Origin: Pedobacter nanyangensis
Lineage (GTDB): Bacteria; Bacteroidota; Bacteroidia; Sphingobacteriales; Sphingobacteriaceae
Assembly: GCF_003313505.1 (NCBI RefSeq)
Contig: NZ_QMHO01000008.1
Span: forward strand, 1 to 64,000
DNA length: 64,000 nt
Direction of reading: 5' to 3'
Below are positions 1 through 64,000 of this stretch, piece by piece (the stretch's first letter is position 1; each line of letters opens with the position of its first letter). The translations under genes and the position numbers were made by a program. A model generated the notes under the pieces. That model was given only the letters and a program-made list of their open reading frames with translations. It made no database searches and was not told the origin of the DNA.

Positions 1-313
1 ATTTTTGAGAAGCAATGTTCGTCAGCTTTTCATCGCAGCATTAGTCCCGCTATCCGCTACAATCTTTTGCCAGGTTCGTCATTGCCGAAACAGAGCAATC
101 TCAAGCAAAAGTATTTACGCTGCTATCGGGTTTATTCAACTTCGGCCTATGAAACTATGATAGAGCTGCCCGCCATTTTCGTTTATCAACCGCAACCCCG
201 TACATACGGGATAAACATTCGCAAAGGAACGCACAGTTTAAAATGCAGTAAATCTGTAGAACGCATTAAATATTTTAAACTATCTTAGGTCTACAAATCA
301 AATTAAACAACTA
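1..313. other. intergenic stretch, no convincing gene
   Basis: No reading frame here looks like a protein; the one open frame is compositionally poor and matches no family I know. Bases 77-102 (CGTCATTGCC then AGCAATCTC) resemble a degraded copy of the dispersed CGTCATTGCGAG...GCAATCTC repeat that is clearer at 33191-33218. The end of an upstream gene is not visible. Bases 250-313 are AT-rich and precede the acetolactate decarboxylase start, but no clear TAnnTTTG box is present. Confidence 0.5.
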
Positions 314-1102
314 ATGGCTTCTCGTTCAACGCTTCTAATTTTATGCTATTTCTTATCCAATCATTTATTTGCCCAAACCAGCAAGCCCAACCACCTTTAC
401 ACTTTTGGTCATGCCAGCGCTTTTATTGGAGGTTTATACGATGCACACATCAGCTATGAACAAATAAAACCTTATGGAAATTTTGGATTGGGCGCCCCCG
501 ATAAGCTAGATGGAGAAATCGTCATTTTCAACAATAAGTTTTACCAAACACAATCCTCTGGAAAAACCTTTGAAGTTAAATACACCGAGAAGACTCCTTT
601 TGTCATCATCAACAATTTCAAGAGCGATCAAACCATCAACAAAACAGGTCCTTTCACCAAAAGCCAGCTCTTTCAGTTTTTAGATAGCGTTTTAACCAAA
701 AAGAACGGCATGTATGCCATACATATCAAAGCGAAATTTGCCTTCATAAAAACACGTGCATTTCCAACAATTACCCAAAAACCCTACCCACCCCTGGCAC
801 AACTGTTGCCTCTTCAGCATTTTTTTGCCTCACAGGATATTGAAGGTGATTTAATAGGGTATCGACTTCCAAGCTACATGGAAGGAGCAAATATTACTGG
901 CTATCATTTCCACTTCCTTTCCAACGATAAAACCAAAGGAGGCCATTTAATCGATGTTATCCTCAACAACATGACCATCGAAATTGATGAACTGGATGGT
1001 TTTTCCGTTTTTCCGCCACCAACCGAAGCTTTTCAAAAATTTGATTTAGAAAAAGACCGCAGCAGCGAAGTAAAAGCAGTGGAACTGGGCAAGAAAAACT
1101 GA
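314..1102 (+). CDS. budA: alpha-acetolactate decarboxylase, exported
   Basis: Predicted to convert 2-acetolactate to acetoin (EC 4.1.1.5). The protein (262 aa) opens with a signal-peptide-like segment ending near FAQT (residues 1-21), so it is probably periplasmic or secreted. The family pattern is intact: LDGE around residue 68, a TRAF arginine at 148, the zinc ligands H198 and H200 (GYHFHF) and H211 (GGH), and E257 near the C-terminus. The spacing of these residues matches the Bacillus/Brevibacillus enzyme (His194, His196, His207, Arg145, Glu65, Glu253) with an offset of 3 or 4, so the active site looks complete. The gene stands alone; no acetolactate synthase is nearby, and the minus-strand hydrolase gene converges on it with a 2-nt gap. 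The family call is secure; the export prediction is inferred from the N-terminus. Confidence 0.9.
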   Translation: MASRSTLLILCYFLSNHLFAQTSKPNHLYTFGHASAFIGGLYDAHISYEQIKPYGNFGLGAPDKLDGEIVIFNNKFYQTQSSGKTFEVKYTEKTPFVIINNFKSDQTINKTGPFTKSQLFQFLDSVLTKKNGMYAIHIKAKFAFIKTRAFPTITQKPYPPLAQLLPLQHFFASQDIEGDLIGYRLPSYMEGANITGYHFHFLSNDKTKGGHLIDVILNNMTIEIDELDGFSVFPPPTEAFQKFDLEKDRSSEVKAVELGKKN

Positions 1103-1104
1103 AC

Positions 1105-2007
1105 CTATTTCACTGCTAATTCTGCGTAAGCCGCATTCAAGCTCCTCGCAATACCATCGCCCTGCCATTCTGGTGCACCAGGAATTTCCGTCGCTTTTAA
1201 AATGTCGTCCTTTGATTTTCCCGCTTTAATCTCTTTCCCCACAAAGTCAAGCAACGATTGCAGATAGTTCTTAAATGCCAATACATCGGCCTTGCCGCCC
1301 GTAATTTTTTCAGGATCGCGACTGTGCCCAAAAACAAACACAGTATCTTGATCAAATTGTGCTGTAATCCTATCTAAAACATTTACCCAGTTGGCAATAT
1401 TTGCGCCATTGGCAGTATCAATAAACGGATAGCGGCGATTGAATACCAAATCGCCCAGATGGGCAATATTTGCATTTTCAAAATGATAAATGCTGTCGCC
1501 ATTGGTATGACCAGGCCCAAAATAATAGGCCGTTATTTTTTCTGTGCCAACATTTGTTTTCCAGCCATCATTCCCAAAAGCAAGGTCAGGCAACAATTGC
1601 TTATCCAAACTGTTGGCTTTTTCGGCCGTAGCACGCTGATTTTTCAAGGAATTTTCATGTGCCACTACATGTTCTGCTAAGCCCCTAAAAGCAATATTCC
1701 CGCCCGTATGATCGCCATGATGATGGGTATTCAACAGATATTTAAAAGGTTTATTGCCTAGTTTCTTCAATTCTTCGATCACATGCGGCGCAGAATTTGG
1801 AAACTGCGAATCAACTACGGTAAAACCAGCTTGGCTGTTTAGCCAAGCAATAGTACCACCCTGTTCGGTAAAAACCCCCACGTTGTTCCGTAAAGGCTTA
1901 AACTGATAGGCCTGTTGAAAAATACCATGAGCAAAGGCGTTGGATTTATAAATAGAAAGCATGGCTAATGCCAAGGCTGATTGTTGGATGAATTGTCGAC
2001 GTTCCAT
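1105..2007 (-). CDS. metallo-beta-lactamase-fold hydrolase, exported
   Basis: A 300-aa MBL-fold protein. The metal-binding signature is visible as THHHGDHTGG (the HxHxDH motif, about residues 95-101), followed by PGHTNGD and LGDLVF, which supply further metal ligands, and a late GHS. The N-terminus (MERRQFIQQSALALAM) has an arginine pair followed by a hydrophobic stretch and an A-x-A-like site, so Tat or Sec export is likely. Substrate cannot be deduced: the fold covers beta-lactamases, lactonases, glyoxalases and quinoprotein-linked enzymes of unknown role. The start ATG at 2007 follows a terminator-like hairpin (2016-2044) that ends the small gene upstream, so this gene is probably expressed on its own or by readthrough. 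Confidence 0.85.
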   Translation of the reverse strand: MERRQFIQQSALALAMLSIYKSNAFAHGIFQQAYQFKPLRNNVGVFTEQGGTIAWLNSQAGFTVVDSQFPNSAPHVIEELKKLGNKPFKYLLNTHHHGDHTGGNIAFRGLAEHVVAHENSLKNQRATAEKANSLDKQLLPDLAFGNDGWKTNVGTEKITAYYFGPGHTNGDSIYHFENANIAHLGDLVFNRRYPFIDTANGANIANWVNVLDRITAQFDQDTVFVFGHSRDPEKITGGKADVLAFKNYLQSLLDFVGKEIKAGKSKDDILKATEIPGAPEWQGDGIARSLNAAYAELAVK

Positions 2008-2015
2008 GATATGAA

Positions 2016-2044
2016 ATAAAAAACCACGACTTAATTGCCGTGGC
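2016..2044 (-). terminator. intrinsic terminator after the small acidic/basic protein gene
   Basis: On the minus strand CCACGGCAATTAAGTCGTGG forms a 5-bp stem and is followed by a run of six T and further T-rich sequence, just downstream of the stop codon of the 67-aa gene. Confidence 0.6.
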
Positions 2045-2066
2045 CTAAATTTAATAAATATGTTGA

Positions 2067-2270
2067 TTAAAAACCGGTGCCCGGTGTAGTTCCAGGCTCA
2101 TGGCCATCGCCAAGTGGCTCATGCTTGCGAGGATGTCTTTTACCAAAATTAGTATTGATCGTTGACGAGGAAGTACTTTCTATGTTTTCCTTGGTCCTGG
2201 TCGGTTTTGTTTCGTCAATATCAATCAGGTCGTTCCTCACTTTCTTTTCTTTCTTATCTTTATTTTCCAT
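2067..2270 (-). CDS. small hydrophilic protein of unknown function
   Basis: I do not recognise a family. The ATG at 2270 gives a 67-residue, highly charged protein (MENKDKKEKKVRND...) with a Ser/Thr-rich middle and a Gly/Pro/His C-terminus ending GTTPGTGF. There is no membrane segment or signal peptide. The open frame continues 11 codons upstream, but the ATG at 2270 gives the more credible start. Similar short, low-complexity hydrophilic proteins are common in Sphingobacteriaceae. A terminator hairpin follows directly, which supports a real transcript. Coding status is moderately supported. Confidence 0.5.
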   Translation of the reverse strand: MENKDKKEKKVRNDLIDIDETKPTRTKENIESTSSSTINTNFGKRHPRKHEPLGDGHEPGTTPGTGF

Positions 2271-2349
2271 GATCTTTAAGTTTTTGGTACACTTGTTTAA
2301 CAAAACTCATTTAGCGATTGTTTGTAACATAGCTATACTAATTTAACGG

Positions 2350-3006
2350 ATGAAAAAGGCAATCTTATTTGGCGCCAGTGGCTTCGTTGGCAGTTATCTA
2401 CTTCGTGATTTGCTACAAAACGATATTTATGAGGAAGTGATAATCGTAGTACGCAAACCTTTGGGACTGCAACATCCCAAATTAAAAACCATTATTGCCC
2501 ACTATGAAACTTTAGCGCAGCATCAAAATGAACTCGTGGCCGATGAGGTCTTTATTGCATTGGGCACAACCAAGAAGAAAACTCCCGACGAGAAAATCTA
2601 TTATCAAATAGACCACGATTATCCTGTATTGGCAGCACAGCTAACCAAAGCTAATGGCGCCAAATCTGTGCTTATGGTAAGTGCCGTGGGTGCCAACGTC
2701 AATTCTTCTATTTTCTACGTTAAAACAAAGGGCGAAACCGAAAGGGATGTCATTGCCGTTGGTTTTGAGCAAACGCATATTTTCCGGCCATCCATGATTA
2801 TGGGCAACAGGGCAGAAAGCAGACCTCTGGAAAAAGTCTTTATCAATATTTTCAGTGTAGTAAATGTCTTATTGATTGGGAAACTGAATAAATATAAAGG
2901 CATTACTGCTTCAAATATTGCAAAAGCAATGTTGGCAGCAGCCCAGCGGCCTGCCGAAAAAGTAAAGTTTTACCACTGGAAAGAAATGCAGGAATTATTG
3001 CATTAA
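2350..3006 (+). CDS. NAD(P)-binding Rossmann protein, atypical SDR of the HTATIP2/TIP30 type
   Basis: A 218-aa oxidoreductase-like protein. The N-terminal GASGFVGSYLL is a glycine-rich dinucleotide-binding loop, followed by a basic residue after beta-2 (VVRKP) suggesting NADP(H). The YxxxK pair of short-chain dehydrogenases appears as YVKTK near residue 124, with a Ser two strands earlier (MVSAVGA). FRPSMIMG is typical of the atypical SDR group that includes HTATIP2-like proteins. The substrate is unknown. It is cytoplasmic, with no signal peptide, and is followed after 63 nt by the YdeI-like gene, which has its own promoter box. Confidence 0.8.
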   Translation: MKKAILFGASGFVGSYLLRDLLQNDIYEEVIIVVRKPLGLQHPKLKTIIAHYETLAQHQNELVADEVFIALGTTKKKTPDEKIYYQIDHDYPVLAAQLTKANGAKSVLMVSAVGANVNSSIFYVKTKGETERDVIAVGFEQTHIFRPSMIMGNRAESRPLEKVFINIFSVVNVLLIGKLNKYKGITASNIAKAMLAAAQRPAEKVKFYHWKEMQELLH

Positions 3007-3043
3007 TTTTTTCGGACTGCCATAGGGTTGTCAGTGCGAATTT

Positions 3044-3051
3044 TATTTTTG
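3044..3051 (+). promoter_or_regulatory. TAnnTTTG -7 box for the YdeI-like gene
   Basis: TATTTTTG lies 18 nt before the ATG at 3070 and inside the upstream extension of the open frame, supporting ATG 3070 as the true start. Confidence 0.5.
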
Positions 3052-3069
3052 CCACAAATCACCTATCAA

Positions 3070-3543
3070 ATGTCACCACAGAAACCACTTGTAGAAAAAG
3101 AATACCTCCTTAAAAAATTCAACGGGAAAGGTGGCTGGACTTTTATTGAACTCCCAGAAATAAAATCGGATAGGAAACGCTATTTTAGTTGGGTAAAAGT
3201 AAGCGGTTTTATCGACGACTATGAACTTCGGCATTACCCTTTGCAGTCTATGGGTAACGGCAATTTGTTTTTGCCTGTTAAAGCAGAAATACGCAAGCAC
3301 ATTAACAAACAAGCGGGAGATGTGGTGAGAGTGGTTTTATTTAGCGATATTGATACCGATACGAATATCACAGAAGAACTGAAAGCGTGTTTGGAAGAAG
3401 TTCCAGAAGCTTATGATAAATTCAGCACCCTTTCTGCAGGTAAGCAAAAAGCTTATATCGATTGGATTTCTGCCGCTAAAAACGACGACACTAAAGTTCA
3501 GCGCATTATCAGTACCATTGACCAAATTTTGGCATTAAAATAA
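3070..3543 (+). CDS. DUF1905/YdeI-like protein
   Basis: A 157-aa cytoplasmic protein. Its first half (GGWTFIELPE... YELRHYPLQSMGNGNLFLPVKAEIRK) matches the DUF1905 beta-barrel-like domain, and the second half (LEEVPEAYDKFSTLSAGKQKAYIDWISAAK) matches the YdeI/OmpD-associated bacteriocin-protection helical domain. The biochemical role is not established for this family. The open frame extends upstream to a TTG at 3028, but a -7 box at 3044-3051 lies inside that extension, so the ATG at 3070 is preferred. It is followed 33 nt later by the tag gene and may be co-transcribed with it. Confidence 0.8.
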   Translation: MSPQKPLVEKEYLLKKFNGKGGWTFIELPEIKSDRKRYFSWVKVSGFIDDYELRHYPLQSMGNGNLFLPVKAEIRKHINKQAGDVVRVVLFSDIDTDTNITEELKACLEEVPEAYDKFSTLSAGKQKAYIDWISAAKNDDTKVQRIISTIDQILALK

Positions 3544-3576
3544 TCATTAGAAACAGCATTTAACGATCAACAAAAT

Positions 3577-4128
3577 ATGAGCTATTGTAGCGTTATCCCC
3601 AGCATGCAGCCCGACGAGCGCAGGGCCTTACATTCCAACTACCATGATAACCATTACGGTTTTCCCATTCACGACGATAATGAGCTTTTTGGAAGGTTAA
3701 TTTTAGAGATTAACCAGGCTGGCTTAAGCTGGGAAACCATTTTAAAGAAAGAAGAGGGTTTTAGAAAAGCCTATGCCGGTTTCGATATTAAAAAAGTGGC
3801 GAATTTTAGCGAAACTGATCGAGAACGTTTATTGCAAGACCCTGGTATTATCCGCAATAAGTTAAAGGTAAATGCCGCCATTGAAAACGCTAAAACCATT
3901 CTACAACTGCAACAAGAATTTGGCAGTTTTGAGCAATGGCTGGAAAACCATCATCCTAAAACCAAAGCAGAATGGGTAAAGCTGTTTAAAAAGACTTTTA
4001 AGTTTACCGGAGGAGAAATTGTGGGCGAGTTTTTAATGAGCATTGGCTTTTTGCCAGGTGCGCATGATGCCAGTTGTCCTGTTCATGGGAAAGTGTTAAA
4101 GAGCAATCCGAAGTGGGTTAATCAGTAA
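3577..4128 (+). CDS. tag: DNA-3-methyladenine glycosylase I
   Basis: Base-excision repair glycosylase that removes 3-methyladenine from alkylated DNA. The 183-aa length fits the Tag family. Diagnostic features are the N-terminal C4 and YHDNHYGFP (one of the zinc-binding histidines), the QAGLSWETILKKEEGFRKA helix-hairpin region, a RNKLKVNAAIENA segment, and the C-terminal CPVH that provides the remaining zinc ligands of the Tag 'zinc snap'. It is cytoplasmic. The gene converges on the minus-strand cysteine desulfurase gene; the 200-bp gap between them holds a 33-bp palindromic repeat and a bidirectional terminator. Confidence 0.93.
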   Translation: MSYCSVIPSMQPDERRALHSNYHDNHYGFPIHDDNELFGRLILEINQAGLSWETILKKEEGFRKAYAGFDIKKVANFSETDRERLLQDPGIIRNKLKVNAAIENAKTILQLQQEFGSFEQWLENHHPKTKAEWVKLFKKTFKFTGGEIVGEFLMSIGFLPGAHDASCPVHGKVLKSNPKWVNQ

Positions 4129-4205
4129 ATGTATCATATGCAATAAACCTTTTAGGTTTTAACATCCTTTCACGATGAGTTCTGAAGGTAGTCAACATTG
4201 CAAGC

Positions 4206-4238
4206 AAACCTCGTAGGTTTTAAAAACCTACGAGGTTT
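4206..4238. repeat. 33-bp palindromic intergenic repeat, copy 1
   Basis: A perfect palindrome: AAACCTCGTAGGTTTT followed by AAAAACCTACGAGGTTT (overlapping centre). A near-identical copy with compensated changes lies at 45905-45937. A half-site-like AACCTTTTAGGTTTTAA sits just upstream at about 4146-4162. Confidence 0.8.
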
Positions 4239-4276
4239 AAAGATTCCTCGTTCCTTGGAATGACCGCGAAAACCAA

Positions 4277-4312
4277 CAAAAAAGGGAAATCTTTTCAGAT
4301 CTCCCTTTTTTA
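4277..4312. terminator. bidirectional intrinsic terminator between tag and iscS
   Basis: AAAAAAGGGAAATC, a short loop, then GATCTCCCTTTTTT: a GC-containing stem flanked by A and T tracts, placed between two converging genes. Confidence 0.75.
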
Positions 4313-4328
4313 TGGATCAATATTCAGC

Positions 4329-5477
4329 TTAGGCCAAAGCATTCTGCTTTACAACCATTTTAACTTTCTCCAACGTATAGTCAATTTCTTCTTTAGTGGT
4401 GTATTTACTAAATGAGAAACGAACCGCAGGACGATTTGGATCGGCTTTGATGCCATTAAGTACGTGCGAACCGATATTAGAACCCGATGAGCAGGCACTG
4501 CCACCAGAAGCGCAGATACCGTTAATATCCAAGTTGAACAACAGCATATCCGCCATTTCCATTTCAGGGAAAGATACGTTCAACACGGTGTACAAACTTT
4601 TATCCGCATCGGTTTCGCCGTTGAAAGAAATCCCAGGAATTTCGGCAATCAGCTGCTGCTTCATGTAGTCCTTTAAACCTTGTATATGGCTTTGGTGCTG
4701 TTCCATTTCGGCATAGGCAATTTCCAGTGCTTTGGCCAAACCCACAATGCCATACACATTTTCGGTCCCACCACGCATGTTGCGCTCTTGTGCACCACCA
4801 TAAATCATTGGCGGAATTTTAATGCTATTGTTCACATATAAAAATCCTACACCTTTTGGCCCGTGCAATTTATGTGCCGCACAAACAACAAAGTGGGCCT
4901 TCAGTTTGCGCACATCATGTTGGTAATGGCCCATCGTTTGCACCGTATCGGCATGGTAAATGGCATTATATTTTTCACATAAATCGCCTACTTTCTCCAT
5001 GTCGGTTAAAGTACCCAACTCGTTATTGGCATGCATTAAAGAAACAAAACTGCGTTCATTGCTCTGCAAAAGCTCCTCTAAATGGGCATAGTCTATATTC
5101 CCTTTTTCATCGATATTTACAAAACTAAGTTTATCTATCACGCCATCTTTAAGCAACATGTTCAAGGTATGCTCTACCGCATGGTGTTCAATGGTAGAGG
5201 TAATGGCATGTTTAATCCCATAAGCGGCAATTCCGCAACGAATGGCGGTATTATCTGCTTCGGTACCGCCTGAGGTAAAGAAAACTTCCGAAGGCGACGC
5301 ATTAAGCAGTGTAGCTACCGTTTTGCGTGCTTTCTCTACCAAGGTCCTTACCTCGCGGCCCAGCGCATGTATGGCAGAAGGATTTCCGTAGTAATTTTGC
5401 ATTACATTGGTCATTTCTTCTATTACAGCAGGATCCAGTGGCGTAGTTGCTGCATTATCTAAATAAACTCGTTTCAT
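4329..5477 (-). CDS. iscS: cysteine desulfurase, IscS/NifS type
   Basis: PLP enzyme that takes sulfur from L-cysteine as a persulfide for Fe-S clusters and thiolated tRNA. The 382 residues fit class V aminotransferases of group I. Visible motifs: YLDNAATTPLD at the N-terminus, SGGTEADNTAI, EHHAVEH (PLP-stacking His), the PLP lysine K203 in CAAHKLHGPKG, and the catalytic cysteine C329 in the mobile loop GSACSSGS, which is of the IscS/NifS rather than SufS kind. No iscU or iscA is adjacent; other Isc-type genes in the window (ferredoxin and iscX at 16.4-17 kb, hscA at 35.9 kb) are at separate sites. The preceding minus-strand gene is glmM, 94 nt upstream. Confidence 0.93.
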   Translation of the reverse strand: MKRVYLDNAATTPLDPAVIEEMTNVMQNYYGNPSAIHALGREVRTLVEKARKTVATLLNASPSEVFFTSGGTEADNTAIRCGIAAYGIKHAITSTIEHHAVEHTLNMLLKDGVIDKLSFVNIDEKGNIDYAHLEELLQSNERSFVSLMHANNELGTLTDMEKVGDLCEKYNAIYHADTVQTMGHYQHDVRKLKAHFVVCAAHKLHGPKGVGFLYVNNSIKIPPMIYGGAQERNMRGGTENVYGIVGLAKALEIAYAEMEQHQSHIQGLKDYMKQQLIAEIPGISFNGETDADKSLYTVLNVSFPEMEMADMLLFNLDINGICASGGSACSSGSNIGSHVLNGIKADPNRPAVRFSFSKYTTKEEIDYTLEKVKMVVKQNALA

Positions 5478-5571
5478 TTTTATGTGTGTTAGTTAGTATT
5501 TTTCAGTGGTTAGGTATCAATGGCTAGGCCTTGGTAGTTAGTTTATCTAATTCCTAGTATCAAAACCCACG

Positions 5572-6960
5572 CTAGTTGATCTGTAATATTTCTTTAATAT
5601 CAGAGATGATTTTTTGTGCTAAGTTTTCTGCGGTAGTCTCGTTTTCGGCCTCGCTGTAAATACGGATAATTGGCTCTGTATTCGATCGACGCAAATGCAC
5701 CCATTCTTTATCAAATTCGATTTTAAGCCCGTCAATGGTGCTATGAGGTTGTTTTTGGTATTTTTCTTGCACTTTCTCCAACAACAGGTCAATGTCCATT
5801 TCTGGAGTGAGGGTGATTTTGTTTTTTGAAATATGGTAAGCTGGATAACTTGCCCTTAGGATAGAAATAGGTTTACCAAATTTAGCCAAATGAGACAAGA
5901 AAAGTGCAATTCCTACCAGCGCATCTCTACCGTAGTGAGATTCTGGATAGATGATTCCTCCATTTCCTTCGCCCCCAATGATGGCATTAGTGGCCTTCAT
6001 CTGATTCACCACGTTTACTTCACCAACAGCCGCCGCATTGTATGCCATGCCTGCTTTCTCGGTCACATCTCTTAATGCTCGGGTAGAAGAAAGATTGGAA
6101 ACCGTATTGCCTGGCGTATGTTTCAGCACATAATCAGCTACGGCAACCAAGGTATATTCCTCGCCAAACATCGAGCCATCTTCGTTTACAAAGCACAGCC
6201 TGTCCACATCTGGGTCAACCACAATCCCTAAATCAGCATTTTTTTGCTGTACAACTTTGGCAATTTCAGTTAAATTTTCGGGTAGCGGCTCAGGGTTGTG
6301 CGGAAATTGTCCGTTAGGTTCACAATAAAGCTCATAAACGGTATCAACGCCCAAAGCTTTCAATAAAGGTGGCAGAAAAATCCCTCCTGTGGAGTTCACA
6401 CAGTCAATAGCTACCTTAAAGCTGGCCTTCTTAATGGCCTCAACATCAACCAAAGGAAGCGCCAAAATCGCATCGATATGTTTTTGGATATAAGTATCGT
6501 TTTTAATTACCTGTCCCAAGTGGTCTACTTCGGCAAAGCTGAAATCTGAATTTTCGGCAATGTCCAGTACTTCTTTTCCATCGGCATCGCTAATGAATTC
6601 GCCTTTGGCGTTTAAAAGCTTTAAAGCATTCCATTGTTTTGGGTTGTGGCTAGCCGTTAAAATAATTCCACCAGCAGCTTTTTCCATAGGTACGGCAATC
6701 TCCACGGTAGGCGTAGTAGAAAGTCCCAGATCAATCACTTCTATGCCCAAACCCTGCAAGGTGCCCACCACCAGGTTGTTTACCATTTCGCCAGAGATAC
6801 GTGCATCACGCCCAATAACAATCCTTTTATGTGCTGCTTTGCTAATTACCCATGAACCAAAAGCAGCCGTAAATTTTACAATATCAATGGGGGTTAAACC
6901 TTCGCCAGCCTTGCCGCCAATAGTTCCCCTAATGCCTGAGATAGATTTTATTAAAGTCAA
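5572..6960 (-). CDS. glmM: phosphoglucosamine mutase
   Basis: Converts glucosamine-6-phosphate to glucosamine-1-phosphate, feeding UDP-GlcNAc for peptidoglycan and LPS. The 462-aa protein has the alpha-D-phosphohexomutase plan: SISGIRGTIGG at the N-terminus, GRDARISGEM, the phosphoserine loop TASHNP with S104, the metal-binding DPDVDRL near the middle, GEGNGG, and the phosphate-binding RRSNTEPIIRIYSE at the C-terminus. The start is TTG at 6960, giving MTLIKSISGIRG, the form common in Bacteroidota; a TAATTTTG box at 6977-6984 sits 16 nt upstream, leaving no room for a longer protein. Assignment as GlmM rather than a general phosphomannomutase rests on the overall sequence style. Confidence 0.85.
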   Translation of the reverse strand: MTLIKSISGIRGTIGGKAGEGLTPIDIVKFTAAFGSWVISKAAHKRIVIGRDARISGEMVNNLVVGTLQGLGIEVIDLGLSTTPTVEIAVPMEKAAGGIILTASHNPKQWNALKLLNAKGEFISDADGKEVLDIAENSDFSFAEVDHLGQVIKNDTYIQKHIDAILALPLVDVEAIKKASFKVAIDCVNSTGGIFLPPLLKALGVDTVYELYCEPNGQFPHNPEPLPENLTEIAKVVQQKNADLGIVVDPDVDRLCFVNEDGSMFGEEYTLVAVADYVLKHTPGNTVSNLSSTRALRDVTEKAGMAYNAAAVGEVNVVNQMKATNAIIGGEGNGGIIYPESHYGRDALVGIALFLSHLAKFGKPISILRASYPAYHISKNKITLTPEMDIDLLLEKVQEKYQKQPHSTIDGLKIEFDKEWVHLRRSNTEPIIRIYSEAENETTAENLAQKIISDIKEILQIN

Positions 6961-6976
6961 GTCTTCTATTTTTCGT

Positions 6977-6984
6977 CAAAATTA
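6977..6984 (-). promoter_or_regulatory. TAnnTTTG -7 box for glmM
   Basis: Minus strand TAATTTTG, 16 nt before the TTG start of glmM; supports the TTG start. Confidence 0.5.
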
Positions 6985-7137
6985 AGAAAAATAAATGCTT
7001 TAACTTTAGCTTAATTATCATGATTTTGAAATTTAAACTTCAAGTAAATCTATGAGTTAAGTAGTTGATAGCTCTTGCCAATGGCTTTTGTTTAGCGTAT
7101 TTTTGGGCGTGCAAACAAGATAAGCCGCAACATTTTA

Positions 7138-7168
7138 TTGCAACATTATTGCACAAACACTATATTTG
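7138..7168 (+). promoter_or_regulatory. Bacteroidota-type promoter for the methyltransferase gene
   Basis: TTG at 7138-7140, then 20 nt, then TATATTTG at 7161-7168; this spacing fits the -33/-7 arrangement of the Bacteroidota housekeeping sigma factor. The start codon follows 21 nt later. Confidence 0.6.
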
Positions 7169-7189
7169 TCGTCCTAAATTTGAATAGAA

Positions 7190-7921
7190 ATGCAACGCAA
7201 ATGGTTTCAGTACTGGTTTAACTCGCCCTATTACCACATTCTTTACGGCAACAGAAATGATGAAGAGGCGGAGCTGCTCATCGATAATCTACTGGCCCAT
7301 TTAAAGCCAAGTGTGGATAGCAAAATTATCGATATTGCTTGCGGCAGAGGCCGGCACTCCATTTACCTCAATAAAAAGGGATACGATGTAACGGGCATTG
7401 ACCTTTCTGAGCAGAACATTAAATATGCGCAGCAGTTTGAGCAAAAGAACCTGCATTTTTATGTACATGATATGCGCAAGCTGTCGTACATCAATTATTT
7501 TGACATCGCACTCAACCTGTTTACCAGTTTTGGCTATTTCGAAACGGAGAAAGACCATGTAAATGCACTGAAAGCTTTCAGAAAAAGTTTGAAGGCTGAT
7601 GGTACTTTTGTGATTGACTATTTCAATACGCAGAAAATCCTCAAAAACCTTACTAATCAGGAAATCAAGACCGTTGATGGCATTGAGTTTCACCTGCACA
7701 AATTTGTGGCCGACGGAAAAATCATCAAACATATTAATTTCGAGCACAAACTAAAGGATTATGCTTTTGAAGAGCGTGTACAGGCATTTTTATTGAGTGA
7801 TTTCGAAAACATGCTTGAGAAAGCTGGCATGCAGATCATCGAAAAATTTGGCAACTACCATCTGGAAGAGTTTGATGAACTGAAATCTGACCGTTTGATT
7901 CTTATTTGCAAAAAAGCATGA
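7190..7921 (+). CDS. class I SAM-dependent methyltransferase
   Basis: A 243-aa cytoplasmic methyltransferase. Motif I is IIDIACGRGRHSIYL, followed by an acidic residue after beta-2 (VTGIDLSEQNI) that binds the SAM ribose, FYVHDMRKL (motif II) and FDIALNLFTSFGYFE (motif III). The C-terminal third is a mixed beta region seen in ubiquinone/cyclopropane-type methyltransferases. The substrate cannot be predicted. It heads a tight three-gene unit: its TGA overlaps the ATG of the PAP2 gene (ATGA), and the ZIP transporter follows with a further overlap, so the three are very likely co-transcribed from the promoter at 7138-7168. Confidence 0.85.
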   Translation: MQRKWFQYWFNSPYYHILYGNRNDEEAELLIDNLLAHLKPSVDSKIIDIACGRGRHSIYLNKKGYDVTGIDLSEQNIKYAQQFEQKNLHFYVHDMRKLSYINYFDIALNLFTSFGYFETEKDHVNALKAFRKSLKADGTFVIDYFNTQKILKNLTNQEIKTVDGIEFHLHKFVADGKIIKHINFEHKLKDYAFEERVQAFLLSDFENMLEKAGMQIIEKFGNYHLEEFDELKSDRLILICKKA

Positions 7922-8481
7922 TGCAAGAACTTTTACAGTTTGATACCGAGTTATTTTTAAAGATACACCGTGGTTTGAGCAATGGCTTTTTCGATTGGCT
8001 GATGCCTTTGTTGCGCAATCGCTTTTTTTGGTCGCCGCTGTATTTGTTTATCGTAATTTTCTGTATCAAGCAGTATAAAAAAGCAGGCCTTTACATTATT
8101 GGCGGCGTATTGCTAACATTTGCCCTGGGCGATATGATTTCGTCGAGGATCATTAAGCCAAATGTAAACCGCACCAGGCCCTGCAACGAAGTCCGTTTGG
8201 CTGATCAAATTATACACAGGGTACCCTGCGGTAGCGGCAAAAGCTTTCCTTCTTCGCACGCCACCAACCATTTTGGTATTGCGGTATTTTTAATTGGTGT
8301 TTTTTACCGAAAGTGGAAACCTATTTTACCTATCGGCATTTTATGGGCGTGTTCTATCAGCTTTGCGCAAGTATATGTAGGCGTACACTACCCTATCGAT
8401 GTTTTTTGCGGCAGCCTACTCGGAATTAGTTTAGGATTGCTCACTACATTTATCTATCATAAAATAAAACCAGCTCAATAA
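7918..8481 (+). CDS. PAP2-family membrane phosphatase
   Basis: A 187-aa integral membrane phosphatase of the PAP2/undecaprenyl-pyrophosphate phosphatase type. Phosphatase motif C1 is KPNVNRTRP (KX6RP), C2 is FPSSHAT, and C3 is QVYVGVHYPIDV, where the usual first arginine of SRX5HX3D is glutamine while the catalytic His and Asp are kept. Five or so hydrophobic segments surround these motifs. Substrates in this family include undecaprenyl pyrophosphate and phosphatidic acid; I cannot choose between them. The ATG at 7918 overlaps the stop of the methyltransferase (ATGA); a second ATG follows at 7921. Translational coupling is likely. Confidence 0.85.
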   Translation: MMQELLQFDTELFLKIHRGLSNGFFDWLMPLLRNRFFWSPLYLFIVIFCIKQYKKAGLYIIGGVLLTFALGDMISSRIIKPNVNRTRPCNEVRLADQIIHRVPCGSGKSFPSSHATNHFGIAVFLIGVFYRKWKPILPIGILWACSISFAQVYVGVHYPIDVFCGSLLGISLGLLTTFIYHKIKPAQ

Positions 8482-9203
8482 TGGAAATTTGGAAATTTTC
8501 GGTTTTGTTCTTTTCTGCCTTTTTAGGAGGGTTGGCCATTTTTTTGGTTAAAAACGATAAATCGCAGCTTCTAAAACTAATCTTGTCCTTTAGTGGTGCT
8601 TATTTATTTTCCATCACCGTGTTGCATCTTATTCCCGATGCCTACAGCGGCAACGATGGGCACGAGATTGGCATCTATATTCTGATTGGTTTTTTGCTAC
8701 AGGTTTTCTTGGAGCAGTTTTCGGAAGGTGTTGAACATGGGCATATCCATAAGCATCATCATGAGCATTCTTTTCCTTACGGGATCATGATCAGTTTATG
8801 TTTGCATGCTTTTTTAGAGGGGATGCCTCTGGCCAAAGACCATCACAACGAGTTTATCTTTGGCATAGCACTGCACCACATACCAGCAGCTTTTGCTTTA
8901 GCCAGTATCTTGTTACAAAACCATATTAAAAAAGGCTCCATTATTTCCTTACTGATTTTATTTGCCGTAATGGCACCTTTGGGCTACTGGGTAAGTTTAG
9001 GATTAAGCAACGGAAGTTTGGGAGGAATTGAAGCCTATTTCAATAAAATCATGGGGATTGTGATCGGTATTTTCCTTCATATATCTACCACCATTTTATT
9101 TGAATCAAGTGCCGATCATAAAATCAACAAACGCAAAATGCTGGCCGTATTATTGGGCATAGGCGTAGCGCTGATTGGTTTTTATGCAGGACACGGGCAT
9201 TAA
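8481..9203 (+). CDS. ZIP-family metal transporter
   Basis: A 240-aa inner-membrane protein with about seven to eight hydrophobic helices. It carries the ZIP signature pairs: HAFLEGMPL in TM4 and ALHHIPAAFAL in TM5, which form the binuclear metal site, and a His-rich cytoplasmic loop (GVEHGHIHKHHHEHS) between TM3 and TM4. The family imports Zn2+ and sometimes Fe2+ or Mn2+. The start ATG overlaps the last base of the PAP2 stop codon, so it is the third gene of that operon. The A/T-rich region downstream (9202-9308) is bounded by TTAACCCCT and AGGGGTTAA inverted ends. Confidence 0.87.
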   Translation: MEIWKFSVLFFSAFLGGLAIFLVKNDKSQLLKLILSFSGAYLFSITVLHLIPDAYSGNDGHEIGIYILIGFLLQVFLEQFSEGVEHGHIHKHHHEHSFPYGIMISLCLHAFLEGMPLAKDHHNEFIFGIALHHIPAAFALASILLQNHIKKGSIISLLILFAVMAPLGYWVSLGLSNGSLGGIEAYFNKIMGIVIGIFLHISTTILFESSADHKINKRKMLAVLLGIGVALIGFYAGHGH

Positions 9204-9308
9204 CCCCTCTCTGTCCGTTGGGCAAGGTAAAGAGCTACCTCGGGAGCAACTTGCCTCAATAATTTATGACATTTTAACCAAAGTCCCCTTTAGGGGATTT
9301 AGGGGTTA
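9202..9308. repeat. short intergenic element with inverted ends
   Basis: TAACCCCT at 9202-9209 and AGGGGTTA at 9301-9308 are inverted ends, and an inner hairpin TCCCCTTTAGGGGA lies close to the right end. Sequences of the kind AAATCCCCTTTAGGGGA are familiar intergenic repeats in Bacteroidota. No gene is visible in this 123-bp gap. Confidence 0.5.
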
Positions 9309-9313
9309 ATTTC

Positions 9314-9321
9314 TATCTTTG
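9314..9321 (+). promoter_or_regulatory. TAnnTTTG -7 box for ccmB
   Basis: TATCTTTG ends only 5 nt before the ccmB ATG, so the transcript should begin at or very near the start codon. Confidence 0.6.
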
Positions 9322-9326
9322 CCACA

Positions 9327-9989
9327 ATGCACTTAGCTCAACAGGTAAAACATTTAATCAAAAAGGAAATCATTTTAGAGTGGCGATCCAAGTACGCCCT
9401 TAATGGGGTGTTGCTCTATGTCGTTTCTACCGTTTTTGTTTGTTTCATGTCATTCCAAATTATTGATAAGATTACCTGGAACGCACTTTTTTGGATCATC
9501 ATGCTTTTTGCATCCATTAACGCCATTGCCAAAAGCTTTCTTCAGGAAAGTAGAGGCCGGCAGTTATATATCTACACTTTAGTAAGCCCCGTAGCCCTAA
9601 TTATTGCCAAAACCATCTACAACAGCTTGTTAATGATGATCCTTACGGTAATTGCTCTGGCATTTTATAGCTTGGTATTTGCACCCAACCAAGATATTGA
9701 CATTTTAATGTACCTATTAGCCGCTGTATTGGGCAGTTTAAGCTTTTCCACCATTTTTACCATGGTATCGGCCATTGCCTCAAAAACTGGCAACGGAGGA
9801 ATGCTAATGGCGATTTTAAGCTTCCCCATCATTATCCCCGTACTAATTGTACTAATCAAATTTGCCAAAAATGCGATGGACGGATTGGATAGAAGCGTGA
9901 GTTTAGATGAAATTGGCCTTTTGGCCTTGATAAATGTAATGGTGATGACAGTTGCTTTATTGTTATTTCCTTACCTTTGGCGAGATTAA
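9327..9989 (+). CDS. ccmB: haem exporter/cytochrome c maturation protein CcmB
   Basis: A 220-aa inner-membrane protein with six hydrophobic helices, the size of CcmB. Family features include KKEIILEWRSKYALNGVLLY at the N-terminus (the cytoplasmic Glu/Arg-rich lead into TM1), AIAKSFLQESRGRQLYIYTLVSP between TM2 and TM3, and KTGNGGMLMAILSFPIIIPVL. In the CcmAB complex it is the permease that drives release of haem-loaded CcmE. No ccmA ATPase gene lies in the window. It starts a run of ccm genes (ccmB, ccmC, ccmD-like, then ccmE and ccmF after glutamate dehydrogenase). Confidence 0.9.
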   Translation: MHLAQQVKHLIKKEIILEWRSKYALNGVLLYVVSTVFVCFMSFQIIDKITWNALFWIIMLFASINAIAKSFLQESRGRQLYIYTLVSPVALIIAKTIYNSLLMMILTVIALAFYSLVFAPNQDIDILMYLLAAVLGSLSFSTIFTMVSAIASKTGNGGMLMAILSFPIIIPVLIVLIKFAKNAMDGLDRSVSLDEIGLLALINVMVMTVALLLFPYLWRD

Positions 9990-10088
9990 AAACAAATGAT
10001 TAAATGAAAGGATTAGTGAATGCTTGTTTTTTAGCGCCCCACACTATCCAATCATTCAAAATTCATTCAATCAATAATTATAAACCGT

Positions 10089-10751
10089 ATGTATAAAACC
10101 TGGTGGAAAATATTAGCCGCTGTTTTAGTAGTGTATACCGCAATTGCGGGTTTATTGTTAGAAGTACCGCGATTGGCGATCTTAAATGAGACCATCCGAA
10201 ATTTGTATTTCCACGTGCCCATGTGGTTTGCCATGGTGGTGCTATTTACCATCTCTGTTTTCTATAGCATAAAATCTTTAAGCACGCAAAGCGAAGCTGA
10301 TGATATTAGAGCTGTAGAAAGTGCCAATGCCGGGATTATCTTTGGCGTGCTAGGCATTATCACCGGAGCGGTTTGGGCCAAATTTACCTGGGGCCAATTT
10401 TGGAGCTTCGATCCAAAACAGAACTTCGCAGCCATTTCGCTGCTGCTTTACTTTGCCTATTTTGTATTGAGAAATGCGATAGACGAAGAGCAGAAAAGAG
10501 CCAAAATTGCGGCAATCTACAATATTTTTGCTTTTCCAATGATGGTAGTACTCCTATTTGTATTGCCACGTCTACAGGATTCGCTACACCCCGGCAACGG
10601 TGGCAACCCAGGCTTTAACAGCTACGATTTGGACAGTCGCATGCGCTTGGTATTTTACCCAGCCTGCTTGGGCTGGATTTTGGTAGGCTATTGGGTCTAC
10701 ACTTTACGATTCAGAATAAAAACATTAGAAAATAAACACAACAATTTGTAA
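10089..10751 (+). CDS. ccmC: haem transport protein CcmC
   Basis: A 220-aa inner-membrane protein of the HHP (CcsA/CcmC/CcmF) superfamily that presents haem to CcmE. The tryptophan-rich segment appears as KFTWGQFWSFDPKQN (residues about 97-112) and conserved histidines lie at FHVPMWF (about residue 41) and LHPGNGG in the last periplasmic loop. Six membrane helices are predictable. It follows ccmB by 99 nt; the downstream ccmD-like ATG overlaps its stop by one base, suggesting coupling. Confidence 0.9.
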   Translation: MYKTWWKILAAVLVVYTAIAGLLLEVPRLAILNETIRNLYFHVPMWFAMVVLFTISVFYSIKSLSTQSEADDIRAVESANAGIIFGVLGIITGAVWAKFTWGQFWSFDPKQNFAAISLLLYFAYFVLRNAIDEEQKRAKIAAIYNIFAFPMMVVLLFVLPRLQDSLHPGNGGNPGFNSYDLDSRMRLVFYPACLGWILVGYWVYTLRFRIKTLENKHNNL

Positions 10752-10969
10752 TGAAGAAGATTTTAACCATACTCATTCTCCTTTTTTCATCGCTCAACCT
10801 GCTAGCTCAAAATAGCGATATCGAAATGGCCGACAAGCTGCGTGCTGATGGAAAAATTTATATTGTAGTGATTTGTATCGTCATTATTTTGGCAGGCCTG
10901 CTATTTTATCTTTTCACCTTAGACAAACGTTTGAAATTGTTGGAAAAAAAATCAACCAGCAAAAACTAA
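10751..10969 (+). CDS. CcmD-like small membrane protein
   Basis: 72 residues: a signal-like hydrophobic N-terminus (ILTILILLFSSLNLLAQ), a short polar stretch, one further membrane helix (IYIVVICIVIILAGLLFYLFTL), then a basic tail (DKRLKLLEKK). Position directly after ccmC with a one-base overlap, single main helix and basic C-terminal tail match the CcmD-type proteins annotated in Bacteroidota, which help release holo-CcmE from the CcmABC complex. Sequence conservation in CcmD is weak, so the call leans on context. The cleavable-looking N-terminus is unlike proteobacterial CcmD. Confidence 0.7.
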   Translation: MKKILTILILLFSSLNLLAQNSDIEMADKLRADGKIYIVVICIVIILAGLLFYLFTLDKRLKLLEKKSTSKN

Positions 10970-11107
10970 TTTTAAATGCATTAGGCACGTTTTTTTGAAC
11001 CAAAATGCAATAGTGTTTACCATACACTAAGCAAAATATTCTTGCAAGAATGGTTTATTTTACTGCAATTTTGCACCCGTAAAAGCATAAAACCAAAATT
11101 CAAAAAA

Positions 11108-12529
11108 ATGGCTAGTACAGCAAATGAAACAAGTTTTTTCAGCGATGTCTGCAAGAACTTTGACAACGCCGCCAAATTCACCTCACACCCTGAAGGTTTA
11201 TTGGCACAAATTAAAGCATGTAACAGTGTATACCGTTTCCAATTTCCTATTCGCAGAGGAAACGGATTTGAAGTAATTGACGCATGGCGTGTAGAGCACT
11301 CGCACCACATGAGCCCTACCAAGGGTGGTATTCGTTACAGTGACATGGTTAACGAAGATGAGGTGATGGCTCTAGCAGCGCTGATGACCTATAAATGTGC
11401 CATCGTAAATGTACCATTTGGTGGTGCAAAAGGCGGTATCTGCATCAACCCTAAGAATTATACCGTTGCCGAATTAGAAACCATTACACGCCGTTATACT
11501 ACAGAGTTAATCAAGAAAAACTTTATTGGCCCAGGTATCGACGTGCCTGCTCCCGATTATGGATCGGGAGAGCGTGAAATGAGCTGGATTGCAGATACGT
11601 ATATGACCATGAACCCGGGCTCTTTGGATGCCCTTGGCTGTGTGACAGGAAAACCTATCGCATTGCACGGTATCCGTGGACGCAAAGAAGCCACCGGCCG
11701 TGGGGTTGCCTACGCCGTTCGCGAGTGCGTAAGCCATGCTGACGACATGAAAAAGCTAGGCCTTACCGCGGGTTTGGCCGACAAAAAAATCATTGTACAA
11801 GGTTTGGGTAACGTAGGTTACCACTCGGCTAAATTCTTAACTGAATTTGGCGGCACCATTGTAGGGGTTTGCGAATTTGAAGGTGCAATATACAACGCAA
11901 ACGGACTTAACATCGACGAGGTTTTTGCGCACCGTAAAAACACCGGTTCAATTTTAGGTTTCCCAGGCGCTACAGATTTCAAAAACTCTAAAGAAGGTTT
12001 GGAACAGCCATGTGACATCTTGGTTCCTGCCGCTTTAGAAAACCAAATCACCGCCGAAAACATCCGCAACATCAAAGCTAAGGTAATTGCCGAAGGCGCA
12101 AATGGACCATGTACACCAGAAGCCGAGGAAATCTTCACTGAAATGGGCGGCATCATTATCCCAGATATGTATTGCAACGCCGGTGGTGTAACCGTTTCCT
12201 ATTTCGAGTGGTTGAAAAACCTTTCGCACGTAGCTTTTGGCCGCATGGAAAATCGCTATGCAGAAAACTCAAATGCTAATTTGATCAATACCCTGGAAAG
12301 CCTTACCGGAAAAACCATCCCGGCTGAGCACCGTTTAATGATTGTTAAAGGGGCATCAGAACTGGAACTGGTAAACTCTGGTTTAGAAGATACCATGATC
12401 CACTCCTACCGCGAGATTAGGCAAACTCTGATTGACAAACCAGAAGTTAAAACCTTAAGAACTGCTGCTTTTGTAAATTCGATCGACAAAATTGCCGTTT
12501 CTTACATGAATTTAGGCGTTTGGCCATAG
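11108..12529 (+). CDS. gdhA: glutamate dehydrogenase (Glu/Leu/Phe/Val dehydrogenase family)
   Basis: Reversible oxidative deamination of glutamate to 2-oxoglutarate. 473 residues. Substrate-domain motifs [13 protein letters not shown] and [10 protein letters not shown] (catalytic Lys), [19 protein letters not shown], and the Rossmann loop [15 protein letters not shown] are all present, followed by PAALENQIT and [11 protein letters not shown]. The ATG at 11108 ([11 protein letters not shown]) is chosen over an upstream TTG because a CAATTTTG box at 11066-11073 lies in the extension, with a TTG 21 nt before it. The gene interrupts the ccm run between ccmD and ccmE and ends in a strong terminator, so it is probably its own transcription unit. 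NAD versus NADP use is not decided here. Confidence 0.92.
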
Positions 12530-12550
12530 ATTGGTTCTAAATAACACACA

Positions 12551-12586
12551 AAGCCCCGTAATTAATCTGTTACGGGGCTTTTTTGT
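12551..12586 (+). terminator. intrinsic terminator after gdhA
   Basis: AAGCCCCGTAA, loop, TTACGGGGCTT followed by TTTT: an 11-bp GC-rich stem with a T run, 21 nt after the gdhA stop. Confidence 0.9.
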
Positions 12587-12652
12587 TTATCAATTAATTG
12601 TCAAGATATAGATAAATGGAGTAGCATAATGCCCTAGCCTATATAGTTTTCC

Positions 12653-12660
12653 TATCTTTG
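12653..12660 (+). promoter_or_regulatory. TAnnTTTG -7 box for ccmE-ccmF
   Basis: TATCTTTG, 39 nt before the ccmE ATG and downstream of the gdhA terminator, so it probably drives ccmE onward. Confidence 0.5.
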
Positions 12661-12699
12661 TTGACTGTATTTTAAATCATACCAACACCATTTGTACAG

Positions 12700-13131
12700 A
12701 TGAGAAAAAGTGCCATCATCGGTTTAATTACCATTGCTATTTGCATAGGCTTTTTAGTTAGCCTAAATGCCGACACCGACTCTTACGCAAACTTCAATGA
12801 AGCTGCCGAATCACAAAAAGAAGAACACGTGATGGGCTATTGGGAAAAAGACAAAGGCATGTACTATGATGCCGTTAAAGACCCTAACCATTTTGCGTTT
12901 TATATGAAGGATGAAAAAGGCACCGTAAACAAGGTGGTGCTTAACGGCTCCAAGCCTCAGGATTTTGAGCGCTCTGAAAAATTGGTATTGATTGGAAAAA
13001 TGGAAAACAACACTTTCTACGCTTCAAAGATTTTAATGAAATGTCCTTCAAAATACAATGATAATATGGTTGAAGTAAACCAGGACGGGACAGTTAAAGA
13101 GATAAAGGGGACAAAAGAATCAAAATCTTAA
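12700..13131 (+). CDS. ccmE: haem chaperone CcmE, CxxxY variant
   Basis: A 143-aa membrane-anchored periplasmic haem chaperone: one N-terminal helix (residues 5-22), then an OB-fold beta domain (VNKVVLNGSKPQDFERSEKLVLIGK). In classical CcmE haem binds covalently to a histidine in a HxxxY motif; here the equivalent site reads ILMKCPSKYND, so the motif is C115-x3-Y119. CxxxY-type CcmE is known from some archaea and bacteria. The gene is separated from ccmBCD by gdhA and overlaps ccmF by one base. Family is assigned from fold pattern, the xxxY motif and the ccmF neighbour. Confidence 0.88.
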   Translation: MRKSAIIGLITIAICIGFLVSLNADTDSYANFNEAAESQKEEHVMGYWEKDKGMYYDAVKDPNHFAFYMKDEKGTVNKVVLNGSKPQDFERSEKLVLIGKMENNTFYASKILMKCPSKYNDNMVEVNQDGTVKEIKGTKESKS

Positions 13132-15599
13132 TGGATATACAGTTTATTGGAGAGAACCTCCTTCCGGGCAAGATAGGCCAATTTTTCATCGTACTTTCGT
13201 TTGGCGCATCACTACTTTCAACCATTGCCTATTTTTTTGCTACAAAAAACAAAAATCTAGAAGACAAATCATGGACCAGAATTGGCAGAATAGGCTTTTG
13301 GACCAACGCCATCAGTATTATTGGTATAGGAGCTACCTTATTCTACCTGATCTTAAATCACTACAACGAATACAACTACGTTTATTCACACTCTTCAAAG
13401 GAACTCCCTGTTTATTATATCGTTTCTGCATTTTGGCAAGGACAGGAAGGTAGTTTTTGGCTTTGGGCATTGTGGCAAACCGTTTTGGGCCTAATCCTAA
13501 TCTTTAGGGCTAAATCATGGGAAAATGGGGTAATGACCATCATTGCGCTTTCCCAAACCTTTTTAGCTTCAATGCTTTTAGGGGTTGATGTTTTAGGCCT
13601 CCGTGTAGGTTCTTCGCCTTTTATCTTATTAAGAGATGCGATGGACCTAAAGTCTATGGCACCTATTTTTGCCGATCCGGAAAATTATAAAAACTATTTG
13701 AGTTTCATTACCGATGGCCGTGGCTTAAACCCGCTGCTGCAAAACTATTGGATGGTAATACACCCTCCAACCCTATTTTTAGGTTTCGCCAGTATGATCG
13801 TTCCTTTTGCTTACGGCATTACGGCGCTTTGGCAAAAACGTTATAAAGAATGGGTTAAACCGGTATTGCCTTGGGTATCATTTGCGGTAATGATTTTGGG
13901 CACGGGAATTATCATGGGTTCTTTTTGGGCCTACGAAGCGCTTAATTTCGGTGGCTTTTGGGCCTGGGATCCAGTAGAAAATGCTTCTATCATTCCCTGG
14001 CTTACCTTAATTGGTGGTTTGCACGTTATCATTGCCTATAAAAATACCGGCCATGCTTATTTTACGGCAATGGCCTTAATCCTGGTAAGTTTCATCTTGG
14101 TTTTATACGCATCGTTTTTAACCAGGAGCGGTATTTTGGGCGAAACTTCCGTACACTCATTCACCGACCTAGGGATGTTTGGCCAATTGGTTTCCTATAT
14201 TGTAGTCTTTTTGGGCATTGCCGTTTTCTTTGTTGCTTGGCGGTGGAAAGAACTTCCCATCACCCACAAAGACGAAGAAACTTATTCACGTGAATTTTGG
14301 ATGTTTATTGGCGCATTGGTGGTTACTGTTTCTTGTATCCACATCATTTTTGCCACCTCGGTACCGGTATTTAATGCCGCCTTTGGCACCAACTACGCTC
14401 CTATTAAAGATGCCGTAAAGTTTTATAACCAATGGCAGGCGCCTTTTGCGGTGTTAATTGCGTTGATTTCTGGCTTTTCCCAATTCCTTAAATACAAACG
14501 TACCGACCCCCGCAAGTTCTACAGCAGTTTAATTTCTTCGGTGGTATTTGCTATGGTAATTACCGCTGCCATGGTGTGGGTAACGGGTATTTACACCAAC
14601 TTAATGTACATTATCCTTACTTTTAGCTGTATTTTCGCCATACTGGCCAACGCCAGATTGCTAACCGGCATTTTCACCAAAAAAGGAAGCAAATTGGCTG
14701 GTTCGGCCATTGCACACATCGGCTTTGCCCTTTTATTAATTGGTGCTTTGATTGCCGCGGCCACCAGCAACCCAATTTCCATCAACGAAACTAATTTTAT
14801 CCCGGTTAAGGACTTCGAAAAAGCGGCCAAACCAGGTGAAAATATCATGCTTTATAAAAACGAGCCCAAAAAAATGGGCAAATACACCGTTACTTATGTA
14901 AGCGATACCACCATTCAGCCAAATACCTATTATAAACTTAACTTTAGGGTAATTGACGAGCAAACAGGTAAAGTAAAAGAAGATTTTTCTGTTAACCCCA
15001 GCATTCAGGAAAATGATAGAATGGGCTTAATTGCTTCTCCAGATACCAAACATTACCTGTTAAAAGATATTTATACCCACATTACCAGTGCGGCGCAGAA
15101 AAAAGAAGAGCATGCCGACCACGAAGGGCATACGGAAGATGAAAACTACAAAGCTCCCCGTATTGTAACTTTAAAGGTGGGTGATACCGTACATACCAGC
15201 AGCGGTGTGTTAACGGTAAAAGCACTGAATAACAAACCTGTGGTTAGGGACCTTAAAATAGAGCAGGAAGATTTAGCGGTAAGCCTGCCGTTGGAAATTA
15301 ACGTAAGCGGCAAAATTTACCATGCCGAGCCGTTGTTCCTGATCAAGGGCAACAATACCTTTGATTTTGCCCGCAAAATTGACGAACTAGGTTTAAGGGT
15401 TAGGTTTACCAGGATTATTCCCGACCAAGACAGGTTTGAACTTCAGATTTTCGAGAAACCTCAGCAAGCAAAAGATTGGGTGGTGTTCAAATCCATCGAA
15501 TTTCCTTATATCAACTTATACTGGATTGGCACCATTGTGATGGTAATTGGTTTCTTGATGTCTATCTTCAGACGGAAAAAAGAACTGAAAACTGATTAA
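13131..15599 (+). CDS. ccmF: cytochrome c assembly protein CcmF/CcsA
   Basis: An 822-aa inner-membrane protein with about 14-15 hydrophobic helices, part of the haem lyase that attaches haem to apocytochrome c. The WWD haem-handling domain is clear in NFGGFWAWDPVENASIIPWL (about residues 270-288), preceded by HPPTLFLGFASMIVPFAYG with a haem-ligand His, and VHSFTDLGMFG after it. A large periplasmic region near the C-terminus (residues about 560-790) contains a His/Glu-rich patch (EEHADHEGHTED). The ATG overlaps the ccmE stop by one base and its own stop overlaps the next gene (TAATG). No ccmG or ccmH follows. Confidence 0.92.
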   Translation: MDIQFIGENLLPGKIGQFFIVLSFGASLLSTIAYFFATKNKNLEDKSWTRIGRIGFWTNAISIIGIGATLFYLILNHYNEYNYVYSHSSKELPVYYIVSAFWQGQEGSFWLWALWQTVLGLILIFRAKSWENGVMTIIALSQTFLASMLLGVDVLGLRVGSSPFILLRDAMDLKSMAPIFADPENYKNYLSFITDGRGLNPLLQNYWMVIHPPTLFLGFASMIVPFAYGITALWQKRYKEWVKPVLPWVSFAVMILGTGIIMGSFWAYEALNFGGFWAWDPVENASIIPWLTLIGGLHVIIAYKNTGHAYFTAMALILVSFILVLYASFLTRSGILGETSVHSFTDLGMFGQLVSYIVVFLGIAVFFVAWRWKELPITHKDEETYSREFWMFIGALVVTVSCIHIIFATSVPVFNAAFGTNYAPIKDAVKFYNQWQAPFAVLIALISGFSQFLKYKRTDPRKFYSSLISSVVFAMVITAAMVWVTGIYTNLMYIILTFSCIFAILANARLLTGIFTKKGSKLAGSAIAHIGFALLLIGALIAAATSNPISINETNFIPVKDFEKAAKPGENIMLYKNEPKKMGKYTVTYVSDTTIQPNTYYKLNFRVIDEQTGKVKEDFSVNPSIQENDRMGLIASPDTKHYLLKDIYTHITSAAQKKEEHADHEGHTEDENYKAPRIVTLKVGDTVHTSSGVLTVKALNNKPVVRDLKIEQEDLAVSLPLEINVSGKIYHAEPLFLIKGNNTFDFARKIDELGLRVRFTRIIPDQDRFELQIFEKPQQAKDWVVFKSIEFPYINLYWIGTIVMVIGFLMSIFRRKKELKTD

Positions 15600-16360
15600 T
15601 GAGAGCGTCCATCATAGGTTCGGGAAATGTAGCTACACACTTAGCCAAAGCTTTACACCAAGCCCAAGTAGAAATACATGGCATTTGGTCGCACCAATTT
15701 GAAAACGCCGTACTATTGGCCAAACAAGTTGGGGCAAAGGCTGTCCGCCAGATTTCCGAAATCATCCAGGATGAAAGTGATATCGTTTTAATTTCAGTTA
15801 AAGATGATGCCATTGCCGAAGTTGCCGCACAGCTAAGAAACTATCGCGGTATTGTGGCCCATACTTCGGGGGCAATTGCTTTAAATGCCTTGAGCGGAAA
15901 TGCTAATTACGGGGTGTTTTATCCATTGCAAACTTTTTCAAAACATAAGAACTTGGATTTTTCACAGGTGCCATTGTGTTTGGAAGCCAACACCAACCAA
16001 AACCTGCAGCAATTGAAAATGCTGGCGGCGCTGCTCAGCAATAGTGTTTTTGAGGTGGATACCGAGCAGCGGAAAATATTGCACCTTGCTGCCGTTTTTG
16101 CCTGTAATTTCCCCAACTATCTCTATGGCGTTGCCCAACAATTGCTGGCACAACACCAACTTGATTTTGACATCATCAGGCCTTTAATTGCCGAAACTGC
16201 CCAAAAGGTACAAACGGCGCTACCTATTGAAATGCAAACTGGCCCGGCGATTAGAAATGACCAACAGACCCTAAAAAAACATGAAGATTTGCTTAAAGGG
16301 CATGCTGATTGGTTAACGATTTATAAACTATTGAGCGAGCAGATTAAAAAAAACAGATAA
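15599..16360 (+). CDS. Rossmann-like/DUF2520 protein
   Basis: A 253-aa cytoplasmic protein: an N-terminal NADP-type Rossmann domain (ASIIGSGNVATHLAKAL, IVLISVKDDAIAEVA, VAHTSGAIALNAL) followed by a C-terminal helical DUF2520 domain (AAVFACNFPNYLYGVAQQLL...). The arrangement resembles ketopantoate reductase or F420-dependent NADP oxidoreductase folds, but no substrate is known. Its start overlaps the ccmF stop. In Bacteroidota this family commonly sits next to kdsC-type HAD phosphatase and maf genes, as it does here (17.1 and 18.7 kb). Confidence 0.82.
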   Translation: MRASIIGSGNVATHLAKALHQAQVEIHGIWSHQFENAVLLAKQVGAKAVRQISEIIQDESDIVLISVKDDAIAEVAAQLRNYRGIVAHTSGAIALNALSGNANYGVFYPLQTFSKHKNLDFSQVPLCLEANTNQNLQQLKMLAALLSNSVFEVDTEQRKILHLAAVFACNFPNYLYGVAQQLLAQHQLDFDIIRPLIAETAQKVQTALPIEMQTGPAIRNDQQTLKKHEDLLKGHADWLTIYKLLSEQIKKNR

Positions 16361-16385
16361 TACCGTTTTTTTGATTTTGGCTGCT

Positions 16386-16393
16386 TACTTTTG
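16386..16393 (+). promoter_or_regulatory. TAnnTTTG -7 box for the ferredoxin gene
   Basis: TACTTTTG, 9 nt before the ATG at 16403; it lies within the upstream extension of the open frame and so favours ATG 16403. Confidence 0.5.
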
Positions 16394-16402
16394 CATTGTA
16401 TT

Positions 16403-16735
16403 ATGAGTATTTTCAAACTAAAGATAAATTTCGAAGAAGAGGGAAAAGAACCCGTTGAGCTCCCTATTGCTGCTGGTGAAGATGTATTAGATGTGGTTTT
16501 AGACAACGGCATTGAACTACAACACAATTGCGGCGGCGTTTGCGGCTGCAGTACCTGCCACATTTACGTGAACAAAGGCATGGACAATATTCAGGAAATT
16601 TCCGAAAAGGAAGAAGATTTTATTGACCGTGCAGTGAGGCCAAGGATTACTTCTAGACTGGCCTGCCAATGCATCGTTTTGGATGGTGATATTGAAGTAA
16701 CCATTCCAGACCAATCAGGCTTTTTGGGCCATTAG
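16403..16735 (+). CDS. fdx: [2Fe-2S] ferredoxin, ISC/adrenodoxin type
   Basis: A 110-aa electron carrier. Cluster ligands are seen as C43, C49 and C52 in NCGGVCGCSTC and C88 in LACQC, giving the C-x5-C-x2-C...C spacing of adrenodoxin/Isc ferredoxins. Two extra cysteines (C47 and C90) flank the ligands. The domain runs from MSIFKLKINF to VTIPDQSGFLGH. The ATG at 16403 is preferred because of the -7 box just upstream. The next gene is iscX, which supports a role in Fe-S assembly rather than in hydroxylase electron transfer. Confidence 0.9.
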   Translation: MSIFKLKINFEEEGKEPVELPIAAGEDVLDVVLDNGIELQHNCGGVCGCSTCHIYVNKGMDNIQEISEKEEDFIDRAVRPRITSRLACQCIVLDGDIEVTIPDQSGFLGH

Positions 16736-16820
16736 ATAGTTTTCAGTTAACAGTCGTTAGATATCAGTTGACCGAACAACCAACTAAACAGTTAAACTAC
16801 ATTACAAACCTTACAATAAT

Positions 16821-17063
16821 ATGAACAACGATAGATTTGCACTCCCTATTTACTGGAAAGACCACGAGGATATTGCCTTGGAACTTTACGAAAAATTTGG
16901 AGACGACTTTGATGAGCCAAAAATCTACAGAATTAGGTTTACTGAACTTATTGAATGGGTTTTGGAACTTCCTAATTTTGCGGGCACCAGAGAAGAGTGC
17001 AACGAAGGCCACTTGGAACAAATCCAATCTGCTTGGGTTTACGAGTGGAGAGATAATCAGTAA
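16821..17063 (+). CDS. iscX: IscX-like Fe-S assembly protein
   Basis: An 80-aa acidic protein. The C-terminal two-thirds (RIRFTELIEWVLELPNFAG, CNEGHLEQIQSAWVYEW) follow the IscX/YfhJ pattern of RFTDLxxWVxxLxxF...NExxLExIQxAWxxE. IscX binds the cysteine desulfurase IscS and iron and tunes cluster assembly. Placement directly after the ferredoxin gene, as in proteobacterial isc operons, supports the call, although iscS and hscA are elsewhere in the window. Slightly longer N-terminus than the roughly 66-aa E. coli protein. Confidence 0.87.
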   Translation: MNNDRFALPIYWKDHEDIALELYEKFGDDFDEPKIYRIRFTELIEWVLELPNFAGTREECNEGHLEQIQSAWVYEWRDNQ

Positions 17064-17139
17064 TTAGTTACGAGTTGAAGGTTACGTGTTGTAAGCTTGA
17101 AAACTCCTAACCCATAACTAAAAAACACGCAATCTAACT

Positions 17140-17664
17140 ATGTTAGAAAACCTTAAAAACATTAGCACGTTTATTTTTGATGTTGATGGCGTATTGACCA
17201 ATGGAACCGTGATAGCCACTGAAAACGGTGAACTGCTCCGCTCTTTCAATATCAAAGATGGCTACGCCCTACAGTTGGCGGCCAAAAAAGGTTACCATAT
17301 CTGCATCATTTCGGGAGGTAAAGGCCTTGCCATGAACAAGCGCTTTGAAAGTTTGGGCGTTGCCGATGTTTTTCTTGGTGTGAGCGATAAAGTAGAGATT
17401 TTCAACAACTACCTTCAACAAAAAGGAATTAGCCCCAACCAGGTACTGTACATGGGCGACGATATTCCCGATCTTGAAGTGATGAAACTTGTAGGTATCG
17501 CTACCTGCCCATCAGATGCCGTAGAAGAGATTAAGGCCGTTAGCCACTATATTTCTCCCCAAAAAGGTGGCGAAGCCGCTGTTAGAGACGTTATAGAAAA
17601 GGTACTTAAAGTGCAGCACAATTGGCACGGAAGTACGCCTTCCGCAGCAGAAGCCAGCAGATAG
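17140..17664 (+). CDS. kdsC: KDO-8-phosphate phosphatase (HAD, KdsC-like)
   Basis: Hydrolyses 3-deoxy-D-manno-octulosonate 8-phosphate in LPS core synthesis. A 174-aa C0-type HAD phosphatase: motif I FIFDVDGVLTNG, motif II IISGG, motif III/IV GDDIPDLEVM with the conserved lysine in SDKVEIF. FNIKDGYALQLAAKKGY is characteristic of KdsC. The lack of a cap domain fits the tetrameric KdsC class. It follows iscX by 76 nt; no separate promoter box is obvious. Confidence 0.9.
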   Translation: MLENLKNISTFIFDVDGVLTNGTVIATENGELLRSFNIKDGYALQLAAKKGYHICIISGGKGLAMNKRFESLGVADVFLGVSDKVEIFNNYLQQKGISPNQVLYMGDDIPDLEVMKLVGIATCPSDAVEEIKAVSHYISPQKGGEAAVRDVIEKVLKVQHNWHGSTPSAAEASR

Positions 17665-17870
17665 CAATCATTTTCGTATATAAAACCACGAAAAACCCTA
17701 TAAAACCTCCCTAACGCATTGCCCGGCAACAACCGTAATTATAAAACAATGCCTAAGCACGCCACCTACTCTTCCCTTAACATTTTTTAACACAATATCT
17801 TTTCAAGCAAATTAAACCTCTTGTTAGTTTTATGCTCCAAAGAAAAAACAAAAACAATAATTCTAAACAC

Positions 17871-18263
17871 ATGAAAAAATTGATGATGATTTGCGGGCTA
17901 TTATTTGGTATGGTAGCATTTGCACAGGCACAACAGGAAGGTGCAAGACCAGGTGGCCGCATGGGAATTAATCCGGAAGCCAGAGTTAAACAATTAGATG
18001 AAAAACTTAAGCTTTCCGATGACCAAAAAGCAAAGTTAACCACCCTTTTTACCGAGCAAACGGAAGCACAAAAAAAATTACGCGACGAAACAGCTGGCGA
18101 CAGAAAAGCGATGATGGAAAAAATGCAGAAAATGAGAGCCGACCTTGAAACCAAAATAAGCGCTGTACTAAACGATGAGCAAAAGAAAACCTACAAAGCC
18201 ATGGTTGAGGAGCAAAGAGCTGAAATGGAAAAAAGAATGAAAGAACGCCAAGGAGGCAATTAA
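17871..18263 (+). CDS. Spy/CpxP-like periplasmic protein
   Basis: 130 residues from the ATG at 17871, which places a standard signal peptide (MKKLMMICGLLFGMVAFAQA) at the start; the open frame extends 13 codons upstream but that part is not signal-like. The mature part is helical and charged, with LKLSDDQKAKLTTLFTEQ resembling the LTxxQ motif of Spy/CpxP and a Met/Lys/Glu-rich helix (MMEKMQKMRADLETKISAVLNDEQ). A periplasmic chaperone or stress sensor role is possible by analogy. A hairpin terminator follows directly. Confidence 0.7.
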   Translation: MKKLMMICGLLFGMVAFAQAQQEGARPGGRMGINPEARVKQLDEKLKLSDDQKAKLTTLFTEQTEAQKKLRDETAGDRKAMMEKMQKMRADLETKISAVLNDEQKKTYKAMVEEQRAEMEKRMKERQGGN

Positions 18264-18282
18264 TTTCAGTTTAACTAAAATA

Positions 18283-18312
18283 AACAAAGCGGCCCTGCGC
18301 CGCTTTTGTTGT
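18283..18312 (+). terminator. intrinsic terminator after the Spy-like gene
   Basis: AAAGCGGC, loop CCTGC, GCCGCTTTT then TGTTGTTT: a GC-rich stem with a T-rich tail 20 nt after the stop codon. Confidence 0.8.
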
Positions 18313-18329
18313 TTAATTCCTCAGAAATC

Positions 18330-18552
18330 CATACAACATTTATAAAAATTCATACAGAACCTGCAAAAGTTCATACAGAACTTGAAAAAATTCATGCAGA
18401 ATCTGAAAAAAATCGTATAAGATTTACAAAATGCTATACAGCAATCACAAAAATCTATACAACATTTGCAATATTTCATACAAAAAACAAAAAAAGTCAT
18501 ACAGAAATTTCAAGATATTATACAGAATTTACCAATTTCCATATAGAAAACA
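18330..18552 (+). repeat. 21-bp degenerate tandem repeat array, ten full units and a part
   Basis: Units start at exact 21-nt intervals: 18330, 18351, 18372, 18393, 18414, 18435, 18456, 18477, 18498, 18519 and a partial one at 18540. The consensus is roughly CATACAGAA, then TTTG-like, then AAAAATT; units 2 and 3 are most alike, units 5 and 8 most diverged. No unit contains an insertion or deletion, so the register holds across 223 nt. Read on the plus strand it is open and gives heptads such as IHTEPAK and VHTELEK, but a promoter box for maf lies further along the same frame and the only start is a TTG inside a terminator, so coding is doubtful. There are no spacers, which excludes CRISPR. 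Confidence 0.9.
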
Positions 18553-18700
18553 CCAGCTGTAGCGTATCAAACCAAAGCCCTAGCCTTAAACCTATGGCAC
18601 AAAGCGCTAACCGGCCAAAGGGCCGTACTAAATGCCAAATAGATAAGCAGCCTTGTACAATTGTTTATTTTATTTTTAAATTTGGCCAATAACTAAGCGC
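18553..18700 (+). promoter_or_regulatory. maf upstream region with promoter
   Basis: Contains TTG at 18653-18655, a 21-nt spacer and TAAATTTG at 18677-18684, ending 16 nt before the maf ATG. The rest of this stretch holds nothing I can name. Confidence 0.55.
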
Positions 18701-19276
18701 ATGTTTCAACCTACCAGTCCAATTATACTCGCTTCAAAATCGCCCCGCCGACAGGAACTCCTGCGCTTAATGGGCCTAAGTTTTTCCATCGAACTTAAAG
18801 ATGTTGACGAAAGCTTTCCTGCAAGCCTAAGTGCACCTGAAATTGCGGTTTTTATTGCCGAAAAAAAAGCAAAGGCATTTATTGGCGATGCCAACCATAT
18901 GGTAATTACCGCTGATACCATTGTGGCCATTAATGGTGAAATTTTGGGCAAACCCCAGCACCATGCCGAGGCCCAGGAAATGCTTGCCAAGCTATCAGGC
19001 AGTAGCCACGAGGTTTACACCGGCGTAAGTATCAGTTACCAGGGCAAAATCACTTCCTTTTACGATAAAACCACGGTGTTTTGCCGTGTACTAAAAAGCC
19101 AAGAAATTACCTACTATATTGATAACTACCAACCGTTTGACAAAGCGGGCAGTTATGGTATCCAAGATTGGTTTGGCCTTGCCGCAGTGCAAAGGATAGA
19201 AGGCTCCTACACCAACGTTATGGGCCTTCCTACCGAGAAACTATATGAACATTTGTGCAGGCTAGCTGGCTGCTGA
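18701..19276 (+). CDS. maf: Maf-like nucleoside triphosphate pyrophosphatase
   Basis: A 191-aa cytoplasmic enzyme that hydrolyses dTTP, UTP or modified NTPs to monophosphates (house-cleaning). Motifs: ILASKSPRRQELL at residues 10-22, DVDESFP, EKKAKAF, the metal/catalytic TADTIVAINGEILGKP, SGSSHEVYTGV, and the substrate-binding DKAGSYGIQDW with GSYTNVMGLP near the C-terminus. The length is usual for the family. DUF2520, kdsC-type and maf genes frequently sit together in Bacteroidota. It has its own promoter downstream of the tandem repeat array. Confidence 0.93.
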   Translation: MFQPTSPIILASKSPRRQELLRLMGLSFSIELKDVDESFPASLSAPEIAVFIAEKKAKAFIGDANHMVITADTIVAINGEILGKPQHHAEAQEMLAKLSGSSHEVYTGVSISYQGKITSFYDKTTVFCRVLKSQEITYYIDNYQPFDKAGSYGIQDWFGLAAVQRIEGSYTNVMGLPTEKLYEHLCRLAGC

Positions 19277-19286
19277 CAAAAAGATG

Positions 19287-19334
19287 ATGGGCAAAAGACG
19301 ACAGTGCTTAAAACGACCGTCACCTTTTGCCCAT
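19287..19334. terminator. inverted repeat between the converging maf and efflux genes
   Basis: ATGGGCAAAAG (19287-19297) and CTTTTGCCCAT (19324-19334) are an 11-bp perfect inverted repeat in the gap between two converging genes. It lacks a T run, so its action as a terminator is only a guess. Confidence 0.45.
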
Positions 19335-19369
19335 TCCTACCAGCTCCTGGCCACTAATTCCTAGCTCCT

Positions 19370-20641
19370 CTAATGCTCATGCCCACCGGTATTACTGAGC
19401 TTGGCGTTCACAAAAAAGGCTCCTTTTACCACTATGGAGGCATTTGGAGGAATTTCGTTGATAAAAGTTACGGCAGTATATCCCATATCAGACACCCCTT
19501 TAATTATCTCTACCCTTTCAAAATTCAAACTGCCCTTGCTTTCCTTTTTGGGTTGTCCTTCCTTTTCATCATGCTCATGGCCCTCCGCTTCTTGGTGGCT
19601 TTCGGCAACTTCGGCTGTTTTCAAGAACACGTAGTACTTCCCATCGGCAGCCACAATGGCCTCATTGGGTACCGCAGGAGTCATCACATGGTTAAGGCTT
19701 ACTAAGCCGGTAATGTTCATCCCATCAATAAGTCCCTTTTTGTTACCATTTACCCTACAATGTACGGCAATGGTTTTGCTATCATTTTCAAACGAAGATC
19801 CTATACTGAACACTGTAGCATCATACTCGGCAGTGGGGTTGTTGGTAAGCGTAAAATGGATGGTTTGCCCTACTTTCACCAAGGGCAAGTCCTTTTCAAA
19901 CACATGAAGATCCAAATGCAGCGAGCTATTGTCCACCACTTCTATTACCGGCGACGATACATCCACGTAACTTCCAATTTTGGCAAACACATTGCTTACC
20001 GTGCCACTTAACGGACTGGCAACCACCAATGCCGATTTTAAATTGCCATTATTTACCAGGTTTGGATTAATGCCCATCAGCGTTAGCTGCTGGTACAATG
20101 ACGCCCTACGGGTACGCAAGGTATTAAGCTCCGTAGTTGCATTTTCTAGGTTTTTGCCCGTACCGGCATTACCTTGGTTCAAAACCTTTTGCCGCTGTAG
20201 CTCCTGCTCGGCAAGCATAATTTTGCTGGCAATGGTTAAATATTCTTCCTGCAACTGTATAAACTGCGGATTTGTAATGGTGGCAATAACCTGCCCCTTT
20301 TTCACATAATCTCCTATTTGTACCTGAAGTGATTTAACCACTCCCCCATAAAGCGAAGTGGCATTGGCTTTATTATTATTGGGTACGCTTAATATTCCGT
20401 TGGCCCTAATGGTAGCCGTAAGCTCCTTATGTTCAACGGGCGCCCATCTTATTCCCACGGTTTCTATCTGTTCTTGCGTGAGCGTGGCAATACGGGTATT
20501 TTCCGCATGGTGAGCATGGCTTTCTACGGCCTGGCCACCTTCCCTTTGGGTACTATCTGTAGGTTTGCCACCATTGCAGGCCATAAATACGCCCGCGGTT
20601 GCAAGGGCTATCCAAAATTGTTTATTGATGCTGAATTTCAT
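19370..20641 (-). CDS. czcB: RND efflux periplasmic adaptor (CzcB/CusB-like), lipoprotein
   Basis: Membrane fusion protein linking the inner-membrane pump to the outer-membrane channel. 423 residues. The N-terminus ends in a lipobox-like VFMAC, so it is probably lipid-anchored. The HlyD-type biotinyl-lipoyl halves are visible (VKSLQVQIGDYVKKGQVIATITNPQ; LVVASPLSGTVSNVFAKIGSYVDVSSPVIEVVDNSSL), separated by a coiled-coil hairpin. Two His/Glu-rich patches (ESHAHHAENT near the start and SHQEAEGHEHDEKEG near residue 350) may bind metal. It is the last gene of the efflux operon, 9 nt after the channel gene. Confidence 0.88.
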   Translation of the reverse strand: MKFSINKQFWIALATAGVFMACNGGKPTDSTQREGGQAVESHAHHAENTRIATLTQEQIETVGIRWAPVEHKELTATIRANGILSVPNNNKANATSLYGGVVKSLQVQIGDYVKKGQVIATITNPQFIQLQEEYLTIASKIMLAEQELQRQKVLNQGNAGTGKNLENATTELNTLRTRRASLYQQLTLMGINPNLVNNGNLKSALVVASPLSGTVSNVFAKIGSYVDVSSPVIEVVDNSSLHLDLHVFEKDLPLVKVGQTIHFTLTNNPTAEYDATVFSIGSSFENDSKTIAVHCRVNGNKKGLIDGMNITGLVSLNHVMTPAVPNEAIVAADGKYYVFLKTAEVAESHQEAEGHEHDEKEGQPKKESKGSLNFERVEIIKGVSDMGYTAVTFINEIPPNASIVVKGAFFVNAKLSNTGGHEH

Positions 20642-20650
20642 GATGTTTTC

Positions 20651-21934
20651 TTATTGATTGATGATTGCATAGATATTGATGACAGATTGGTTTACCTGCT
20701 GGATACTTTTGAGATAGTTCAGCTGGATATCGGTTGCGGTTTGCAGGGCGTACAGATATTCCAGATAACTGGCATCGCCGGTTTTGTAGCCCAACTGTGC
20801 CGCAGCCAATATCTCTTTGGCATTTGGCAGGGCATCATTCACAAAATACTGGTATTGTTTCATGTCCTGCTGATATTGCAGCAGCGCATTCTGCATTTGC
20901 GCCATCAAATTTTTTTGCTGCTGCTGTGCATTGGCTTCTGCAGCCTGCTGGCTATAATCCAGGGAACGAACCCGGGCCTTATTGGCCCCAAAAGTTAGCG
21001 GAATGGCCAAACCAATATTTACCGAACTGAACCTGTTGCCTGCACCAAAATACGTTTCGGTACCGTTTACGGTTTGAAAGCCAATTAATGACTGGTTCAC
21101 GTAGCCCAGGGTAATATCAGGCAGGCCTTGCGATTTTTCGACCTTTTTGCTTCGTGCCGCAATTAACGCCTGCTGATAAAAGGACTGTACCGCCGGATGA
21201 CTGGCCACGGCGGCACTGTCCAACAGTTGGTTAATTTGCAAGGGTACAAAAGCATTTGGTCCAAGCAGTTCAAAATCTTCCTTGGTATTTAACAAAGCAG
21301 CCAAGCTGGTATGCGCACTGGCCAGATATACCTCGTTTTGTTTTAACAGCAAATTAATTTCTCCCTGCTTGGCCTGGGCAGTACTTACATCTACCTTTTT
21401 GGTATCCCCTGTTTTATACCTTAACCGAGCAATCCTGATAAAGTCCGTGTAAAGACTATCCAGCTGTTTCAGTTGCTGGTGGTTGTGCCGCAGGTAAAGG
21501 ATCTGGTAATAATAACTGCGCACCTGGCTTTTTAGCTCTAGTACGGTAAGCTCCCTTTGCAATTGCTTGCCCTTAATTTCGGCATTGATAAGCTGCTTCC
21601 TGGCGCCAAACAAAGTTGGGAACGGTATCGTTTGTGACACCTGGTACGATTGGTCAAAGTGGGTACTGTTGTACTGTCCCAGTTGGGCGTTCAAATCAAG
21701 CTTGGGCAGTTCGCTGGCGGTTTTCATCAATGATTGGCTGGCCTTAATGTCCAAATTGCTTGCCTTAAGGTTTAAATTACCGTTAAGGGCCATTTGTATG
21801 GCTTGGTCAATGCTCAGCTGCATTTTGTTTTGGGCATGGGCCCCAAGGCTAAATATCAGCAGCACCAACAAACTGGGTAGTTGAAATAACGGTGAATATG
21901 TGCCCGTTGTGCTGTTTCTTAAAATCTCTTTCAT
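20651..21934 (-). CDS. czcC: TolC-family outer-membrane efflux channel (CzcC/CusC-like)
   Basis: A 427-aa outer-membrane factor: signal peptide (residues about 15-34, ending GAHAQ), then two TolC repeats of alternating helices and strands. LSIDQAIQMALNGNLNLKASNLDIKASQSL is the canonical first OEP helix, and a similar AQAKQGEINLLLKQNEVYLASAHTSLAALLN pattern precedes the second half. The long Gln-rich helix (AEANAQQQQKNLMAQMQNALLQYQQDMKQY) belongs to the periplasmic tunnel. It lies between the pump and the adaptor genes in the same orientation, 34 nt after the pump. Confidence 0.88.
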   Translation of the reverse strand: MKEILRNSTTGTYSPLFQLPSLLVLLIFSLGAHAQNKMQLSIDQAIQMALNGNLNLKASNLDIKASQSLMKTASELPKLDLNAQLGQYNSTHFDQSYQVSQTIPFPTLFGARKQLINAEIKGKQLQRELTVLELKSQVRSYYYQILYLRHNHQQLKQLDSLYTDFIRIARLRYKTGDTKKVDVSTAQAKQGEINLLLKQNEVYLASAHTSLAALLNTKEDFELLGPNAFVPLQINQLLDSAAVASHPAVQSFYQQALIAARSKKVEKSQGLPDITLGYVNQSLIGFQTVNGTETYFGAGNRFSSVNIGLAIPLTFGANKARVRSLDYSQQAAEANAQQQQKNLMAQMQNALLQYQQDMKQYQYFVNDALPNAKEILAAAQLGYKTGDASYLEYLYALQTATDIQLNYLKSIQQVNQSVINIYAIINQ

Positions 21935-21968
21935 GATAAATATTTTGATGTTTTTAATCGTGTAGGGC

Positions 21969-24900
21969 TCAATTATCCTGCTTTCTTTTGTTAAAAATCA
22001 TATACAGCAAGGGCAACACAAACAAGGTGAGGAAAGTGGCCGTAACCAAGCCGCCTATTACCACGGTAGCCAAAGGTTTTTGCACCTCGGCTCCGGCACT
22101 GGTACTTAAAGCCATTGGCAAAAAGCCCAAGCTGGCCACGGTGGCGGTCATAAGTACGGGACGCAAACGTATTTTAGTGCCTTCCAACACCCTTTGGAGC
22201 GTATTGCTCCAACCTTCTTTTTGCAATTGGTTAAAGGTGCCAACCATTACAATGCCATTAAGTACCGCAACCCCAAAGAGCGCAATAAAGCCTATGCCCG
22301 CACTAATGCTAAAGGGCATGCCTCGAAACATTAAGGCCAATACCCCGCCAATGGCACTCATGGGAATGGCCGTAAATATCAGGGCCGCCTGTTTAAAGGA
22401 ATGGAAAGTAAAATAAAGGAGTACAAAAATGAGCAGCAGCGATACAGGAACGGCAATCAATAATCTATTGTTCGCCTCCTGCAGATTTTCAAACTGTCCG
22501 CCATAGGTAAAATAATAACCCGTTGGTAGTTTTATTTGCTGGTTCAGCTTTTGCTGGATATCCTGTACTACGCTCTGTACATCCCTGCCTGATACATTAA
22601 AACCGATTACAATTCTGCGCTTGCCCGCCTCGCGGCTAATTTGGGCAGGGCCTAACTTGTATCCAATGGTTGCCACTTGCGACAAGGGGATTTGATTTCC
22701 CTTTGCGGTGGCAATCATCAAATTGCTAACATCGTCTATATCGCCGCGGTGTGCGCTGTCCAAACGTACTACCAAATCAAAACGGCGTTCATTCTCGTAC
22801 ACCACTCCCGCACGCTTACCAGCAAAAGCGGCACTCAATACATCGTTCACTTCCTCCACGTTGAGGCCATAATTGGCCATCCTTGTCCGGTCGTAAGTAA
22901 CATTTATTTGCGGCAAGCCACTTACCTGTTCCACCTGAGGTGATGTAGCCCCCTCCACCTTTTGTATTACTTTGCTCACTTGGTTGGCGTAAACTGAAAG
23001 TGTATCAAGGTTTTCGCCAAATATTTTTACGGCAACATCTTGCCTTATGCCCGTCATCAATTCATTAAAGCGCATTTGTATCGGTTGGTTCTTCTCAAAA
23101 AACACCCCGGGTATAGCATCCAGTTTTTCCATAATAGCATCAGCCAGTTCTTCGTAGCTCCTATCGCTTTTCCAGTCTTCCCTGGGCTTCAGCAAAATCA
23201 TCAAGTCGCTGGCTTCGGGCGGCATGGGATCGGTAGGCACTTCGGCGGCTCCCGTTTTCCCCACTACCATCCTCACTTCATCAAACTGTTTGATAATGCG
23301 GGACGCCTGCATGGAAGTTTCGATACTTTGGCTCAACGAACTGCCCTGCGGCAAAATACAATGGAAAGCAAAATCCCCTTCCTGTAACTGCGGAATAAAC
23401 TCGCCACCCATATTTTTGAACAGCAATAAACAAAAGGCAAAAACGGCTATCGTAGCCCCTACCAACCAGTATTTAATGCCAATGGCTTTTTGTAGCAAAG
23501 GCTGATATTTGCCTTGCAGCCAGTTCATCATCCTATCGGAAATGGTTACCTTGTGCGATACCTTTTTAGAAAGGAACAGGGCGCACATCATGGGAATATA
23601 GGTAAGCGACAGCAACAGCGCACCAAAAATGGCAAAGCTTACGGCTTGCGCCATAGGGCGAAACATTTTCCCTTCAATACCTACCAAAGTGAGGATAGGA
23701 ATATATACCATCAGAATGATGATTTCGCCAAATGCGGCACTGCTGCGAATTTTGGAGGCCGATTCGAAAACCTCGTGGTCCATTTCCTGTTGGGTAAGCT
23801 TGTTCACCGATTTACGCAGTCCCAAATGATGCAGGGTGGCCTCCACAATAATTACGGCTCCATCTACTATCAGCCCAAAATCAATGGCTCCCAAGCTCAT
23901 CAGGTTGGCACTTACCCCAAATACGTTCATGAGCCCTAGGGCAAATAACATGGAAAGCGGAATGGCCGATGCTACGATAAGGCCCGCCCTTAAATTGCCC
24001 AGAAAAAGCACCAGCACAAAAATCACGATGAGCGCACCTTCGATAAGGTTTTTCTCGACGGTGCTAATGGCACGGTCCACCAAATCTGTTCGGTCAAGAT
24101 AAGGCTCAACCACCACGTCCGGTGGCAACGATTTTTGGATAACCGGCAGTTTCTCCTTGATCCGTTTTACTACTTCATTGCTATTTTCGCCCTTCAGCAT
24201 CATCACAACACCGCCTACAGCATCCACTTGGCCATTGTAGGTTATGGCCCCATATCTGATGGCATGCCCAAAGCGCACTTCGGCCACATCTTTAATAAAA
24301 ATAGGAACGTTGCCCGTTTTGTTCTTTACGCTGATATTCCTTACATCGTCCAGCGAAGTGGCTAAACCAATGCCCCTGATAAAATAGGCGTTGGGCTTTT
24401 TATCGATATAGGCTCCGCCCGTATTTTGGTTATTTTTTTCGAGGGCGTTAAACACTTCGGTTATCCCAATGCCCATGGCCCGCAAACGGTTCGGGTTAAC
24501 GGCTACTTCATATTGTTTCAGTTCGCCGCCAAAGCTGTTCACCTCGGCAATACCTTTGGTGCCGTACAGTTGACGGGCCACAATCCAATCCTGCATGGTA
24601 CGCAGGTCTTTGGCATTGTATTGATGTTCACTTCCCTTTTTAGGGTGTATGATGTATTGGTACACTTCTCCCAATCCGGTACTTACGGGAGCAAGTTCAG
24701 GCGTACCAATTCCCTTAGGTATCTTTTCTTCGGCTTCTTTCAATTTTTCGTTGATAAGCTGCCTGGCAAAATAAATGTCTACTTCGTCCTTAAACACCAC
24801 GGTAATTACAGAAAGTCCAAACCTTGATATGCTTCGGGTTTCTAGCAGGCCAGGAATATTGGCAATGCCCTGTTCAATAGGAAAAGTTACCAACTGCTCC

Positions 24901-25082
24901 ACTTCCTGCCCCGCCAAGGTAGGGCAAACGGTAATAATCTGTACCTGGTTGTTGGTAATATCAGGCACGGCATCAATAGGTAGCTTGGTGGCGCTCCATA
25001 CGCCCCAAACCATTAGCAACAGGGTCATTGCACCAATAACCAACTTGTTTTTTATGCTAAATTTTATAATACTGTCTAACAC
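21969..25082 (-). CDS. czcA: CzcA-type heavy-metal RND efflux pump
   Basis: Proton-driven inner-membrane pump of the HME-RND family, 1037 aa from the GTG at 25082 (VLDSIIKFSIKNKLVIG...), the usual beginning of these proteins. The frame stays open 23 codons further to a GTG at 25151, but that extension (MLNYLRLPLKRGYQ...) does not resemble the family. Twelve membrane helices and two large periplasmic loops are evident. The TM4 signature is DFGLIVDGAVIIVEA, the DFGX3DG form found in divalent-cation pumps (Zn, Co, Cd, Ni), not the AIGX3DA form of Cu/Ag pumps. So I name it czcA rather than cusA; actual substrates are unproven. Confidence 0.9.
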   Translation of the reverse strand: MLDSIIKFSIKNKLVIGAMTLLLMVWGVWSATKLPIDAVPDITNNQVQIITVCPTLAGQEVEQLVTFPIEQGIANIPGLLETRSISRFGLSVITVVFKDEVDIYFARQLINEKLKEAEEKIPKGIGTPELAPVSTGLGEVYQYIIHPKKGSEHQYNAKDLRTMQDWIVARQLYGTKGIAEVNSFGGELKQYEVAVNPNRLRAMGIGITEVFNALEKNNQNTGGAYIDKKPNAYFIRGIGLATSLDDVRNISVKNKTGNVPIFIKDVAEVRFGHAIRYGAITYNGQVDAVGGVVMMLKGENSNEVVKRIKEKLPVIQKSLPPDVVVEPYLDRTDLVDRAISTVEKNLIEGALIVIFVLVLFLGNLRAGLIVASAIPLSMLFALGLMNVFGVSANLMSLGAIDFGLIVDGAVIIVEATLHHLGLRKSVNKLTQQEMDHEVFESASKIRSSAAFGEIIILMVYIPILTLVGIEGKMFRPMAQAVSFAIFGALLLSLTYIPMMCALFLSKKVSHKVTISDRMMNWLQGKYQPLLQKAIGIKYWLVGATIAVFAFCLLLFKNMGGEFIPQLQEGDFAFHCILPQGSSLSQSIETSMQASRIIKQFDEVRMVVGKTGAAEVPTDPMPPEASDLMILLKPREDWKSDRSYEELADAIMEKLDAIPGVFFEKNQPIQMRFNELMTGIRQDVAVKIFGENLDTLSVYANQVSKVIQKVEGATSPQVEQVSGLPQINVTYDRTRMANYGLNVEEVNDVLSAAFAGKRAGVVYENERRFDLVVRLDSAHRGDIDDVSNLMIATAKGNQIPLSQVATIGYKLGPAQISREAGKRRIVIGFNVSGRDVQSVVQDIQQKLNQQIKLPTGYYFTYGGQFENLQEANNRLLIAVPVSLLLIFVLLYFTFHSFKQAALIFTAIPMSAIGGVLALMFRGMPFSISAGIGFIALFGVAVLNGIVMVGTFNQLQKEGWSNTLQRVLEGTKIRLRPVLMTATVASLGFLPMALSTSAGAEVQKPLATVVIGGLVTATFLTLFVLPLLYMIFNKRKQDN

Positions 25083-25296
25083 GGTAATGTGGTTAATTTT
25101 TTTAATAGATTGGTAGCCCCTTTTAAGCGGCAACCTTAAATAATTAAGCACCAGTTAGCACTAATTGAAACGATTTAAGCAGATTGTTTGGGCAGCAACA
25201 GCCACAAACGCAGGGATATACCTTGCCTTAGGGCCATACCAAACCAAAAGCTTTTGCCTAGGCTGTTTCAACCAGCAACATGGTGATCTAAAAAAA

Positions 25297-25623
25297 TTAA
25301 GCGGTAAGTTTTGGAGGGTTCCAAATGTTTCCGTAGTAGTTGGAAACTAACTGGTGGTGATGTAAAGCAAGGTTCTTTTCTGCAAAGATTGCTTTAGGTT
25401 GCGCAATCTCTATTAATTTAAAATCAAACGAAGCAAGACTTACGCTGCAACAGCTGCAGTAGCAGAAAGGAGCACACTTATCGTCCTTGTCTTTCTCGTG
25501 GTTGTGAGCTTTTACGGTCTCCATTTTTGGCCCATCATCTTTACATTGGTTACCGACATCGCTACAGGGCAACGAAGCAAGTCCCAACAAATAAAAGGCC
25601 CATATGAAAAGTAACCATTTCAT
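25297..25623 (-). CDS. small Cys/His-rich secreted protein (DUF6660-like)
   Basis: 108 residues: signal peptide (MKWLLFIWAFYLLGLASLPC, where the final Cys could be a lipoprotein site), then a charged linker (KAHNHEKDKDDK), a cysteine cluster (KCAPFCYCSCCSV) and a C-terminal part with HHHQ. Proteins of this size and Cys/His pattern are common just upstream of czc/cus efflux genes in Bacteroidota (annotated DUF6660). A periplasmic metal-binding or sensing role would fit but is inference. It is in the same orientation as, and 214 nt before, the czcA start. Confidence 0.75.
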   Translation of the reverse strand: MKWLLFIWAFYLLGLASLPCSDVGNQCKDDGPKMETVKAHNHEKDKDDKCAPFCYCSCCSVSLASFDFKLIEIAQPKAIFAEKNLALHHHQLVSNYYGNIWNPPKLTA

Positions 25624-25645
25624 TACAATCCAAATATAGATTATT

Positions 25646-26050
25646 TTATGCGTTTAGTGATTCTTTTTTGACACTGAAAAGTAAAAGTACGGTACCGATA
25701 GCCAAAATAATCCATCCCCATTGGAAATGGATGGCCTTGCCCAAAATGTTATCGGCAAACTTAAGCCCAAAATAATGGGTTGATTTAAAATATACGGCTG
25801 CCGCCATTAAAAGCACCCAAACAAATATCAACCTGCTGAGCAGCCTAAAAGCTTTTAACTGCCTTACAAAAAAACATAAGGCCGTTAATGCAATAAGCGA
25901 ATAGGTGATTAAAAAAAGACGGATATCTGTTTTATATAGGCCCCAGTTTACCCATTCGAAGATAATTTTAACCTGTAACATTGGGCAAAACCCCGCTACA
26001 AATACTAAAACTAGCCCTAAAAGCGCCATTGGTTTATTTACAATTAGCAT
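25646..26050 (-). CDS. four-helix membrane protein of unknown function
   Basis: 134 aa with four hydrophobic stretches (PMALLGLVLVFVAGFCPML, LFLITYSLIALTALCFFV, LLSRLIFVWVLLMAAAVYF, FQWGWIILAIGTVLLLFSV) and little between them. I recognise no family. It lies between the hybrid histidine kinase (17 nt downstream of its stop) and the Cys-rich protein (22 nt upstream), all on the minus strand, so it is probably part of the same transcript and may serve sensing or metal resistance; that is inference from position only. Confidence 0.7.
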   Translation of the reverse strand: MLIVNKPMALLGLVLVFVAGFCPMLQVKIIFEWVNWGLYKTDIRLFLITYSLIALTALCFFVRQLKAFRLLSRLIFVWVLLMAAAVYFKSTHYFGLKFADNILGKAIHFQWGWIILAIGTVLLLFSVKKESLNA

Positions 26051-26067
26051 AACATGTATTTAGGCTG

Positions 26068-27903
26068 CTAACTTAAAAAAATAGATTGGGTTTTGGCTTT
26101 GTAATTGACAATTTTTGGCGCCCATTTTTTAATAACTTCTTCTATTTCGGCGGGCTTAAACGGTTTTGCAATGAAATCTTGCATTCCGGCTTCCAGGCAT
26201 TTATCCTTCCCGTCGCCAAGTGCATTGGCCGTAAGGGCTATAACCACCGGATATTCGTACACCCGATAATGCTTCCTGATTTCGGTAGTGGCTACCGTAC
26301 CGTCCATGATAGGCATCTGCATATCCATAAAAATGAGGTCAAATTCATTTTCCTTGACCAGCTCTACCGCCAACTGCCCATTAGATGCCTTTTTACAATT
26401 GTATCCCAGCTTGCTCAATGTTTTGGTGATCAGCATCAGGTTAATTTCGTTGTCGTCAACCACAAGGATATCCAAGGGGTAAATGCTAGCCAAAGCTACA
26501 TCCAGTACAGGTTGCTGCCCAAACGCGGTCTTGGTCTTTTGTCCATCGCTCATTTCCTTGGTTACGATAAAAAAAGTAAATATGGATCCTTTTCCAACAA
26601 TGCTGTCAACCTTTACCTTACCTTCCATCATCGAGATGAGGTTATAGGCAATGTTAAGGCCCAGGCCAGTACCGCCGTATTTTCGTACGGTGGTGTGGTC
26701 AACCTGTACAAAAGGCTTAAAAAGAAGCTTAATACGGTCTTCGGCGATGCCTATTCCCGTATCTTTTATGATAAAGCCCAAACGCATAAAACCATTTTCG
26801 TCGCGATCTATCACCTTACACTCTAACGAAATGCTGCCTTTTTCAGTAAATTTCGCAGCGTTTCCCAAAAAGTTCAGCAACACTTGTTTTAATCTTATTT
26901 GGTCGATATAAACAAACTGCGGCACGTTTTCATCAACCCAATAGTTGATGGTTAGCTGTTCCGAAGATTTTTTGGGAAGTATGGCAAAGGTTTGGGCGAT
27001 AAGCTCACGAATATTGGTAGTGGTTTTGTCCAGCTGTACCTTTCCCGCCTCTATTCTGGAGAAATCGAGCACATCATTTACAATACGTAGCAATGACTCT
27101 GCGCTGTTGTGGATCGTTTTTGCATATTCCTTCTGCTCATCGTTAAGCGAGCCCTGTAACAAAAGGTTGGACATGCCCAGTACGCCGTTCATAGGGGTAC
27201 GGATTTCGTGGCTAATCATGGCAAGATATTCGGACTTGGCGTTATTTGCCGATTGTGCAGCAAGTTTAGCATTCTGGATCTCTTTGGCATGGGCCAATTG
27301 TTTATGCAGCGCCTTTTGCGAACGGAAATAAAGAATAATGATCATGATCATGACCAAAATGCCTATACCTACTACAAGCAAAGCAAGATTTTGATAAAAG
27401 CTTTCGTTTTGCGAGATCTTCATTTTCAGATCGTCCCGTTCTTGTTTAACCAGTTTATTTAACAGTGGCAAGGTGGCGCCTGCTTGCTTACCAGTTCCGC
27501 CTACATCTAAAACATTGCCGGTTTGTACCAGCTGGCCACTGTAAAAGCGAATCTCGGTTTCCAGGCTGTTCAGGATAGAATTTACTTCTGCCTTATTGGA
27601 TTCGGCCTCTTGTGATAGCACCTCCAATACTTCTTTGTTCCTGCCCAAAGTATTGAGGTAGGCGCTTAGGCTATCTGCCTGGGCCGAGTCGGCGCCAAGC
27701 AGGTTTATATAAGCATAATTGGCGCTTTGCAGCACATTGCTCAATGACACCAATTGATCTACAAGATGTTGCTTATGTTTAAAATATGCTGTATTTTCCT
27801 TGTTGTAGGAAAATAGCGAAATACCCCCGCCAATAATGGCGAGGATCAGCAACAACTTAACCATAAAGTTGACAAACAATTTCTTCGACGCAGGCAGACT
27901 CAT
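26068..27903 (-). CDS. hybrid sensor histidine kinase/response regulator
   Basis: 611 aa from the ATG at 27903. Order: TM1 (residues about 13-32), a mostly helical periplasmic domain of about 140 residues, TM2 (about 175-193), HisKA with the phospho-accepting H232 in [12 protein letters not shown], HATPase with N-box [11 protein letters not shown]1 DTGIGI and G2 YGGTGLGLN, then a receiver domain ([12 protein letters not shown]... FMDMQMP with D527, TAN, KPF). There is no DNA-binding output domain, so it should act through another regulator. It heads the metal efflux run on the same strand, suggesting it controls or senses for that system; the sensed signal is unknown. Confidence 0.9.
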
Positions 27904-27937
27904 AATTTTTATCAAACTTTATTACAGGTTAATTTGG

Positions 27938-28273
27938 TTAACCTTTGGTATTGATGCCCATTTTGTCTGCAAAATGCGCACAATAGTCCCTCAGGTCCTC
28001 AACAATATTTTTTTCGCCTGTAGCCCTTAAAAAACTATCGCCCATGGTTTGCAAGGTTTCGTAAAAGAAACGTTTCATCTCGTCAACAGGCATATCTTTG
28101 GTCCATAAATCTATCCTCATCGAGTTTTTATAGTTATGGTCCCAAAGCGCCAGCATCATAGATTTTGCGGCCATTTGGTCTTGGTTCTGTGAGTCTGTCG
28201 ATTCCCAAAGGATGTTTTCGGGAACATTTTTCTCATCTAACTCTACGGTAATCTTTATTTCTGCTTTTTTCAT
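27938..28273 (-). CDS. gldC: gliding motility protein GldC
   Basis: 111 residues from the ATG at 28273 (MKKAEIKITVELDEKNVPENILWESTDS), the usual start of GldC; the open frame runs on upstream with cysteine-rich nonsense, and an alternative ATG at 28288 would add five residues. The body (MAAKSMMLALWDHNYKNSMRIDLWTKDMPVDEMKRFFYETLQTMGDSFLRATG) matches the GldC family found across Bacteroidota, including non-gliding members. It is soluble, with no signal. The role in the GldB/GldC pair is not understood, and gldB is not in the window. It follows a small membrane protein gene and rhlE on the same strand. Confidence 0.88.
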   Translation of the reverse strand: MKKAEIKITVELDEKNVPENILWESTDSQNQDQMAAKSMMLALWDHNYKNSMRIDLWTKDMPVDEMKRFFYETLQTMGDSFLRATGEKNIVEDLRDYCAHFADKMGINTKG

Positions 28274-28305
28274 TTCTTTACTTCTCATTATGATCTGCTG
28301 TTCGG

Positions 28306-28587
28306 TTACCCGAAAACAGTTATTTTCAAAACCAAGATGAATATGGCAGTTAAGACTACAAGCACAAGTTGTATTAGCCAAAGTCTTGCCAAACTTGGTA
28401 TAAATTTTCTAAAAATTTGATCGCTTAAAAAAGACACGAAGAAAACCAACAAGCCCAAGGCTATAAAAACACCCTTAAATTCTTCGTTGGCGGGTGCCAA
28501 AATCCAGCGTTTATTAACAATTAGACTAAAAACAGCCATAATACTCAACGCTGAAACAATGTTCAATGGGGTCAGTTTTACTCTCAA
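28306..28587 (-). CDS. small three-helix membrane protein
   Basis: 93 residues with three hydrophobic segments (IVSALSIMAVFSLIV, GVFIALGLLVFFVSFLS, LIQLVLVVLTAIFILVLKI). Similar short membrane proteins beginning with a KLTPLN-like sequence occur in Bacteroidota without known function. The start is a TTG at 28587, two bases after the rhlE stop, so translation is probably coupled; no ATG gives a protein with all three helices. It lies between rhlE and gldC. Confidence 0.65.
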   Translation of the reverse strand: MRVKLTPLNIVSALSIMAVFSLIVNKRWILAPANEEFKGVFIALGLLVFFVSFLSDQIFRKFIPSLARLWLIQLVLVVLTAIFILVLKITVFG

Positions 28588-28589
28588 AG

Positions 28590-29900
28590 CTATCTGCGTT
28601 TTGGTTTTGGTTTGTTTATTTTTTTTGTACCTTTTTTTGTATTGTTGCCAAACGACTTCTTTTTTTCGTGGAACGCTCCCTTAAAGTCGGGATTTTCTTT
28701 CCGCTTTTGGGCATCAATTTCCCGAGCTATGGTTTGCCTTTCCTCATAGGGGGTTTCTTCTACAAAAACTTCGGCAGGTAATTGTACTTCTGGAATTTGC
28801 TGCCTGATAAGTTTTTCAATCTTTTCCACGTAGTACTTCTCGGCTTCGTTATAAAAGGTAATGGCGGTTCCTTCATTAAATGCCCTGCCTGTTCTGCCAA
28901 TACGATGTACATAATCTTCGATAACGATGGGTACATCAAAGTTAATTACATGGCTAACTTGGCTTACGTCAATCCCTCGGGAAGCTACATCGGTAGCCAC
29001 CAATACCCTAATGTTCCCTTCCTTAAAGCTGTTGATGGAGTTGATGCGTGTATTTTGTCCCTTATTGGCATGGATTACCCGCACTGCCTCCTCTCCAAAG
29101 CGCCGCGAAATAAAATTGTTGATGTTATCGGCAACGGTTTTGGTTTTACAAAAGATGATCAGCTTCTTAAATTCTTCATCGTTCTTGAGCAAATATTGCA
29201 ACAGGTTAATTTTAGTTTTGAAATTAGGCACTGCATATAACACCTGTGTTACGGTTTGTGCAGGCGTGGCTTGCGCTGCCACTTCAATGGTCAGTGGGTT
29301 TTTGAGGAAATCGCCCGCTATTTTTTGCACCAAATCACTCATGGTAGCAGAAAACAGCAAGTTTTGGCGCTTTCGCGGCACTACTTCCAAAATACGATGG
29401 ATGGAACCAATGAAACCCATATCCATCATTTTATCGGCTTCATCCAGCACTAAGAACTGTAAGCTTCGGGTATTGATATCCCCGGCAAGGTAAAGGTCTA
29501 AAAAGCGGCCAGGTGTGGCCACCAAAATATCCAAGCCTTTTGCAATTTGTTCTTTTTGAGTTTTAGGCCCAATCCCTCCAAAAATGACCACGGTACGGAG
29601 ATCGGTATAGGTTGAAAACAATTTTACCTGCTCCTCTATTTGCAGGGCCAGCTCACGGGTAGGCACCAAAATCAGCGCACGCGGATTTTCGCCCTGCGCA
29701 TATTTCAGTTTCATGAGCATAGGCAGCACATAGGCGGCAGTTTTTCCGGTTCCCGTTTGCGCAATGCCAAACAAATCCTGACCAGACAAAACCGGACCTA
29801 TGGCTTTTTCCTGTATCGGGGTGGCTTCTACAAAGCCTGCTTCTTCCACTGCGTTCAGTATTTGTCTGTTGAGCTTAAACTCGTCGAATTTTTTTGGCAT
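28590..29900 (-). CDS. rhlE: DEAD-box RNA helicase, RhlE-like
   Basis: ATP-dependent RNA helicase, 436 aa. The Q motif (FVEATPIQEKAI), Walker A AQTGTGKT, PTRELALQ, TPGRFLDL, the DEAD box in LVLDEADKMMDMGF, SAT, IIFCKTKTVAD, VATDVASRGID and HRIGRTGR are all present in order. The C-terminal tail is short and strongly basic (ending KKGTKKINKPKPKRR), a likely RNA-contact extension. A TAAATTTG box ends 5 nt before the ATG, so the message may have no leader. Likely roles are ribosome assembly or RNA turnover in the cold, by family. Confidence 0.92.
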   Translation of the reverse strand: MPKKFDEFKLNRQILNAVEEAGFVEATPIQEKAIGPVLSGQDLFGIAQTGTGKTAAYVLPMLMKLKYAQGENPRALILVPTRELALQIEEQVKLFSTYTDLRTVVIFGGIGPKTQKEQIAKGLDILVATPGRFLDLYLAGDINTRSLQFLVLDEADKMMDMGFIGSIHRILEVVPRKRQNLLFSATMSDLVQKIAGDFLKNPLTIEVAAQATPAQTVTQVLYAVPNFKTKINLLQYLLKNDEEFKKLIIFCKTKTVADNINNFISRRFGEEAVRVIHANKGQNTRINSINSFKEGNIRVLVATDVASRGIDVSQVSHVINFDVPIVIEDYVHRIGRTGRAFNEGTAITFYNEAEKYYVEKIEKLIRQQIPEVQLPAEVFVEETPYEERQTIAREIDAQKRKENPDFKGAFHEKKKSFGNNTKKGTKKINKPKPKRR

Positions 29901-29905
29901 AGCTG

Positions 29906-29913
29906 CAAATTTA
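29906..29913 (-). promoter_or_regulatory. TAnnTTTG -7 box for rhlE
   Basis: Minus strand TAAATTTG ending 5 nt before the rhlE ATG. Confidence 0.6.
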
Positions 29914-30043
29914 CGATTATTAGTTAGAAGTGCGATGTTCGAGGATAGAAGTTCAGCAGGATAGGTATAAACTTACAACCATTCAACAATCGAAAAACGA
30001 CTTTTCTTCGGGTGGTCAACTTCCGACTTACGACTTTATCTAT

Positions 30044-30051
30044 TACCTTTG
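30044..30051 (+). promoter_or_regulatory. TAnnTTTG -7 box for pyrC
   Basis: TACCTTTG ending 4 nt before the pyrC ATG. Confidence 0.6.
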
Positions 30052-30055
30052 AAGC

Positions 30056-31390
30056 ATGAGCACAATCTTGATTAAAGCAGCCAGTATTGTAAACGAGGGC
30101 AACATATTTACTTCAGATCTTTTCATCGAAAACGGAAGGATAGCAAAAATTGATTCGAACATTAACGCCACCGCCGATATAGAAATCAATGCAGAGGGCT
30201 TACACCTTTTACCGGGTATGATTGATGACCAGGTGCACTTTCGTGAGCCGGGGCTAACGCATAAGGCGGATATTTTTACGGAAAGCATGGCGGCTGTGGC
30301 TGGAGGTATTACCTCTTTCATGGAAATGCCTAACACCGTGCCCAACACTTTAACTCAAGAACTTTTGGCAGATAAATATGCCATCGCCAAGCATACTTCA
30401 TTGGCCAACTATTCCTTTTATATGGGTGCCAGTAACGATAACATTGAAGAGGTGCTCAAAACCGATCCGAAAAATGTTTGCGGCATTAAGGTTTTTATGG
30501 GCTCTTCAACGGGCAACATGCTGGTTGACAACGAAAAAACCTTGGAGAATATTTTTAGCAAGGCACCAATGTTGGTGGCCACGCATTGCGAAGATGAAGC
30601 CACCATTCGGCACAACCTTGCCACTTATAAAGCGCAATATGGAGAGGATATCACCATCGATATGCACCCGCTCATCAGAAGTGCGGAGGCTTGCTACAAA
30701 TCGTCGTCGCTGGCGGTTGAACTTGCCAAACGTTACCAAACCCGCTTACATATCTTACATATTTCCACTGCTCAGGAAGTAAGCTTATTTGACAATACCC
30801 TTCCTTTGGCAGAGAAGAAAATTACCGCCGAAGCTTGCGTACATCACCTTTGGTTTAACGATACCGATTATGCTACAAAAGGTAATTTCATCAAATGGAA
30901 CCCTGCCGTAAAAACCGCAGCAGATCAAGCGGGCATTTTACAGGGCTTATTGGATAACCATATCGATGTGATTGCCACCGACCACGCTCCCCACACCATC
31001 GAGGAAAAAAGCCAAGCTTATTTACGGGCACCTTCTGGTGGCCCATTGGTACAACATGCCCTACCGGCCTTGCTAGAAATGCACTTGCAAGGTAAAATAT
31101 CCCTGGAAAAGATTGTAGAAAAGGCTTCGCACAATGTGGCTACCTGTTTTAATTTGAGCGAGCGTGGCTTTGTAAGGGAAGGCTATTGGGCTGATTTGGT
31201 TTTGGTTGATTTAAACGACCCTTTCAAAGTGACCAAATTAAACTCTTTATATAAATGCGGGTGGTCGCCATTTGAAGGGCAAACTTTTGGCGCCAGCATT
31301 ACCCACACTTTCGTTTCCGGAAATTTGGCTTACCAAAAGGGAAAATTCATGACCAGCGAAACGGGACAGCGCTTAGCTTTTAACAGGTAA
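30056..31390 (+). CDS. pyrC: dihydroorotase
   Basis: Cyclises N-carbamoyl-aspartate to dihydroorotate in pyrimidine synthesis. 444 aa amidohydrolase: the first metal pair is in DDQVHFREPGLTHKAD (HxxR form, His as DQVH), the candidate carbamylated lysine in CGIKVFMGSSTGN, later metal histidines in THCEDE and LHILHIST, and the catalytic aspartate in VIATDHAPHT, followed by the substrate loop APSGGPLVQHALP. N- and C-terminal strands form the small beta-sandwich (IKAASIVNEGNIFTSDLFIENGRIAKID). It has its own near-leaderless promoter and is followed by the DUF3810 gene after 13 nt. Confidence 0.92.
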   Translation: MSTILIKAASIVNEGNIFTSDLFIENGRIAKIDSNINATADIEINAEGLHLLPGMIDDQVHFREPGLTHKADIFTESMAAVAGGITSFMEMPNTVPNTLTQELLADKYAIAKHTSLANYSFYMGASNDNIEEVLKTDPKNVCGIKVFMGSSTGNMLVDNEKTLENIFSKAPMLVATHCEDEATIRHNLATYKAQYGEDITIDMHPLIRSAEACYKSSSLAVELAKRYQTRLHILHISTAQEVSLFDNTLPLAEKKITAEACVHHLWFNDTDYATKGNFIKWNPAVKTAADQAGILQGLLDNHIDVIATDHAPHTIEEKSQAYLRAPSGGPLVQHALPALLEMHLQGKISLEKIVEKASHNVATCFNLSERGFVREGYWADLVLVDLNDPFKVTKLNSLYKCGWSPFEGQTFGASITHTFVSGNLAYQKGKFMTSETGQRLAFNR

Positions 31391-31403
31391 TTTTTGTTTT
31401 AAA

Positions 31404-32480
31404 TTGACATCCATTAGGCATACACGCAACAAGACCTTTGCCCTGTTGGCAATCGCATTGATCATCTTTGTTTTAGGACTTTATCCTGAAGCGATTGAAA
31501 ACTATTACAGCGAATTAGTCTATCCTGTAATTTCGATGGTACAACGTTGCATTGCTTCGTTTTTCCCTTTTGCCATTGGCGATTTACTTTATGTTTTGCT
31601 GATCATTTATGTCATCAGAAAGGTAGTGACCTTTATTAGCAAAACTAAAAAGGATCAGGATGCCTATCTTTGCTTCGCTTTGCAAGGGCTAAACTTTTTC
31701 CTCATCATCTATATTTCTTTTAAAGTATTGTGGGGCTTGAATTACTCTCGCCCACAAATTAATGAGCAACTTCAAATCAATAAAATGCCTTACCAAAAAG
31801 CGCAGCTTTTGAACCTCAGCTCCCTGTTCATCAATAAACTAGAGAAATTAGGCAAAGCCATTGGTGATACCCCTGCCAATTACACCATAGAAGAACTACA
31901 GGATCGTGCCGCAACCAGCTACAACGCTTTAGCCATACAACAGCCTTTGTTCGAATACAAATACCAGGCGGTAAAAGCTGTACTTAGCGGCTGGCTCACC
32001 AGCAAAATGGGCATAGAAGGCTATTATAACCCTTTATCTGGCGAAGCCAATATCAATACCAAACTCCCTGAATTTGTTTTGCCTTTTGTGGTTTGTCATG
32101 AAATGGCGCATCAAGTAGGTGTTGCCCGTGAAGACGAAGCCAATTTGGTAGGATACTTGGCTGCCATACACCATGAGGATATCCATTTCCAATATTCTGC
32201 CTACTACAACATGCTAAGGTATGTGCTATTCGAAATCAGGATGAAATATCCCGAGGATTACAATGTGCTCATTACCAAAATACCGCAGCAAGTGATGGAC
32301 AATTTTAAGCGGGAAAGAGCATTTTGGGCCAAATACAATGGCTCCATGTCTGTTTATATGGGTAAAACCTTTGATAAGATCCTAAAGCTCAACAACCAAC
32401 AAAAGGGTATCAATAGCTATCAGGACATTGTGCTCTGGCTGGTGAATTATCACGAGAAAGAATTAGCAGTTCTCCATTAA
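31404..32480 (+). CDS. DUF3810 membrane protein with HExxH motif
   Basis: 358 residues from a TTG at 31404 (MTSIRHTRNK); no ATG precedes the first membrane helix, so the TTG is likely. The N-terminal third has three hydrophobic segments; the remainder is soluble and contains VVCHEMAHQVGVAREDEANLV, a zincin-type HExxH with a downstream acidic residue, so it may be a membrane-bound metalloprotease. The DUF3810 family is widespread in Bacteroidota and Firmicutes with no demonstrated substrate. It begins 13 nt after pyrC and could be co-transcribed. Confidence 0.82.
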   Translation: MTSIRHTRNKTFALLAIALIIFVLGLYPEAIENYYSELVYPVISMVQRCIASFFPFAIGDLLYVLLIIYVIRKVVTFISKTKKDQDAYLCFALQGLNFFLIIYISFKVLWGLNYSRPQINEQLQINKMPYQKAQLLNLSSLFINKLEKLGKAIGDTPANYTIEELQDRAATSYNALAIQQPLFEYKYQAVKAVLSGWLTSKMGIEGYYNPLSGEANINTKLPEFVLPFVVCHEMAHQVGVAREDEANLVGYLAAIHHEDIHFQYSAYYNMLRYVLFEIRMKYPEDYNVLITKIPQQVMDNFKRERAFWAKYNGSMSVYMGKTFDKILKLNNQQKGINSYQDIVLWLVNYHEKELAVLH

Positions 32481-32523
32481 CAGTTTTCAGTTTTACCTGC
32501 CAATAAATAATGCTAACCGAATG

Positions 32524-33105
32524 TTATCCGTGTATAGCCTCTTTATTGCCGTAGCTTTTGATCAGGTTGCCTTCAAATTCCAACCATTCCTTCCAACGTT
32601 TATCCACGTCAACATCAACGGCGTACTTACGTGCAAAGTTTAGGAAAGTGGTATAGTGCGTAGCTTCGGAAACCATTAGCTCATGATAGAATTTAGCCAG
32701 TGCTTCGTCTTTAATGTTTTGCGATAAAACCCTGAAACGTTCACAGCTACGGGCCTCAATCATGGCTGCAAACAGTAATCTGTCAATAAAAGCCTGGTTT
32801 CGGCTACCGTCTTTTTTGCTGAACTTTACCAATTTACCTACATAATCGTCCTTACGCTCGCGCCCCAGGGTATAGCCGCGTTCTTTGATGATGTTGACCA
32901 CCATCTGAAAATGTTGCATTTCCTCCAAAGCTATGGTTGTAAGTTCATCTACCAAATCCTGATGTTCCGAGTTCTGCGTAATTAGCGTAATGGCATTACT
33001 AGCCGCCTTCTGTTCGCACCAAGCATGATCAGTCAAAATTTCTTCCAGGTTAGCTTCGGCAATGTTTGCCCAACGAGGGTCGGTAAGTAACTTAAGTCCT
33101 AACAT
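32524..33105 (-). CDS. miaE: tRNA 2-methylthio-N6-isopentenyladenosine hydroxylase
   Basis: A 193-aa diiron enzyme that hydroxylates ms2i6A37 in tRNA. The four-helix carboxylate/His ligand set is visible: DHAWCEQKAAS, EEMQHF, IEARSCERFRVLS and SEATHYTTF. LGLKLLTDPRWANIAE is the usual MiaE N-terminus. The open frame continues 27 codons upstream, but a TAATTTTG promoter box (33111-33118) lies in that part and ends 5 nt before the ATG at 33105, so 33105 is taken as the start. MiaA and MiaB, which make the substrate, are not in the window. Confidence 0.9.
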   Translation of the reverse strand: MLGLKLLTDPRWANIAEANLEEILTDHAWCEQKAASNAITLITQNSEHQDLVDELTTIALEEMQHFQMVVNIIKERGYTLGRERKDDYVGKLVKFSKKDGSRNQAFIDRLLFAAMIEARSCERFRVLSQNIKDEALAKFYHELMVSEATHYTTFLNFARKYAVDVDVDKRWKEWLEFEGNLIKSYGNKEAIHG

Positions 33106-33110
33106 GGCCG

Positions 33111-33118
33111 CAAAATTA
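33111..33118 (-). promoter_or_regulatory. TAnnTTTG -7 box for miaE
   Basis: Minus strand TAATTTTG ending 5 nt before the miaE ATG; it settles the start choice. Confidence 0.65.
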
Positions 33119-33190
33119 AGAAAATAGCTACAGATGCACAGTTTTTTTGTTTTGAAACTGATTTCCTCCCATTCATTGGCATTCATTTTT

Positions 33191-33218
33191 CGTCATTGCG
33201 AGCTAGCGAAGCAATCTC
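33191..33218 (+). repeat. dispersed CGTCATTGCGAG...GCAATCTC repeat
   Basis: CGTCATTGCGAG, CTAGCGAA, GCAATCTC. This word is a common intergenic repeat in many bacterial genomes; degraded relatives in this window lie at 77-102 and, as an inverted pair, at 54445-54474 and 54591-54622. Confidence 0.7.
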
Positions 33219-33271
33219 TATCGATAGCTAATATTTTAAAAAACATCTGTGCATCTGTGGCTGATTAAATG

Positions 33272-33279
33272 CACCTTTG
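33272..33279 (+). promoter_or_regulatory. TAnnTTTG-like -7 box for the glycosyltransferase
   Basis: CACCTTTG (one mismatch to TAnnTTTG) ending 6 nt before the ATG at 33286. Confidence 0.45.
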
Positions 33280-33285
33280 TAAAAC

Positions 33286-34515
33286 ATGGCAACTAGAAAA
33301 GTTTTGTTCATTGGCTTGGTTTGGCCAGAGCCTACGTCATCGGCGGCGGGTACCAGAATAGTGCAGTTGGTGCAATTGTTTTTAGCCAATGGCGATGAAG
33401 TTCATTTTGCTTCGGCTGCTTCCAAAAATGAGTTTAGCTTTAACTTGGCAAGTTTGGGAGTAATCAACCATCAGATCAGGCTTAACGACAGTTCTTTTGA
33501 TCCGTGGCTTGCAGCCTTAAACCCCAATGTTGTGGTTTTCGACAGGTTCATGATTGAAGAGCAATATGGCTGGCGGGTACAGGAAGCCTGTCCAAATGCC
33601 TTGAGAATTTTAGATACGGAAGACCTCCATTTTTTACGACAAGCCCGACAAACAGCCCTTAAACACAAAAAAAGCCTTGCACAAATTGATTTTTTATACA
33701 ACGACGTAACCAAACGGGAACTGGCCGCTATTTTACGTTGTGATTTGTCGTTAATCATTTCTCAAGCGGAAATGGAGCTTCTGCAAATGTTCAACATCAG
33801 TCCGCAAATCCTTTACTATCTGCCCTTTTTAGAGGATGAAATTACCGCTGCCACAAACTGGAATGCTTTTGAGCAACGAAAAGATTTGGTGTTCATTGGG
33901 AATTACCTGCACGAACCCAACTGGCAAACCCTTCAACACTTAAAAACAGCGGTTTGGCCACTACTGAGAAAAAAACTACCCGAAGCTACCTTACATATCT
34001 ACGGAGCTTATGCTTCGGAAAAGGTGACTCAATTACATAACCCGAGAGAGAAATTTGTGGTACACGGCAGGGCCGAAAACGCCAGAACAACCATTGCCAA
34101 GCATCGGATATTGTTGGCTCCCCTCCTATTTGGAGCAGGCGCCAAAGGCAAATTTGTGGATGCCATGCAAACCGGAACGCCCATTGCCTCCAGCAGTATT
34201 GGTGCAGAGGGAATGGCCAATGGTTTGGATTGGGCGGGAATCATTAACGACAATTTAGAGCAATTGGTTGACGAAACCGCTAAGCTTTACCATGACCAAA
34301 TCAGTTGGAAACAAGCACAGCAAAACGGTATTCAAATCATCAACCAATTATACTCGAAAAGCAAGTTTGAAGTCCCGTTTTTGAAACAACTTTCTCGTCT
34401 GGAGGAAAGCCTTACAGCGCATCGACAACAAAATTTTTTGGGGGAAATATTGAAACATCACACCTTGCAAAGTACCAAGTACATGTCGCTGTGGATTGAG
34501 GAAAAGAATAAGTAA
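33286..34515 (+). CDS. glycosyltransferase, GT-B fold (GT4-like)
   Basis: 409 aa, cytoplasmic. The N-terminal domain begins VLFIGLVWPEPTSSAAGTRIVQLVQLF, the usual first strand and glycine loop of a GT-B acceptor domain. The C-terminal domain has DLVFIGNYLHEPNW, LHIYGAYASEKV, VVHGRAENAR and the nucleotide-sugar site LLAPLLFGAGAKGKFVDAMQTGTPIASSSIGAEGM, with the expected late acidic/small-residue pattern. Donor and acceptor are unknown; there is no polysaccharide cluster around it. It stands alone between miaE (divergent) and an unrecognised gene. Confidence 0.82.
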   Translation: MATRKVLFIGLVWPEPTSSAAGTRIVQLVQLFLANGDEVHFASAASKNEFSFNLASLGVINHQIRLNDSSFDPWLAALNPNVVVFDRFMIEEQYGWRVQEACPNALRILDTEDLHFLRQARQTALKHKKSLAQIDFLYNDVTKRELAAILRCDLSLIISQAEMELLQMFNISPQILYYLPFLEDEITAATNWNAFEQRKDLVFIGNYLHEPNWQTLQHLKTAVWPLLRKKLPEATLHIYGAYASEKVTQLHNPREKFVVHGRAENARTTIAKHRILLAPLLFGAGAKGKFVDAMQTGTPIASSSIGAEGMANGLDWAGIINDNLEQLVDETAKLYHDQISWKQAQQNGIQIINQLYSKSKFEVPFLKQLSRLEESLTAHRQQNFLGEILKHHTLQSTKYMSLWIEEKNK

Positions 34516-34535
34516 ACAAGTATATTTATCAAAAT

Positions 34536-34883
34536 ATGGAAAACATTAGTGAATTAGAAGCCATCTTATTAAATGGCCTAACCGAAAAATATCCATCGTT
34601 AAAACCACATATTCCGCACTTAAAGGTTTCCAAAAGACAAATATCAGGCTTCAGCTTATACGTATATTTTTCGTATGTTGATTTTAACGAAGAACCAGAA
34701 ATGATCAATAGCCTATTTAGCAATGGCGAAAAAATTATGACACCTGCGCTAAAAGATGGTTTAAGCTATGTGATTGACGTTACCGCAGGAATGATTGAAC
34801 ATATCGAGTTTTCTACCTACAAAGAACAGTGGGACGGCACTTTTGGAGAATATCAAATTGTAGAAAGCGAAATAGGTAATTAG
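34536..34883 (+). CDS. unrecognised 115-aa protein
   Basis: I do not recognise a family. The protein is soluble and moderately acidic, with no signal peptide or membrane helix. It starts MENISELEAILLNGLTEKYPSLKPHIPHLKVSKRQ and contains YVYFSYVDF and DGTFGEYQIVES; a mixed alpha/beta fold is plausible. It lies 20 nt after the glycosyltransferase and 64 nt before another unrecognised gene that precedes hscA. Base composition looks more AT-rich than the metabolic genes around it. Confidence 0.6.
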   Translation: MENISELEAILLNGLTEKYPSLKPHIPHLKVSKRQISGFSLYVYFSYVDFNEEPEMINSLFSNGEKIMTPALKDGLSYVIDVTAGMIEHIEFSTYKEQWDGTFGEYQIVESEIGN

Positions 34884-34947
34884 TCTATCTAAAATTGTAG
34901 TTTTAAGCTTGAATTAACCTCATTATCACCTCTAAATTCATCTCAGC

Positions 34948-35796
34948 ATGGCTAAAGAACAAAAACAACTCGATCTAGAAAAATATCATACCGTTGTATT
35001 AGCCACTATAGATTATTTGAGGGAACGTTTTGAACGCAGCTTTGTTTTTGATGGCATTGATTCAGTTGCAGAATATTATCACGAACAAAAAATACAAGCG
35101 GAGAAGAATTTCAAACAGCGTCGCTTAGATAGACTTCAAAAAAGATTGACTAGCCTTACCAAAGGTCTACAGCATAAAGTCGACCTGAACTTCTCAACCT
35201 ATATCCAAGAAAAAACCGGATATGAAGTAGATATTTTCGATGATTTGCGAAAACATACCGAAGTTATTATCGCAAAAGACAAGATATCTGACCAACAAGA
35301 CCTCAACAATGTTTCCAATGCCTTGCAATGGTACAAGCAAATCCCAAATGAGGAAGAAAAAGTTAAGAAACTTAATGAACTACTTGTTAAATACTCGGAA
35401 GATCAATCCATCTCAAAACCACGCAACATAACGGTAATTAAAAGAGTGGTTACAAAACCTGATGGCGGAAGCGAAGAAGTAAGGCTAACCGAGACATCTG
35501 GTCCCAAACCGAAGCGTTTCGAAGAAGAGATACAAATTTCTCCAGATGGCAAACGAAGGGTGCGTACCACTCAATGGGCAGACAAGCATTCTGCATCCAC
35601 CTATGTTTCAATAGATTTCCCAACAGCCAACGGTCCAATTTATGGCACAAGTGGCATTAACCCAATAATTAAAGCTTGGTGGAAAGATAATTCGACCATT
35701 GTTATTGAAACAAGCAAAGAGCTTACTGCGAATACACAATTGAGAGAAGTAAGTAGTTTCGACGACCTAATCTCCATCGAATACGTAGAACGCTAA
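34948..35796 (+). CDS. unrecognised 282-aa protein upstream of hscA
   Basis: No family recognised. The first 150 residues are strongly helical and charged (EKNFKQRRLDRLQKRLTSLTKGLQHK and EEEKVKKLNELLVKYSED look like coiled-coil or helical-bundle segments); the rest looks like beta-rich sequence (ITVIKRVVTKPDGGSEEVRLTE, FEEEIQISPDGKRRVRTTQWADKHSASTYVSIDFP). There is no signal peptide, so it is probably cytoplasmic. The gene lies 84 nt before hscA, but hscA carries its own -7 box. Its composition is AT-rich compared with hscA. Confidence 0.6.
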   Translation: MAKEQKQLDLEKYHTVVLATIDYLRERFERSFVFDGIDSVAEYYHEQKIQAEKNFKQRRLDRLQKRLTSLTKGLQHKVDLNFSTYIQEKTGYEVDIFDDLRKHTEVIIAKDKISDQQDLNNVSNALQWYKQIPNEEEKVKKLNELLVKYSEDQSISKPRNITVIKRVVTKPDGGSEEVRLTETSGPKPKRFEEEIQISPDGKRRVRTTQWADKHSASTYVSIDFPTANGPIYGTSGINPIIKAWWKDNSTIVIETSKELTANTQLREVSSFDDLISIEYVER

Positions 35797-35868
35797 TTAG
35801 CGCTTAAGTATAACTCACCTTTTTACAACATTCAAACATTCCAAGCCCCAAAGCTTACAACATTATCG

Positions 35869-35876
35869 TAAATTTG
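35869..35876 (+). promoter_or_regulatory. TAnnTTTG -7 box for hscA
   Basis: TAAATTTG ending 4 nt before the hscA ATG. Confidence 0.6.
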
Positions 35877-35880
35877 CCGC

Positions 35881-37740
35881 ATGGCAAAAATATCCATCAA
35901 CCTGGCAACAGGTTCATTACAACAAGAAGAAATCATTGTAGGCATTGATTTAGGCACCACCAATAGCTTGGTTGCATTTATCAATCCAGAAAAAAATCCG
36001 CAAGTGATTAACGATGCAGGTAAAGGCGTACTCGTGCCTTCGGTGATTCACTTTAACGAACAAGGCGATGCCGAGGTTGGGAATGAAGCAAAAGCTTACT
36101 TAACTACCGATCCCACCAACACTATTTTTTCCGTAAAACGATTGTTAGGCCGTTCTTACAAGGACGTTGCTGAACACCGTGATATTTTCAGCTACAAAGT
36201 TATTGACGACGATACGGATGCTTTAGTGAAAATTAAAGCAGGCGATAAATTCTATACCCCCATTGAACTCTCGGCCGAGATTTTAAAGGAGTTGAAAGCC
36301 CGTGCCGAACACGCCTTAAAAACTCCTGTAAATCGTGCAGTAATTACTGTTCCTGCCTATTTTAACGATAGTCAGCGGCAAGCCACCCGCGATGCAGGAA
36401 AACTTGCAGGCCTTGATGTGCTGCGTATTGTAAATGAACCTACCGCGGCAAGTTTAGCTTATGGTTTGGGCCTAGACCCTTCGCAACAAAAAACCATTGC
36501 CGTGTATGATTTAGGTGGTGGCACCTTTGATGTTTCCATTCTTCAAATCCAGAATGGCATTTTTGAAGTGTTGAGCACCAATGGCAACACCTTTTTAGGT
36601 GGCGATGATTTTGACCGTGCCATCTTCAATTATTGGATAGAGAAAAACCAGCTTGATGCAGCTAAAATTGCCAAAGACAGCGTATTGACCCAAAACTTAC
36701 GACTACAAGCAGAGGCCGCAAAGAAAGCGCTGACGACCCAAAACCTCTATAATGAACCATTAGGAGAGATTTGGTGTACACTAGATAAACAGACGTTTGA
36801 AAGTTTGATTGCAGCCAAAGTACAAGAAACCATCGAAGCCTGTCAATTGGCTTTAAATGATGCCTCATTAAGCATCGCTGATATAGACGAGGTTGTTCTG
36901 GTTGGCGGTTCTACCCGTACTCCCTATGTGAAAAAAGCAGTAAGTGAGTTCTTCGGAAAAACAGCCCACGACAATATCAACCCTGATGAAGTAGTAGCTT
37001 TGGGTGCTGCAGTACAAGCTGATATTTTAGCGGGTAATCGTTCGGACATTTTATTGTTAGACGTTACGCCGCTATCCCTTGGCATCGAAACCATGGGCGG
37101 CTTAATGGATGTTATCATCGCCAGAAATAGCAAAGTACCAACCAAAGCCGGTCGTCAATATACCACCTCTATAGACGGACAGGTGAACATGAAAATATCC
37201 GTTTACCAGGGAGAGCGTGACTTGGTCAAAGAAAACCGTAAACTGGCCGAGTTTGACCTGAAAGGCATTCCTGCCATGCCTGCCGGATTACCTAAAGTAG
37301 ATATTAATTTCCTGCTCAATGCGGATGGTATTTTAACCGTTCAGGCCATTGAATTACGTTCTGGCGTGAAGCAGGAAATTGAGGTTAAACCCAGCTATGG
37401 CCTGAATGACGAAACTGTAGAAAAAATGTTGATCGACAGCATTACCAATGCGCAAAGCGATGTGGCCCAACGCATGCTGATTGAAGCACGCAGCGAAGGT
37501 GAACAATTGGTTTATACCGCCGAGCGTTTTATAGAAAAAAACAAAGCACTGCTTACCGAAACCGAAATTACAGATACCCAAGCTTATATCCAGCAGGTAA
37601 AAGATGCCCTCAATACGGGTGAGAAAGATTTAATCCTGAAGAAAACAGATGAGCTGAATGAATTTACCCGCCCATTTGCGGAAAGGGTAATGGATACCGC
37701 CATTGGACAAGCCATGAAAGGCAAAAAAATAGACGAATAG
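35881..37740 (+). CDS. hscA: Hsp70-type Fe-S assembly chaperone HscA
   Basis: A 619-aa Hsp70. ATPase signatures: [51 protein letters not shown] and [14 protein letters not shown]. The N-terminal lead ([16 protein letters not shown]) before the phosphate-1 loop and the total length, shorter than DnaK, are features of HscA, which works with HscB to transfer clusters from IscU. The C-terminal lid lacks the Gly-rich, EEVD-like disordered tail of DnaK, ending GKKIDE. No hscB gene is adjacent. It has its own promoter and a terminator. Confidence 0.9.
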
Positions 37741-37744
37741 AAAT

Positions 37745-37776
37745 AAAAAAAGCCATTAGTGATAATGGCTTTTTTA
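37745..37776. terminator. bidirectional terminator between hscA and DUF2059
   Basis: AAAAAAGCCATTA, loop GTGA, TAATGGCTTTTTT: a 7-8 bp stem flanked by A and T runs between two converging genes. Confidence 0.85.
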
Positions 37777-37784
37777 TGAACTTC

Positions 37785-38231
37785 TTATTGCTTGAAGGCT
37801 TCTTTGATCATTCTTTCGAGCTCTGGCTTATGTTCTTCAACCAACTTGCGGCCCAATTCCATGCCTTTTTGCGTTAAACCGGCCATTTTACCCGCAAATT
37901 TCTTTCCCGTTGCAGACGAATAAAATTTAGTCAGCTCATTTAGTTCCTCTTCCGTAAACTCGTCGGCATACATTTTCGCAAAGCTTGGTTTCAACACTTC
38001 ATAGCTGAAATATTTTCCCATAAATTTTTTCATCACGCCTATAAACTTCTCTCTATACTGTTCTGGAACAGCTCCAGTTTGTGTGTTGAGGATCATCCCA
38101 ACCATATCATCAAAACTAGATTTTAGGCCCGATACTTCAACAAATTGCTCACTGGCTTTTAAATGCTGTGCAGTTTGCGAAAAAGCCAAACTTGGTAATG
38201 CAACTAATATTGCAATCAAAAATTTCTTCAT
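37785..38231 (-). CDS. DUF2059 periplasmic protein
   Basis: A 148-residue exported protein: signal peptide MKKFLIAILVALPSLAFSQ, then a helical domain with EQFVEVSGLKSSFDDMVGMIL and the DUF2059 core (FSYEVLKPSFAKMYADEFTEEELNELTKFYSSATGKKFAGKMAGLTQKGMELG). No function is established for this family. It converges on hscA across a shared terminator and its promoter region faces the exported gluzincin-like gene at 38334. Confidence 0.85.
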   Translation of the reverse strand: MKKFLIAILVALPSLAFSQTAQHLKASEQFVEVSGLKSSFDDMVGMILNTQTGAVPEQYREKFIGVMKKFMGKYFSYEVLKPSFAKMYADEFTEEELNELTKFYSSATGKKFAGKMAGLTQKGMELGRKLVEEHKPELERMIKEAFKQ

Positions 38232-38333
38232 AAACTTGTTTAAAAATTGCCTTAATATAGGGAGAATTCTTACAGGGAGTAAAAAATTAATTAGTTTAGC
38301 AACATAAACCTATTGCTAACTTTATACACATTC

Positions 38334-39635
38334 GTGAAAAAAACCCTATTCCTCGCCAGCCTTTTGCTAATTTGTATGAATATAGCTTCGGCGCAACAGC
38401 AGATCATTACTACCGATATCAAAAATTTTTGGCAAGCTTACGATCAAATCAAACTCACTACCGATAGCGCCAGGCAAATTGATTTAATCAACCAACTTTA
38501 TATCCAAAAAGGGACCCCTGGCTTAAAAGCGCTCATGCGGGTAAGGAACTACCATGCACAGGGCTTTGTATATGCCATTAAAAACTATCCGAAATTTTGG
38601 GCATCTGTTAGAAACAACACCCTAAAAGCCGATGGTTATGCCAAGGAAATTGAGAAAGCCATGGTATTGCTTCGAAAACTGTATCCCGAGCTGAAACCAG
38701 CCAGTATTTACTTTAGCATTGGTGCACTACGTACCGGCGGCACTACACTTGCCAACAAAGTATTAATTGGTGCCGAGATTTCGATGGCCGACGAGCAAAC
38801 CAATACCGAAGAAATTCAAAAGGATTTCCCGCACTTACCTAGCTTCTTTAAAACCAGGCCTATTGGCGGGTTGGTTTTTACCAATACGCATGAGTATGTG
38901 CATACCCAACAAAAAAGTACTATCGGCAATACGTTGTTAGCTCAGGTGGTTATCGAAGGCGTTGCCGAATTGTTGGCAGAAAAATCTTTAAAGGCAGCCT
39001 CTCCCAATCCACAAATAGCATTTGGAAAAGTTAATGATGCGCAAATAAAAGTTGCGTTTGAAAAAGAAATGTTCTCAAGTTCGATGGCGAACTGGCTATA
39101 CAACAGTTTGGCCAACCAGTTTAAGATGCGTGATTTAGGTTATTACGTAGGCTATGCTATTTGCGAGCAGTTCTACAACCAGTCAAAGAATAAAAAAGCC
39201 GCCATCAAAGAAATGATCGAGCTGGACTACAACAAAGAAGAGGAACTGGTTGCCTTTGTAGAAAAGTCGAAGTATTTTGCAAAACCTTTAGCGGTTTATA
39301 AAGAAGCCTTCGAAAAATCGAGGCCACAGGTGATCGGCATCAAAGAATTTGAGAATAATAGCCAAAATGTAAATGTGAACACCAAAACGGTAACCTTATA
39401 CTTTTCGCAGCCAATGAACGTCAACTATCGAGGTTTTGATTATGGGCCAACTGGCGAAAAAAATGTGTTAATGGTACAAAAAGTACTTGGCTTTTCGGAA
39501 GATAAAAAATCTTTCAGTTATGAAGTAAAGCTTGAACCCAACAGGCATTATCAAAGTGTAGTTACCGAGAGTTTTAGAAATGAGGCGGGCATTCCCTTGA
39601 AAGCTTATTTGATCAACTTCAAAACGGCAGAATAA
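38334..39635 (+). CDS. exported HExxH protein with C-terminal Ig-like domain
   Basis: 433 aa from the GTG at 38334, which places a signal peptide at the start (VKKTLFLASLLLICMNIASAQ); an upstream TTG would add seven unlikely residues. Residues 25-330 are mainly helical and contain GGLVFTNTHEYVHTQQ, an HExxH zincin motif, followed by VVIEGVAELLAEK, where the glutamate could be the third zinc ligand, as in gluzincins. The last 100 residues (VTLYFSQPMN..., YEVKLEPNRHYQSVVTE) resemble a bacterial Ig-like (Big_5) domain. Probably a periplasmic or outer-membrane-associated metallopeptidase; substrate unknown. Confidence 0.7.
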   Translation: MKKTLFLASLLLICMNIASAQQQIITTDIKNFWQAYDQIKLTTDSARQIDLINQLYIQKGTPGLKALMRVRNYHAQGFVYAIKNYPKFWASVRNNTLKADGYAKEIEKAMVLLRKLYPELKPASIYFSIGALRTGGTTLANKVLIGAEISMADEQTNTEEIQKDFPHLPSFFKTRPIGGLVFTNTHEYVHTQQKSTIGNTLLAQVVIEGVAELLAEKSLKAASPNPQIAFGKVNDAQIKVAFEKEMFSSSMANWLYNSLANQFKMRDLGYYVGYAICEQFYNQSKNKKAAIKEMIELDYNKEEELVAFVEKSKYFAKPLAVYKEAFEKSRPQVIGIKEFENNSQNVNVNTKTVTLYFSQPMNVNYRGFDYGPTGEKNVLMVQKVLGFSEDKKSFSYEVKLEPNRHYQSVVTESFRNEAGIPLKAYLINFKTAE

Positions 39636-39693
39636 TAGATCACTCCCAAATCATTATCGAAACAACTATCTTTCAATTCTACAAATTTACCGC

Positions 39694-40224
39694 ATGCAAT
39701 ATTTCACTAACGAAACGATAGATTTAAACACGCTTCCCAAATACGAAGAAACGACATTAGCCAATCCAGACCCAAAATACTGGAAGGTCATTGTCATTAA
39801 CCTATTTATTTTCTTGTTATTGATCGCAATTGGTCTTGGTATATTTATTCTTTTTAATGAAAGTGTACGTATCAATTGGATCTTATGGACCTCGCTCTAT
39901 ATCATTTTTGCGGCATTGCTATACTTAATTTCTCGTGCGAGTTTTAAAAAAAGAGGCTTCGCCTTAAGAGAAAAAGATGTTTTGTACAAAAGCGGCATCG
40001 TTGCCGAAAAAACGACCATTATTCCTTTAAATCGCATCCAACATGTGGCCCTAAACGAAGGAATGTTCTCGAGGATGTTCGGTTTGGGTACGCTACAAAT
40101 TTATACAGCTAGTGGTTCAAGCGGCGACATGCACATTGCAGGAATTGAAATAGAACAAGCCAAAGCCTTCAAAGAAGCGCTGGTACAACGATTGGACATT
40201 AACACCAAAGCAGAAAACGAATAA
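39694..40224 (+). CDS. bacterial PH-domain membrane protein (YdbS-like)
   Basis: 176 residues: two membrane helices (KVIVINLFIFLLLIAIGLGIFILF and WILWTSLYIIFAALLYLI) followed by a bPH2 domain (GFALREKDVLYKSGIVAEKTTIIPLNRIQHVALNEGMFSRMFGLGTLQIYTASGSS). It forms a pair with the next gene, whose ATG overlaps its stop (TAATG). The YdbS/YdbT pair is known from Bacillus, where the proteins affect resistance to certain antimicrobials; the role here is inferred only from family. Confidence 0.85.
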   Translation: MQYFTNETIDLNTLPKYEETTLANPDPKYWKVIVINLFIFLLLIAIGLGIFILFNESVRINWILWTSLYIIFAALLYLISRASFKKRGFALREKDVLYKSGIVAEKTTIIPLNRIQHVALNEGMFSRMFGLGTLQIYTASGSSGDMHIAGIEIEQAKAFKEALVQRLDINTKAENE

Positions 40225-41726
40225 TGTCTTTAGATTTTAGCCAACCTCAACGACAATCTGCTGCAGGCATCATTATCAATGGCGCATATGTGGCGCAGCA
40301 TTTGGTAAGGGCCATGTTTATCCCTTTGGCACTTTTCATTGTTAAAGCCAATAAAACAGCACTATTATATACGGCATTTGGTATTATCGCATTGGTAGTG
40401 CTGGCATTGGTGTACGGCTATTTGTACTACCTCAAGTTCACTTTCTACCTTAATCCCCTTAAACAGGAGTTTGTGATTGAAAAGGGCATTTTTAGCCGTA
40501 AACATTTAACCATTCCCGTAGAAAAAATACAGCAGGTAAATATTAACCAAGGTTTTTTGCAGAAGTTAATTGGCGTTTATCAATTGCAAATTGATACCGC
40601 TGGCGCAGACAGCAAAGAGGTTGACATTAGAGCCATTAGCGGGGAAATTGCGCAAGCATTGCGACAGCATTTATTGCATGGACAACAAGCGCCCGCAGTT
40701 CAGGAAATCGGTATAGAAACTTCAACGAACACTGATATTCCTTTGATTAAGATTAAGGCCTCGACCTTGTTAAAAATTGGTCTTACCAGCAATTATGGAC
40801 AAAGTTTTGCCTTGTTAATTGGTTTTGGTTATGCGGCTTTTCACAATATCAAAGAATTGCTTAAAGCTTTTGACAACGACAACGGACAAATAGAACAATT
40901 TGTTAAAAGTGGTTTTACCTTGTTCTCTATTGGCATTCTATTGGCTGCCATTGCAGTGCTACTGTTGGCCACCAACATCATCAAGACTTTTATAAAATAT
41001 TTCGACTTTCAACTAAGCAAGCACAGTCAATCATTGTTAATTTCTGCTGGACTGTTAACCAAGAAAAATACCCTGCTTCACCCCAATAAGGTGCAAATTA
41101 CCGAGTATAGTCAAAACTATCTGCAAAAGAAAATTGGCCTGTTCAAGATGCTGTTAAAGCAAGCTCATGCGGGCCGCGAGCAATCGGAAAAGGAAATGAA
41201 GAACAACAACACGGAAATTCCTGGTTGTAGCGCAGCAGAAAAAGATGAGCTTTTAAGGATGATTCTGGATAAACTGCCCGAGGAAGGCAGTACATTTAAA
41301 CCAAATTGGCGTTACCTTAACCTACCTGTTTTATTCCAAGTGTTTTTGCAGATGTTGATCTACAGCACCTTCTACTATTTTATTCCGGAAGTAAGCGCAT
41401 ATTATCCGCTGGCTGTCGCTTATTTTGTCATTGCATTCATTATGACCTACATCGGTTATACCAAACATCGCATCACAGTATCTGAAAACTACATCATTAA
41501 ACAAAGTGGCATATGGGACATTTCCCAAGAAATTATAGAGCCCCATAAAATACAATCCATTAGCACTTCACAATATCCTTGGCACAAAAAGCTAGATATT
41601 GGGCATGTAACCTTTCACACCGCAGCGGGTAGCATTTCCTTCGGCTACGGAAACTTCACCGAAATAAACACATTAGTGAATTATTGGCTTTATCAAGTAG
41701 AAAGCAGTGATGAAGAGTGGATGTAG
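40224..41726 (+). CDS. multi-PH-domain membrane protein (YdbT-like)
   Basis: 500 aa with repeated pairs of membrane helices and bPH2 domains: helix pair at about 20-75, PH domain (LKQEFVIEKGIFSRKHLTIPVEKIQQVNINQGFLQKLIGVYQLQIDTAG), helix pair about 185-255, second PH domain (QSLLISAGLLTKKNTLLHPNKVQITEYSQNYLQKKIGLFKMLLKQA), helix pair about 365-410, third PH domain (ENYIIKQSGIWDISQEIIEPHKIQSISTSQYPWHKKLDIGHVTFHTAAG). This three-module layout is that of YdbT partners of YdbS. Translation is coupled to the upstream gene by a one-base overlap. Confidence 0.86.
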   Translation: MSLDFSQPQRQSAAGIIINGAYVAQHLVRAMFIPLALFIVKANKTALLYTAFGIIALVVLALVYGYLYYLKFTFYLNPLKQEFVIEKGIFSRKHLTIPVEKIQQVNINQGFLQKLIGVYQLQIDTAGADSKEVDIRAISGEIAQALRQHLLHGQQAPAVQEIGIETSTNTDIPLIKIKASTLLKIGLTSNYGQSFALLIGFGYAAFHNIKELLKAFDNDNGQIEQFVKSGFTLFSIGILLAAIAVLLLATNIIKTFIKYFDFQLSKHSQSLLISAGLLTKKNTLLHPNKVQITEYSQNYLQKKIGLFKMLLKQAHAGREQSEKEMKNNNTEIPGCSAAEKDELLRMILDKLPEEGSTFKPNWRYLNLPVLFQVFLQMLIYSTFYYFIPEVSAYYPLAVAYFVIAFIMTYIGYTKHRITVSENYIIKQSGIWDISQEIIEPHKIQSISTSQYPWHKKLDIGHVTFHTAAGSISFGYGNFTEINTLVNYWLYQVESSDEEWM

Positions 41727-41885
41727 AAGGGTTTGAGGAATAAAGAGCAAAGAACAAGGAGTAAAGATTAACTCTATCAAAAAATAAACTTAAATGTCTG
41801 ATGTAGCAAAAAAGTAATCATTAAGAAATTAAGATGTTCTTAAATACATTAAGATAGCAAATAACTATACTCAACCCCCAAGCAA

Positions 41886-42539
41886 ATGAAGAAAATCTAT
41901 ATACTAAGCGGATTAGGAGCAGATGAGAAGGTGTTCAGATATTTAGATTTTAAAGATTTAGACGTCACGTTTGTACAATGGATCAAACCCTTAGCCAATG
42001 AAACCATCATCCACTATACTCAAAGAATAAGTGAACAAGTCCTAAGCAAAAACCCAATTCTTATAGGCCTATCGTTTGGGGGTATTATTGCTACCGAGCT
42101 TGCTAAAATAATTCCTGTTGAGCAGCTCATCTTAATTTCTTCATTAAAAACAAGAGCGGAAATCCCATTCATTTATCGATTAGTGGGTCAACTTAATTTA
42201 CATCGATTGATCCCCTATTCATTCCTGAAAAAAGACCATGCTTTAAACAGATGGTTATTTGGGGTGATTCGTAAAAGCGATAAAGACTTATTCAAGAGAG
42301 TATTAGCTGATACCGACCTCGATTTTCTAAAATGGGCCATTAACATCATTGTCACTTGGAAAAACACTCACTTACACTCGCACTTACAACATATCCATGG
42401 AACTAAGGACAAATTACTTCCTTTTAAAAATGCTGAAAAGGCTATCGCTATTGAAAACGGTGGGCATTTGATGGTATTGGATAAAGCTAAGCAGGTTAGC
42501 GAGGTGTTACATCAGGTTATTAACATAAAAACCACCTAA
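41886..42539 (+). CDS. alpha/beta hydrolase
   Basis: 217 aa, cytoplasmic. The nucleophile elbow is GLSFGG with Ser63, preceded by YILSGLGADEKVF (the oxyanion-region loop), a candidate acid in HGTKDKLLPF and a catalytic His in GGHLMV. Substrate is unknown. The gene looks more AT-rich than its neighbours and its two flanks are filled with short TTAAG-rich inverted repeats (41821-41842 and 42531-42649), with its stop codon inside the second. It could be a recent arrival or simply sit between repeats. Confidence 0.8.
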   Translation: MKKIYILSGLGADEKVFRYLDFKDLDVTFVQWIKPLANETIIHYTQRISEQVLSKNPILIGLSFGGIIATELAKIIPVEQLILISSLKTRAEIPFIYRLVGQLNLHRLIPYSFLKKDHALNRWLFGVIRKSDKDLFKRVLADTDLDFLKWAINIIVTWKNTHLHSHLQHIHGTKDKLLPFKNAEKAIAIENGGHLMVLDKAKQVSEVLHQVINIKTT

Positions 42540-42649
42540 AACACCTAAGAGCATTTAAGATAATTAAGGAATAACCGAGCTAAAAACTTAATGTTCCTTA
42601 ATGCCTTAATGGTTCAAAAACTAAGATATTATTAAACGTATAAGGTGGT
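42531..42649. repeat. AT-rich inverted repeat element overlapping a gene end
   Basis: ACCACCTAA at 42531-42539 matches TAAGGTGGT at 42641-42649 in inverted orientation with one mismatch, and an inner perfect stem ATTAAGGAA/TTCCTTAAT lies at 42573-42602. Remaining sequence is built of TTAAG words. The stop codon of the hydrolase is inside the left end. Confidence 0.5.
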
Positions 42650-42668
42650 AATAAACAGCTTTCAACTC

Positions 42669-42986
42669 CTAAAGCAGCATAATTCCTTTAATGGCACTGG
42701 CCTGCTTGTAAATATCCACTACTTCATCAGCATTTTGCACCTGCTTATTCACTGTAATAGCGATGTATTTACCCGTTTTGGAAGGCTTTTCTACAAACTC
42801 GTCGTTAGGCAAAACCGCCCTTAGTTCCTCAATTTTGGTATGGTCACCGGTAATGATGAACTTGAAGGTATAAGTTCCCGGAAAGCTTTGTACATTTTCC
42901 AGCTTTTCCTTAAAGTTTGCATATACATCGGCATTGCTCCCTTCAGGAATATCGTTAAAATCTATGTTTATTTTTTTATCATCCAT
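42669..42986 (-). CDS. DUF493 (YbeD-like) protein
   Basis: 105 aa from the ATG at 42986; the open frame extends five residues further. A ferredoxin-like ACT-type fold is expected: FPGTYTFKFIITGDHTKIEELRAVLP, then GKYIAITVNKQVQNADEVVDIYKQASAIKGIMLL match the DUF493/YbeD family, small cytoplasmic proteins thought to have regulatory roles. A GGTAAGGGT stretch precedes the ATG. A TATTTTTG box on this strand at 43051-43058 could be its promoter. Lies between the hydrolase and the helicase. Confidence 0.85.
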   Translation of the reverse strand: MDDKKINIDFNDIPEGSNADVYANFKEKLENVQSFPGTYTFKFIITGDHTKIEELRAVLPNDEFVEKPSKTGKYIAITVNKQVQNADEVVDIYKQASAIKGIMLL

Positions 42987-43147
42987 ACCCTTACCTATCA
43001 AATTCTGTTCCTAAGCACAATCATGCTATTTTGTCATAAAGTTAAATATTCAAAAATATAAGGCAAAAAGTGGAAAGCATAACCCAAATGGGTGCTTTAA
43101 ACTTTCAACACCTCCATTTTTAACTTTAATAAGCGCTCTGCTTTTGT

Positions 43148-43155
43148 TATTTTTG
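43148..43155 (+). promoter_or_regulatory. TAnnTTTG -7 box for the helicase gene
   Basis: TATTTTTG, 23 nt before the TTG start at 43179, with an AAAGGAT Shine-Dalgarno-like word between them that supports the TTG start. Confidence 0.55.
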
Positions 43156-43178
43156 GGCTTTAAAAAGGATATAAGATT

Positions 43179-45467
43179 TTGGATTATTTAGCAGGATTAA
43201 ACCCACAGCAAAGAGCAGCAGTAGAGAATACCGAAGGTCCGGCAATGATTGTAGCCGGTGCAGGTTCAGGAAAAACGAGGGTAATTACCTATCGTGTGGC
43301 ACATTTGATACAGAAAGGTGTTGATCCGTTCAATATTTTGGTATTAACCTTTACCAACAAAGCCAGTAAGGAAATGCGTGAGCGTATCGAAAAAGTGGTT
43401 GGTGCCGATGCCAAAAGCATTTGGATGGGAACTTTCCACTCGGTGTTTGCCAAAATTTTACGTGTGGAAGCGGAAAAAATCGGTTATCCCAGCAATTTTA
43501 CCATTTACGACACCGATGATTGCAAAAGTTTAATCCGTACTATCCTTAAAGAAATGCAGCTAGATGACAAGCTGTATGCCGCAAATATTGTTTACAACCG
43601 TATTTCCCAGGCAAAAAACAATCTCATATCCGTTGCCGAATATGTCAATAACCCTACCATACAGGCAGAAGATATTGGCAATAAAAGACCCGAGTTAGGC
43701 AAAATTTACGAAACCTATGCCAAACGTTGCTACAAAGCGGGTGCCATGGATTTCGACGATTTATTGTTCAAGACCAACGTGCTACTCAAAAAACATCCAG
43801 AGGTACTGCACAAGTACCAGCACAAGTTTAAATATTTGATGGTAGATGAGTATCAGGATACCAACTTTTCCCAATACACCATTGTAAAAAAACTTGCCGC
43901 AGCGCATGAAAATTTATGTGTAGTGGGCGATGATGCACAAAGCATTTACGCTTTCCGTGGAGCAAATATCCAGAACATCCTCAATTTCGAACGTGATTAT
44001 CCGGATTTGAAGGTTTACAAATTGGAGCAGAACTATCGTTCTACGCAAAACATCGTTGAAGTGGCTAACAGCATCATTGCCAATAACAAAAACCAGTTAG
44101 AGAAAAATGTATTCTCGGCTAATGAGCAGGGCGATAAAATCAAGATATCAAGGGCTTTTACCGATAACGAAGAGGGTAAATTAGTGGCCGAGGCCATTGT
44201 ACAGGAACGTACGGGAAATGGCCTTAACTATACCGATTTTGCGATCCTTTACCGTACCAACGCACAAAGTAGGGCCATGGAGGAAGCTTTGCGTAAGCTC
44301 AATGTTCCTTATAAAATTTACGGTGGACTTTCTTTCTACCAACGCAAGGAAATCAAGGATTTGATTGCCTATTTCCGTTTAACTTTTAACCCTGCCGATG
44401 AGGAAGCGCTGAAACGTGTAATCAATTACCCCCGCCGTGGTTTGGGCGATACTACCTTGGAAAAAGTATCGGTAGCAGCCAACGAGCATGGCATTACGAT
44501 GTGGGAAGTGATCTGTAATCCGCAACAATACTTGGGCGGACGCATACCTAGCCAACTGAATGATTTTGCCATGATGATCAGAGCGTTTGCTGCAGAATCA
44601 AAAAAATTAGATGCCTACGAAACGGCGTTATACATTGCGCAACACTCAGGCATTTTAAAAGAACTGCACAGCGATGATAGCGTGGAAGGCAGGGCCCGGT
44701 ACGAAAATATCCAGGAGTTATTGGCCGGTATTAAAGAGTTTTCCGAACGTGAAGATATTGAAGACCGTAGCTTAGCAATTTTCATGCAAGATGTGGCCTT
44801 GTTAACCAATGATGATAAAGACAAGGACAAAGACGCAGATACGGTTTCTTTAATGACCATCCACTCGGCCAAAGGTTTGGAATTTAAAAATGTGTTTGTG
44901 GTTGGCTTGGAAGAAAACCTGTTCCCATCGCAAATGTCGCTGACCTCGAGAACCGACCTGGAAGAAGAGCGCCGTTTGTTCTACGTAGCCATTACCAGAG
45001 CCGAGAAAAAACTGACTTTAACTTACGCTACCTCACGTTACCGTTGGGGACAATTAACTTCGTGTGAACCTAGCCGTTTTATCAATGAAATTAGCCCTAA
45101 ATACCTGGAGTTAGATGCCATTAAACAGGCCAAACCTAGCTTTAGCAGTGGCGGTTTTGATACAGAGCGCAAAACATGGAGCCAACAAAGGGAGCTTCAG
45201 CCAAAACCTGCTTCGCAACAAACGGCATTTAAACCCAAACCAACAACCTCTATCCTACCCAAAGCGCACGTACCAACCGCTGGCTTTACCCCCAATGCAG
45301 CGCATGAATTTCAGAATGGCATGGAAGTAGAACACGAAAAATTTGGTTTCGGAAAAATTGTACAGCTCGAAGGAATACTGCCTGATGTTAAAGCAACGGT
45401 GTTTTTCCAAGGTTTGGGCAATAAACAATTATTGCTAAAGTTTGCGAAGTTAAGAATAGTGAAGTAG
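43179..45467 (+). CDS. pcrA: UvrD/PcrA-type DNA helicase
   Basis: Superfamily 1A 3'-5' DNA helicase for repair and replication restart, 762 aa. Q-motif LNPQQRAAVE, Walker A VAGAGSGKT, motif Ia TFTNKAS, Walker B LMVDEYQDTN, GDDAQSIYAFRGA, motif IV QNYRST, motif V VSLMTIHSAKGLEFKNVFVVG and motif VI RLFYVAITRAEKKL are all in place. The last 60 residues (GMEVEHEKFGFGKIVQLEG...VFFQGLGNKQLLLKFAKLRIV) form the Tudor-like RNA-polymerase-binding domain of PcrA/UvrD. The start is a TTG with AAAGGAT 10 nt upstream. Confidence 0.93.
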   Translation: MDYLAGLNPQQRAAVENTEGPAMIVAGAGSGKTRVITYRVAHLIQKGVDPFNILVLTFTNKASKEMRERIEKVVGADAKSIWMGTFHSVFAKILRVEAEKIGYPSNFTIYDTDDCKSLIRTILKEMQLDDKLYAANIVYNRISQAKNNLISVAEYVNNPTIQAEDIGNKRPELGKIYETYAKRCYKAGAMDFDDLLFKTNVLLKKHPEVLHKYQHKFKYLMVDEYQDTNFSQYTIVKKLAAAHENLCVVGDDAQSIYAFRGANIQNILNFERDYPDLKVYKLEQNYRSTQNIVEVANSIIANNKNQLEKNVFSANEQGDKIKISRAFTDNEEGKLVAEAIVQERTGNGLNYTDFAILYRTNAQSRAMEEALRKLNVPYKIYGGLSFYQRKEIKDLIAYFRLTFNPADEEALKRVINYPRRGLGDTTLEKVSVAANEHGITMWEVICNPQQYLGGRIPSQLNDFAMMIRAFAAESKKLDAYETALYIAQHSGILKELHSDDSVEGRARYENIQELLAGIKEFSEREDIEDRSLAIFMQDVALLTNDDKDKDKDADTVSLMTIHSAKGLEFKNVFVVGLEENLFPSQMSLTSRTDLEEERRLFYVAITRAEKKLTLTYATSRYRWGQLTSCEPSRFINEISPKYLELDAIKQAKPSFSSGGFDTERKTWSQQRELQPKPASQQTAFKPKPTTSILPKAHVPTAGFTPNAAHEFQNGMEVEHEKFGFGKIVQLEGILPDVKATVFFQGLGNKQLLLKFAKLRIVK

Positions 45468-45665
45468 TTGTTTTTTGGGGATTAGTTTCAAGCACTAATT
45501 ATGCCCGAAGTTATTCAACAACGAAACGGCCCCAATTTAGGACAATGTTGTAAACCGGCATCTCCAAAGATGTTTTTGCTGTCCCCGGAAATGACGAAAC
45601 ACCAATGGCATTACAAAACCTGAACTTGTACCCCTAAACTTATCACTTATTCCCCAAAACTTTAC

Positions 45666-45673
45666 TATCTTTG
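45666..45673 (+). promoter_or_regulatory. TAnnTTTG -7 box before the stem-loop
   Basis: TATCTTTG; a start site a few bases downstream would begin the transcript just before the left arm of the stem-loop. Confidence 0.5.
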
Positions 45674-45684
45674 CGAGCAACAAG

Positions 45685-45776
45685 CCATTCCGGTGAATTT
45701 CATAACTGAAAACATCTTTGGAAGTTGAGGGTTTTCCCTTAGTCTGTAACTTCTGTTTCAGTTATTTCATAATGGT
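45685..45776 (+). ncRNA. candidate structured RNA or leader
   Basis: Nested complementary arms on one axis: CCATT (45685-45689 region) with AATGG (45771-45775), ATAACTGAAA (45702-45711) with TTTCAGTTAT (45756-45765), and GAAGTT (45721-45726) with AACTTC (45748-45753), with GGG/CCC around a TTTT loop at the tip. A weaker outer pairing GCAACAA (45677-45683) with TTTTTGC (45803-45809) could close it. I do not match it to 6S, SRP or riboswitch classes I know. It could be a free small RNA or the 5' leader of DUF4290-murA. Confidence 0.4.
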
Positions 45777-45904
45777 AAGAAAAGATCATTGAGTTATTTC
45801 GGTTTTTGCAACAATAAAGGAATAAGCAATGGCTGTTTTGGACAGGCCCTTGTTTAATAAACCTGATGGTAGTGAAAATACTTTTTGTGACACCTGCGTA
45901 CCAC

Positions 45905-45937
45905 AAACCTCGCAGGTTTTAAAAACCTGTGAGGTTT
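45905..45937. repeat. 33-bp palindromic intergenic repeat, copy 2
   Basis: AAACCTCGCAGGTTTT followed by AAAAACCTGTGAGGTTT: same length and layout as the copy at 4206-4238, differing at two paired positions near the arm middle. Confidence 0.8.
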
Positions 45938-46061
45938 TTAGCATTAACGTTAGCAAAAAGATTGCAACGTACAGCAGGGCTGCCCTGGCCATGAAATGCC
46001 TAACACCGTTTTTCAAATTGTGATAAGATTGAAATAACCTATAACCGTTAATTTTATTAAA

Positions 46062-46712
46062 ATGAATTTTGATTATAATACCACCAGAAGCGAATTGATT
46101 TTGGCCGAGTACGGACGTAACGTACAAAACATGGTAAAGTACATTATTACCCTGCCTACCAAAGAAGAACGTAACAAATATGCACAGGCCGTGATTGATT
46201 TGATGGGCTTTTTAAACCCGCATTTGCGTGATGTAGCCGATTTTAAGCACAAGCTTTGGGACCATCTGCACATTATCTCCAACTACCAGATTGATGTGGA
46301 CAGCCCCTACCCTAAACCTACGCCTGAAACGAAGGAATTTAGGCCAGCACACATTGGCTATCCGCACCAACGCATTAAATACAAGCACTACGGCAAAACG
46401 GTTGAAAAACTGATTGCCAATGCCATTGAAGAGCCCAATCCAGAACGCAAAGCGGCCATGGTGCAAGGCATTGCCAATTTCATGAAAATGGCTTATGTAC
46501 AATGGAATAAGGATAATGTTGCCGATGAGGTGATCATTAAAAACCTGAGAGAACTTTCGGGAGGTGCTTTAACCTTGGAAGAGCATGTGAACCTTCAAAA
46601 AGTGGAGTTCAAATCTCAAAACAACCGACAAAACAATAATCGCGGTCGTCAGAACAATAAAAAGAACCGTCAGCGCAACAACAATAATAACAATAATAAA
46701 CAGAGACATTAA
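46062..46712 (+). CDS. DUF4290 protein with Asn/Arg-rich tail
   Basis: 216 aa, cytoplasmic. The first 180 residues are helical and match DUF4290, a Bacteroidota family (NTTRSELILAEYGRNVQNMVKYIITLPTKEERN, FLNPHLRDVADFKHKLWDHLHIIS, IGYPHQRIKYKHYGKTVE). The last 35 residues are low-complexity Asn, Arg, Gln and Lys (QNNNRGRQNNKKN then a run of Asn), which may bind nucleic acid or be disordered. No function is known. murA begins 16 nt after its stop, so the two genes are almost certainly one transcript, as is common for this family. Confidence 0.85.
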   Translation: MNFDYNTTRSELILAEYGRNVQNMVKYIITLPTKEERNKYAQAVIDLMGFLNPHLRDVADFKHKLWDHLHIISNYQIDVDSPYPKPTPETKEFRPAHIGYPHQRIKYKHYGKTVEKLIANAIEEPNPERKAAMVQGIANFMKMAYVQWNKDNVADEVIIKNLRELSGGALTLEEHVNLQKVEFKSQNNRQNNNRGRQNNKKNRQRNNNNNNNKQRH

Positions 46713-46728
46713 CCAGAAAATTATTGCA

Positions 46729-48054
46729 ATGAACGCATTTGAAATTATTGGTGGTAAAAAATTAAAGGGCGAAATTACCCCCCAGGGAGCCAAAAACGAG
46801 GCTCTACAAATTGTATCGGCAGTATTGTTAACCGAAGAAAAGGTAACCATCAGCAATATTCCTGATATTAAAGACGTCAATAAACTGATTGATCTTTTAG
46901 CTGATTTAGGCGTAAAAGTTGAGCGATTAAGCAAAGACACCTACACATTTGAAGCTAAAAATATCGACCTGGACTTCTTCCAGTCGGAAACTTTTAAATC
47001 AAAAGGTGGTAGCCTACGTGGCTCTATCATGATCGTAGGACCATTATTGGCCCGTTTTGGCAAGGCGGCTATCCCTAAACCGGGAGGCGATAAAATTGGC
47101 CGCCGCCGTTTGGACACCCACTTTTTAGGCTTCGAGAAATTGGGCGCCAAATTTGTTTACGACAGTAAAAAATCTTTCTTCAATGTAGATGCCACCAACC
47201 TTAAGGGCACTTACATTTTGTTAGACGAGGCCTCGGTAACGGGAACGGCCAACATTGTAATGGCAGCCGTTTTGGCCAAAGGTACTACCACCATCTACAA
47301 CGCCGCCTGCGAGCCTTACCTGCAACAGCTTTGCAAAATGCTGAACCGCATGGGCGCCAAAATTAGTGGCATTGGCTCTAACCTGCTAACCATCGAAGGC
47401 GTTAAAAAACTGGGCGGAACCGAACACCGCATGTTGCCTGATATGATTGAAATTGGTTCCTTTATTGGCTTGGCAGCCATGACCGAATCGGAAATCACCA
47501 TTAAAAATGTGCAATACGATGAGCTGGGCATTATTCCAGAGGTGTTTAAAAAACTGGGAATCAAACTGGAGCGCCGTGGCGACGACATTTATGTGCCGTC
47601 TCAAAAGCACTACGAACTGGACACCTTTATTGATGGCTCTATCCTTACCATTGCCGACGCCCCTTGGCCGGGCTTTACGCCAGATTTACTGAGCATTGTT
47701 TTGGTAGTGGCCACACAAGCTAAAGGCAACGTACTGATCCACCAAAAAATGTTCGAAAGCCGCTTATTCTTTGTTGATAAACTGATTGACATGGGGGCGC
47801 AAATTATCCTCTGCGACCCGCACCGTGCCACCGTGAACGGTATCGACAAAAAGTATAAGCTACGTGGCATCAGCATGACTTCGCCAGATATCAGAGCGGG
47901 TGTTTCCCTGTTAATCGCGGCCCTGTCTGCCGAAGGGAAATCAACCATCTTCAACATTGAGCAAATTGAGCGTGGCTATCAGGATATCGACACCCGTTTG
48001 CGCGCCCTTGGGGCCCAAATTAAACGTGTTGATGCCGCAGCACCAAGCCACTAA
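46729..48054 (+). CDS. murA: UDP-N-acetylglucosamine 1-carboxyvinyltransferase
   Basis: First committed step of peptidoglycan synthesis: transfers enolpyruvate from PEP to UDP-GlcNAc. 441 aa with the EPSP-synthase-like double domain. K22 in PQGAKNEAL and the R/D/H-rich loop are present. The position equivalent to the E. coli catalytic Cys115 is Asp121 (KPGGDKIGRRRLDTH, codon 47089-47091); Asp at this site is known to keep activity while giving resistance to fosfomycin. DEASVTGTANIVMAA and ERGYQDIDTRLRALGA match the family. Cytoplasmic; coupled to DUF4290 and followed by a terminator. Confidence 0.94.
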   Translation: MNAFEIIGGKKLKGEITPQGAKNEALQIVSAVLLTEEKVTISNIPDIKDVNKLIDLLADLGVKVERLSKDTYTFEAKNIDLDFFQSETFKSKGGSLRGSIMIVGPLLARFGKAAIPKPGGDKIGRRRLDTHFLGFEKLGAKFVYDSKKSFFNVDATNLKGTYILLDEASVTGTANIVMAAVLAKGTTTIYNAACEPYLQQLCKMLNRMGAKISGIGSNLLTIEGVKKLGGTEHRMLPDMIEIGSFIGLAAMTESEITIKNVQYDELGIIPEVFKKLGIKLERRGDDIYVPSQKHYELDTFIDGSILTIADAPWPGFTPDLLSIVLVVATQAKGNVLIHQKMFESRLFFVDKLIDMGAQIILCDPHRATVNGIDKKYKLRGISMTSPDIRAGVSLLIAALSAEGKSTIFNIEQIERGYQDIDTRLRALGAQIKRVDAAAPSH

Positions 48055-48094
48055 TATTTACCATTTTAGCCATACAAGCTAATCCATATTTAGA

Positions 48095-48140
48095 AAAGCA
48101 GGACCAGTACCCTTAACCATGTTAGTCCTGCTTTCTCTTT
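48095..48140 (+). terminator. intrinsic terminator after murA
   Basis: AAAGCAGGAC (48095-48104) and GTCCTGCTTT (48124-48133) form a 10-bp stem followed by CTCTTTT. Confidence 0.8.
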
Positions 48141-48457
48141 TAGTCCTCGCTACGTTTCACTCCGCTGTGGGCTAACCGTTCAATCAGGTTTAATGCACAA
48201 AGGCCTGTGCTTCAAAAACCACATCATTTTCGAGCGCTATATCGCTTCTATGTAGTTGTATTTACGCTTTAGAGGGTCTACACCTCCAAATGAACCACAT
48301 ACACACATCGTAAACCCATCGCACTAAAATTATTATTGTCTGTTATAATGGCAAAATGACGACCTATGTGGTTATATTTTCCCTTCAACAACGATCTTTA
48401 GTTTTCGCCAAAAGCTTTACGTTAAATATTCCTATTTTTGACGCACAAAACAGCAGA
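48141..48457. other. intergenic region before the acyltransferase
   Basis: No gene visible. The left part (CTCGCTACGTTTCACTCCGC) resembles fragments of dispersed intergenic repeats; an imperfect hairpin lies around TTTAGAGGGT...ACCTCCAAAT (48271-48294). TATTTTTG at 48433-48440 is a good -7 box for the acyltransferase and lies inside the 5' extension of its open frame. Confidence 0.5.
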
Positions 48458-49474
48458 TTGAAAAACTACATCAGCAACTTGAGGAACATTGCCACCTTTG
48501 CAGTTATTTTACTGCATGTAGCCGCCCCTTTTGTGCTACAATTCAACAAAATCAGCTTTGCCTCGTGGCAATTGGCCAACCTGCTGGATTCGATGCTCCG
48601 CTTTGGTGTTCCTGTATTTGTGATGATTTCTGGAGCAGTATTGCTTGACCGCAGCGAACCATTGAGCACTTTCCTATCCAAACGCTTAAAGCGGGTGTTG
48701 CTCCCGTTTTTATTTTGGAGCATTGTTTATTTCGTTTTTGTATATGCAGGCAGCTTCCAAAAGCTTTCAATGCTGCAACTTTTGCAAACACTCTTTAATA
48801 AACTACTTAAAGGCACCTATTATCATTTGTGGTATGTGTACATGATTTTGGGCATTTACCTGTTTGTTCCCATTATTAGGAAATGGGCTCAAAACAGTAC
48901 CAAACAAGAACTACAATACTTCCTGTTTTTATGGGCAGTTACGCTATTGATCAACACCAACGTAGCCAAATATTTGCCCAGCGTAGAAGTTTTATATTTT
49001 AGCAGATATTTGGGCTATTTTATATTAGGTTACTATCTAGACAAGCATGTAAGCACCTCCAGGCCTAAAAACAATCTATATTTAATGTGCTTTGTGTTTG
49101 GGGCTGCACTAACTTTCCTGTCCACCAGTTACCTTTCCGTGAAACAAAACCATCTTAACATAACTTATTATAACTACCTGTCGCCAAATGTTTGCCTGCT
49201 TTCTATAGGCATTTTTCTGTCGGGAAAAAGCTTATTGCACAATTCCAGCAAGCTTTCCATTAATTTGGACAAGCATAGCTACGGCATTTACTTGGTGCAT
49301 GTATTAGTACTACATTATGTTTATCGTTTTACGGCCTATCTTACCTTTGATAAAAATTCGCCGTTATGGCTGCTGATGTACATCATTTCAATATCGATAA
49401 TTACGTATCTAGTTTCTTACGCATTGATTTGGGTTTTGGCCCTTCCTAAAAAACTTCGCCCATTAATTACCTAG
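48458..49474 (+). CDS. membrane acyltransferase (acyltransferase_3 family)
   Basis: Integral membrane O-acyltransferase with about ten helices; acylates an exported carbohydrate or lipid-linked sugar by family. The family beginning is seen as LKNYISNLRNIATFAVILLHVAAPF with the catalytic-type His in LLHV, followed by MISGAVLLDR, LPFLFWSIVYF and YYHLWYVYMILGIYL. I take the TTG at 48458 as start (338 aa) because the family normally begins a few residues before the YISNLR-like motif and a -7 box at 48433-48440 lies upstream of it; an ATG at 48356 would add 34 unlikely residues. Target unknown. Confidence 0.8.
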   Translation: MKNYISNLRNIATFAVILLHVAAPFVLQFNKISFASWQLANLLDSMLRFGVPVFVMISGAVLLDRSEPLSTFLSKRLKRVLLPFLFWSIVYFVFVYAGSFQKLSMLQLLQTLFNKLLKGTYYHLWYVYMILGIYLFVPIIRKWAQNSTKQELQYFLFLWAVTLLINTNVAKYLPSVEVLYFSRYLGYFILGYYLDKHVSTSRPKNNLYLMCFVFGAALTFLSTSYLSVKQNHLNITYYNYLSPNVCLLSIGIFLSGKSLLHNSSKLSINLDKHSYGIYLVHVLVLHYVYRFTAYLTFDKNSPLWLLMYIISISIITYLVSYALIWVLALPKKLRPLIT

Positions 49475-49505
49475 CTGTCTTGTTAACACTGGAAAAACCG
49501 ATGTC

Positions 49506-50009
49506 ATGATTTTAAGAAAAGCGAAATCCACAGAAATAAACCAAATTTGGGAAATTATCCAATACGCCATTGCGCAGAGAAAAGCCGATGGGAGTACACA
49601 GTGGCAAGATGGCTACCCCAATGAAAACACCATACAAGCAGACATTGAACAGGGCTATGGCTATATCATTGAAGAAAAAGGCACTGTACTATTGTATGCA
49701 GCTGTGATATTTGGTACAGAACCCGCCTACGAGAACATCGTGGGAAAATGGTTAAGCAATCAAGATTATGTGGTGATCCACCGTGTTGCCGCCTCGCCGC
49801 TGGCCAAAGGGAAATCCATTGCCACCAAATTTTTCCAAATGGTTGAAGGCCTTTGCCTGGAGAAAAAGGTGTACAGCATTAAAGTTGATACTAATTTTGA
49901 TAACATGGCCATGTTGAGGATCTTGGAAAAACTAGCTTATACCTATTGTGGCGAAGTATATTTTAGGGGCGCAGCCAGAAAAGCTTTCGAAAAAGTTTTG
50001 CCGAGGTAA
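49506..50009 (+). CDS. GNAT-family N-acetyltransferase
   Basis: 167 aa, cytoplasmic. N-terminal strand and helix ILRKAKSTEINQIWEIIQYAI are typical of GNAT domains; the acetyl-CoA region is VVIHRVAASPLAKGKSIATKFFQMVE, where the usual R/Q-x-x-G-x-G/A loop is changed to SPLAKGKSIA. IKVDTNFDNMAMLRILEKLAYTYCGEVYFRG is the familiar C-terminal half. Substrate unknown. The gene is 31 nt after the acyltransferase and may be expressed with it. Confidence 0.85.
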   Translation: MILRKAKSTEINQIWEIIQYAIAQRKADGSTQWQDGYPNENTIQADIEQGYGYIIEEKGTVLLYAAVIFGTEPAYENIVGKWLSNQDYVVIHRVAASPLAKGKSIATKFFQMVEGLCLEKKVYSIKVDTNFDNMAMLRILEKLAYTYCGEVYFRGAARKAFEKVLPR

Positions 50010-50104
50010 CGCTTAAGGATGGAAAAATGCGGGCATTTTTTGGATAAAGTGCTTGCGAAAAAGAGATTCTTTGTTACGGCCAAAATCACAAAGCCATCGC
50101 ATAT

Positions 50105-50136
50105 AAAAAATCCCCTTGGAGCTATCCAAGGGGACT
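50105..50136 (-). terminator. intrinsic terminator after the large metalloprotease gene
   Basis: TCCCCTTGGA, loop, TCCAAGGGGA, with a TTTTTT run on the minus strand side. Confidence 0.85.
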
Positions 50137-50159
50137 GCGGTATGCAACAAATCAAAAGA

Positions 50160-52727
50160 TTATTTTTTCTTCTCTAATGCTTGCTCAATACGGTCAGATA
50201 AATCCTCTAAGTGATATTTACTTAAAGTATCTGCCTGTGAACTTGCTTTGATGGCTTTATCCAACTCACGCAATTGCCCCTTAACCACTGAAATTGCATC
50301 AGTTTGGCTGGCCGTTAAACCTGTAGGCGCACCAGCACCTCGGCCAAAAGCAGCCGCCGTACCAGTAGGAGCAGCAGGAGGGTTTACAATGGCAATTAAT
50401 CTATCTACATAAGCTTTTTGTAAGTTTCGGCGGTAAACATCAATTGCTGCTCCACCTTTCAGCTCCGTGAAAATTGAAGCATTCAGATCCTTAAATAAAT
50501 CAGAGATTTTATAAGCAGTAGCACCGTCAGTAGCTTCGGCCACAATTAAGTTGCCTAAAACTCTGGTGGAAACAATGCGTGATAAAGCCGCATTTTGCAA
50601 TCTAGAAACGACTACCAGTGGGCTTTCGTTAATATTATCTAAAATAGACTGGTCTAACAACCATTTTGGTGTAGTAAATACTTGCCTGTTTAAAAATTCC
50701 ATGGCTTCTTTTTGAGTTGCCGCAGGAGTACGCTCATACACCAAACCTTCTTGGTCTACTGTTTTAGGGTTTTCGTAGATACCGCCAATGTTTTTGCTTA
50801 CGTGGCCAACGTAACGGCCAAACTGAGTAGTTAACTGGCCGTACATATTACCTAGTTCATCATAGTTCTCTCCAGGTTGTTTAGTCCAAGTTTTGAGGTT
50901 GGCTAAAATTACCTTTAAGTTTTTGATACCATAATCACTAGCTTTCATGGCGTTATCACCTAAATCCTCATTTTGTGAATGCGGATCATCAGGGTTGATC
51001 TCGGTACCAAACCACAAGCGTCTGTTCTTAGCAGCTTCAACAGTCATCTTATCTAATATTTTCATATCAGAAGCTACCGTTTTGCTATCAGGGAAATATC
51101 TATATCCCCACTCAATTGCCCATTTGTCATAATCGCCAATGCGAGGGTACAAACCTGATTTAGAAATGTTATCCTCTGGCTGTGCCACATAGTTGAAACG
51201 AGCATAGTCCATGATTGATGGCGTGTGGCCATTTTCTTCTACCCATTTCTTGTTACGTAAATTTTCTACCGGTACAGATGAGCTTGAGCCATAGTTATGG
51301 CGTAATCCTAAAGTATGGCCCACTTCGTGAGAAGATACAAAACGGATCAAATCGCCCATTAATTCATCGCTAAAGTTAACAGTACGGGCTCTTTTATCCA
51401 CTGCTGCCGTTTGGATAAAATACCAATCACGAACCAGTTTCATCACATTATGGTACCAGTTGATATGGCTTTCCATGATCTCGCCGGTACGTGGGTCTGA
51501 AATACTCGGTCCGCTTGCATTAGGAATTTCTGAGGGTTTGTAAACGATGGCAGAGTTACGTGCATCATCCAAACTCCAGGTAGAATCCTGTGCTTTTGTT
51601 GGAGCCATTTTACCTATTACCGCATTTTTAAAGCCAGCTTTTTCAAAAGCTTTTTGCCAATCGTTAACTCCTGCAATTAAATATGGCACCCATTTTTTCG
51701 GCGTAGCCGGATCAATATAAAAAACGATAGGTTTAGCCGGCTCTACCAATTCGCCGCGTTTATATTTGGCCATATCCTGCGGCTTTGGCTCTAATCTCCA
51801 ACGTTTCACCAATTCAACCTCTTTAACACCTTGTGGGTTTAAATCAAAATCAGTATAGCCTACTGCGAAGTAGCCTACACGAGGGTCGAAATAACGAGGT
51901 TTCATAGGAACTTTAGGTAAAATCACCAATGAAGTGTTCAATTCTAAAGTAACGGAACCTGTTGGGGCACCACCGCCACCAAATGAAGGCATGCCGCCAC
52001 CGCCACCCATTCCTGAGCTTTGCGCAGCCTTGGCATAAGTTTTTACGGTTTTGATTTCCACATTGGTAGGGAAACTTTTAACATCTTGGATATAACTTCT
52101 ATCTGCTTGTTGTGCGCCAATGCCAAATCTAGATTTGAACATCGAAGAGCCAAAATAGAAAATATCATTATCGCTGTTGATATATGTAGTTACGTCAATT
52201 ACACTACCATTTTTGCCTGGCGTATAAGCAGCAATATCAAATGCAGCGGCAATAGGCTGTACACTTGAGTTTTTCAAAGACTGGTACATCGACGAGGTGC
52301 TATCGGCACCGTAAGCCCTAAAGCTCACCTTACGCATGAAAATACGGTTGTTTGGTCCTTTTTCAAAACGGATTACCGAGCTGCCAATTTGGTCGCCGGC
52401 GTAACCTTGGGCAGCACGTACCTCGGCTCCCGATTTTGAGATACGGCTTACCACCAAAATATCTCTGTTTAGGGTACTGTCCGCAATTTCAAAATAGAAT
52501 TTATCTTCAATTCTATGGGCGGTGATCATTCCCTTGCGAGTAAGCGCCTTATTGGTGATCACCTGATCATAAGGTTTTGGTTGGGTTCTGGCAGCGGTTG
52601 GAGCACCAAATGCGCCTGGGGCTCTGCGTGTGCTATCGCTGGGCACACCACCACCTTGTGGTCTTTGGGCATGTGCAAAAGTCACCGCACCAGCAACCAT
52701 TAATAGGGTAAATAAATTTTTCTTCAT
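50160..52727 (-). CDS. exported zinc metalloprotease (DUF5117/DUF4953 family)
   Basis: 855 aa from the ATG at 52727. Signal peptide MKKNLFTLLMVAGAVTFAHA, a Pro/Gly/Arg-rich linker, then the DUF5117-type beta domain (IAAYTPGKNGSVIDVTTYIN..., GYFAVGYTDFDLNPQG) and a zincin catalytic domain with SSHEVGHTLGLRHN (HExxHxxGxxH) after PAAT-like VFYIDPATPKKWVPYLIAGVNDWQKAFEKAGF and SDPRTGEIMESHINWYHN. The C-terminal 250 residues form a helical DUF4953-like domain. Probably periplasmic or outer-membrane-bound; substrates are unknown. The gene has its own terminator. Confidence 0.87.
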   Translation of the reverse strand: MKKNLFTLLMVAGAVTFAHAQRPQGGGVPSDSTRRAPGAFGAPTAARTQPKPYDQVITNKALTRKGMITAHRIEDKFYFEIADSTLNRDILVVSRISKSGAEVRAAQGYAGDQIGSSVIRFEKGPNNRIFMRKVSFRAYGADSTSSMYQSLKNSSVQPIAAAFDIAAYTPGKNGSVIDVTTYINSDNDIFYFGSSMFKSRFGIGAQQADRSYIQDVKSFPTNVEIKTVKTYAKAAQSSGMGGGGGMPSFGGGGAPTGSVTLELNTSLVILPKVPMKPRYFDPRVGYFAVGYTDFDLNPQGVKEVELVKRWRLEPKPQDMAKYKRGELVEPAKPIVFYIDPATPKKWVPYLIAGVNDWQKAFEKAGFKNAVIGKMAPTKAQDSTWSLDDARNSAIVYKPSEIPNASGPSISDPRTGEIMESHINWYHNVMKLVRDWYFIQTAAVDKRARTVNFSDELMGDLIRFVSSHEVGHTLGLRHNYGSSSSVPVENLRNKKWVEENGHTPSIMDYARFNYVAQPEDNISKSGLYPRIGDYDKWAIEWGYRYFPDSKTVASDMKILDKMTVEAAKNRRLWFGTEINPDDPHSQNEDLGDNAMKASDYGIKNLKVILANLKTWTKQPGENYDELGNMYGQLTTQFGRYVGHVSKNIGGIYENPKTVDQEGLVYERTPAATQKEAMEFLNRQVFTTPKWLLDQSILDNINESPLVVVSRLQNAALSRIVSTRVLGNLIVAEATDGATAYKISDLFKDLNASIFTELKGGAAIDVYRRNLQKAYVDRLIAIVNPPAAPTGTAAAFGRGAGAPTGLTASQTDAISVVKGQLRELDKAIKASSQADTLSKYHLEDLSDRIEQALEKKK

Positions 52728-52848
52728 CAATTTTTTGAATAAGTTAATTGCTAGGAGTAAAAATAAGTTTAGCGCTACGATAATTTCAGAATTACGTATA
52801 ACTTCTTAGTTACATCTAAAAGATTTTAGCGTAAGGGCCTATGGAGCC

Positions 52849-53868
52849 TTAATGAAGAATCTTAAAAACCAATTCTTTCAACAAATCGCCATCTGAAATA
52901 TTGCCCGTACTCTCTAAACCCTTGCTCTTTAGATCATATTCCCGAAGCAAGCTGATGATATCGAAAGTTTTTCCGGCACTAAAGGTTCTGGCAGCAGCTT
53001 CATAATCCTTAATAAAGTATGGACTCACGCCGAGCTCCCTTGGGGCATCAGCCTTATTGGGCAGATAGTGGTATTTTAATATCTTGGAAAAGTACGAATT
53101 AAGATTTGCCATGACCATGATCATGGGATTGGCTTTTGGGTTGCCCGCAAAATAATTGATGATCTGGTTGCTTTTAACCACATTTCTGCTAGCCAACGCT
53201 TTCTGCAGTTCGAACACATTATATTCTTTACTTATTCCAATATTCCTTTGGATATGGTCTGTTTGAATGGTAGTTGCCTTATCAATATTTAAACAAAGTT
53301 TTTCTACTTCATTGGCAATCTTCGAAAGGTCAGTGCCCAGGTATTCAGCCATCAAGGCAACCGCCTGCGGTTCTATTTTATAGCCTTTGCTTTTAATATG
53401 GTCTTCTATCCATGGCACTAACTTATAGTCGCGTACGGGGTCGCTCTGAAAAACAATTCCATTACTGTTAATGGCTTTGTAAATTTTCTTACGCTTATCA
53501 AAATTAGCATATTTATAGGCCAGTACCAGAATAGTGCTTGGCAAAGGTTTTTCAAAATAAGCCAGTGTAAAATCTGCCTCCTTGCTGGTCCCTTCGTTTG
53601 CCCATTTCAAATCCTGCGCCTCTTTGACAATAATCAATTGATATTCGGACATCATGGGATAGCGCTTTGCGGCGTTCATAATGGTTGCCATATCGGTATC
53701 TTTTCCGTACAGAACCGTTTGGTTAAAACCTTTTTCACCTTCAGCGAGTACGTTTGCTTCCATATAATCTACAATCTGATCTATATAAAAGGGTTCTTCT
53801 CCCTGCAAAAGGTAAACTGGCTTAAACTTTCTTGCTTTTATATCCTTGATGATTTCATCGGCGCTCAT
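52849..53868 (-). CDS. holA: DNA polymerase III delta subunit
   Basis: Clamp-loader subunit that opens the beta clamp. 339 aa; AAA+-like fold without a working P loop, as expected for delta. Matches include FKPVYLLQGEEPFYIDQIVDYME, YPMMSEYQLIIVKEAQDLK, PSTILVLAYKYANFDKRKKIYKAI and the collar domain NPMIMVMANLNSYFSKILKYHYL. A TAATTTTG box (53873-53880) ends 4 nt before its ATG and is placed back to back with the box of the divergent gene at 53965. Cytoplasmic replisome component. Confidence 0.9.
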   Translation of the reverse strand: MSADEIIKDIKARKFKPVYLLQGEEPFYIDQIVDYMEANVLAEGEKGFNQTVLYGKDTDMATIMNAAKRYPMMSEYQLIIVKEAQDLKWANEGTSKEADFTLAYFEKPLPSTILVLAYKYANFDKRKKIYKAINSNGIVFQSDPVRDYKLVPWIEDHIKSKGYKIEPQAVALMAEYLGTDLSKIANEVEKLCLNIDKATTIQTDHIQRNIGISKEYNVFELQKALASRNVVKSNQIINYFAGNPKANPMIMVMANLNSYFSKILKYHYLPNKADAPRELGVSPYFIKDYEAAARTFSAGKTFDIISLLREYDLKSKGLESTGNISDGDLLKELVFKILH

Positions 53869-53872
53869 TAGC

Positions 53873-53880
53873 CAAAATTA
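53873..53880 (-). promoter_or_regulatory. TAnnTTTG -7 box for holA
   Basis: Minus strand TAATTTTG ending 4 nt before the holA ATG. Confidence 0.6.
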
Positions 53881-53951
53881 CGATTTTCGATTTACGATTT
53901 TAGATTTGTGAATGATTGTGAGTAATTTTTGGCTTTTAGCGTTTAGCTTTC

Positions 53952-53959
53952 TACTTTTG
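53952..53959 (+). promoter_or_regulatory. TAnnTTTG -7 box for the PD-(D/E)XK gene
   Basis: TACTTTTG ending 5 nt before the ATG at 53965. Confidence 0.6.
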
Positions 53960-53964
53960 GGGCA

Positions 53965-54429
53965 ATGTCATTCAACCCTACACCGCTTAACTTGCCATTT
54001 TATCCTTTTAAAATTACCGAAAAGGATGGCATTCATTATATTTTTGATGAGGCCAGAAAGAAGCATCTGGTACTCACTCCCGAAGAATGGGTACGGCAGC
54101 ATTTCATCAAATATCTGATCAGCGAAAAACGGTTTCCGGTAAGTTTAATGCAAATTGAGGGAGGCTTAAACCTTAACCAAACAAGGAAACGTAGCGATAT
54201 TTTGATTTATACCAATACTGGAGAAAAATTGATGGTGGTAGAATGTAAAGCGCCTTCGGTAAACATCACTCAAGCTACCTTTGACCAGGCAGCCAGATAC
54301 AATTCTGTTTACAAAGCCAAATGGATTGTAATTACCAATGGGCTTAACCATTATTACGCACAAATAGACCACGAAAACAAGGGCTTTCTTTTTGTAGAAG
54401 ATTTGCCAATTTATAGTGTGTTAGTTTAG
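53965..54429 (+). CDS. HsdR N-terminal-like PD-(D/E)XK nuclease protein
   Basis: 154 aa. The core is a PD-(D/E)XK fold: EEWVRQHFIKYLI (helix 1), then KRSDILIYTNTGEKLMVVECKAP, giving the D...ECK catalytic set, followed by TFDQAARYNSVYKAKWIVITNGLNHYYAQI. This matches the type I restriction HsdR N-terminal domain family (HSDR_N_2) but it is a stand-alone domain with no helicase, HsdM or HsdS nearby, so it is not a restriction enzyme here. Families of this kind beside holA are widespread in Bacteroidota. Function unknown; divergent from holA. Confidence 0.85.
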   Translation: MSFNPTPLNLPFYPFKITEKDGIHYIFDEARKKHLVLTPEEWVRQHFIKYLISEKRFPVSLMQIEGGLNLNQTRKRSDILIYTNTGEKLMVVECKAPSVNITQATFDQAARYNSVYKAKWIVITNGLNHYYAQIDHENKGFLFVEDLPIYSVLV

Positions 54430-54444
54430 TGGAATTTAATAGCG

Positions 54445-54622
54445 CTTCATTGGGGGCTTTGCGAAGCAATCTTACAACAAATGATTGTGCAAGTTAGCGT
54501 TACGCTATTATTCTTACACCTGCATGTGTAGGTGGTTTTGAAATTGTAAATAAACCACAAATAGAAACACAACGTTAAATAACCTTTCTTTAAGATTGTT
54601 TCGTAGTGCCTCCCGCAATAAC
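54445..54622. repeat. 178-bp element with about 30-bp imperfect inverted ends
   Basis: Left end 54445-54474: CTTCATTGGGGGCTTTGCG, AAGCAATCTTA. Right end 54591-54622, reverse complement: GTTATTGCGGGAGGCACTA, CGAAACAATCTTA. Both ends are diverged relatives of the dispersed CGTCATTGCGAG...GCAATCTC word. The inside has a hairpin CACCT/AGGTG (about 54520-54537) and no open frame. It has the shape of a MITE-like or REP-pair element with no transposase. Confidence 0.6.
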
Positions 54623-54642
54623 GCAAAGTATTTTCCATAAAA

Positions 54643-54671
54643 AAGGGAGAAACCTTACTAGATTTCTCCCC
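54643..54671 (-). terminator. intrinsic terminator after purF
   Basis: Minus strand GGGAGAAA, loop, TTTCTCCC followed by a TTTTTT run, 45-70 nt after the purF stop. Confidence 0.85.
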
Positions 54672-54714
54672 TTAGTTAAAATAACGGCCATTTATTTTTG
54701 CCGTTTCATTTAGC

Positions 54715-56616
54715 TTAATATGCTCTTTGGTTGTTTCCTTCTTTCCAGTTCACAAAAGCCTTGTTTACTACTTTGTTGCCTCCTGGTGTTGGATAATCTC
54801 CTGAAAAATACCAATCGCCCACGTGATGCGGACAAGCTTCGTGCAAGTTTTCTAAAGTTTGATAAATCACCTCCACTTCTGCAACGGTTTCCGCAGGAGT
54901 AATGATTTTAGCAATCTGATCTGAAATTTCCTGAGGGGTAAACGGAGCGTAAATCTCTTTTACGTGGTTTACAATTTCCTCTTTAGGCAATTCTAGCGAA
55001 GCTTTACATTTTTGGTAAACTTCTTCAATGATATTTGCCTGCCCTCTTTCTTTCAACAGCTGGATTGCTGCATCGAAAGCAACAAATTGCCCCATCTTAG
55101 ACATGTCGATGCCATAGCAATCAGGATACCTGATTTGCGGTGCGGATGATACAATGATGATCTTTTTGGGGTGCAACCTGTCAATAATTTTGATGATACT
55201 TTGCTTCAAAGTAGTTCCTCTCACAATCGAATCATCTACGGCCACCAATGTATCTGTATGGTTTTTGATTACGCCATAAGTAGTATCATAAACGTGAGCT
55301 ACCATTTCTCCCCTATCCGCATCCTGCGTAATAAAAGTACGGAGCTTCACATCTTTAATCGCTAATTTTTCTACTCGAGGACGCATTGACAATAAATCAT
55401 CCAGTGCAGCATCATCCAAAACCTCCTTGCGCTGCAACAAAGTTTCTTTCTGCACATCCGTGATGTATTTATGCAACCCATCCACCATTCCATAAAACGA
55501 TACCTCTGCAGTATTAGGAATAAATGAGAAAACGGTATTCTTCAAATCGTAGTTTACGGTTTTCAATACTTGTGGGCACAATAGCTCGCCCAGTTTTTTA
55601 CGCTCTTTATAGATATCGGCGTCGCTACCTCTTGAGAAATAAATTCGTTCAAAAGAGCATGCCTTTTTCTCTAAAGGTTCACGGAACATCTCTTCCGAAA
55701 CAGTTCCATCTTTCTTGATAACCAAAGCATGTCCTGGTTTAATTTCCTTTACGCTATTGATCTGCACTTTAAATGCGGTTTGTATGGCGGGGCGCTCTGA
55801 AGCAGCTACCACTACTTCATCGTCCACGTAGTAAAATGCCGGACGAATACCTGCGGGATCCCTCATGACAAAGGCATCTCCATTGCCTACAATCCCCGAC
55901 ATGGCATAACCACCATCCCAATTTTTGGCCGAACGACGCAGGATATTAGCTACGTTAAGGTTTTTAGATATCTTTTGGGTAATTTCTACGTTGCTCAGTC
56001 CTTCTTTTTTATATTCATCAAACAGAAGCTGATTTTCATCATCCAAAAAATGTCCAATTTTTTCCAAAACGGTTACGGTATCGGCTTTCTCTTTTGGATG
56101 CTGCCCCAACTCGTACAACTGTTCCAACAGTTCATCAACGTTGGTCATGTTAAAGTTGCCGGCAATAACCAAATTTCTGGTCATCCAGTTGTTTTGGCGT
56201 AAAAAGGGGTGGCAGTTTTCGATACTGTTTTTGCCGTGTGTGCCATACCGTAGGTGCCCTAGTAAAACCTCTCCAATGAAACTTACGTTCTGCTTTAGGA
56301 ACTCAGTGTCTTTCATTAGTTCGGGGGTTTCTTCCTGTATACCTACAAATTTGTTCTGCACGTAACCAAAAATATCTGCAACGGCATTTTGCGCCATGGA
56401 GCGATAGCGGCTGATATAGCGGCTGCCCGGTTTCATGTCTAACTTAATGGTGGCAATACCCGCTCCGTCCTGGCCACGGTTATGCTGTTTTTCCATCAAC
56501 AAGTATAATTTGTTGAGGCCATAAAGCGCAGTACCGTATTTTTCCTGGTAATATGAGAGAGGTTTTAACAAGCGGATAAAGGCTATTCCGCACTCGTGTT
56601 TGATTTGTTCGCTCAT
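54715..56616 (-). CDS. purF: amidophosphoribosyltransferase-like protein, long form
   Basis: 633 aa from the ATG at 56616, chosen because a TAAATTTG box (56635-56642) lies upstream in the open frame. The class II glutaminase part begins MSEQIKHECGIAF: C9 would be the N-terminal nucleophile after removal of an eight-residue propeptide, as in Bacillus PurF. KQHNRGQDGAGIA, GHLRYGTHG, GNFNMTNV and RDPAGIRPAFYY follow. The phosphoribosyltransferase domain has YFSRGSDADIYKERKKLG and the PRPP loop VAVDDSIVRGTTL. The protein is over 100 residues longer than common PurF (about 470-505 aa), with extra segments in the glutaminase half and at the C-terminus, so it may be a paralogue with a different or additional role. 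Confidence 0.82.
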   Translation of the reverse strand: MSEQIKHECGIAFIRLLKPLSYYQEKYGTALYGLNKLYLLMEKQHNRGQDGAGIATIKLDMKPGSRYISRYRSMAQNAVADIFGYVQNKFVGIQEETPELMKDTEFLKQNVSFIGEVLLGHLRYGTHGKNSIENCHPFLRQNNWMTRNLVIAGNFNMTNVDELLEQLYELGQHPKEKADTVTVLEKIGHFLDDENQLLFDEYKKEGLSNVEITQKISKNLNVANILRRSAKNWDGGYAMSGIVGNGDAFVMRDPAGIRPAFYYVDDEVVVAASERPAIQTAFKVQINSVKEIKPGHALVIKKDGTVSEEMFREPLEKKACSFERIYFSRGSDADIYKERKKLGELLCPQVLKTVNYDLKNTVFSFIPNTAEVSFYGMVDGLHKYITDVQKETLLQRKEVLDDAALDDLLSMRPRVEKLAIKDVKLRTFITQDADRGEMVAHVYDTTYGVIKNHTDTLVAVDDSIVRGTTLKQSIIKIIDRLHPKKIIIVSSAPQIRYPDCYGIDMSKMGQFVAFDAAIQLLKERGQANIIEEVYQKCKASLELPKEEIVNHVKEIYAPFTPQEISDQIAKIITPAETVAEVEVIYQTLENLHEACPHHVGDWYFSGDYPTPGGNKVVNKAFVNWKEGNNQRAY

Positions 56617-56634
56617 TGATTGTGAATGAAGGGG

Positions 56635-56642
56635 CAAATTTA
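56635..56642 (-). promoter_or_regulatory. TAnnTTTG -7 box for the purF-like gene
   Basis: Minus strand TAAATTTG, 18 nt before the ATG at 56616. Confidence 0.55.
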
Positions 56643-56730
56643 CCCTTTTGCACAATGAAAACCTAGTAAGAAAATACTTGATTTTCTACGGATACATCAT
56701 TTTTGTGTTATATTTTTGAGAAAGAAAAAG

Positions 56731-57555
56731 TTACACTTTAACTTTTATGGATTTGATGCTTCTTTCTAAAAATACCGAAGCGTGTTCATCGAACGTTTGG
56801 GTATCCCCGGTGGTGTAAAAAGACTGCATGCTTTGCTGTCCTAAATGCGCATTTACCTCAGGGTGTCTTTCCAGATAGTTGAGCAAACTTTTGGCTACAA
56901 TATCACCTTGGGCTACCACGTTAATGTTTGCACCAATTTGCGCCTTTATTTTAGGCACCAACAGGGGATAATGTGTGCAGGCCAGCAAAATTGTATCTAT
57001 TTGGCTTGATTGCCGCAATAACTCATCCAGGTATTTCCTAACAAAATAATCAGCGCCTTCGTTTTCATGTTCGCCATTTTCGATCAGTGGCACCCACATG
57101 GGGCAACTTTGCTGATATACCTTAACTTCGGGAAAAAATTTATGTATTTCAATCAAGTAGGATTCGGAACGCACAGTTCCCCTTGTTCCCAATACGCCTA
57201 TTGATTTGCTTTGGCTCATCTCGCCAATTACTTCTGCCGTGGGCCTAATTACGCCCAACACTTTATTTGAAGGGTATTTTTTGGGCAAATCAAGCTGTTG
57301 GATATTTCTTAAAGCTTTAGCGGATGCGGTGTTACACGCCAAAATCACCAAGGGGCAACCCTGGGCAAATAGCCATTCTACGCATTCTAGCGTGTACTGG
57401 TAAACCGTATCAAAAGAATGATCACCATAGGGCGAGCGGGCGTTATCCCCTAAATAAATATAATTGTAATTGGGCATTTGCTGGGCTATAGCTTTGAAAA
57501 CCGTTAAACCGCCAAATCCGGAGTCAAATACACCTATCGCATTTTCAACATTCAT
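56731..57555 (-). CDS. murI: glutamate racemase
   Basis: Makes D-glutamate for peptidoglycan. 274 aa; IGVFDSGFGGLTVF at the N-terminus, the two catalytic cysteines C74 in LACNTASA and C193 in LACTHYPLL, YLGDNARSPYG and GVLGTRGTVRS are all characteristic. Cytoplasmic. The unusual point is its 5' side: a full terminator-like hairpin with seven T ends only 5 nt before its ATG (see 57561-57593), leaving no space for a promoter between them. It must be read by readthrough from the ompH/bamA transcript or from a promoter upstream of or within the hairpin. Confidence 0.93.
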   Translation of the reverse strand: MNVENAIGVFDSGFGGLTVFKAIAQQMPNYNYIYLGDNARSPYGDHSFDTVYQYTLECVEWLFAQGCPLVILACNTASAKALRNIQQLDLPKKYPSNKVLGVIRPTAEVIGEMSQSKSIGVLGTRGTVRSESYLIEIHKFFPEVKVYQQSCPMWVPLIENGEHENEGADYFVRKYLDELLRQSSQIDTILLACTHYPLLVPKIKAQIGANINVVAQGDIVAKSLLNYLERHPEVNAHLGQQSMQSFYTTGDTQTFDEHASVFLERSIKSIKVKV

Positions 57556-57560
57556 GTCAT

Positions 57561-57593
57561 AAAAAAAGCGGAATTAAGCTCTCCTAATTCCGC
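57561..57593 (-). terminator. terminator hairpin directly before murI
   Basis: Minus strand GCGGAATTA, loop, TAATTCCGC followed by TTTTTTT; the T run ends 5 nt before the murI ATG. It closes the ompH gene and could attenuate murI. Confidence 0.8.
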
Positions 57594-57618
57594 CAGTTAA
57601 AATTCATTTATTTAAAAA

Positions 57619-58215
57619 CTATGGTTTTTTAGTTGGCCCTGCGGCAGGTTTTGAGGCTGCTGGAGCGCTTGCCGAAATTCCCAATTTAGCTTTAATTGCG
57701 GCGGTAATATCTTCGCCACCATCAAAATATACCAAGTTGTTGAAACCTTGCGAGGCAGCAGTATCAAAAACATAAGCCAAACCTTTTTCTTTTGCAATTG
57801 AATTGATCGCGGTAGCTACTTTTTGTTGCAAAGGAGGATATAATTCTGATTGTTTATCTCTCAGGTCTTTATCTGCTTTTGTACGTGCATCTTCAATTCT
57901 TTTTTGCAAGTCCTGCAACTCAACTTGAGCGGCTTGTAGTTCTTTAACCACTACCTCTCTATTGGCCTCACTCAAGGTTCGCTCTTTTTCTTGAAAACCT
58001 TTTAACTTAGTTTGATATTCAGCAATCATCTTGTCAATTTCAGCTTGCTTTGATTTTGCTAAATTTTCGATAGTAGTGGAAGCGGTTTTGGCTTCTGGCA
58101 ATACTGCAAAAATCTCGTCTGAGTTTAAATGACCTAATTTTTGTTGAGCGTTTACAACCTGAGTAGTTAAAAGTAATCCCGCAGCTACAAATAATCCTTT
58201 AATTAACTTTTTCAT
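57619..58215 (-). CDS. OmpH/Skp-family periplasmic chaperone (second copy)
   Basis: 198 aa. Signal peptide MKKLIKGLFVAAGLLLTTQVVNAQ, a first strand KLGHLNSDEIFAVLPE, then long charged helices (AEIDKMIAEYQTKLKGFQEKERTLSEANREVVVKELQAAQVELQDLQKRIEDARTKADKDL) that form the tentacles of Skp, and a returning beta strand AYVFDTA. The C-terminal 25 residues are Ala/Pro/Lys-rich. Skp carries unfolded outer-membrane proteins to BamA. It is the second of two ompH genes downstream of bamA and is followed by the terminator before murI. Confidence 0.9.
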   Translation of the reverse strand: MKKLIKGLFVAAGLLLTTQVVNAQQKLGHLNSDEIFAVLPEAKTASTTIENLAKSKQAEIDKMIAEYQTKLKGFQEKERTLSEANREVVVKELQAAQVELQDLQKRIEDARTKADKDLRDKQSELYPPLQQKVATAINSIAKEKGLAYVFDTAASQGFNNLVYFDGGEDITAAIKAKLGISASAPAASKPAAGPTKKP

Positions 58216-58251
58216 TTTTTATTTTTCCTAATGTTTGTTTTCTATTGTGTG

Positions 58252-58782
58252 TTACTTAACCAATGTACCTGGCTTAAATCCTAGTCTAATAATTACATCG
58301 TTGCTGATATCGTAGTTGGCACTTGCGTAAATCATCATGGTGCTTTCGCTACTTTTATCAAAAACGAAGTCAATGTATTTGTTTTTTGCAACTTCTGCAA
58401 CGGTAGTTGAAACTTTTTCTTGGATAGGTTTCAACAATTTCGTCCTGGTTTGGAACAAATCTCCCTCAGGGCCAAATCTTTGGCGTTGCAATTCCTTGGC
58501 TTTTTTTTCTTTTTCGATGATATCGTTTTCTCTACGTTTACGCATATCATCTGTTAAAAGTACCTGATCGGCCTGGTAAGTTCTATACATGGCATCTACC
58601 TCTTTAAATACATCGTCAACTTCTTTCTGATATTGTTTAGATAAACCTTCTATCTGCGTTAACGATGATTTATAATCAGGAATATGTTTCAGGATATATT
58701 CTGTATCAACATAAGCTGTTTTTTGTGCCGATACTCCCAATGCCATCAGAAGTAGGCAACTTATAAAAAATATCTTTTTCAT
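58252..58782 (-). CDS. OmpH/Skp-family periplasmic chaperone (first copy)
   Basis: 176 aa from the ATG at 58782 (MKKIFFISCLLLMALGVSAQ, a good signal peptide; the open frame extends four codons to a TTG). KTAYVDTEYILKHIPDYKSSL is the N-terminal core strand of the Skp trimer, followed by the long helical hairpin (YQKEVDDVFKEVDAMYRTYQADQVLLTDDMRKRRENDIIEKEKKAKELQRQRF) and the return strand KYIDFVFDKSSE. It lies 22 nt after bamA in the same orientation, with the second copy 36 nt further on. Confidence 0.9.
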   Translation of the reverse strand: MKKIFFISCLLLMALGVSAQKTAYVDTEYILKHIPDYKSSLTQIEGLSKQYQKEVDDVFKEVDAMYRTYQADQVLLTDDMRKRRENDIIEKEKKAKELQRQRFGPEGDLFQTRTKLLKPIQEKVSTTVAEVAKNKYIDFVFDKSSESTMMIYASANYDISNDVIIRLGFKPGTLVK

Positions 58783-58803
58783 AATGGTTTCCAAATTGTG
58801 TTA

Positions 58804-61341
58804 TTAATTAAATCCGCCTAATTGTTGGGCTATACTAAATGTAAAGCTTTGCTTTCCTCCATCTTGTACACCTGGAATTCTATCAAAGGCATGTCCATAA
58901 TCGATACCCAATAATCCAAATATCGGTAAAAATATTTTAGCACCCACACCTGCTGACCTTCTCACATTAAACGGGTTAAAATCTCCAAACTTATTCCAAG
59001 TGTTACCCGCCTCGCCAAAAACAGTTAAGAAAGCGGTTGCCTGCTGCGAATTAATTACCGGATAACGCAATTCCATTACGTACTTGGTAAAAATTGGGCT
59101 ACCTGAACTTTGCGCAATGGATGGGTTTGCACCTACCGGAATTACGGCATTATTGGCATAGCCACGCATGGCGATAATTTCTGATCCTTGCAGGAAGTCG
59201 AAACCTTGCATACCATCGCCACCTAGTTTAAAACGCTCAAAGGCCGATTGTCCGACCGCACTGTTATACGACCCCAGGAAACCAAACTGAGCTTGGCCCT
59301 TAAATACCAATTTGCCCACTACAGTTTCAAAAAACTGTGCCTCAAATTTCCACTTGTGGTATTCGGTAAATTTATAGCGCTGCTTATCTGATGCGGTAGC
59401 ATAGTTTACATTATTAAGCAGCGAGTATGGTGGTGTAGCCTGTATGGTAAATCTTAAATAGGCACCGCCTGTAGGGAAAATGTGGTGGTTTCTTGAATCC
59501 CTTGCAATTTCCTGGGTAATGTTTAAGTTGTACGACTCGCCCGTGCTGAACAAGTAACCCGGATAGTTGTTTAAAACATATTGGTTTAAGTTGATAGAGT
59601 GAACCAAGGAGAACCAGTTATCTGGCCATTTCAGTTTTCTACCCAGGCTAAACGAAACCCCGTTCAAACGGATACCATAATAGTCAACATTGCTCTTGGA
59701 AAGGCCGTTGGACTGCAAGGAAGTAAATGCGCTCACCCCAAAACTTACCGGCTTTTTACCTCCAAACCAAGGCTCCGAGAATGAGAAGCTGTATGATTGG
59801 TAGTATTTACCGTTAGTTTGTCCACGTAAGCTTAGCTTTTGCCCGTCGCCTTTAGGTAATGGCCTGTAAGCTTCGCCTTTAAATAAATTCTTTAACGAGA
59901 AGTTGTTGAAGGTTAAACCTAGGGTACCAATTACACGGCCGCCACCAAAACCGCCTGATAGTTCAATCTGATCTGAGGGCTTTTCCTCAACATGGTACAC
60001 AATGTCTACTGTACCATCTTGGTTAGGCTTAGGTACCGGGTTGGTTTTGGATTCGTCGAAATTACCCAATTGGCCAATTTCACGTACACCACGGATCAAA
60101 GCTTCTTTTGAGAAATAATCCCCAGGTTTTGTACGGATTTCCCTTAACACTACCCTATCATTGGTAATAGTGTTACCTACTACGCTTACTTTGTTCACGG
60201 TGTATTTCGGGCCTTCGTAAATACGCATTTCAACGTCAACGGTATCTCCATAAATTCTGGTTTGCACGGGATCAACGTTAAAGGTCAAATAACCATCGTT
60301 CAAATAAAGACTCGACACGTCATCGCCGTTGGCGCTACCTCTTAGCTTTTTCTCCAGTTTTTCTTCGCTAAATACTTCGCCCTTTTCGATCCCGAAAATT
60401 TTTGCTAATATTTCTGTGGGATATTTGGCATTGCCTACCCAGCTGATATTACCGAAATAATATTTGGGCCCCTCATACATCTTGATTTTGATGCCTACGG
60501 TTTTATCGTTATAGCGATATACGCTATCGCTGATCAGTGCGGCGTCACGGTATCCTTTTTCGTGCAATTTGGCCACGAAATTAAGCTTATCTTCTTCGTA
60601 TTTCTCTTTATTGAACTTACCGCTGCCAAAAATTTTGTAGAAAGCACGTTGTTTGGTTTTCTTTAGGTACTTTCTAAGCTTGGCCGATTTAAATTCTTTG
60701 TTTCCTTCGAATTCGATTTTCTGAACTTTAACCCTTTTGCCCCTATCAATGTTTACCTGAAGAATCATACTGTTCTCCTGATTTGGGTCGGGCTTTGTTT
60801 TATAATCGATTTTGGTATAGAAAAATCCTTTTTCGAACAAGTATTTAGTGATGATTGACCTTGTAGTATTGTAAAGGTTATCGTTAATGATCGTTTTACC
60901 TACCTTATCGCCCAATTTTTCCTGGATATCGGTTTTTTGGGATTTGCTAATGCCGGTAAATTCCAAACCGCTCAAACGTGGAAGCTCAACTACTTCAATA
61001 TCAAAATAAACGGTGTCTCCGTTAATTTTAGATACGTTTAGCTTAATATCGTCGAATAGGCCCTGCGCCCATAAGTTTTTAATGGCATTGGCTGTTCCCT
61101 CACCTGGGAGCATGATGGTTTCTCCCTTTGTTAATTTAGAAAGCACGATGATTACATCTTTATCTAAATATTTAGCGCCAGTAAGTGTTGTTCCTCCAAT
61201 GATGTATTCTCTTGGGGCAAAATAATCTAAGTTTAGACCATTTACTTTTAATGAAGGTACGGCTTGTTGTGGGTTACGAATTTGAGCTAGTGCTGGGGAC
61301 CCCATCAATAGCAAAAATACTAGGTGATATATTCTTCTCAT
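58804..61341 (-). CDS. bamA: outer-membrane assembly factor BamA
   Basis: 845 aa. Signal peptide MRRIYHLVFLLLMGSPALAQ; residues about 30-420 form the POTRA repeats (visible units: VNGLNLDYFAPREYIIGG..., GKRVKVQKIEFEGNKEFKSAKLRKYL, GPKYYFGNISWVGNAKYPTEIL, GPKYTVNKVSVVGNTITNDRVVLREI), and the rest is the 16-stranded barrel with the conserved loop-6 RGY (AMRGYANN) in place of RGF. Central catalyst of beta-barrel insertion, acting with the two Skp-like proteins encoded just downstream. uppS lies 63 nt upstream on the same strand. Confidence 0.93.
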   Translation of the reverse strand: MRRIYHLVFLLLMGSPALAQIRNPQQAVPSLKVNGLNLDYFAPREYIIGGTTLTGAKYLDKDVIIVLSKLTKGETIMLPGEGTANAIKNLWAQGLFDDIKLNVSKINGDTVYFDIEVVELPRLSGLEFTGISKSQKTDIQEKLGDKVGKTIINDNLYNTTRSIITKYLFEKGFFYTKIDYKTKPDPNQENSMILQVNIDRGKRVKVQKIEFEGNKEFKSAKLRKYLKKTKQRAFYKIFGSGKFNKEKYEEDKLNFVAKLHEKGYRDAALISDSVYRYNDKTVGIKIKMYEGPKYYFGNISWVGNAKYPTEILAKIFGIEKGEVFSEEKLEKKLRGSANGDDVSSLYLNDGYLTFNVDPVQTRIYGDTVDVEMRIYEGPKYTVNKVSVVGNTITNDRVVLREIRTKPGDYFSKEALIRGVREIGQLGNFDESKTNPVPKPNQDGTVDIVYHVEEKPSDQIELSGGFGGGRVIGTLGLTFNNFSLKNLFKGEAYRPLPKGDGQKLSLRGQTNGKYYQSYSFSFSEPWFGGKKPVSFGVSAFTSLQSNGLSKSNVDYYGIRLNGVSFSLGRKLKWPDNWFSLVHSINLNQYVLNNYPGYLFSTGESYNLNITQEIARDSRNHHIFPTGGAYLRFTIQATPPYSLLNNVNYATASDKQRYKFTEYHKWKFEAQFFETVVGKLVFKGQAQFGFLGSYNSAVGQSAFERFKLGGDGMQGFDFLQGSEIIAMRGYANNAVIPVGANPSIAQSSGSPIFTKYVMELRYPVINSQQATAFLTVFGEAGNTWNKFGDFNPFNVRRSAGVGAKIFLPIFGLLGIDYGHAFDRIPGVQDGGKQSFTFSIAQQLGGFN

Positions 61342-61404
61342 TTACAATCTAAAAAACGTTGCTAAGTTAATTTAAACTCCTGTTAAAAAGTGTTAAAAGA
61401 AAAA

Positions 61405-62145
61405 TTAGTTAAGTTGTTCACTAATTTTGCCGAAGCGACGTTCGCGTTTTTGGTAATTTACAATGGCTTCGTAGAGGTGTTCTCTTCTGAAATCGGGCCA
61501 TAAGGTTTCGGTGAAATACAATTCTGTATAGGCCATTTGCCACAAAAGATAATTGCTGATACGGTGCTCTCCGCTGGTACGGATCATGAGCTCTGGATCA
61601 GGAATATTTGCCGTGGTAAGTTTAGCGGCGAAAAGCTGTTCGTCAATTTGATCAATACCAAGCTGTCCGGCTTTAACCTGCTCGGCTATTTTCTTTGCTG
61701 CCTCCACAATTTCCCATTTTGCACTGTAGCTTAAGGCTAATGTTAAGGTACATTTGGTATTGTCCTTGGTTTTGTTCATGGCATCGGCTAAGTCATCAAT
61801 ACATTTTTGCGGCAGCGATTTTAAATCGCCTATGGCATTTAGCCTGATGTTATTTTTGTTAAGTGTTTCGGCTTCCTGGTTGATGGTAGAAATCAGTAGT
61901 TCCATTAATGCGTTTACTTCCTCAATTGGACGATTCCAGTTTTCTGTTGAAAAAGCATAAACAGTAAGATATTTAACGCCTATTTCTACACAGCCTTCCA
62001 CGATATCCTTCACGGAAAGCACACCACTCTCATGGCCAAAAACCCTAAATTTGCCCTGGTTTTTTGCCCAACGGCCATTACCATCCATAATGATGGCAAT
62101 ATGCTCTGGCAAGCGACTAATATCTATTTGATCTTTAAAATTCAT
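61405..62145 (-). CDS. uppS: isoprenyl transferase (undecaprenyl diphosphate synthase)
   Basis: cis-Prenyltransferase making the C55 lipid carrier for cell-wall and O-antigen synthesis. 246 aa; the diphosphate-binding HIAIIMDGNGRWAKNQGKFRVFGHESG, YLTVYAFSTENWNRP, ALSYSAKWEI, and the C-terminal RTSGEHRISNYLLWQMAYTELYFTETLWPDF are the five conserved regions of the family. Cytoplasmic face of the inner membrane. Lies between the DUF6089 gene (25 nt upstream) and bamA. Confidence 0.94.
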   Translation of the reverse strand: MNFKDQIDISRLPEHIAIIMDGNGRWAKNQGKFRVFGHESGVLSVKDIVEGCVEIGVKYLTVYAFSTENWNRPIEEVNALMELLISTINQEAETLNKNNIRLNAIGDLKSLPQKCIDDLADAMNKTKDNTKCTLTLALSYSAKWEIVEAAKKIAEQVKAGQLGIDQIDEQLFAAKLTTANIPDPELMIRTSGEHRISNYLLWQMAYTELYFTETLWPDFRREHLYEAIVNYQKRERRFGKISEQLN

Positions 62146-62170
62146 TTACTGTTTTAGAGGGCGTTAAGAG

Positions 62171-62989
62171 TTAAAAACACTTTTGGCTCACAAAGGTATA
62201 AGTTATGCCAATACCTACAAACATATAAGTATCTCTTTTTCTAAAATCTCCACGCTGGGTGTTGGGCACTCCAATGTAATTGCCGGTGATTTCTCCCGAG
62301 CGATCCGACAGAATTTGCTGCATTTGACGGATAGGGGCATCGTTAGATAGTTTACTTGGATCTGGATAGTTGCCGCTTACATCGTCTAAATAGCGGGTAT
62401 AGGCATTTCTATAGCCTATATTGCTCATTACACTCCATCTTTCGCCAACCCTGTATTTCACGCCCAATCCAAAGGGAATACTCAATGCGTAAGTTTTATA
62501 GGCTTCTCCTTCTGTTTGATAATCGGCCAGGTCATATTTTTTCCCCTGGTAAATTGCTGTTGGATTAAAAATCACGCCGCCAATCCCAGTAAAAAGGTAG
62601 GGTGAAAATTTGGAGAAGCCTCCTCCGGCAAAATAATCAAAAAAGTTAAAGTCGACCATCAAACTAATTTCATGGAGATTATTGCTGAAACTGAGATTAC
62701 GCGTCCTGAAACCTTCGTTAGAGGATTTTGCGTCGTCAGCCTTTATCTTGCCAAAATTATAGTTGAGGGAGAGCGCCCAATTGGGATCGAAATTAATTTT
62801 CGCAAAACCACCAAAGGAAATCCCACTGATTTTTAGGGGCTGTGTAGGATTTAAATCGCCCATGTATCCAGCCCCGCCGGCCTGGGCACCTAGTTCCCAT
62901 ACCTGGGCACTGGCATTAAGAGCGTTAAGAACGTTAAAGGTAAAAAACGTACTTAAAACGATGGCTAATAGCGTTCTTTTATACCTCAT
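62171..62989 (-). CDS. DUF6089 outer-membrane beta-barrel-like protein
   Basis: 272 aa from the ATG at 62989, one nucleotide after the nadK stop codon; an earlier frame extension inside nadK is unlikely. Signal peptide MRYKRTLLAIVLSTFFTFNVLNALNASAQ. The mature protein begins WELGAQAGGAGYMGDLNP and alternates strands and turns (WALSLNYNFGKIKADD, LHEISLMVDFNFFDYF, FSPYLFTGIGGVIFNP, ALSIPFGLGVKYRVGERWSVMSNIGYR, YMFVGIGITYTFV), the pattern of an eight-stranded OmpA-like or porin-like barrel. Annotated DUF6089 in Bacteroidota, always near nadK, uppS and bamA. Confidence 0.85.
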   Translation of the reverse strand: MRYKRTLLAIVLSTFFTFNVLNALNASAQVWELGAQAGGAGYMGDLNPTQPLKISGISFGGFAKINFDPNWALSLNYNFGKIKADDAKSSNEGFRTRNLSFSNNLHEISLMVDFNFFDYFAGGGFSKFSPYLFTGIGGVIFNPTAIYQGKKYDLADYQTEGEAYKTYALSIPFGLGVKYRVGERWSVMSNIGYRNAYTRYLDDVSGNYPDPSKLSNDAPIRQMQQILSDRSGEITGNYIGVPNTQRGDFRKRDTYMFVGIGITYTFVSQKCF

Positions 62990-62990
62990 C

Positions 62991-63872
62991 CTAATAGTTA
63001 CGGGTATCAATACCCCAAAGCAGTTTATTCCTTAACGTAGTTAAAAACGTTTCATTGTTAAGACGGATAAGATTTATGTTAAATTTTGCTTTGTTGATAT
63101 TAATTTTCACACTTCGGTCTACCGTTTCGGTTCGGGAATCGCAAGTGAGCAAAAATTTGGTGCTGCGTGCTTCTACCTCAAAAGTAAGTTCTACGTTATC
63201 AGGCACAATGATGGGCCTTACGTTTAGGTTATGCGGTGCTACCGGGGTAATTACAAAGTTTTGGGCACTAGGCAAGATAATTGGCCCGCCGCAGCTTAAT
63301 GAATAGGCGGTTGATCCAGTTGGTGTGGCAATGATCAGCCCATCGGCCCAATAGGAGTTTACAAACTCCCCGTTCATATAGGCATGGATGATCATCATGG
63401 CTGAATCATCCCTACGGTGAATGGTAATGTCGTTCAATGCGAAATTTTCATCGTTAAACAACCCCGTTTTTGATTCCAGGTTGAGTAAACTGCGCTTGTC
63501 GATGGTGTATTCTCCATTGACCAGTGCTTTTATTGCGGCATTGATTTCGGCTTTATTGATACTTGCCAAAAAGCCCAAGCGGCCAAAATTGATCCCTATT
63601 ACCGGAATTTGCGAATCGCGAACGAATGAAAGCGTGTCCAACAAAGTTCCATCGCCACCTAAGCTTAACAGGATATCTGCACGGTTTACCAATTCCAGGT
63701 GTCCTGAAAAAGTGGTGAGGGTATTTGGCAAAACCAGTTTGTTTTTGATAAAATCAAAAAACTTTTGATAAACGGTTATTTCAATTTGTTGTGCCACAAG
63801 GGCATCAAATACCTCTTGTACGAAGGGCAGCACACTGTTGTTAAAATCTCTCCCGTATAAGGCTATCTTCAT
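62991..63872 (-). CDS. nadK: NAD kinase
   Basis: Phosphorylates NAD to NADP. 293 aa from the ATG at 63872 (MKIALYGRDFNN), eight bases after the stop of the upstream CBS-domain gene; an ATG at 63887 would overlap it. Motifs: LSLGGDGTLLDTLSF (GGDGT), FGRLGFLASI, LNDITIHRRDDSAMM (NE/D motif), and ADGLIIATPTGSTAYSLSCGGPIILP. Cytoplasmic. The next gene begins one base after its stop, so the whole run to ompH is probably one transcript. Confidence 0.93.
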   Translation of the reverse strand: MKIALYGRDFNNSVLPFVQEVFDALVAQQIEITVYQKFFDFIKNKLVLPNTLTTFSGHLELVNRADILLSLGGDGTLLDTLSFVRDSQIPVIGINFGRLGFLASINKAEINAAIKALVNGEYTIDKRSLLNLESKTGLFNDENFALNDITIHRRDDSAMMIIHAYMNGEFVNSYWADGLIIATPTGSTAYSLSCGGPIILPSAQNFVITPVAPHNLNVRPIIVPDNVELTFEVEARSTKFLLTCDSRTETVDRSVKININKAKFNINLIRLNNETFLTTLRNKLLWGIDTRNY

Positions 63873-63879
63873 GTAAGAA

Positions 63880-64000
63880 TTATACATTTAAATAGTTCAT
63901 GAACGAATCAAATCTATCCATTGAACCATCATCATGACTGCTGTTGTTAAATACTGCTTTAACTTCATAATCGTAGCGCTCAAAAGCAGCCACTATTGCA
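63880..64000 (-). CDS. C-terminal end of a CBS-domain protein (partial)
   Basis: Cut by the window edge; only the last 39 or so residues and the stop codon (63880-63882) are present: IVAAFERYDYEVKAVFNNSS, then HDDGSMDRFDSFMNYLNV. A C-terminus with RYD/RFDxxMNYLNV is typical of the CBS-domain proteins that precede nadK in Bacteroidota, so the call rests on this tail and on gene order. The CBS repeats themselves lie outside the window. Confidence 0.65.
   Translation of the reverse strand, partial: AIVAAFERYDYEVKAVFNNSSHDDGSMDRFDSFMNYLNV

What the first reader, a model, noticed from the sequence alone, without database searches (positions are those of the whole stretch)
18330..18552. 21-bp degenerate tandem array with perfect register
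Ten full units and one partial unit follow each other at exactly 21 nt without a single insertion or deletion, although base identity between units is modest. 21 bp is two helical turns, so any feature bound by a protein would be on one DNA face. The array is open as heptads (IHTEPAK, VHTELEK and so on), but the only start codon is a TTG inside the preceding terminator and a promoter for maf lies inside the same frame. Keeping length while sequence drifts suggests selection on spacing or recent birth from slippage.
Basis: partly seen in the sequence, partly recalled or inferred. Interest (0 to 1): 0.72.

Follow-up and report, generated by a model that had tools for sequence, protein, structure and literature searches.

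The report
Non-coding DNA built from 21-bp modules
Between two ordinary genes this bacterium carries an inserted stretch made of 21-letter DNA modules, two helix turns each, in which a short core tends to keep only its pattern of large and small bases while the rest varies freely; the same kind of module array lies at other places in the genome and forms mobile-looking elements in related bacteria.

Summary
The array is real: 11 modules of exactly 21 bp at 18330-18560, with no insertion or deletion. It is neither a chance stretch nor a convincing gene. Five such arrays (10-19 modules, 65 in all) lie in this 4.7 Mb genome. The window copy sits in a spy-maf gap of about 440 nt that measures 81-148 nt in 28 of 28 congeners compared, so it is a lineage-specific insertion. 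Five further genomes of the family (Sphingobacteriaceae), not used to build the search model, carry arrays with the same core. One holds a 620-bp element at six sites; two share a 15-module element, with inverted-repeat ends, at unrelated sites. Internal length changes between copies are whole modules. In the core (YYRYRYRR, centred on TA) the purine/pyrimidine pattern holds in 506 of 520 cells of the own arrays, and base identity varies within class; spacers vary freely. Signs of RNA pairing or of protein selection were sought and not found, though open frames are commoner than expected. Best reading: a MITE-like dispersed element made of in-phase DNA-protein sites recognised by step pattern (DNA shape). 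The protein is unknown. The closest known element is BrickBuilt of Porphyromonas gingivalis.

The parts
18330..18560 (+). array A1: 11 contiguous 21-bp modules, core YYRYRYRR (columns 21,1-7), consensus about YATACAGAA + 12 variable
18624..18644 (+). single further core-like module in the same register, three modules beyond the array
   Evidence: score 5.8 in register; weak
18317..18660 (.). approximate extent of the insertion between the spy terminator and the maf promoter region, absent in congeners; exact ends not resolved
   Evidence: spy-maf gap 440 nt by tblastn match ends (437 between ORFs) against 81-148 nt by match ends in 28 of 28 relatives with both genes on the locus
18286..18306 (+). 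terminator-like hairpin of the upstream gene; the insertion starts after it
   Evidence: a hairpin at the same place is seen by eye in the nine congener gaps printed
17832..18263 (+). upstream gene, Spy/LTXXQ-like (24.1 bits, just under Pfam's cut-off of 24.3)
18701..19276 (+). downstream gene, Maf-like protein
18306..18692 (+). open frame (TTG start, 128 aa) over the array; judged not to be a gene
   Evidence: this frame has stops in A4 and A5; no silent-change excess in the open frames of related elements

Best explanation
The array is the body of a non-coding, dispersed, probably non-autonomous mobile element (MITE-like) built from 21-bp modules. Shown: the modules recur at five sites in this genome. 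The window copy is an insertion. In relatives, whole elements of such modules sit with sharp ends at unrelated sites and change length internally by whole modules. The best kept part of a module is an 8-bp TA-centred core in which the purine/pyrimidine pattern is kept while base identity within each class varies. Inferred: each core is a site for a dimeric DNA-bending or DNA-wrapping protein that reads the three pyrimidine-purine steps (deformability, indirect readout) rather than the bases. Because 21 bp is two turns, all sites face the same side and the proteins can pack cooperatively. The protein may be the element's own transposase or recombinase, or a host nucleoid protein; I cannot tell which.
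For: Five arrays in G000, A5 found by a model built without it. Spy-maf gap about 440 nt against 81-148 nt in 28 of 28 relatives. Core pattern kept in 506 of 520 cells of 65 own modules. Departures from the column majority in the core are 14/14, 18/18 and 22/22 transitions in A1, A3 and A4, 46/57 in A2 and 23/26 in A5; spacer departures are near or below one third. Against the transition share seen at spacer sites between homologous G556 copies (63 of 98) the own arrays still exceed it, p 6e-5 to 6e-3 each. Of the 21 eight-column windows in A1 only the one starting at column 21 has no transversion. In six G556 copies, variable core sites are transition-only in 29 of 33, spacer sites in 63 of 98, p=0.014. 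Arrays in G570, G521, G556, G567 and G659 among 301 family genomes. A 15-module element shared by G567 and G659 with different flanks, equal length (320 nt between the ends used), 31 substitutions and no indel in 315 sites, inverted ends around GCCATTTCCC. Six copies of a 620-bp element in G556, internal gaps 21, 21, 62, 21, 21, 83, 378 and 21.
Against: No inverted-repeat ends or shared flank motif were found for the five arrays of this genome, and no target-site duplication was established. No transposase partner: of 29 end-motif hits in 8 genomes, 8 are ends of known arrays; 10 of the other 21 were inspected, with no array there and their ORFs not identified (an eleventh, L242, holds a different module array). 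Transitions are also the commoner change in spacers of homologous copies (63 of 98 sites in G556, 12 of 24 changes in G567/G659), so part of the core's transition excess is mutation bias; G751 and G570 do not exceed that level (p 0.59, 0.17), and G741, G556 and G751 have only 57%, 42% and 59% transitions in core differences. In G567/G659 the 8-column core is not significantly slower than the spacer (7/120 against 24/195, p=0.08) and its 5:2 transition ratio is not special (p=0.41); only the post-hoc columns 1-6 are slower (2/90 against 29/225, p=0.003). In C78 against C56 the core changes nearly as often as the spacer (11/176 against 23/286). Partners across the dyad do not match beyond chance in the own arrays. 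G556 has one 20-bp module and 3-nt gaps in two end modules. One G742 array overlaps the start of a 688-aa open frame (L223). Stop-free frames are commoner than column shuffles give. No protein was identified.
Confidence: 0.46

Rival explanations
1. Selfish or neutral minisatellite: the unit multiplies by slippage and unequal exchange, needs no binding protein, and stays in register only because whole modules are exchanged.
For: Internal length changes in G556 copies are whole modules; A5 holds a 63-bp duplication (88% over 104 bp); some arrays have largely alike units (L063 and G742:C25, spacer identity 0.69 and 0.68). Part of the transition excess in the core could be mutation bias.
Against: In 12 of 14 arrays spacers are 34-55% alike while cores are 48-87% alike, so exchange is not homogenising whole units. 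No small indel outside two end modules against 233 substitutions summed over five pairwise comparisons of G556 copies. In the own arrays core changes exceed even the transition share of homologous spacers.
Confidence: 0.24
2. Transcribed array of RNA hairpins: the right half of one core pairs with the left half of the next.
For: A1, A3, A4 and A5 fold better than dinucleotide shuffles on at least one strand (z down to -7.4 for A3 minus; A2 does not). A5 matches its own reverse complement over 225 bp. In 98 modules of six other arrays, dyad partners match more often than under independence (60 against 55.7, 64 against 46.8, 52 against 44.4, 54 against 29.3), though arrays with different consensus are pooled there.
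Against: Against column-wise shuffles that keep the consensus only A5 stays strong (z -4.2 and -5.7); A3 and A4 minus reach -2.9 and -2.3, A1 is -1.8 and -0.4, A2 is positive. Partner columns do not covary in the own arrays (23 against 29.7 expected, 26 against 31.2, 32 against 30.8). Mirror order of spacers is not below p=0.05 in any of 14 arrays (lowest 0.050).
Confidence: 0.1
3. RNA sponge or guide target: all cores can pair, with G-U wobble, to one short RNA, which would also explain why transitions are tolerated.
For: Y opposite G and R opposite U are both tolerated pairs, so a single 8-nt partner would fit every core that keeps the pattern (inference).
Against: Does not explain the fixed 21-bp pitch or the whole-module length changes; no such RNA was sought; Rfam gives no match in the region at gathering score.
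Confidence: 0.06
4. A protein-coding heptad repeat (HTE or PYG heptads).
For: The HTE frame has no stop in A1-A3 and the PYG frame none in A2, A4 and A5. 11 of 12 arrays have at least one stop-free frame, where column shuffles would give about 5 (sum of the shares); A2 has two (p 0.01). Open frames of up to 177 aa overlap the own arrays (A2).
Against: The stop-free frame is not the same one from array to array. Over whole G556 copies no frame is open in any of the five long copies. In the frame open over the G556 array part 9 of 30 changed codons are silent (neutral 0.24), in that of G567/G659 6 of 27 (neutral 0.19), so no purifying selection. R rather than N at column 2 is not expected from Pro/Ser/Leu codons. 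The only start for the window frame is a TTG in the terminator.
Confidence: 0.05

Closest known systems
BrickBuilt, minisatellite-bearing MITE of Porphyromonas gingivalis (PMC4596501; abstract, sections 5, 7 part 1 and 8, and find-passages read)
   Same: Bacteroidota; intergenic; many dispersed copies in one species; short tandem unit (23 nt) with conserved and free parts; whole units gained and lost; ends with inverted repeats in some copies; no transposase inside; one copy lies behind an intact terminator. Its published degenerate unit contains one 8-mer that fits YYRYRYRR (10% by chance), and its four ambiguous positions are all Y or R.
   Different: Unit 23 nt, not 21; repeats 0-11% mismatched, here spacers differ by 45% or more in 12 of 14 arrays; 0-6% indels inside arrays, here almost none; long non-repetitive leader and tail; ends resemble IS5-family ends; reported only in P. 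gingivalis and P. gulae.
REP/BIME and REPIN elements (recalled; REPIN paper PMC3116915 seen only in a search listing)
   Same: Small palindromic intergenic repeats, dispersed, non-coding; BIMEs can be tandem and are known to bind host proteins (recalled).
   Different: No REP-type hairpin foot was noticed, no fixed 21-bp pitch in REPs (recalled); a RAYT link was not tested.
In-phase operator arrays (two-turn spacing), for example BvgA sites or ARG boxes (recalled; BvgA paper PMC7250471 seen only in a listing with the start of its abstract)
   Same: Dimer sites at about two turns, on one DNA face, cooperative binding (recalled).
   Different: Those are few sites next to one promoter; here 8-23 sites in mobile-looking elements, with base identity variable within purine/pyrimidine class.
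Iteron or centromere arrays (recalled)
   Same: Tandem protein sites of about 20 bp in register.
   Different: The genes next to the window array are spy-like and maf, not replication or partition genes; arrays are scattered over the genome's contigs.

Membership tests
MITE (miniature inverted-repeat transposable element) | short non-coding element without transposase gene | tested here: met
   none of the six frames stop-free in all own arrays; in the 620-bp G556 element every frame has stops; open frames overlapping the G556 and G567/G659 elements are at most 164 aa and show no silent-change excess where stop-free
MITE (miniature inverted-repeat transposable element) | terminal inverted repeats | tested here: inconclusive
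   present in G567/G659 (around GCCATTTCCC at both ends) and weakly in G556 (AACCGTTTG/CCAAACGG); none recognised for the five arrays of this genome
MITE (miniature inverted-repeat transposable element) | multiple dispersed copies at unrelated sites with sharp ends | tested here: met
   six G556 copies and one 42-bp end fragment; G567/G659 different flanks; in G000 only unit-level likeness among five arrays
MITE (miniature inverted-repeat transposable element) | target-site duplication | tested here: inconclusive
   flanks of the G556 copies printed, no clear duplication read from them
MITE (miniature inverted-repeat transposable element) | related autonomous element supplying transposase | tested here: inconclusive
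   end-motif search in 8 genomes: 29 hits, 8 in known arrays, 10 of the other 21 inspected: no array, ORFs present but not identified; one more, L242, is another module array
BrickBuilt | 23-nt unit, leader and tail, IS5-like ends | tested here: not met
   unit 21 bp; no shared flank motif in G000
heptad-repeat protein gene | one conserved open frame under purifying selection | tested here: not met
   but stop-free frames are more frequent than column shuffles predict
structured RNA | covarying pairs beyond consensus | tested here: not met
   own arrays; other arrays pooled show some excess
protein-binding site array | bound protein | not testable with these tools
   only sequence constraint shown

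The most novel reading that the evidence does not exclude
A class of mobile, non-coding elements, spread thinly over several bacterial phyla, whose main selected sequence is a string of YYRYRYRR steps at exactly two-turn pitch: a DNA substrate written in purine/pyrimidine steps rather than bases, wrapped or polymerised on by a protein that reads deformability. BrickBuilt would be a 23-bp relative of the same class.
Probability: 0.22. Interest if true: 0.82.

Novelty: new variant of a known kind. Interest (0 to 1): 0.62.

Why it matters
Repeats that keep exact pitch and a purine/pyrimidine code while base identity drifts would be a natural, evolved set of sites for studying how proteins read DNA shape. 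They would also widen minisatellite-bearing MITEs from one oral genus to a diffuse class, and give a concrete target (65 natural variants in one genome) for finding the protein. Arrays of this kind contain open frames and could be annotated as small heptad genes, so recognising them would help gene calling.

Tried and rejected
Strict CCGTACGG pairs with free spacing in 395 Bacteroidota genomes: 10 genomes with a match, spacings scattered from 12 to 42, one of them at 21; that core is too narrow and arrays are rare. RNA hairpin idea: weakened by column shuffles and absence of covariation in the own arrays. Whole-element mirror symmetry: lowest p was 0.050 over 14 arrays. Shared flank motifs in this genome: 66 eight-mers in all five flanks against 40-83 in six random sets. 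Empty-site test at A4 failed because the downstream gene was not found beside it in the relatives fetched; A2, A3 and A5 were not tested. The 56 loci of the genome scan were selected by a pattern that contains part of the core, so they serve only to show 21-bp arrays elsewhere; some look like coding or cyanobacterial repeats and were not sorted. The one other hit of the phylum-wide run (G392) has five modules, four of them nearly identical. Paper searches; only BrickBuilt came up as a close match.

Corrections: the G567/G659 line was misregistered and is replaced. The G659 rows use modules 2-16 instead of 1-15 (one search has the right ones). Array ends printed are one base short; one search gives the right ones.

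Full report
Observation. The stretch is a true period-21 array. Self-match is 0.64/0.63/0.63 at shifts 21/42/63, mean 0.629, against a maximum of 0.485 over all periods 7-59 in 2000 Markov sequences. A fixed-register scan gives 11 modules, 18330-18560, score 105, against at most 12.5 in six shuffled windows. There is no indel. The coordinates in the finding are right to within eight bases at the 3' end.

Elsewhere in the same genome. The window is G000:C8:1-64000 of a 4.74 Mb genome. BLAST with the array finds two further arrays (C1:562.6 kb and C6:62.9 kb), and a periodicity scan of a weak hit finds a third (C1:354.7 kb). A sequence-only profile built from these four finds a fifth at C6:236.7 kb that was not in its alignment (E 2.9e-6). 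By register scan the five have 11, 19, 10, 12 and 13 modules. In the second, about nine modules with GC-rich spacers continue the same register upstream of the AT-rich ones (read). The arrays lie outside recognised genes; open frames that overlap them (128 aa in A1, 177 in A2, 85 in A4, 84 and 102 in A5) are judged below. A5 is near a contig end.

Orthologous site. Maf was found in 57 of 60 genomes of the genus, our own included; 30 loci were fetched, one of them our own. In 28 of the other 29 the Spy-like gene precedes maf, with 81-148 nt between match ends; the remaining one is cut by a contig end. Here the same measure gives 440 nt, 437 between ORFs. The nine gaps printed keep a terminator hairpin. 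The array is therefore part of an insertion of roughly 340 bp in this lineage.

Relatives. A second profile (27 rows, 15 from the five own arrays and 12 from seven other loci) was run on 301 genomes of the family: 7 have matches at E<=1e-4. One is this genome and one (G511, the same contig coordinates as G741, which holds the Parapedobacter composti locus L091) contributed to the model. The five others, G570 (same genus), G521, G556, G567 and G659, are independent of it. Sphingobacterium alkalisoli (G751) has another. Among 395 genomes spread over the phylum only this one and one more matched at 1e-5, so arrays are rare; both large runs used stricter filters that lose weak matches. Parapedobacter is in Sphingobacteriaceae, so the window's family is that one; the genus name is not known to me.

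Elements. G567 and G659 share a 15-module array, 31 differences in 315 sites and no gap, with unrelated flanks; identity starts and stops at an inverted end motif around GCCATTTCCC. In G556 a 620-bp element lies at six sites, some copies truncated or internally deleted, with a 42-bp end fragment at a seventh. Aligned to the first copy, the internal gaps are 21, 21, 62, 21, 21, 83, 378 and 21 nt, with 45, 60, 55, 51 and 22 substitutions in the five comparisons. I read 62 and 83 as whole-module gaps over the one module that is 20 bp long. Small gaps (3 nt) occur only in the first module of one copy and the last module of another.

What is conserved inside a module. In 65 own modules, columns 21 and 1-7 read Y Y R Y R Y R R with 14 exceptions in 520 cells. 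T3 and A4 are nearly fixed (60 and 58 of 65), while at columns 21, 1, 2, 5, 6 and 7 both members of the class are common. Counting departures from the column majority, core changes are 14 transitions and 0 transversions in A1, 18/0 in A3, 22/0 in A4, 46/11 in A2 and 23/3 in A5; spacers give 16/28, 16/26, 13/52, 38/75 and 17/57. G567 gives 16/1, G751 23/13 and G570 14/4 in the core. Modules within one array are related, so these counts are not independent events.

How much of this is mutation bias? Between homologous copies spacers also change more by transition than one third: 12 of 24 changes in G567/G659 and 63 of 98 variable sites in G556. Taking 0.64 as the neutral share, A1-A5 and G567 still exceed it (p 6e-5 to 6e-3 each), G751 and G570 do not (p 0.59, 0.17). 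In G556 variable core sites are transition-only in 29 of 33 against 63 of 98 for spacers (p=0.014). In G567/G659 the core has 5 transitions and 2 transversions (p=0.41). G741, G556 and G751 show only 57%, 42% and 59% transitions among core differences within arrays. So the purine/pyrimidine constraint is clear in this genome and weaker or mixed elsewhere. Rates: 7/120 core against 24/195 spacer sites in G567/G659 (p=0.08; columns 1-6 chosen afterwards 2/90 against 29/225, p=0.003), and 11/176 against 23/286 in two G556 copies. Core identity exceeds spacer identity in all 14 arrays, but five were found by a pattern that contains the core and five by profiles that contain it.

Coding. Against my reading, 11 of 12 arrays have at least one stop-free frame, where column shuffles would give about 5, and A2 has two (p 0.01); I have no full explanation. 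But the stop-free frame differs from array to array, the five long G556 copies have no frame open over their whole length, and changed codons in the frames that are open are silent about as often as expected without selection (9 of 30 with 0.24 expected; 6 of 27 with 0.19).

RNA. Folding beats dinucleotide shuffles in four of five own arrays, but with the consensus kept by column shuffles the effect stays strong only in A5, which has an internal duplication; A3 and A4 keep a moderate effect on one strand. Dyad partners do not match beyond chance in the own arrays; in 98 pooled modules of six others they do to some extent.

Mechanism. The pattern is three successive pyrimidine-purine steps flanked by YY and RR, centred on TA and self-complementary in purine/pyrimidine terms. 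From established DNA mechanics (recalled) these are the most deformable steps. Sites at 21 bp are two turns apart. I infer in-phase sites for a symmetric DNA-bending or wrapping protein read by shape. Whether it is a transposase, a recombinase or a host nucleoid protein is open. This is inference: no binding was shown.

Known relatives. BrickBuilt of P. gingivalis (PMC4596501) is the nearest: intergenic, dispersed, tandem units, whole-unit gain and loss, inverted ends in some copies. It differs in unit length, in far higher unit identity and in leader and tail. Its published unit holds one 8-mer fitting YYRYRYRR, with a 10% chance of that at random, a lead only. No paper listed in the searches appeared, from title and abstract start, to describe 21-bp arrays of this pattern; subscription literature is not covered.

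Noticed in passing
window 39-137 (-) and 45855-45985 (+): Two Flavo-1 RNA matches above the Rfam gathering score.
   Followed up: no
L048 7496-7685 and 8146-8335 (G000:C6): Array A3 lies between two 190-bp direct repeats, 95% identical, one of them the 3' end of a glycosyltransferase gene.
   Followed up: partly
L062, L086 (MAG Umea1_bin-1585, G742): Spacers occur in both orientations between palindromic CCGTACGG cores, as if single modules had been inverted. The model matches eight contigs of this MAG; of seven fetched, five hold 9-11 modules, one four and one none.
   Followed up: partly
L242 (G556:C13, about 16.0-16.8 kb): A 189-bp (9 x 21) unit repeated head to tail almost without difference over about 800 bp, itself made of 21-bp modules with a GTACGGGG-like core, and long open frames in five of six frames.
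   Followed up: partly
L223 (G742:C25) 4982-5212: An array overlapping the start of a 688-aa open frame (4947-7013), the one case seen of an array possibly inside a gene.
   Followed up: no
12 arrays: Stop-free frames are more frequent than column shuffles predict, though in differing frames and without silent-change excess; unexplained.
   Followed up: partly
L064, L066, L072, L077, L105 (Nostoc, Calothrix, Scytonematopsis): 21- or 23-bp arrays in cyanobacteria hit by the same pattern; perhaps the known short tandem repeats of these genomes (recalled), not examined.
   Followed up: no
L169 / L215 (G570, congener): A ten-module array of the same A-rich type as A1, in the same genus but at another site.
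   Followed up: partly
window 18677-18684: TAAATTTG fits the Bacteroidota -7 promoter element (TAnnTTTG, recalled) 16 bp before the maf start, downstream of the array.
   Followed up: no
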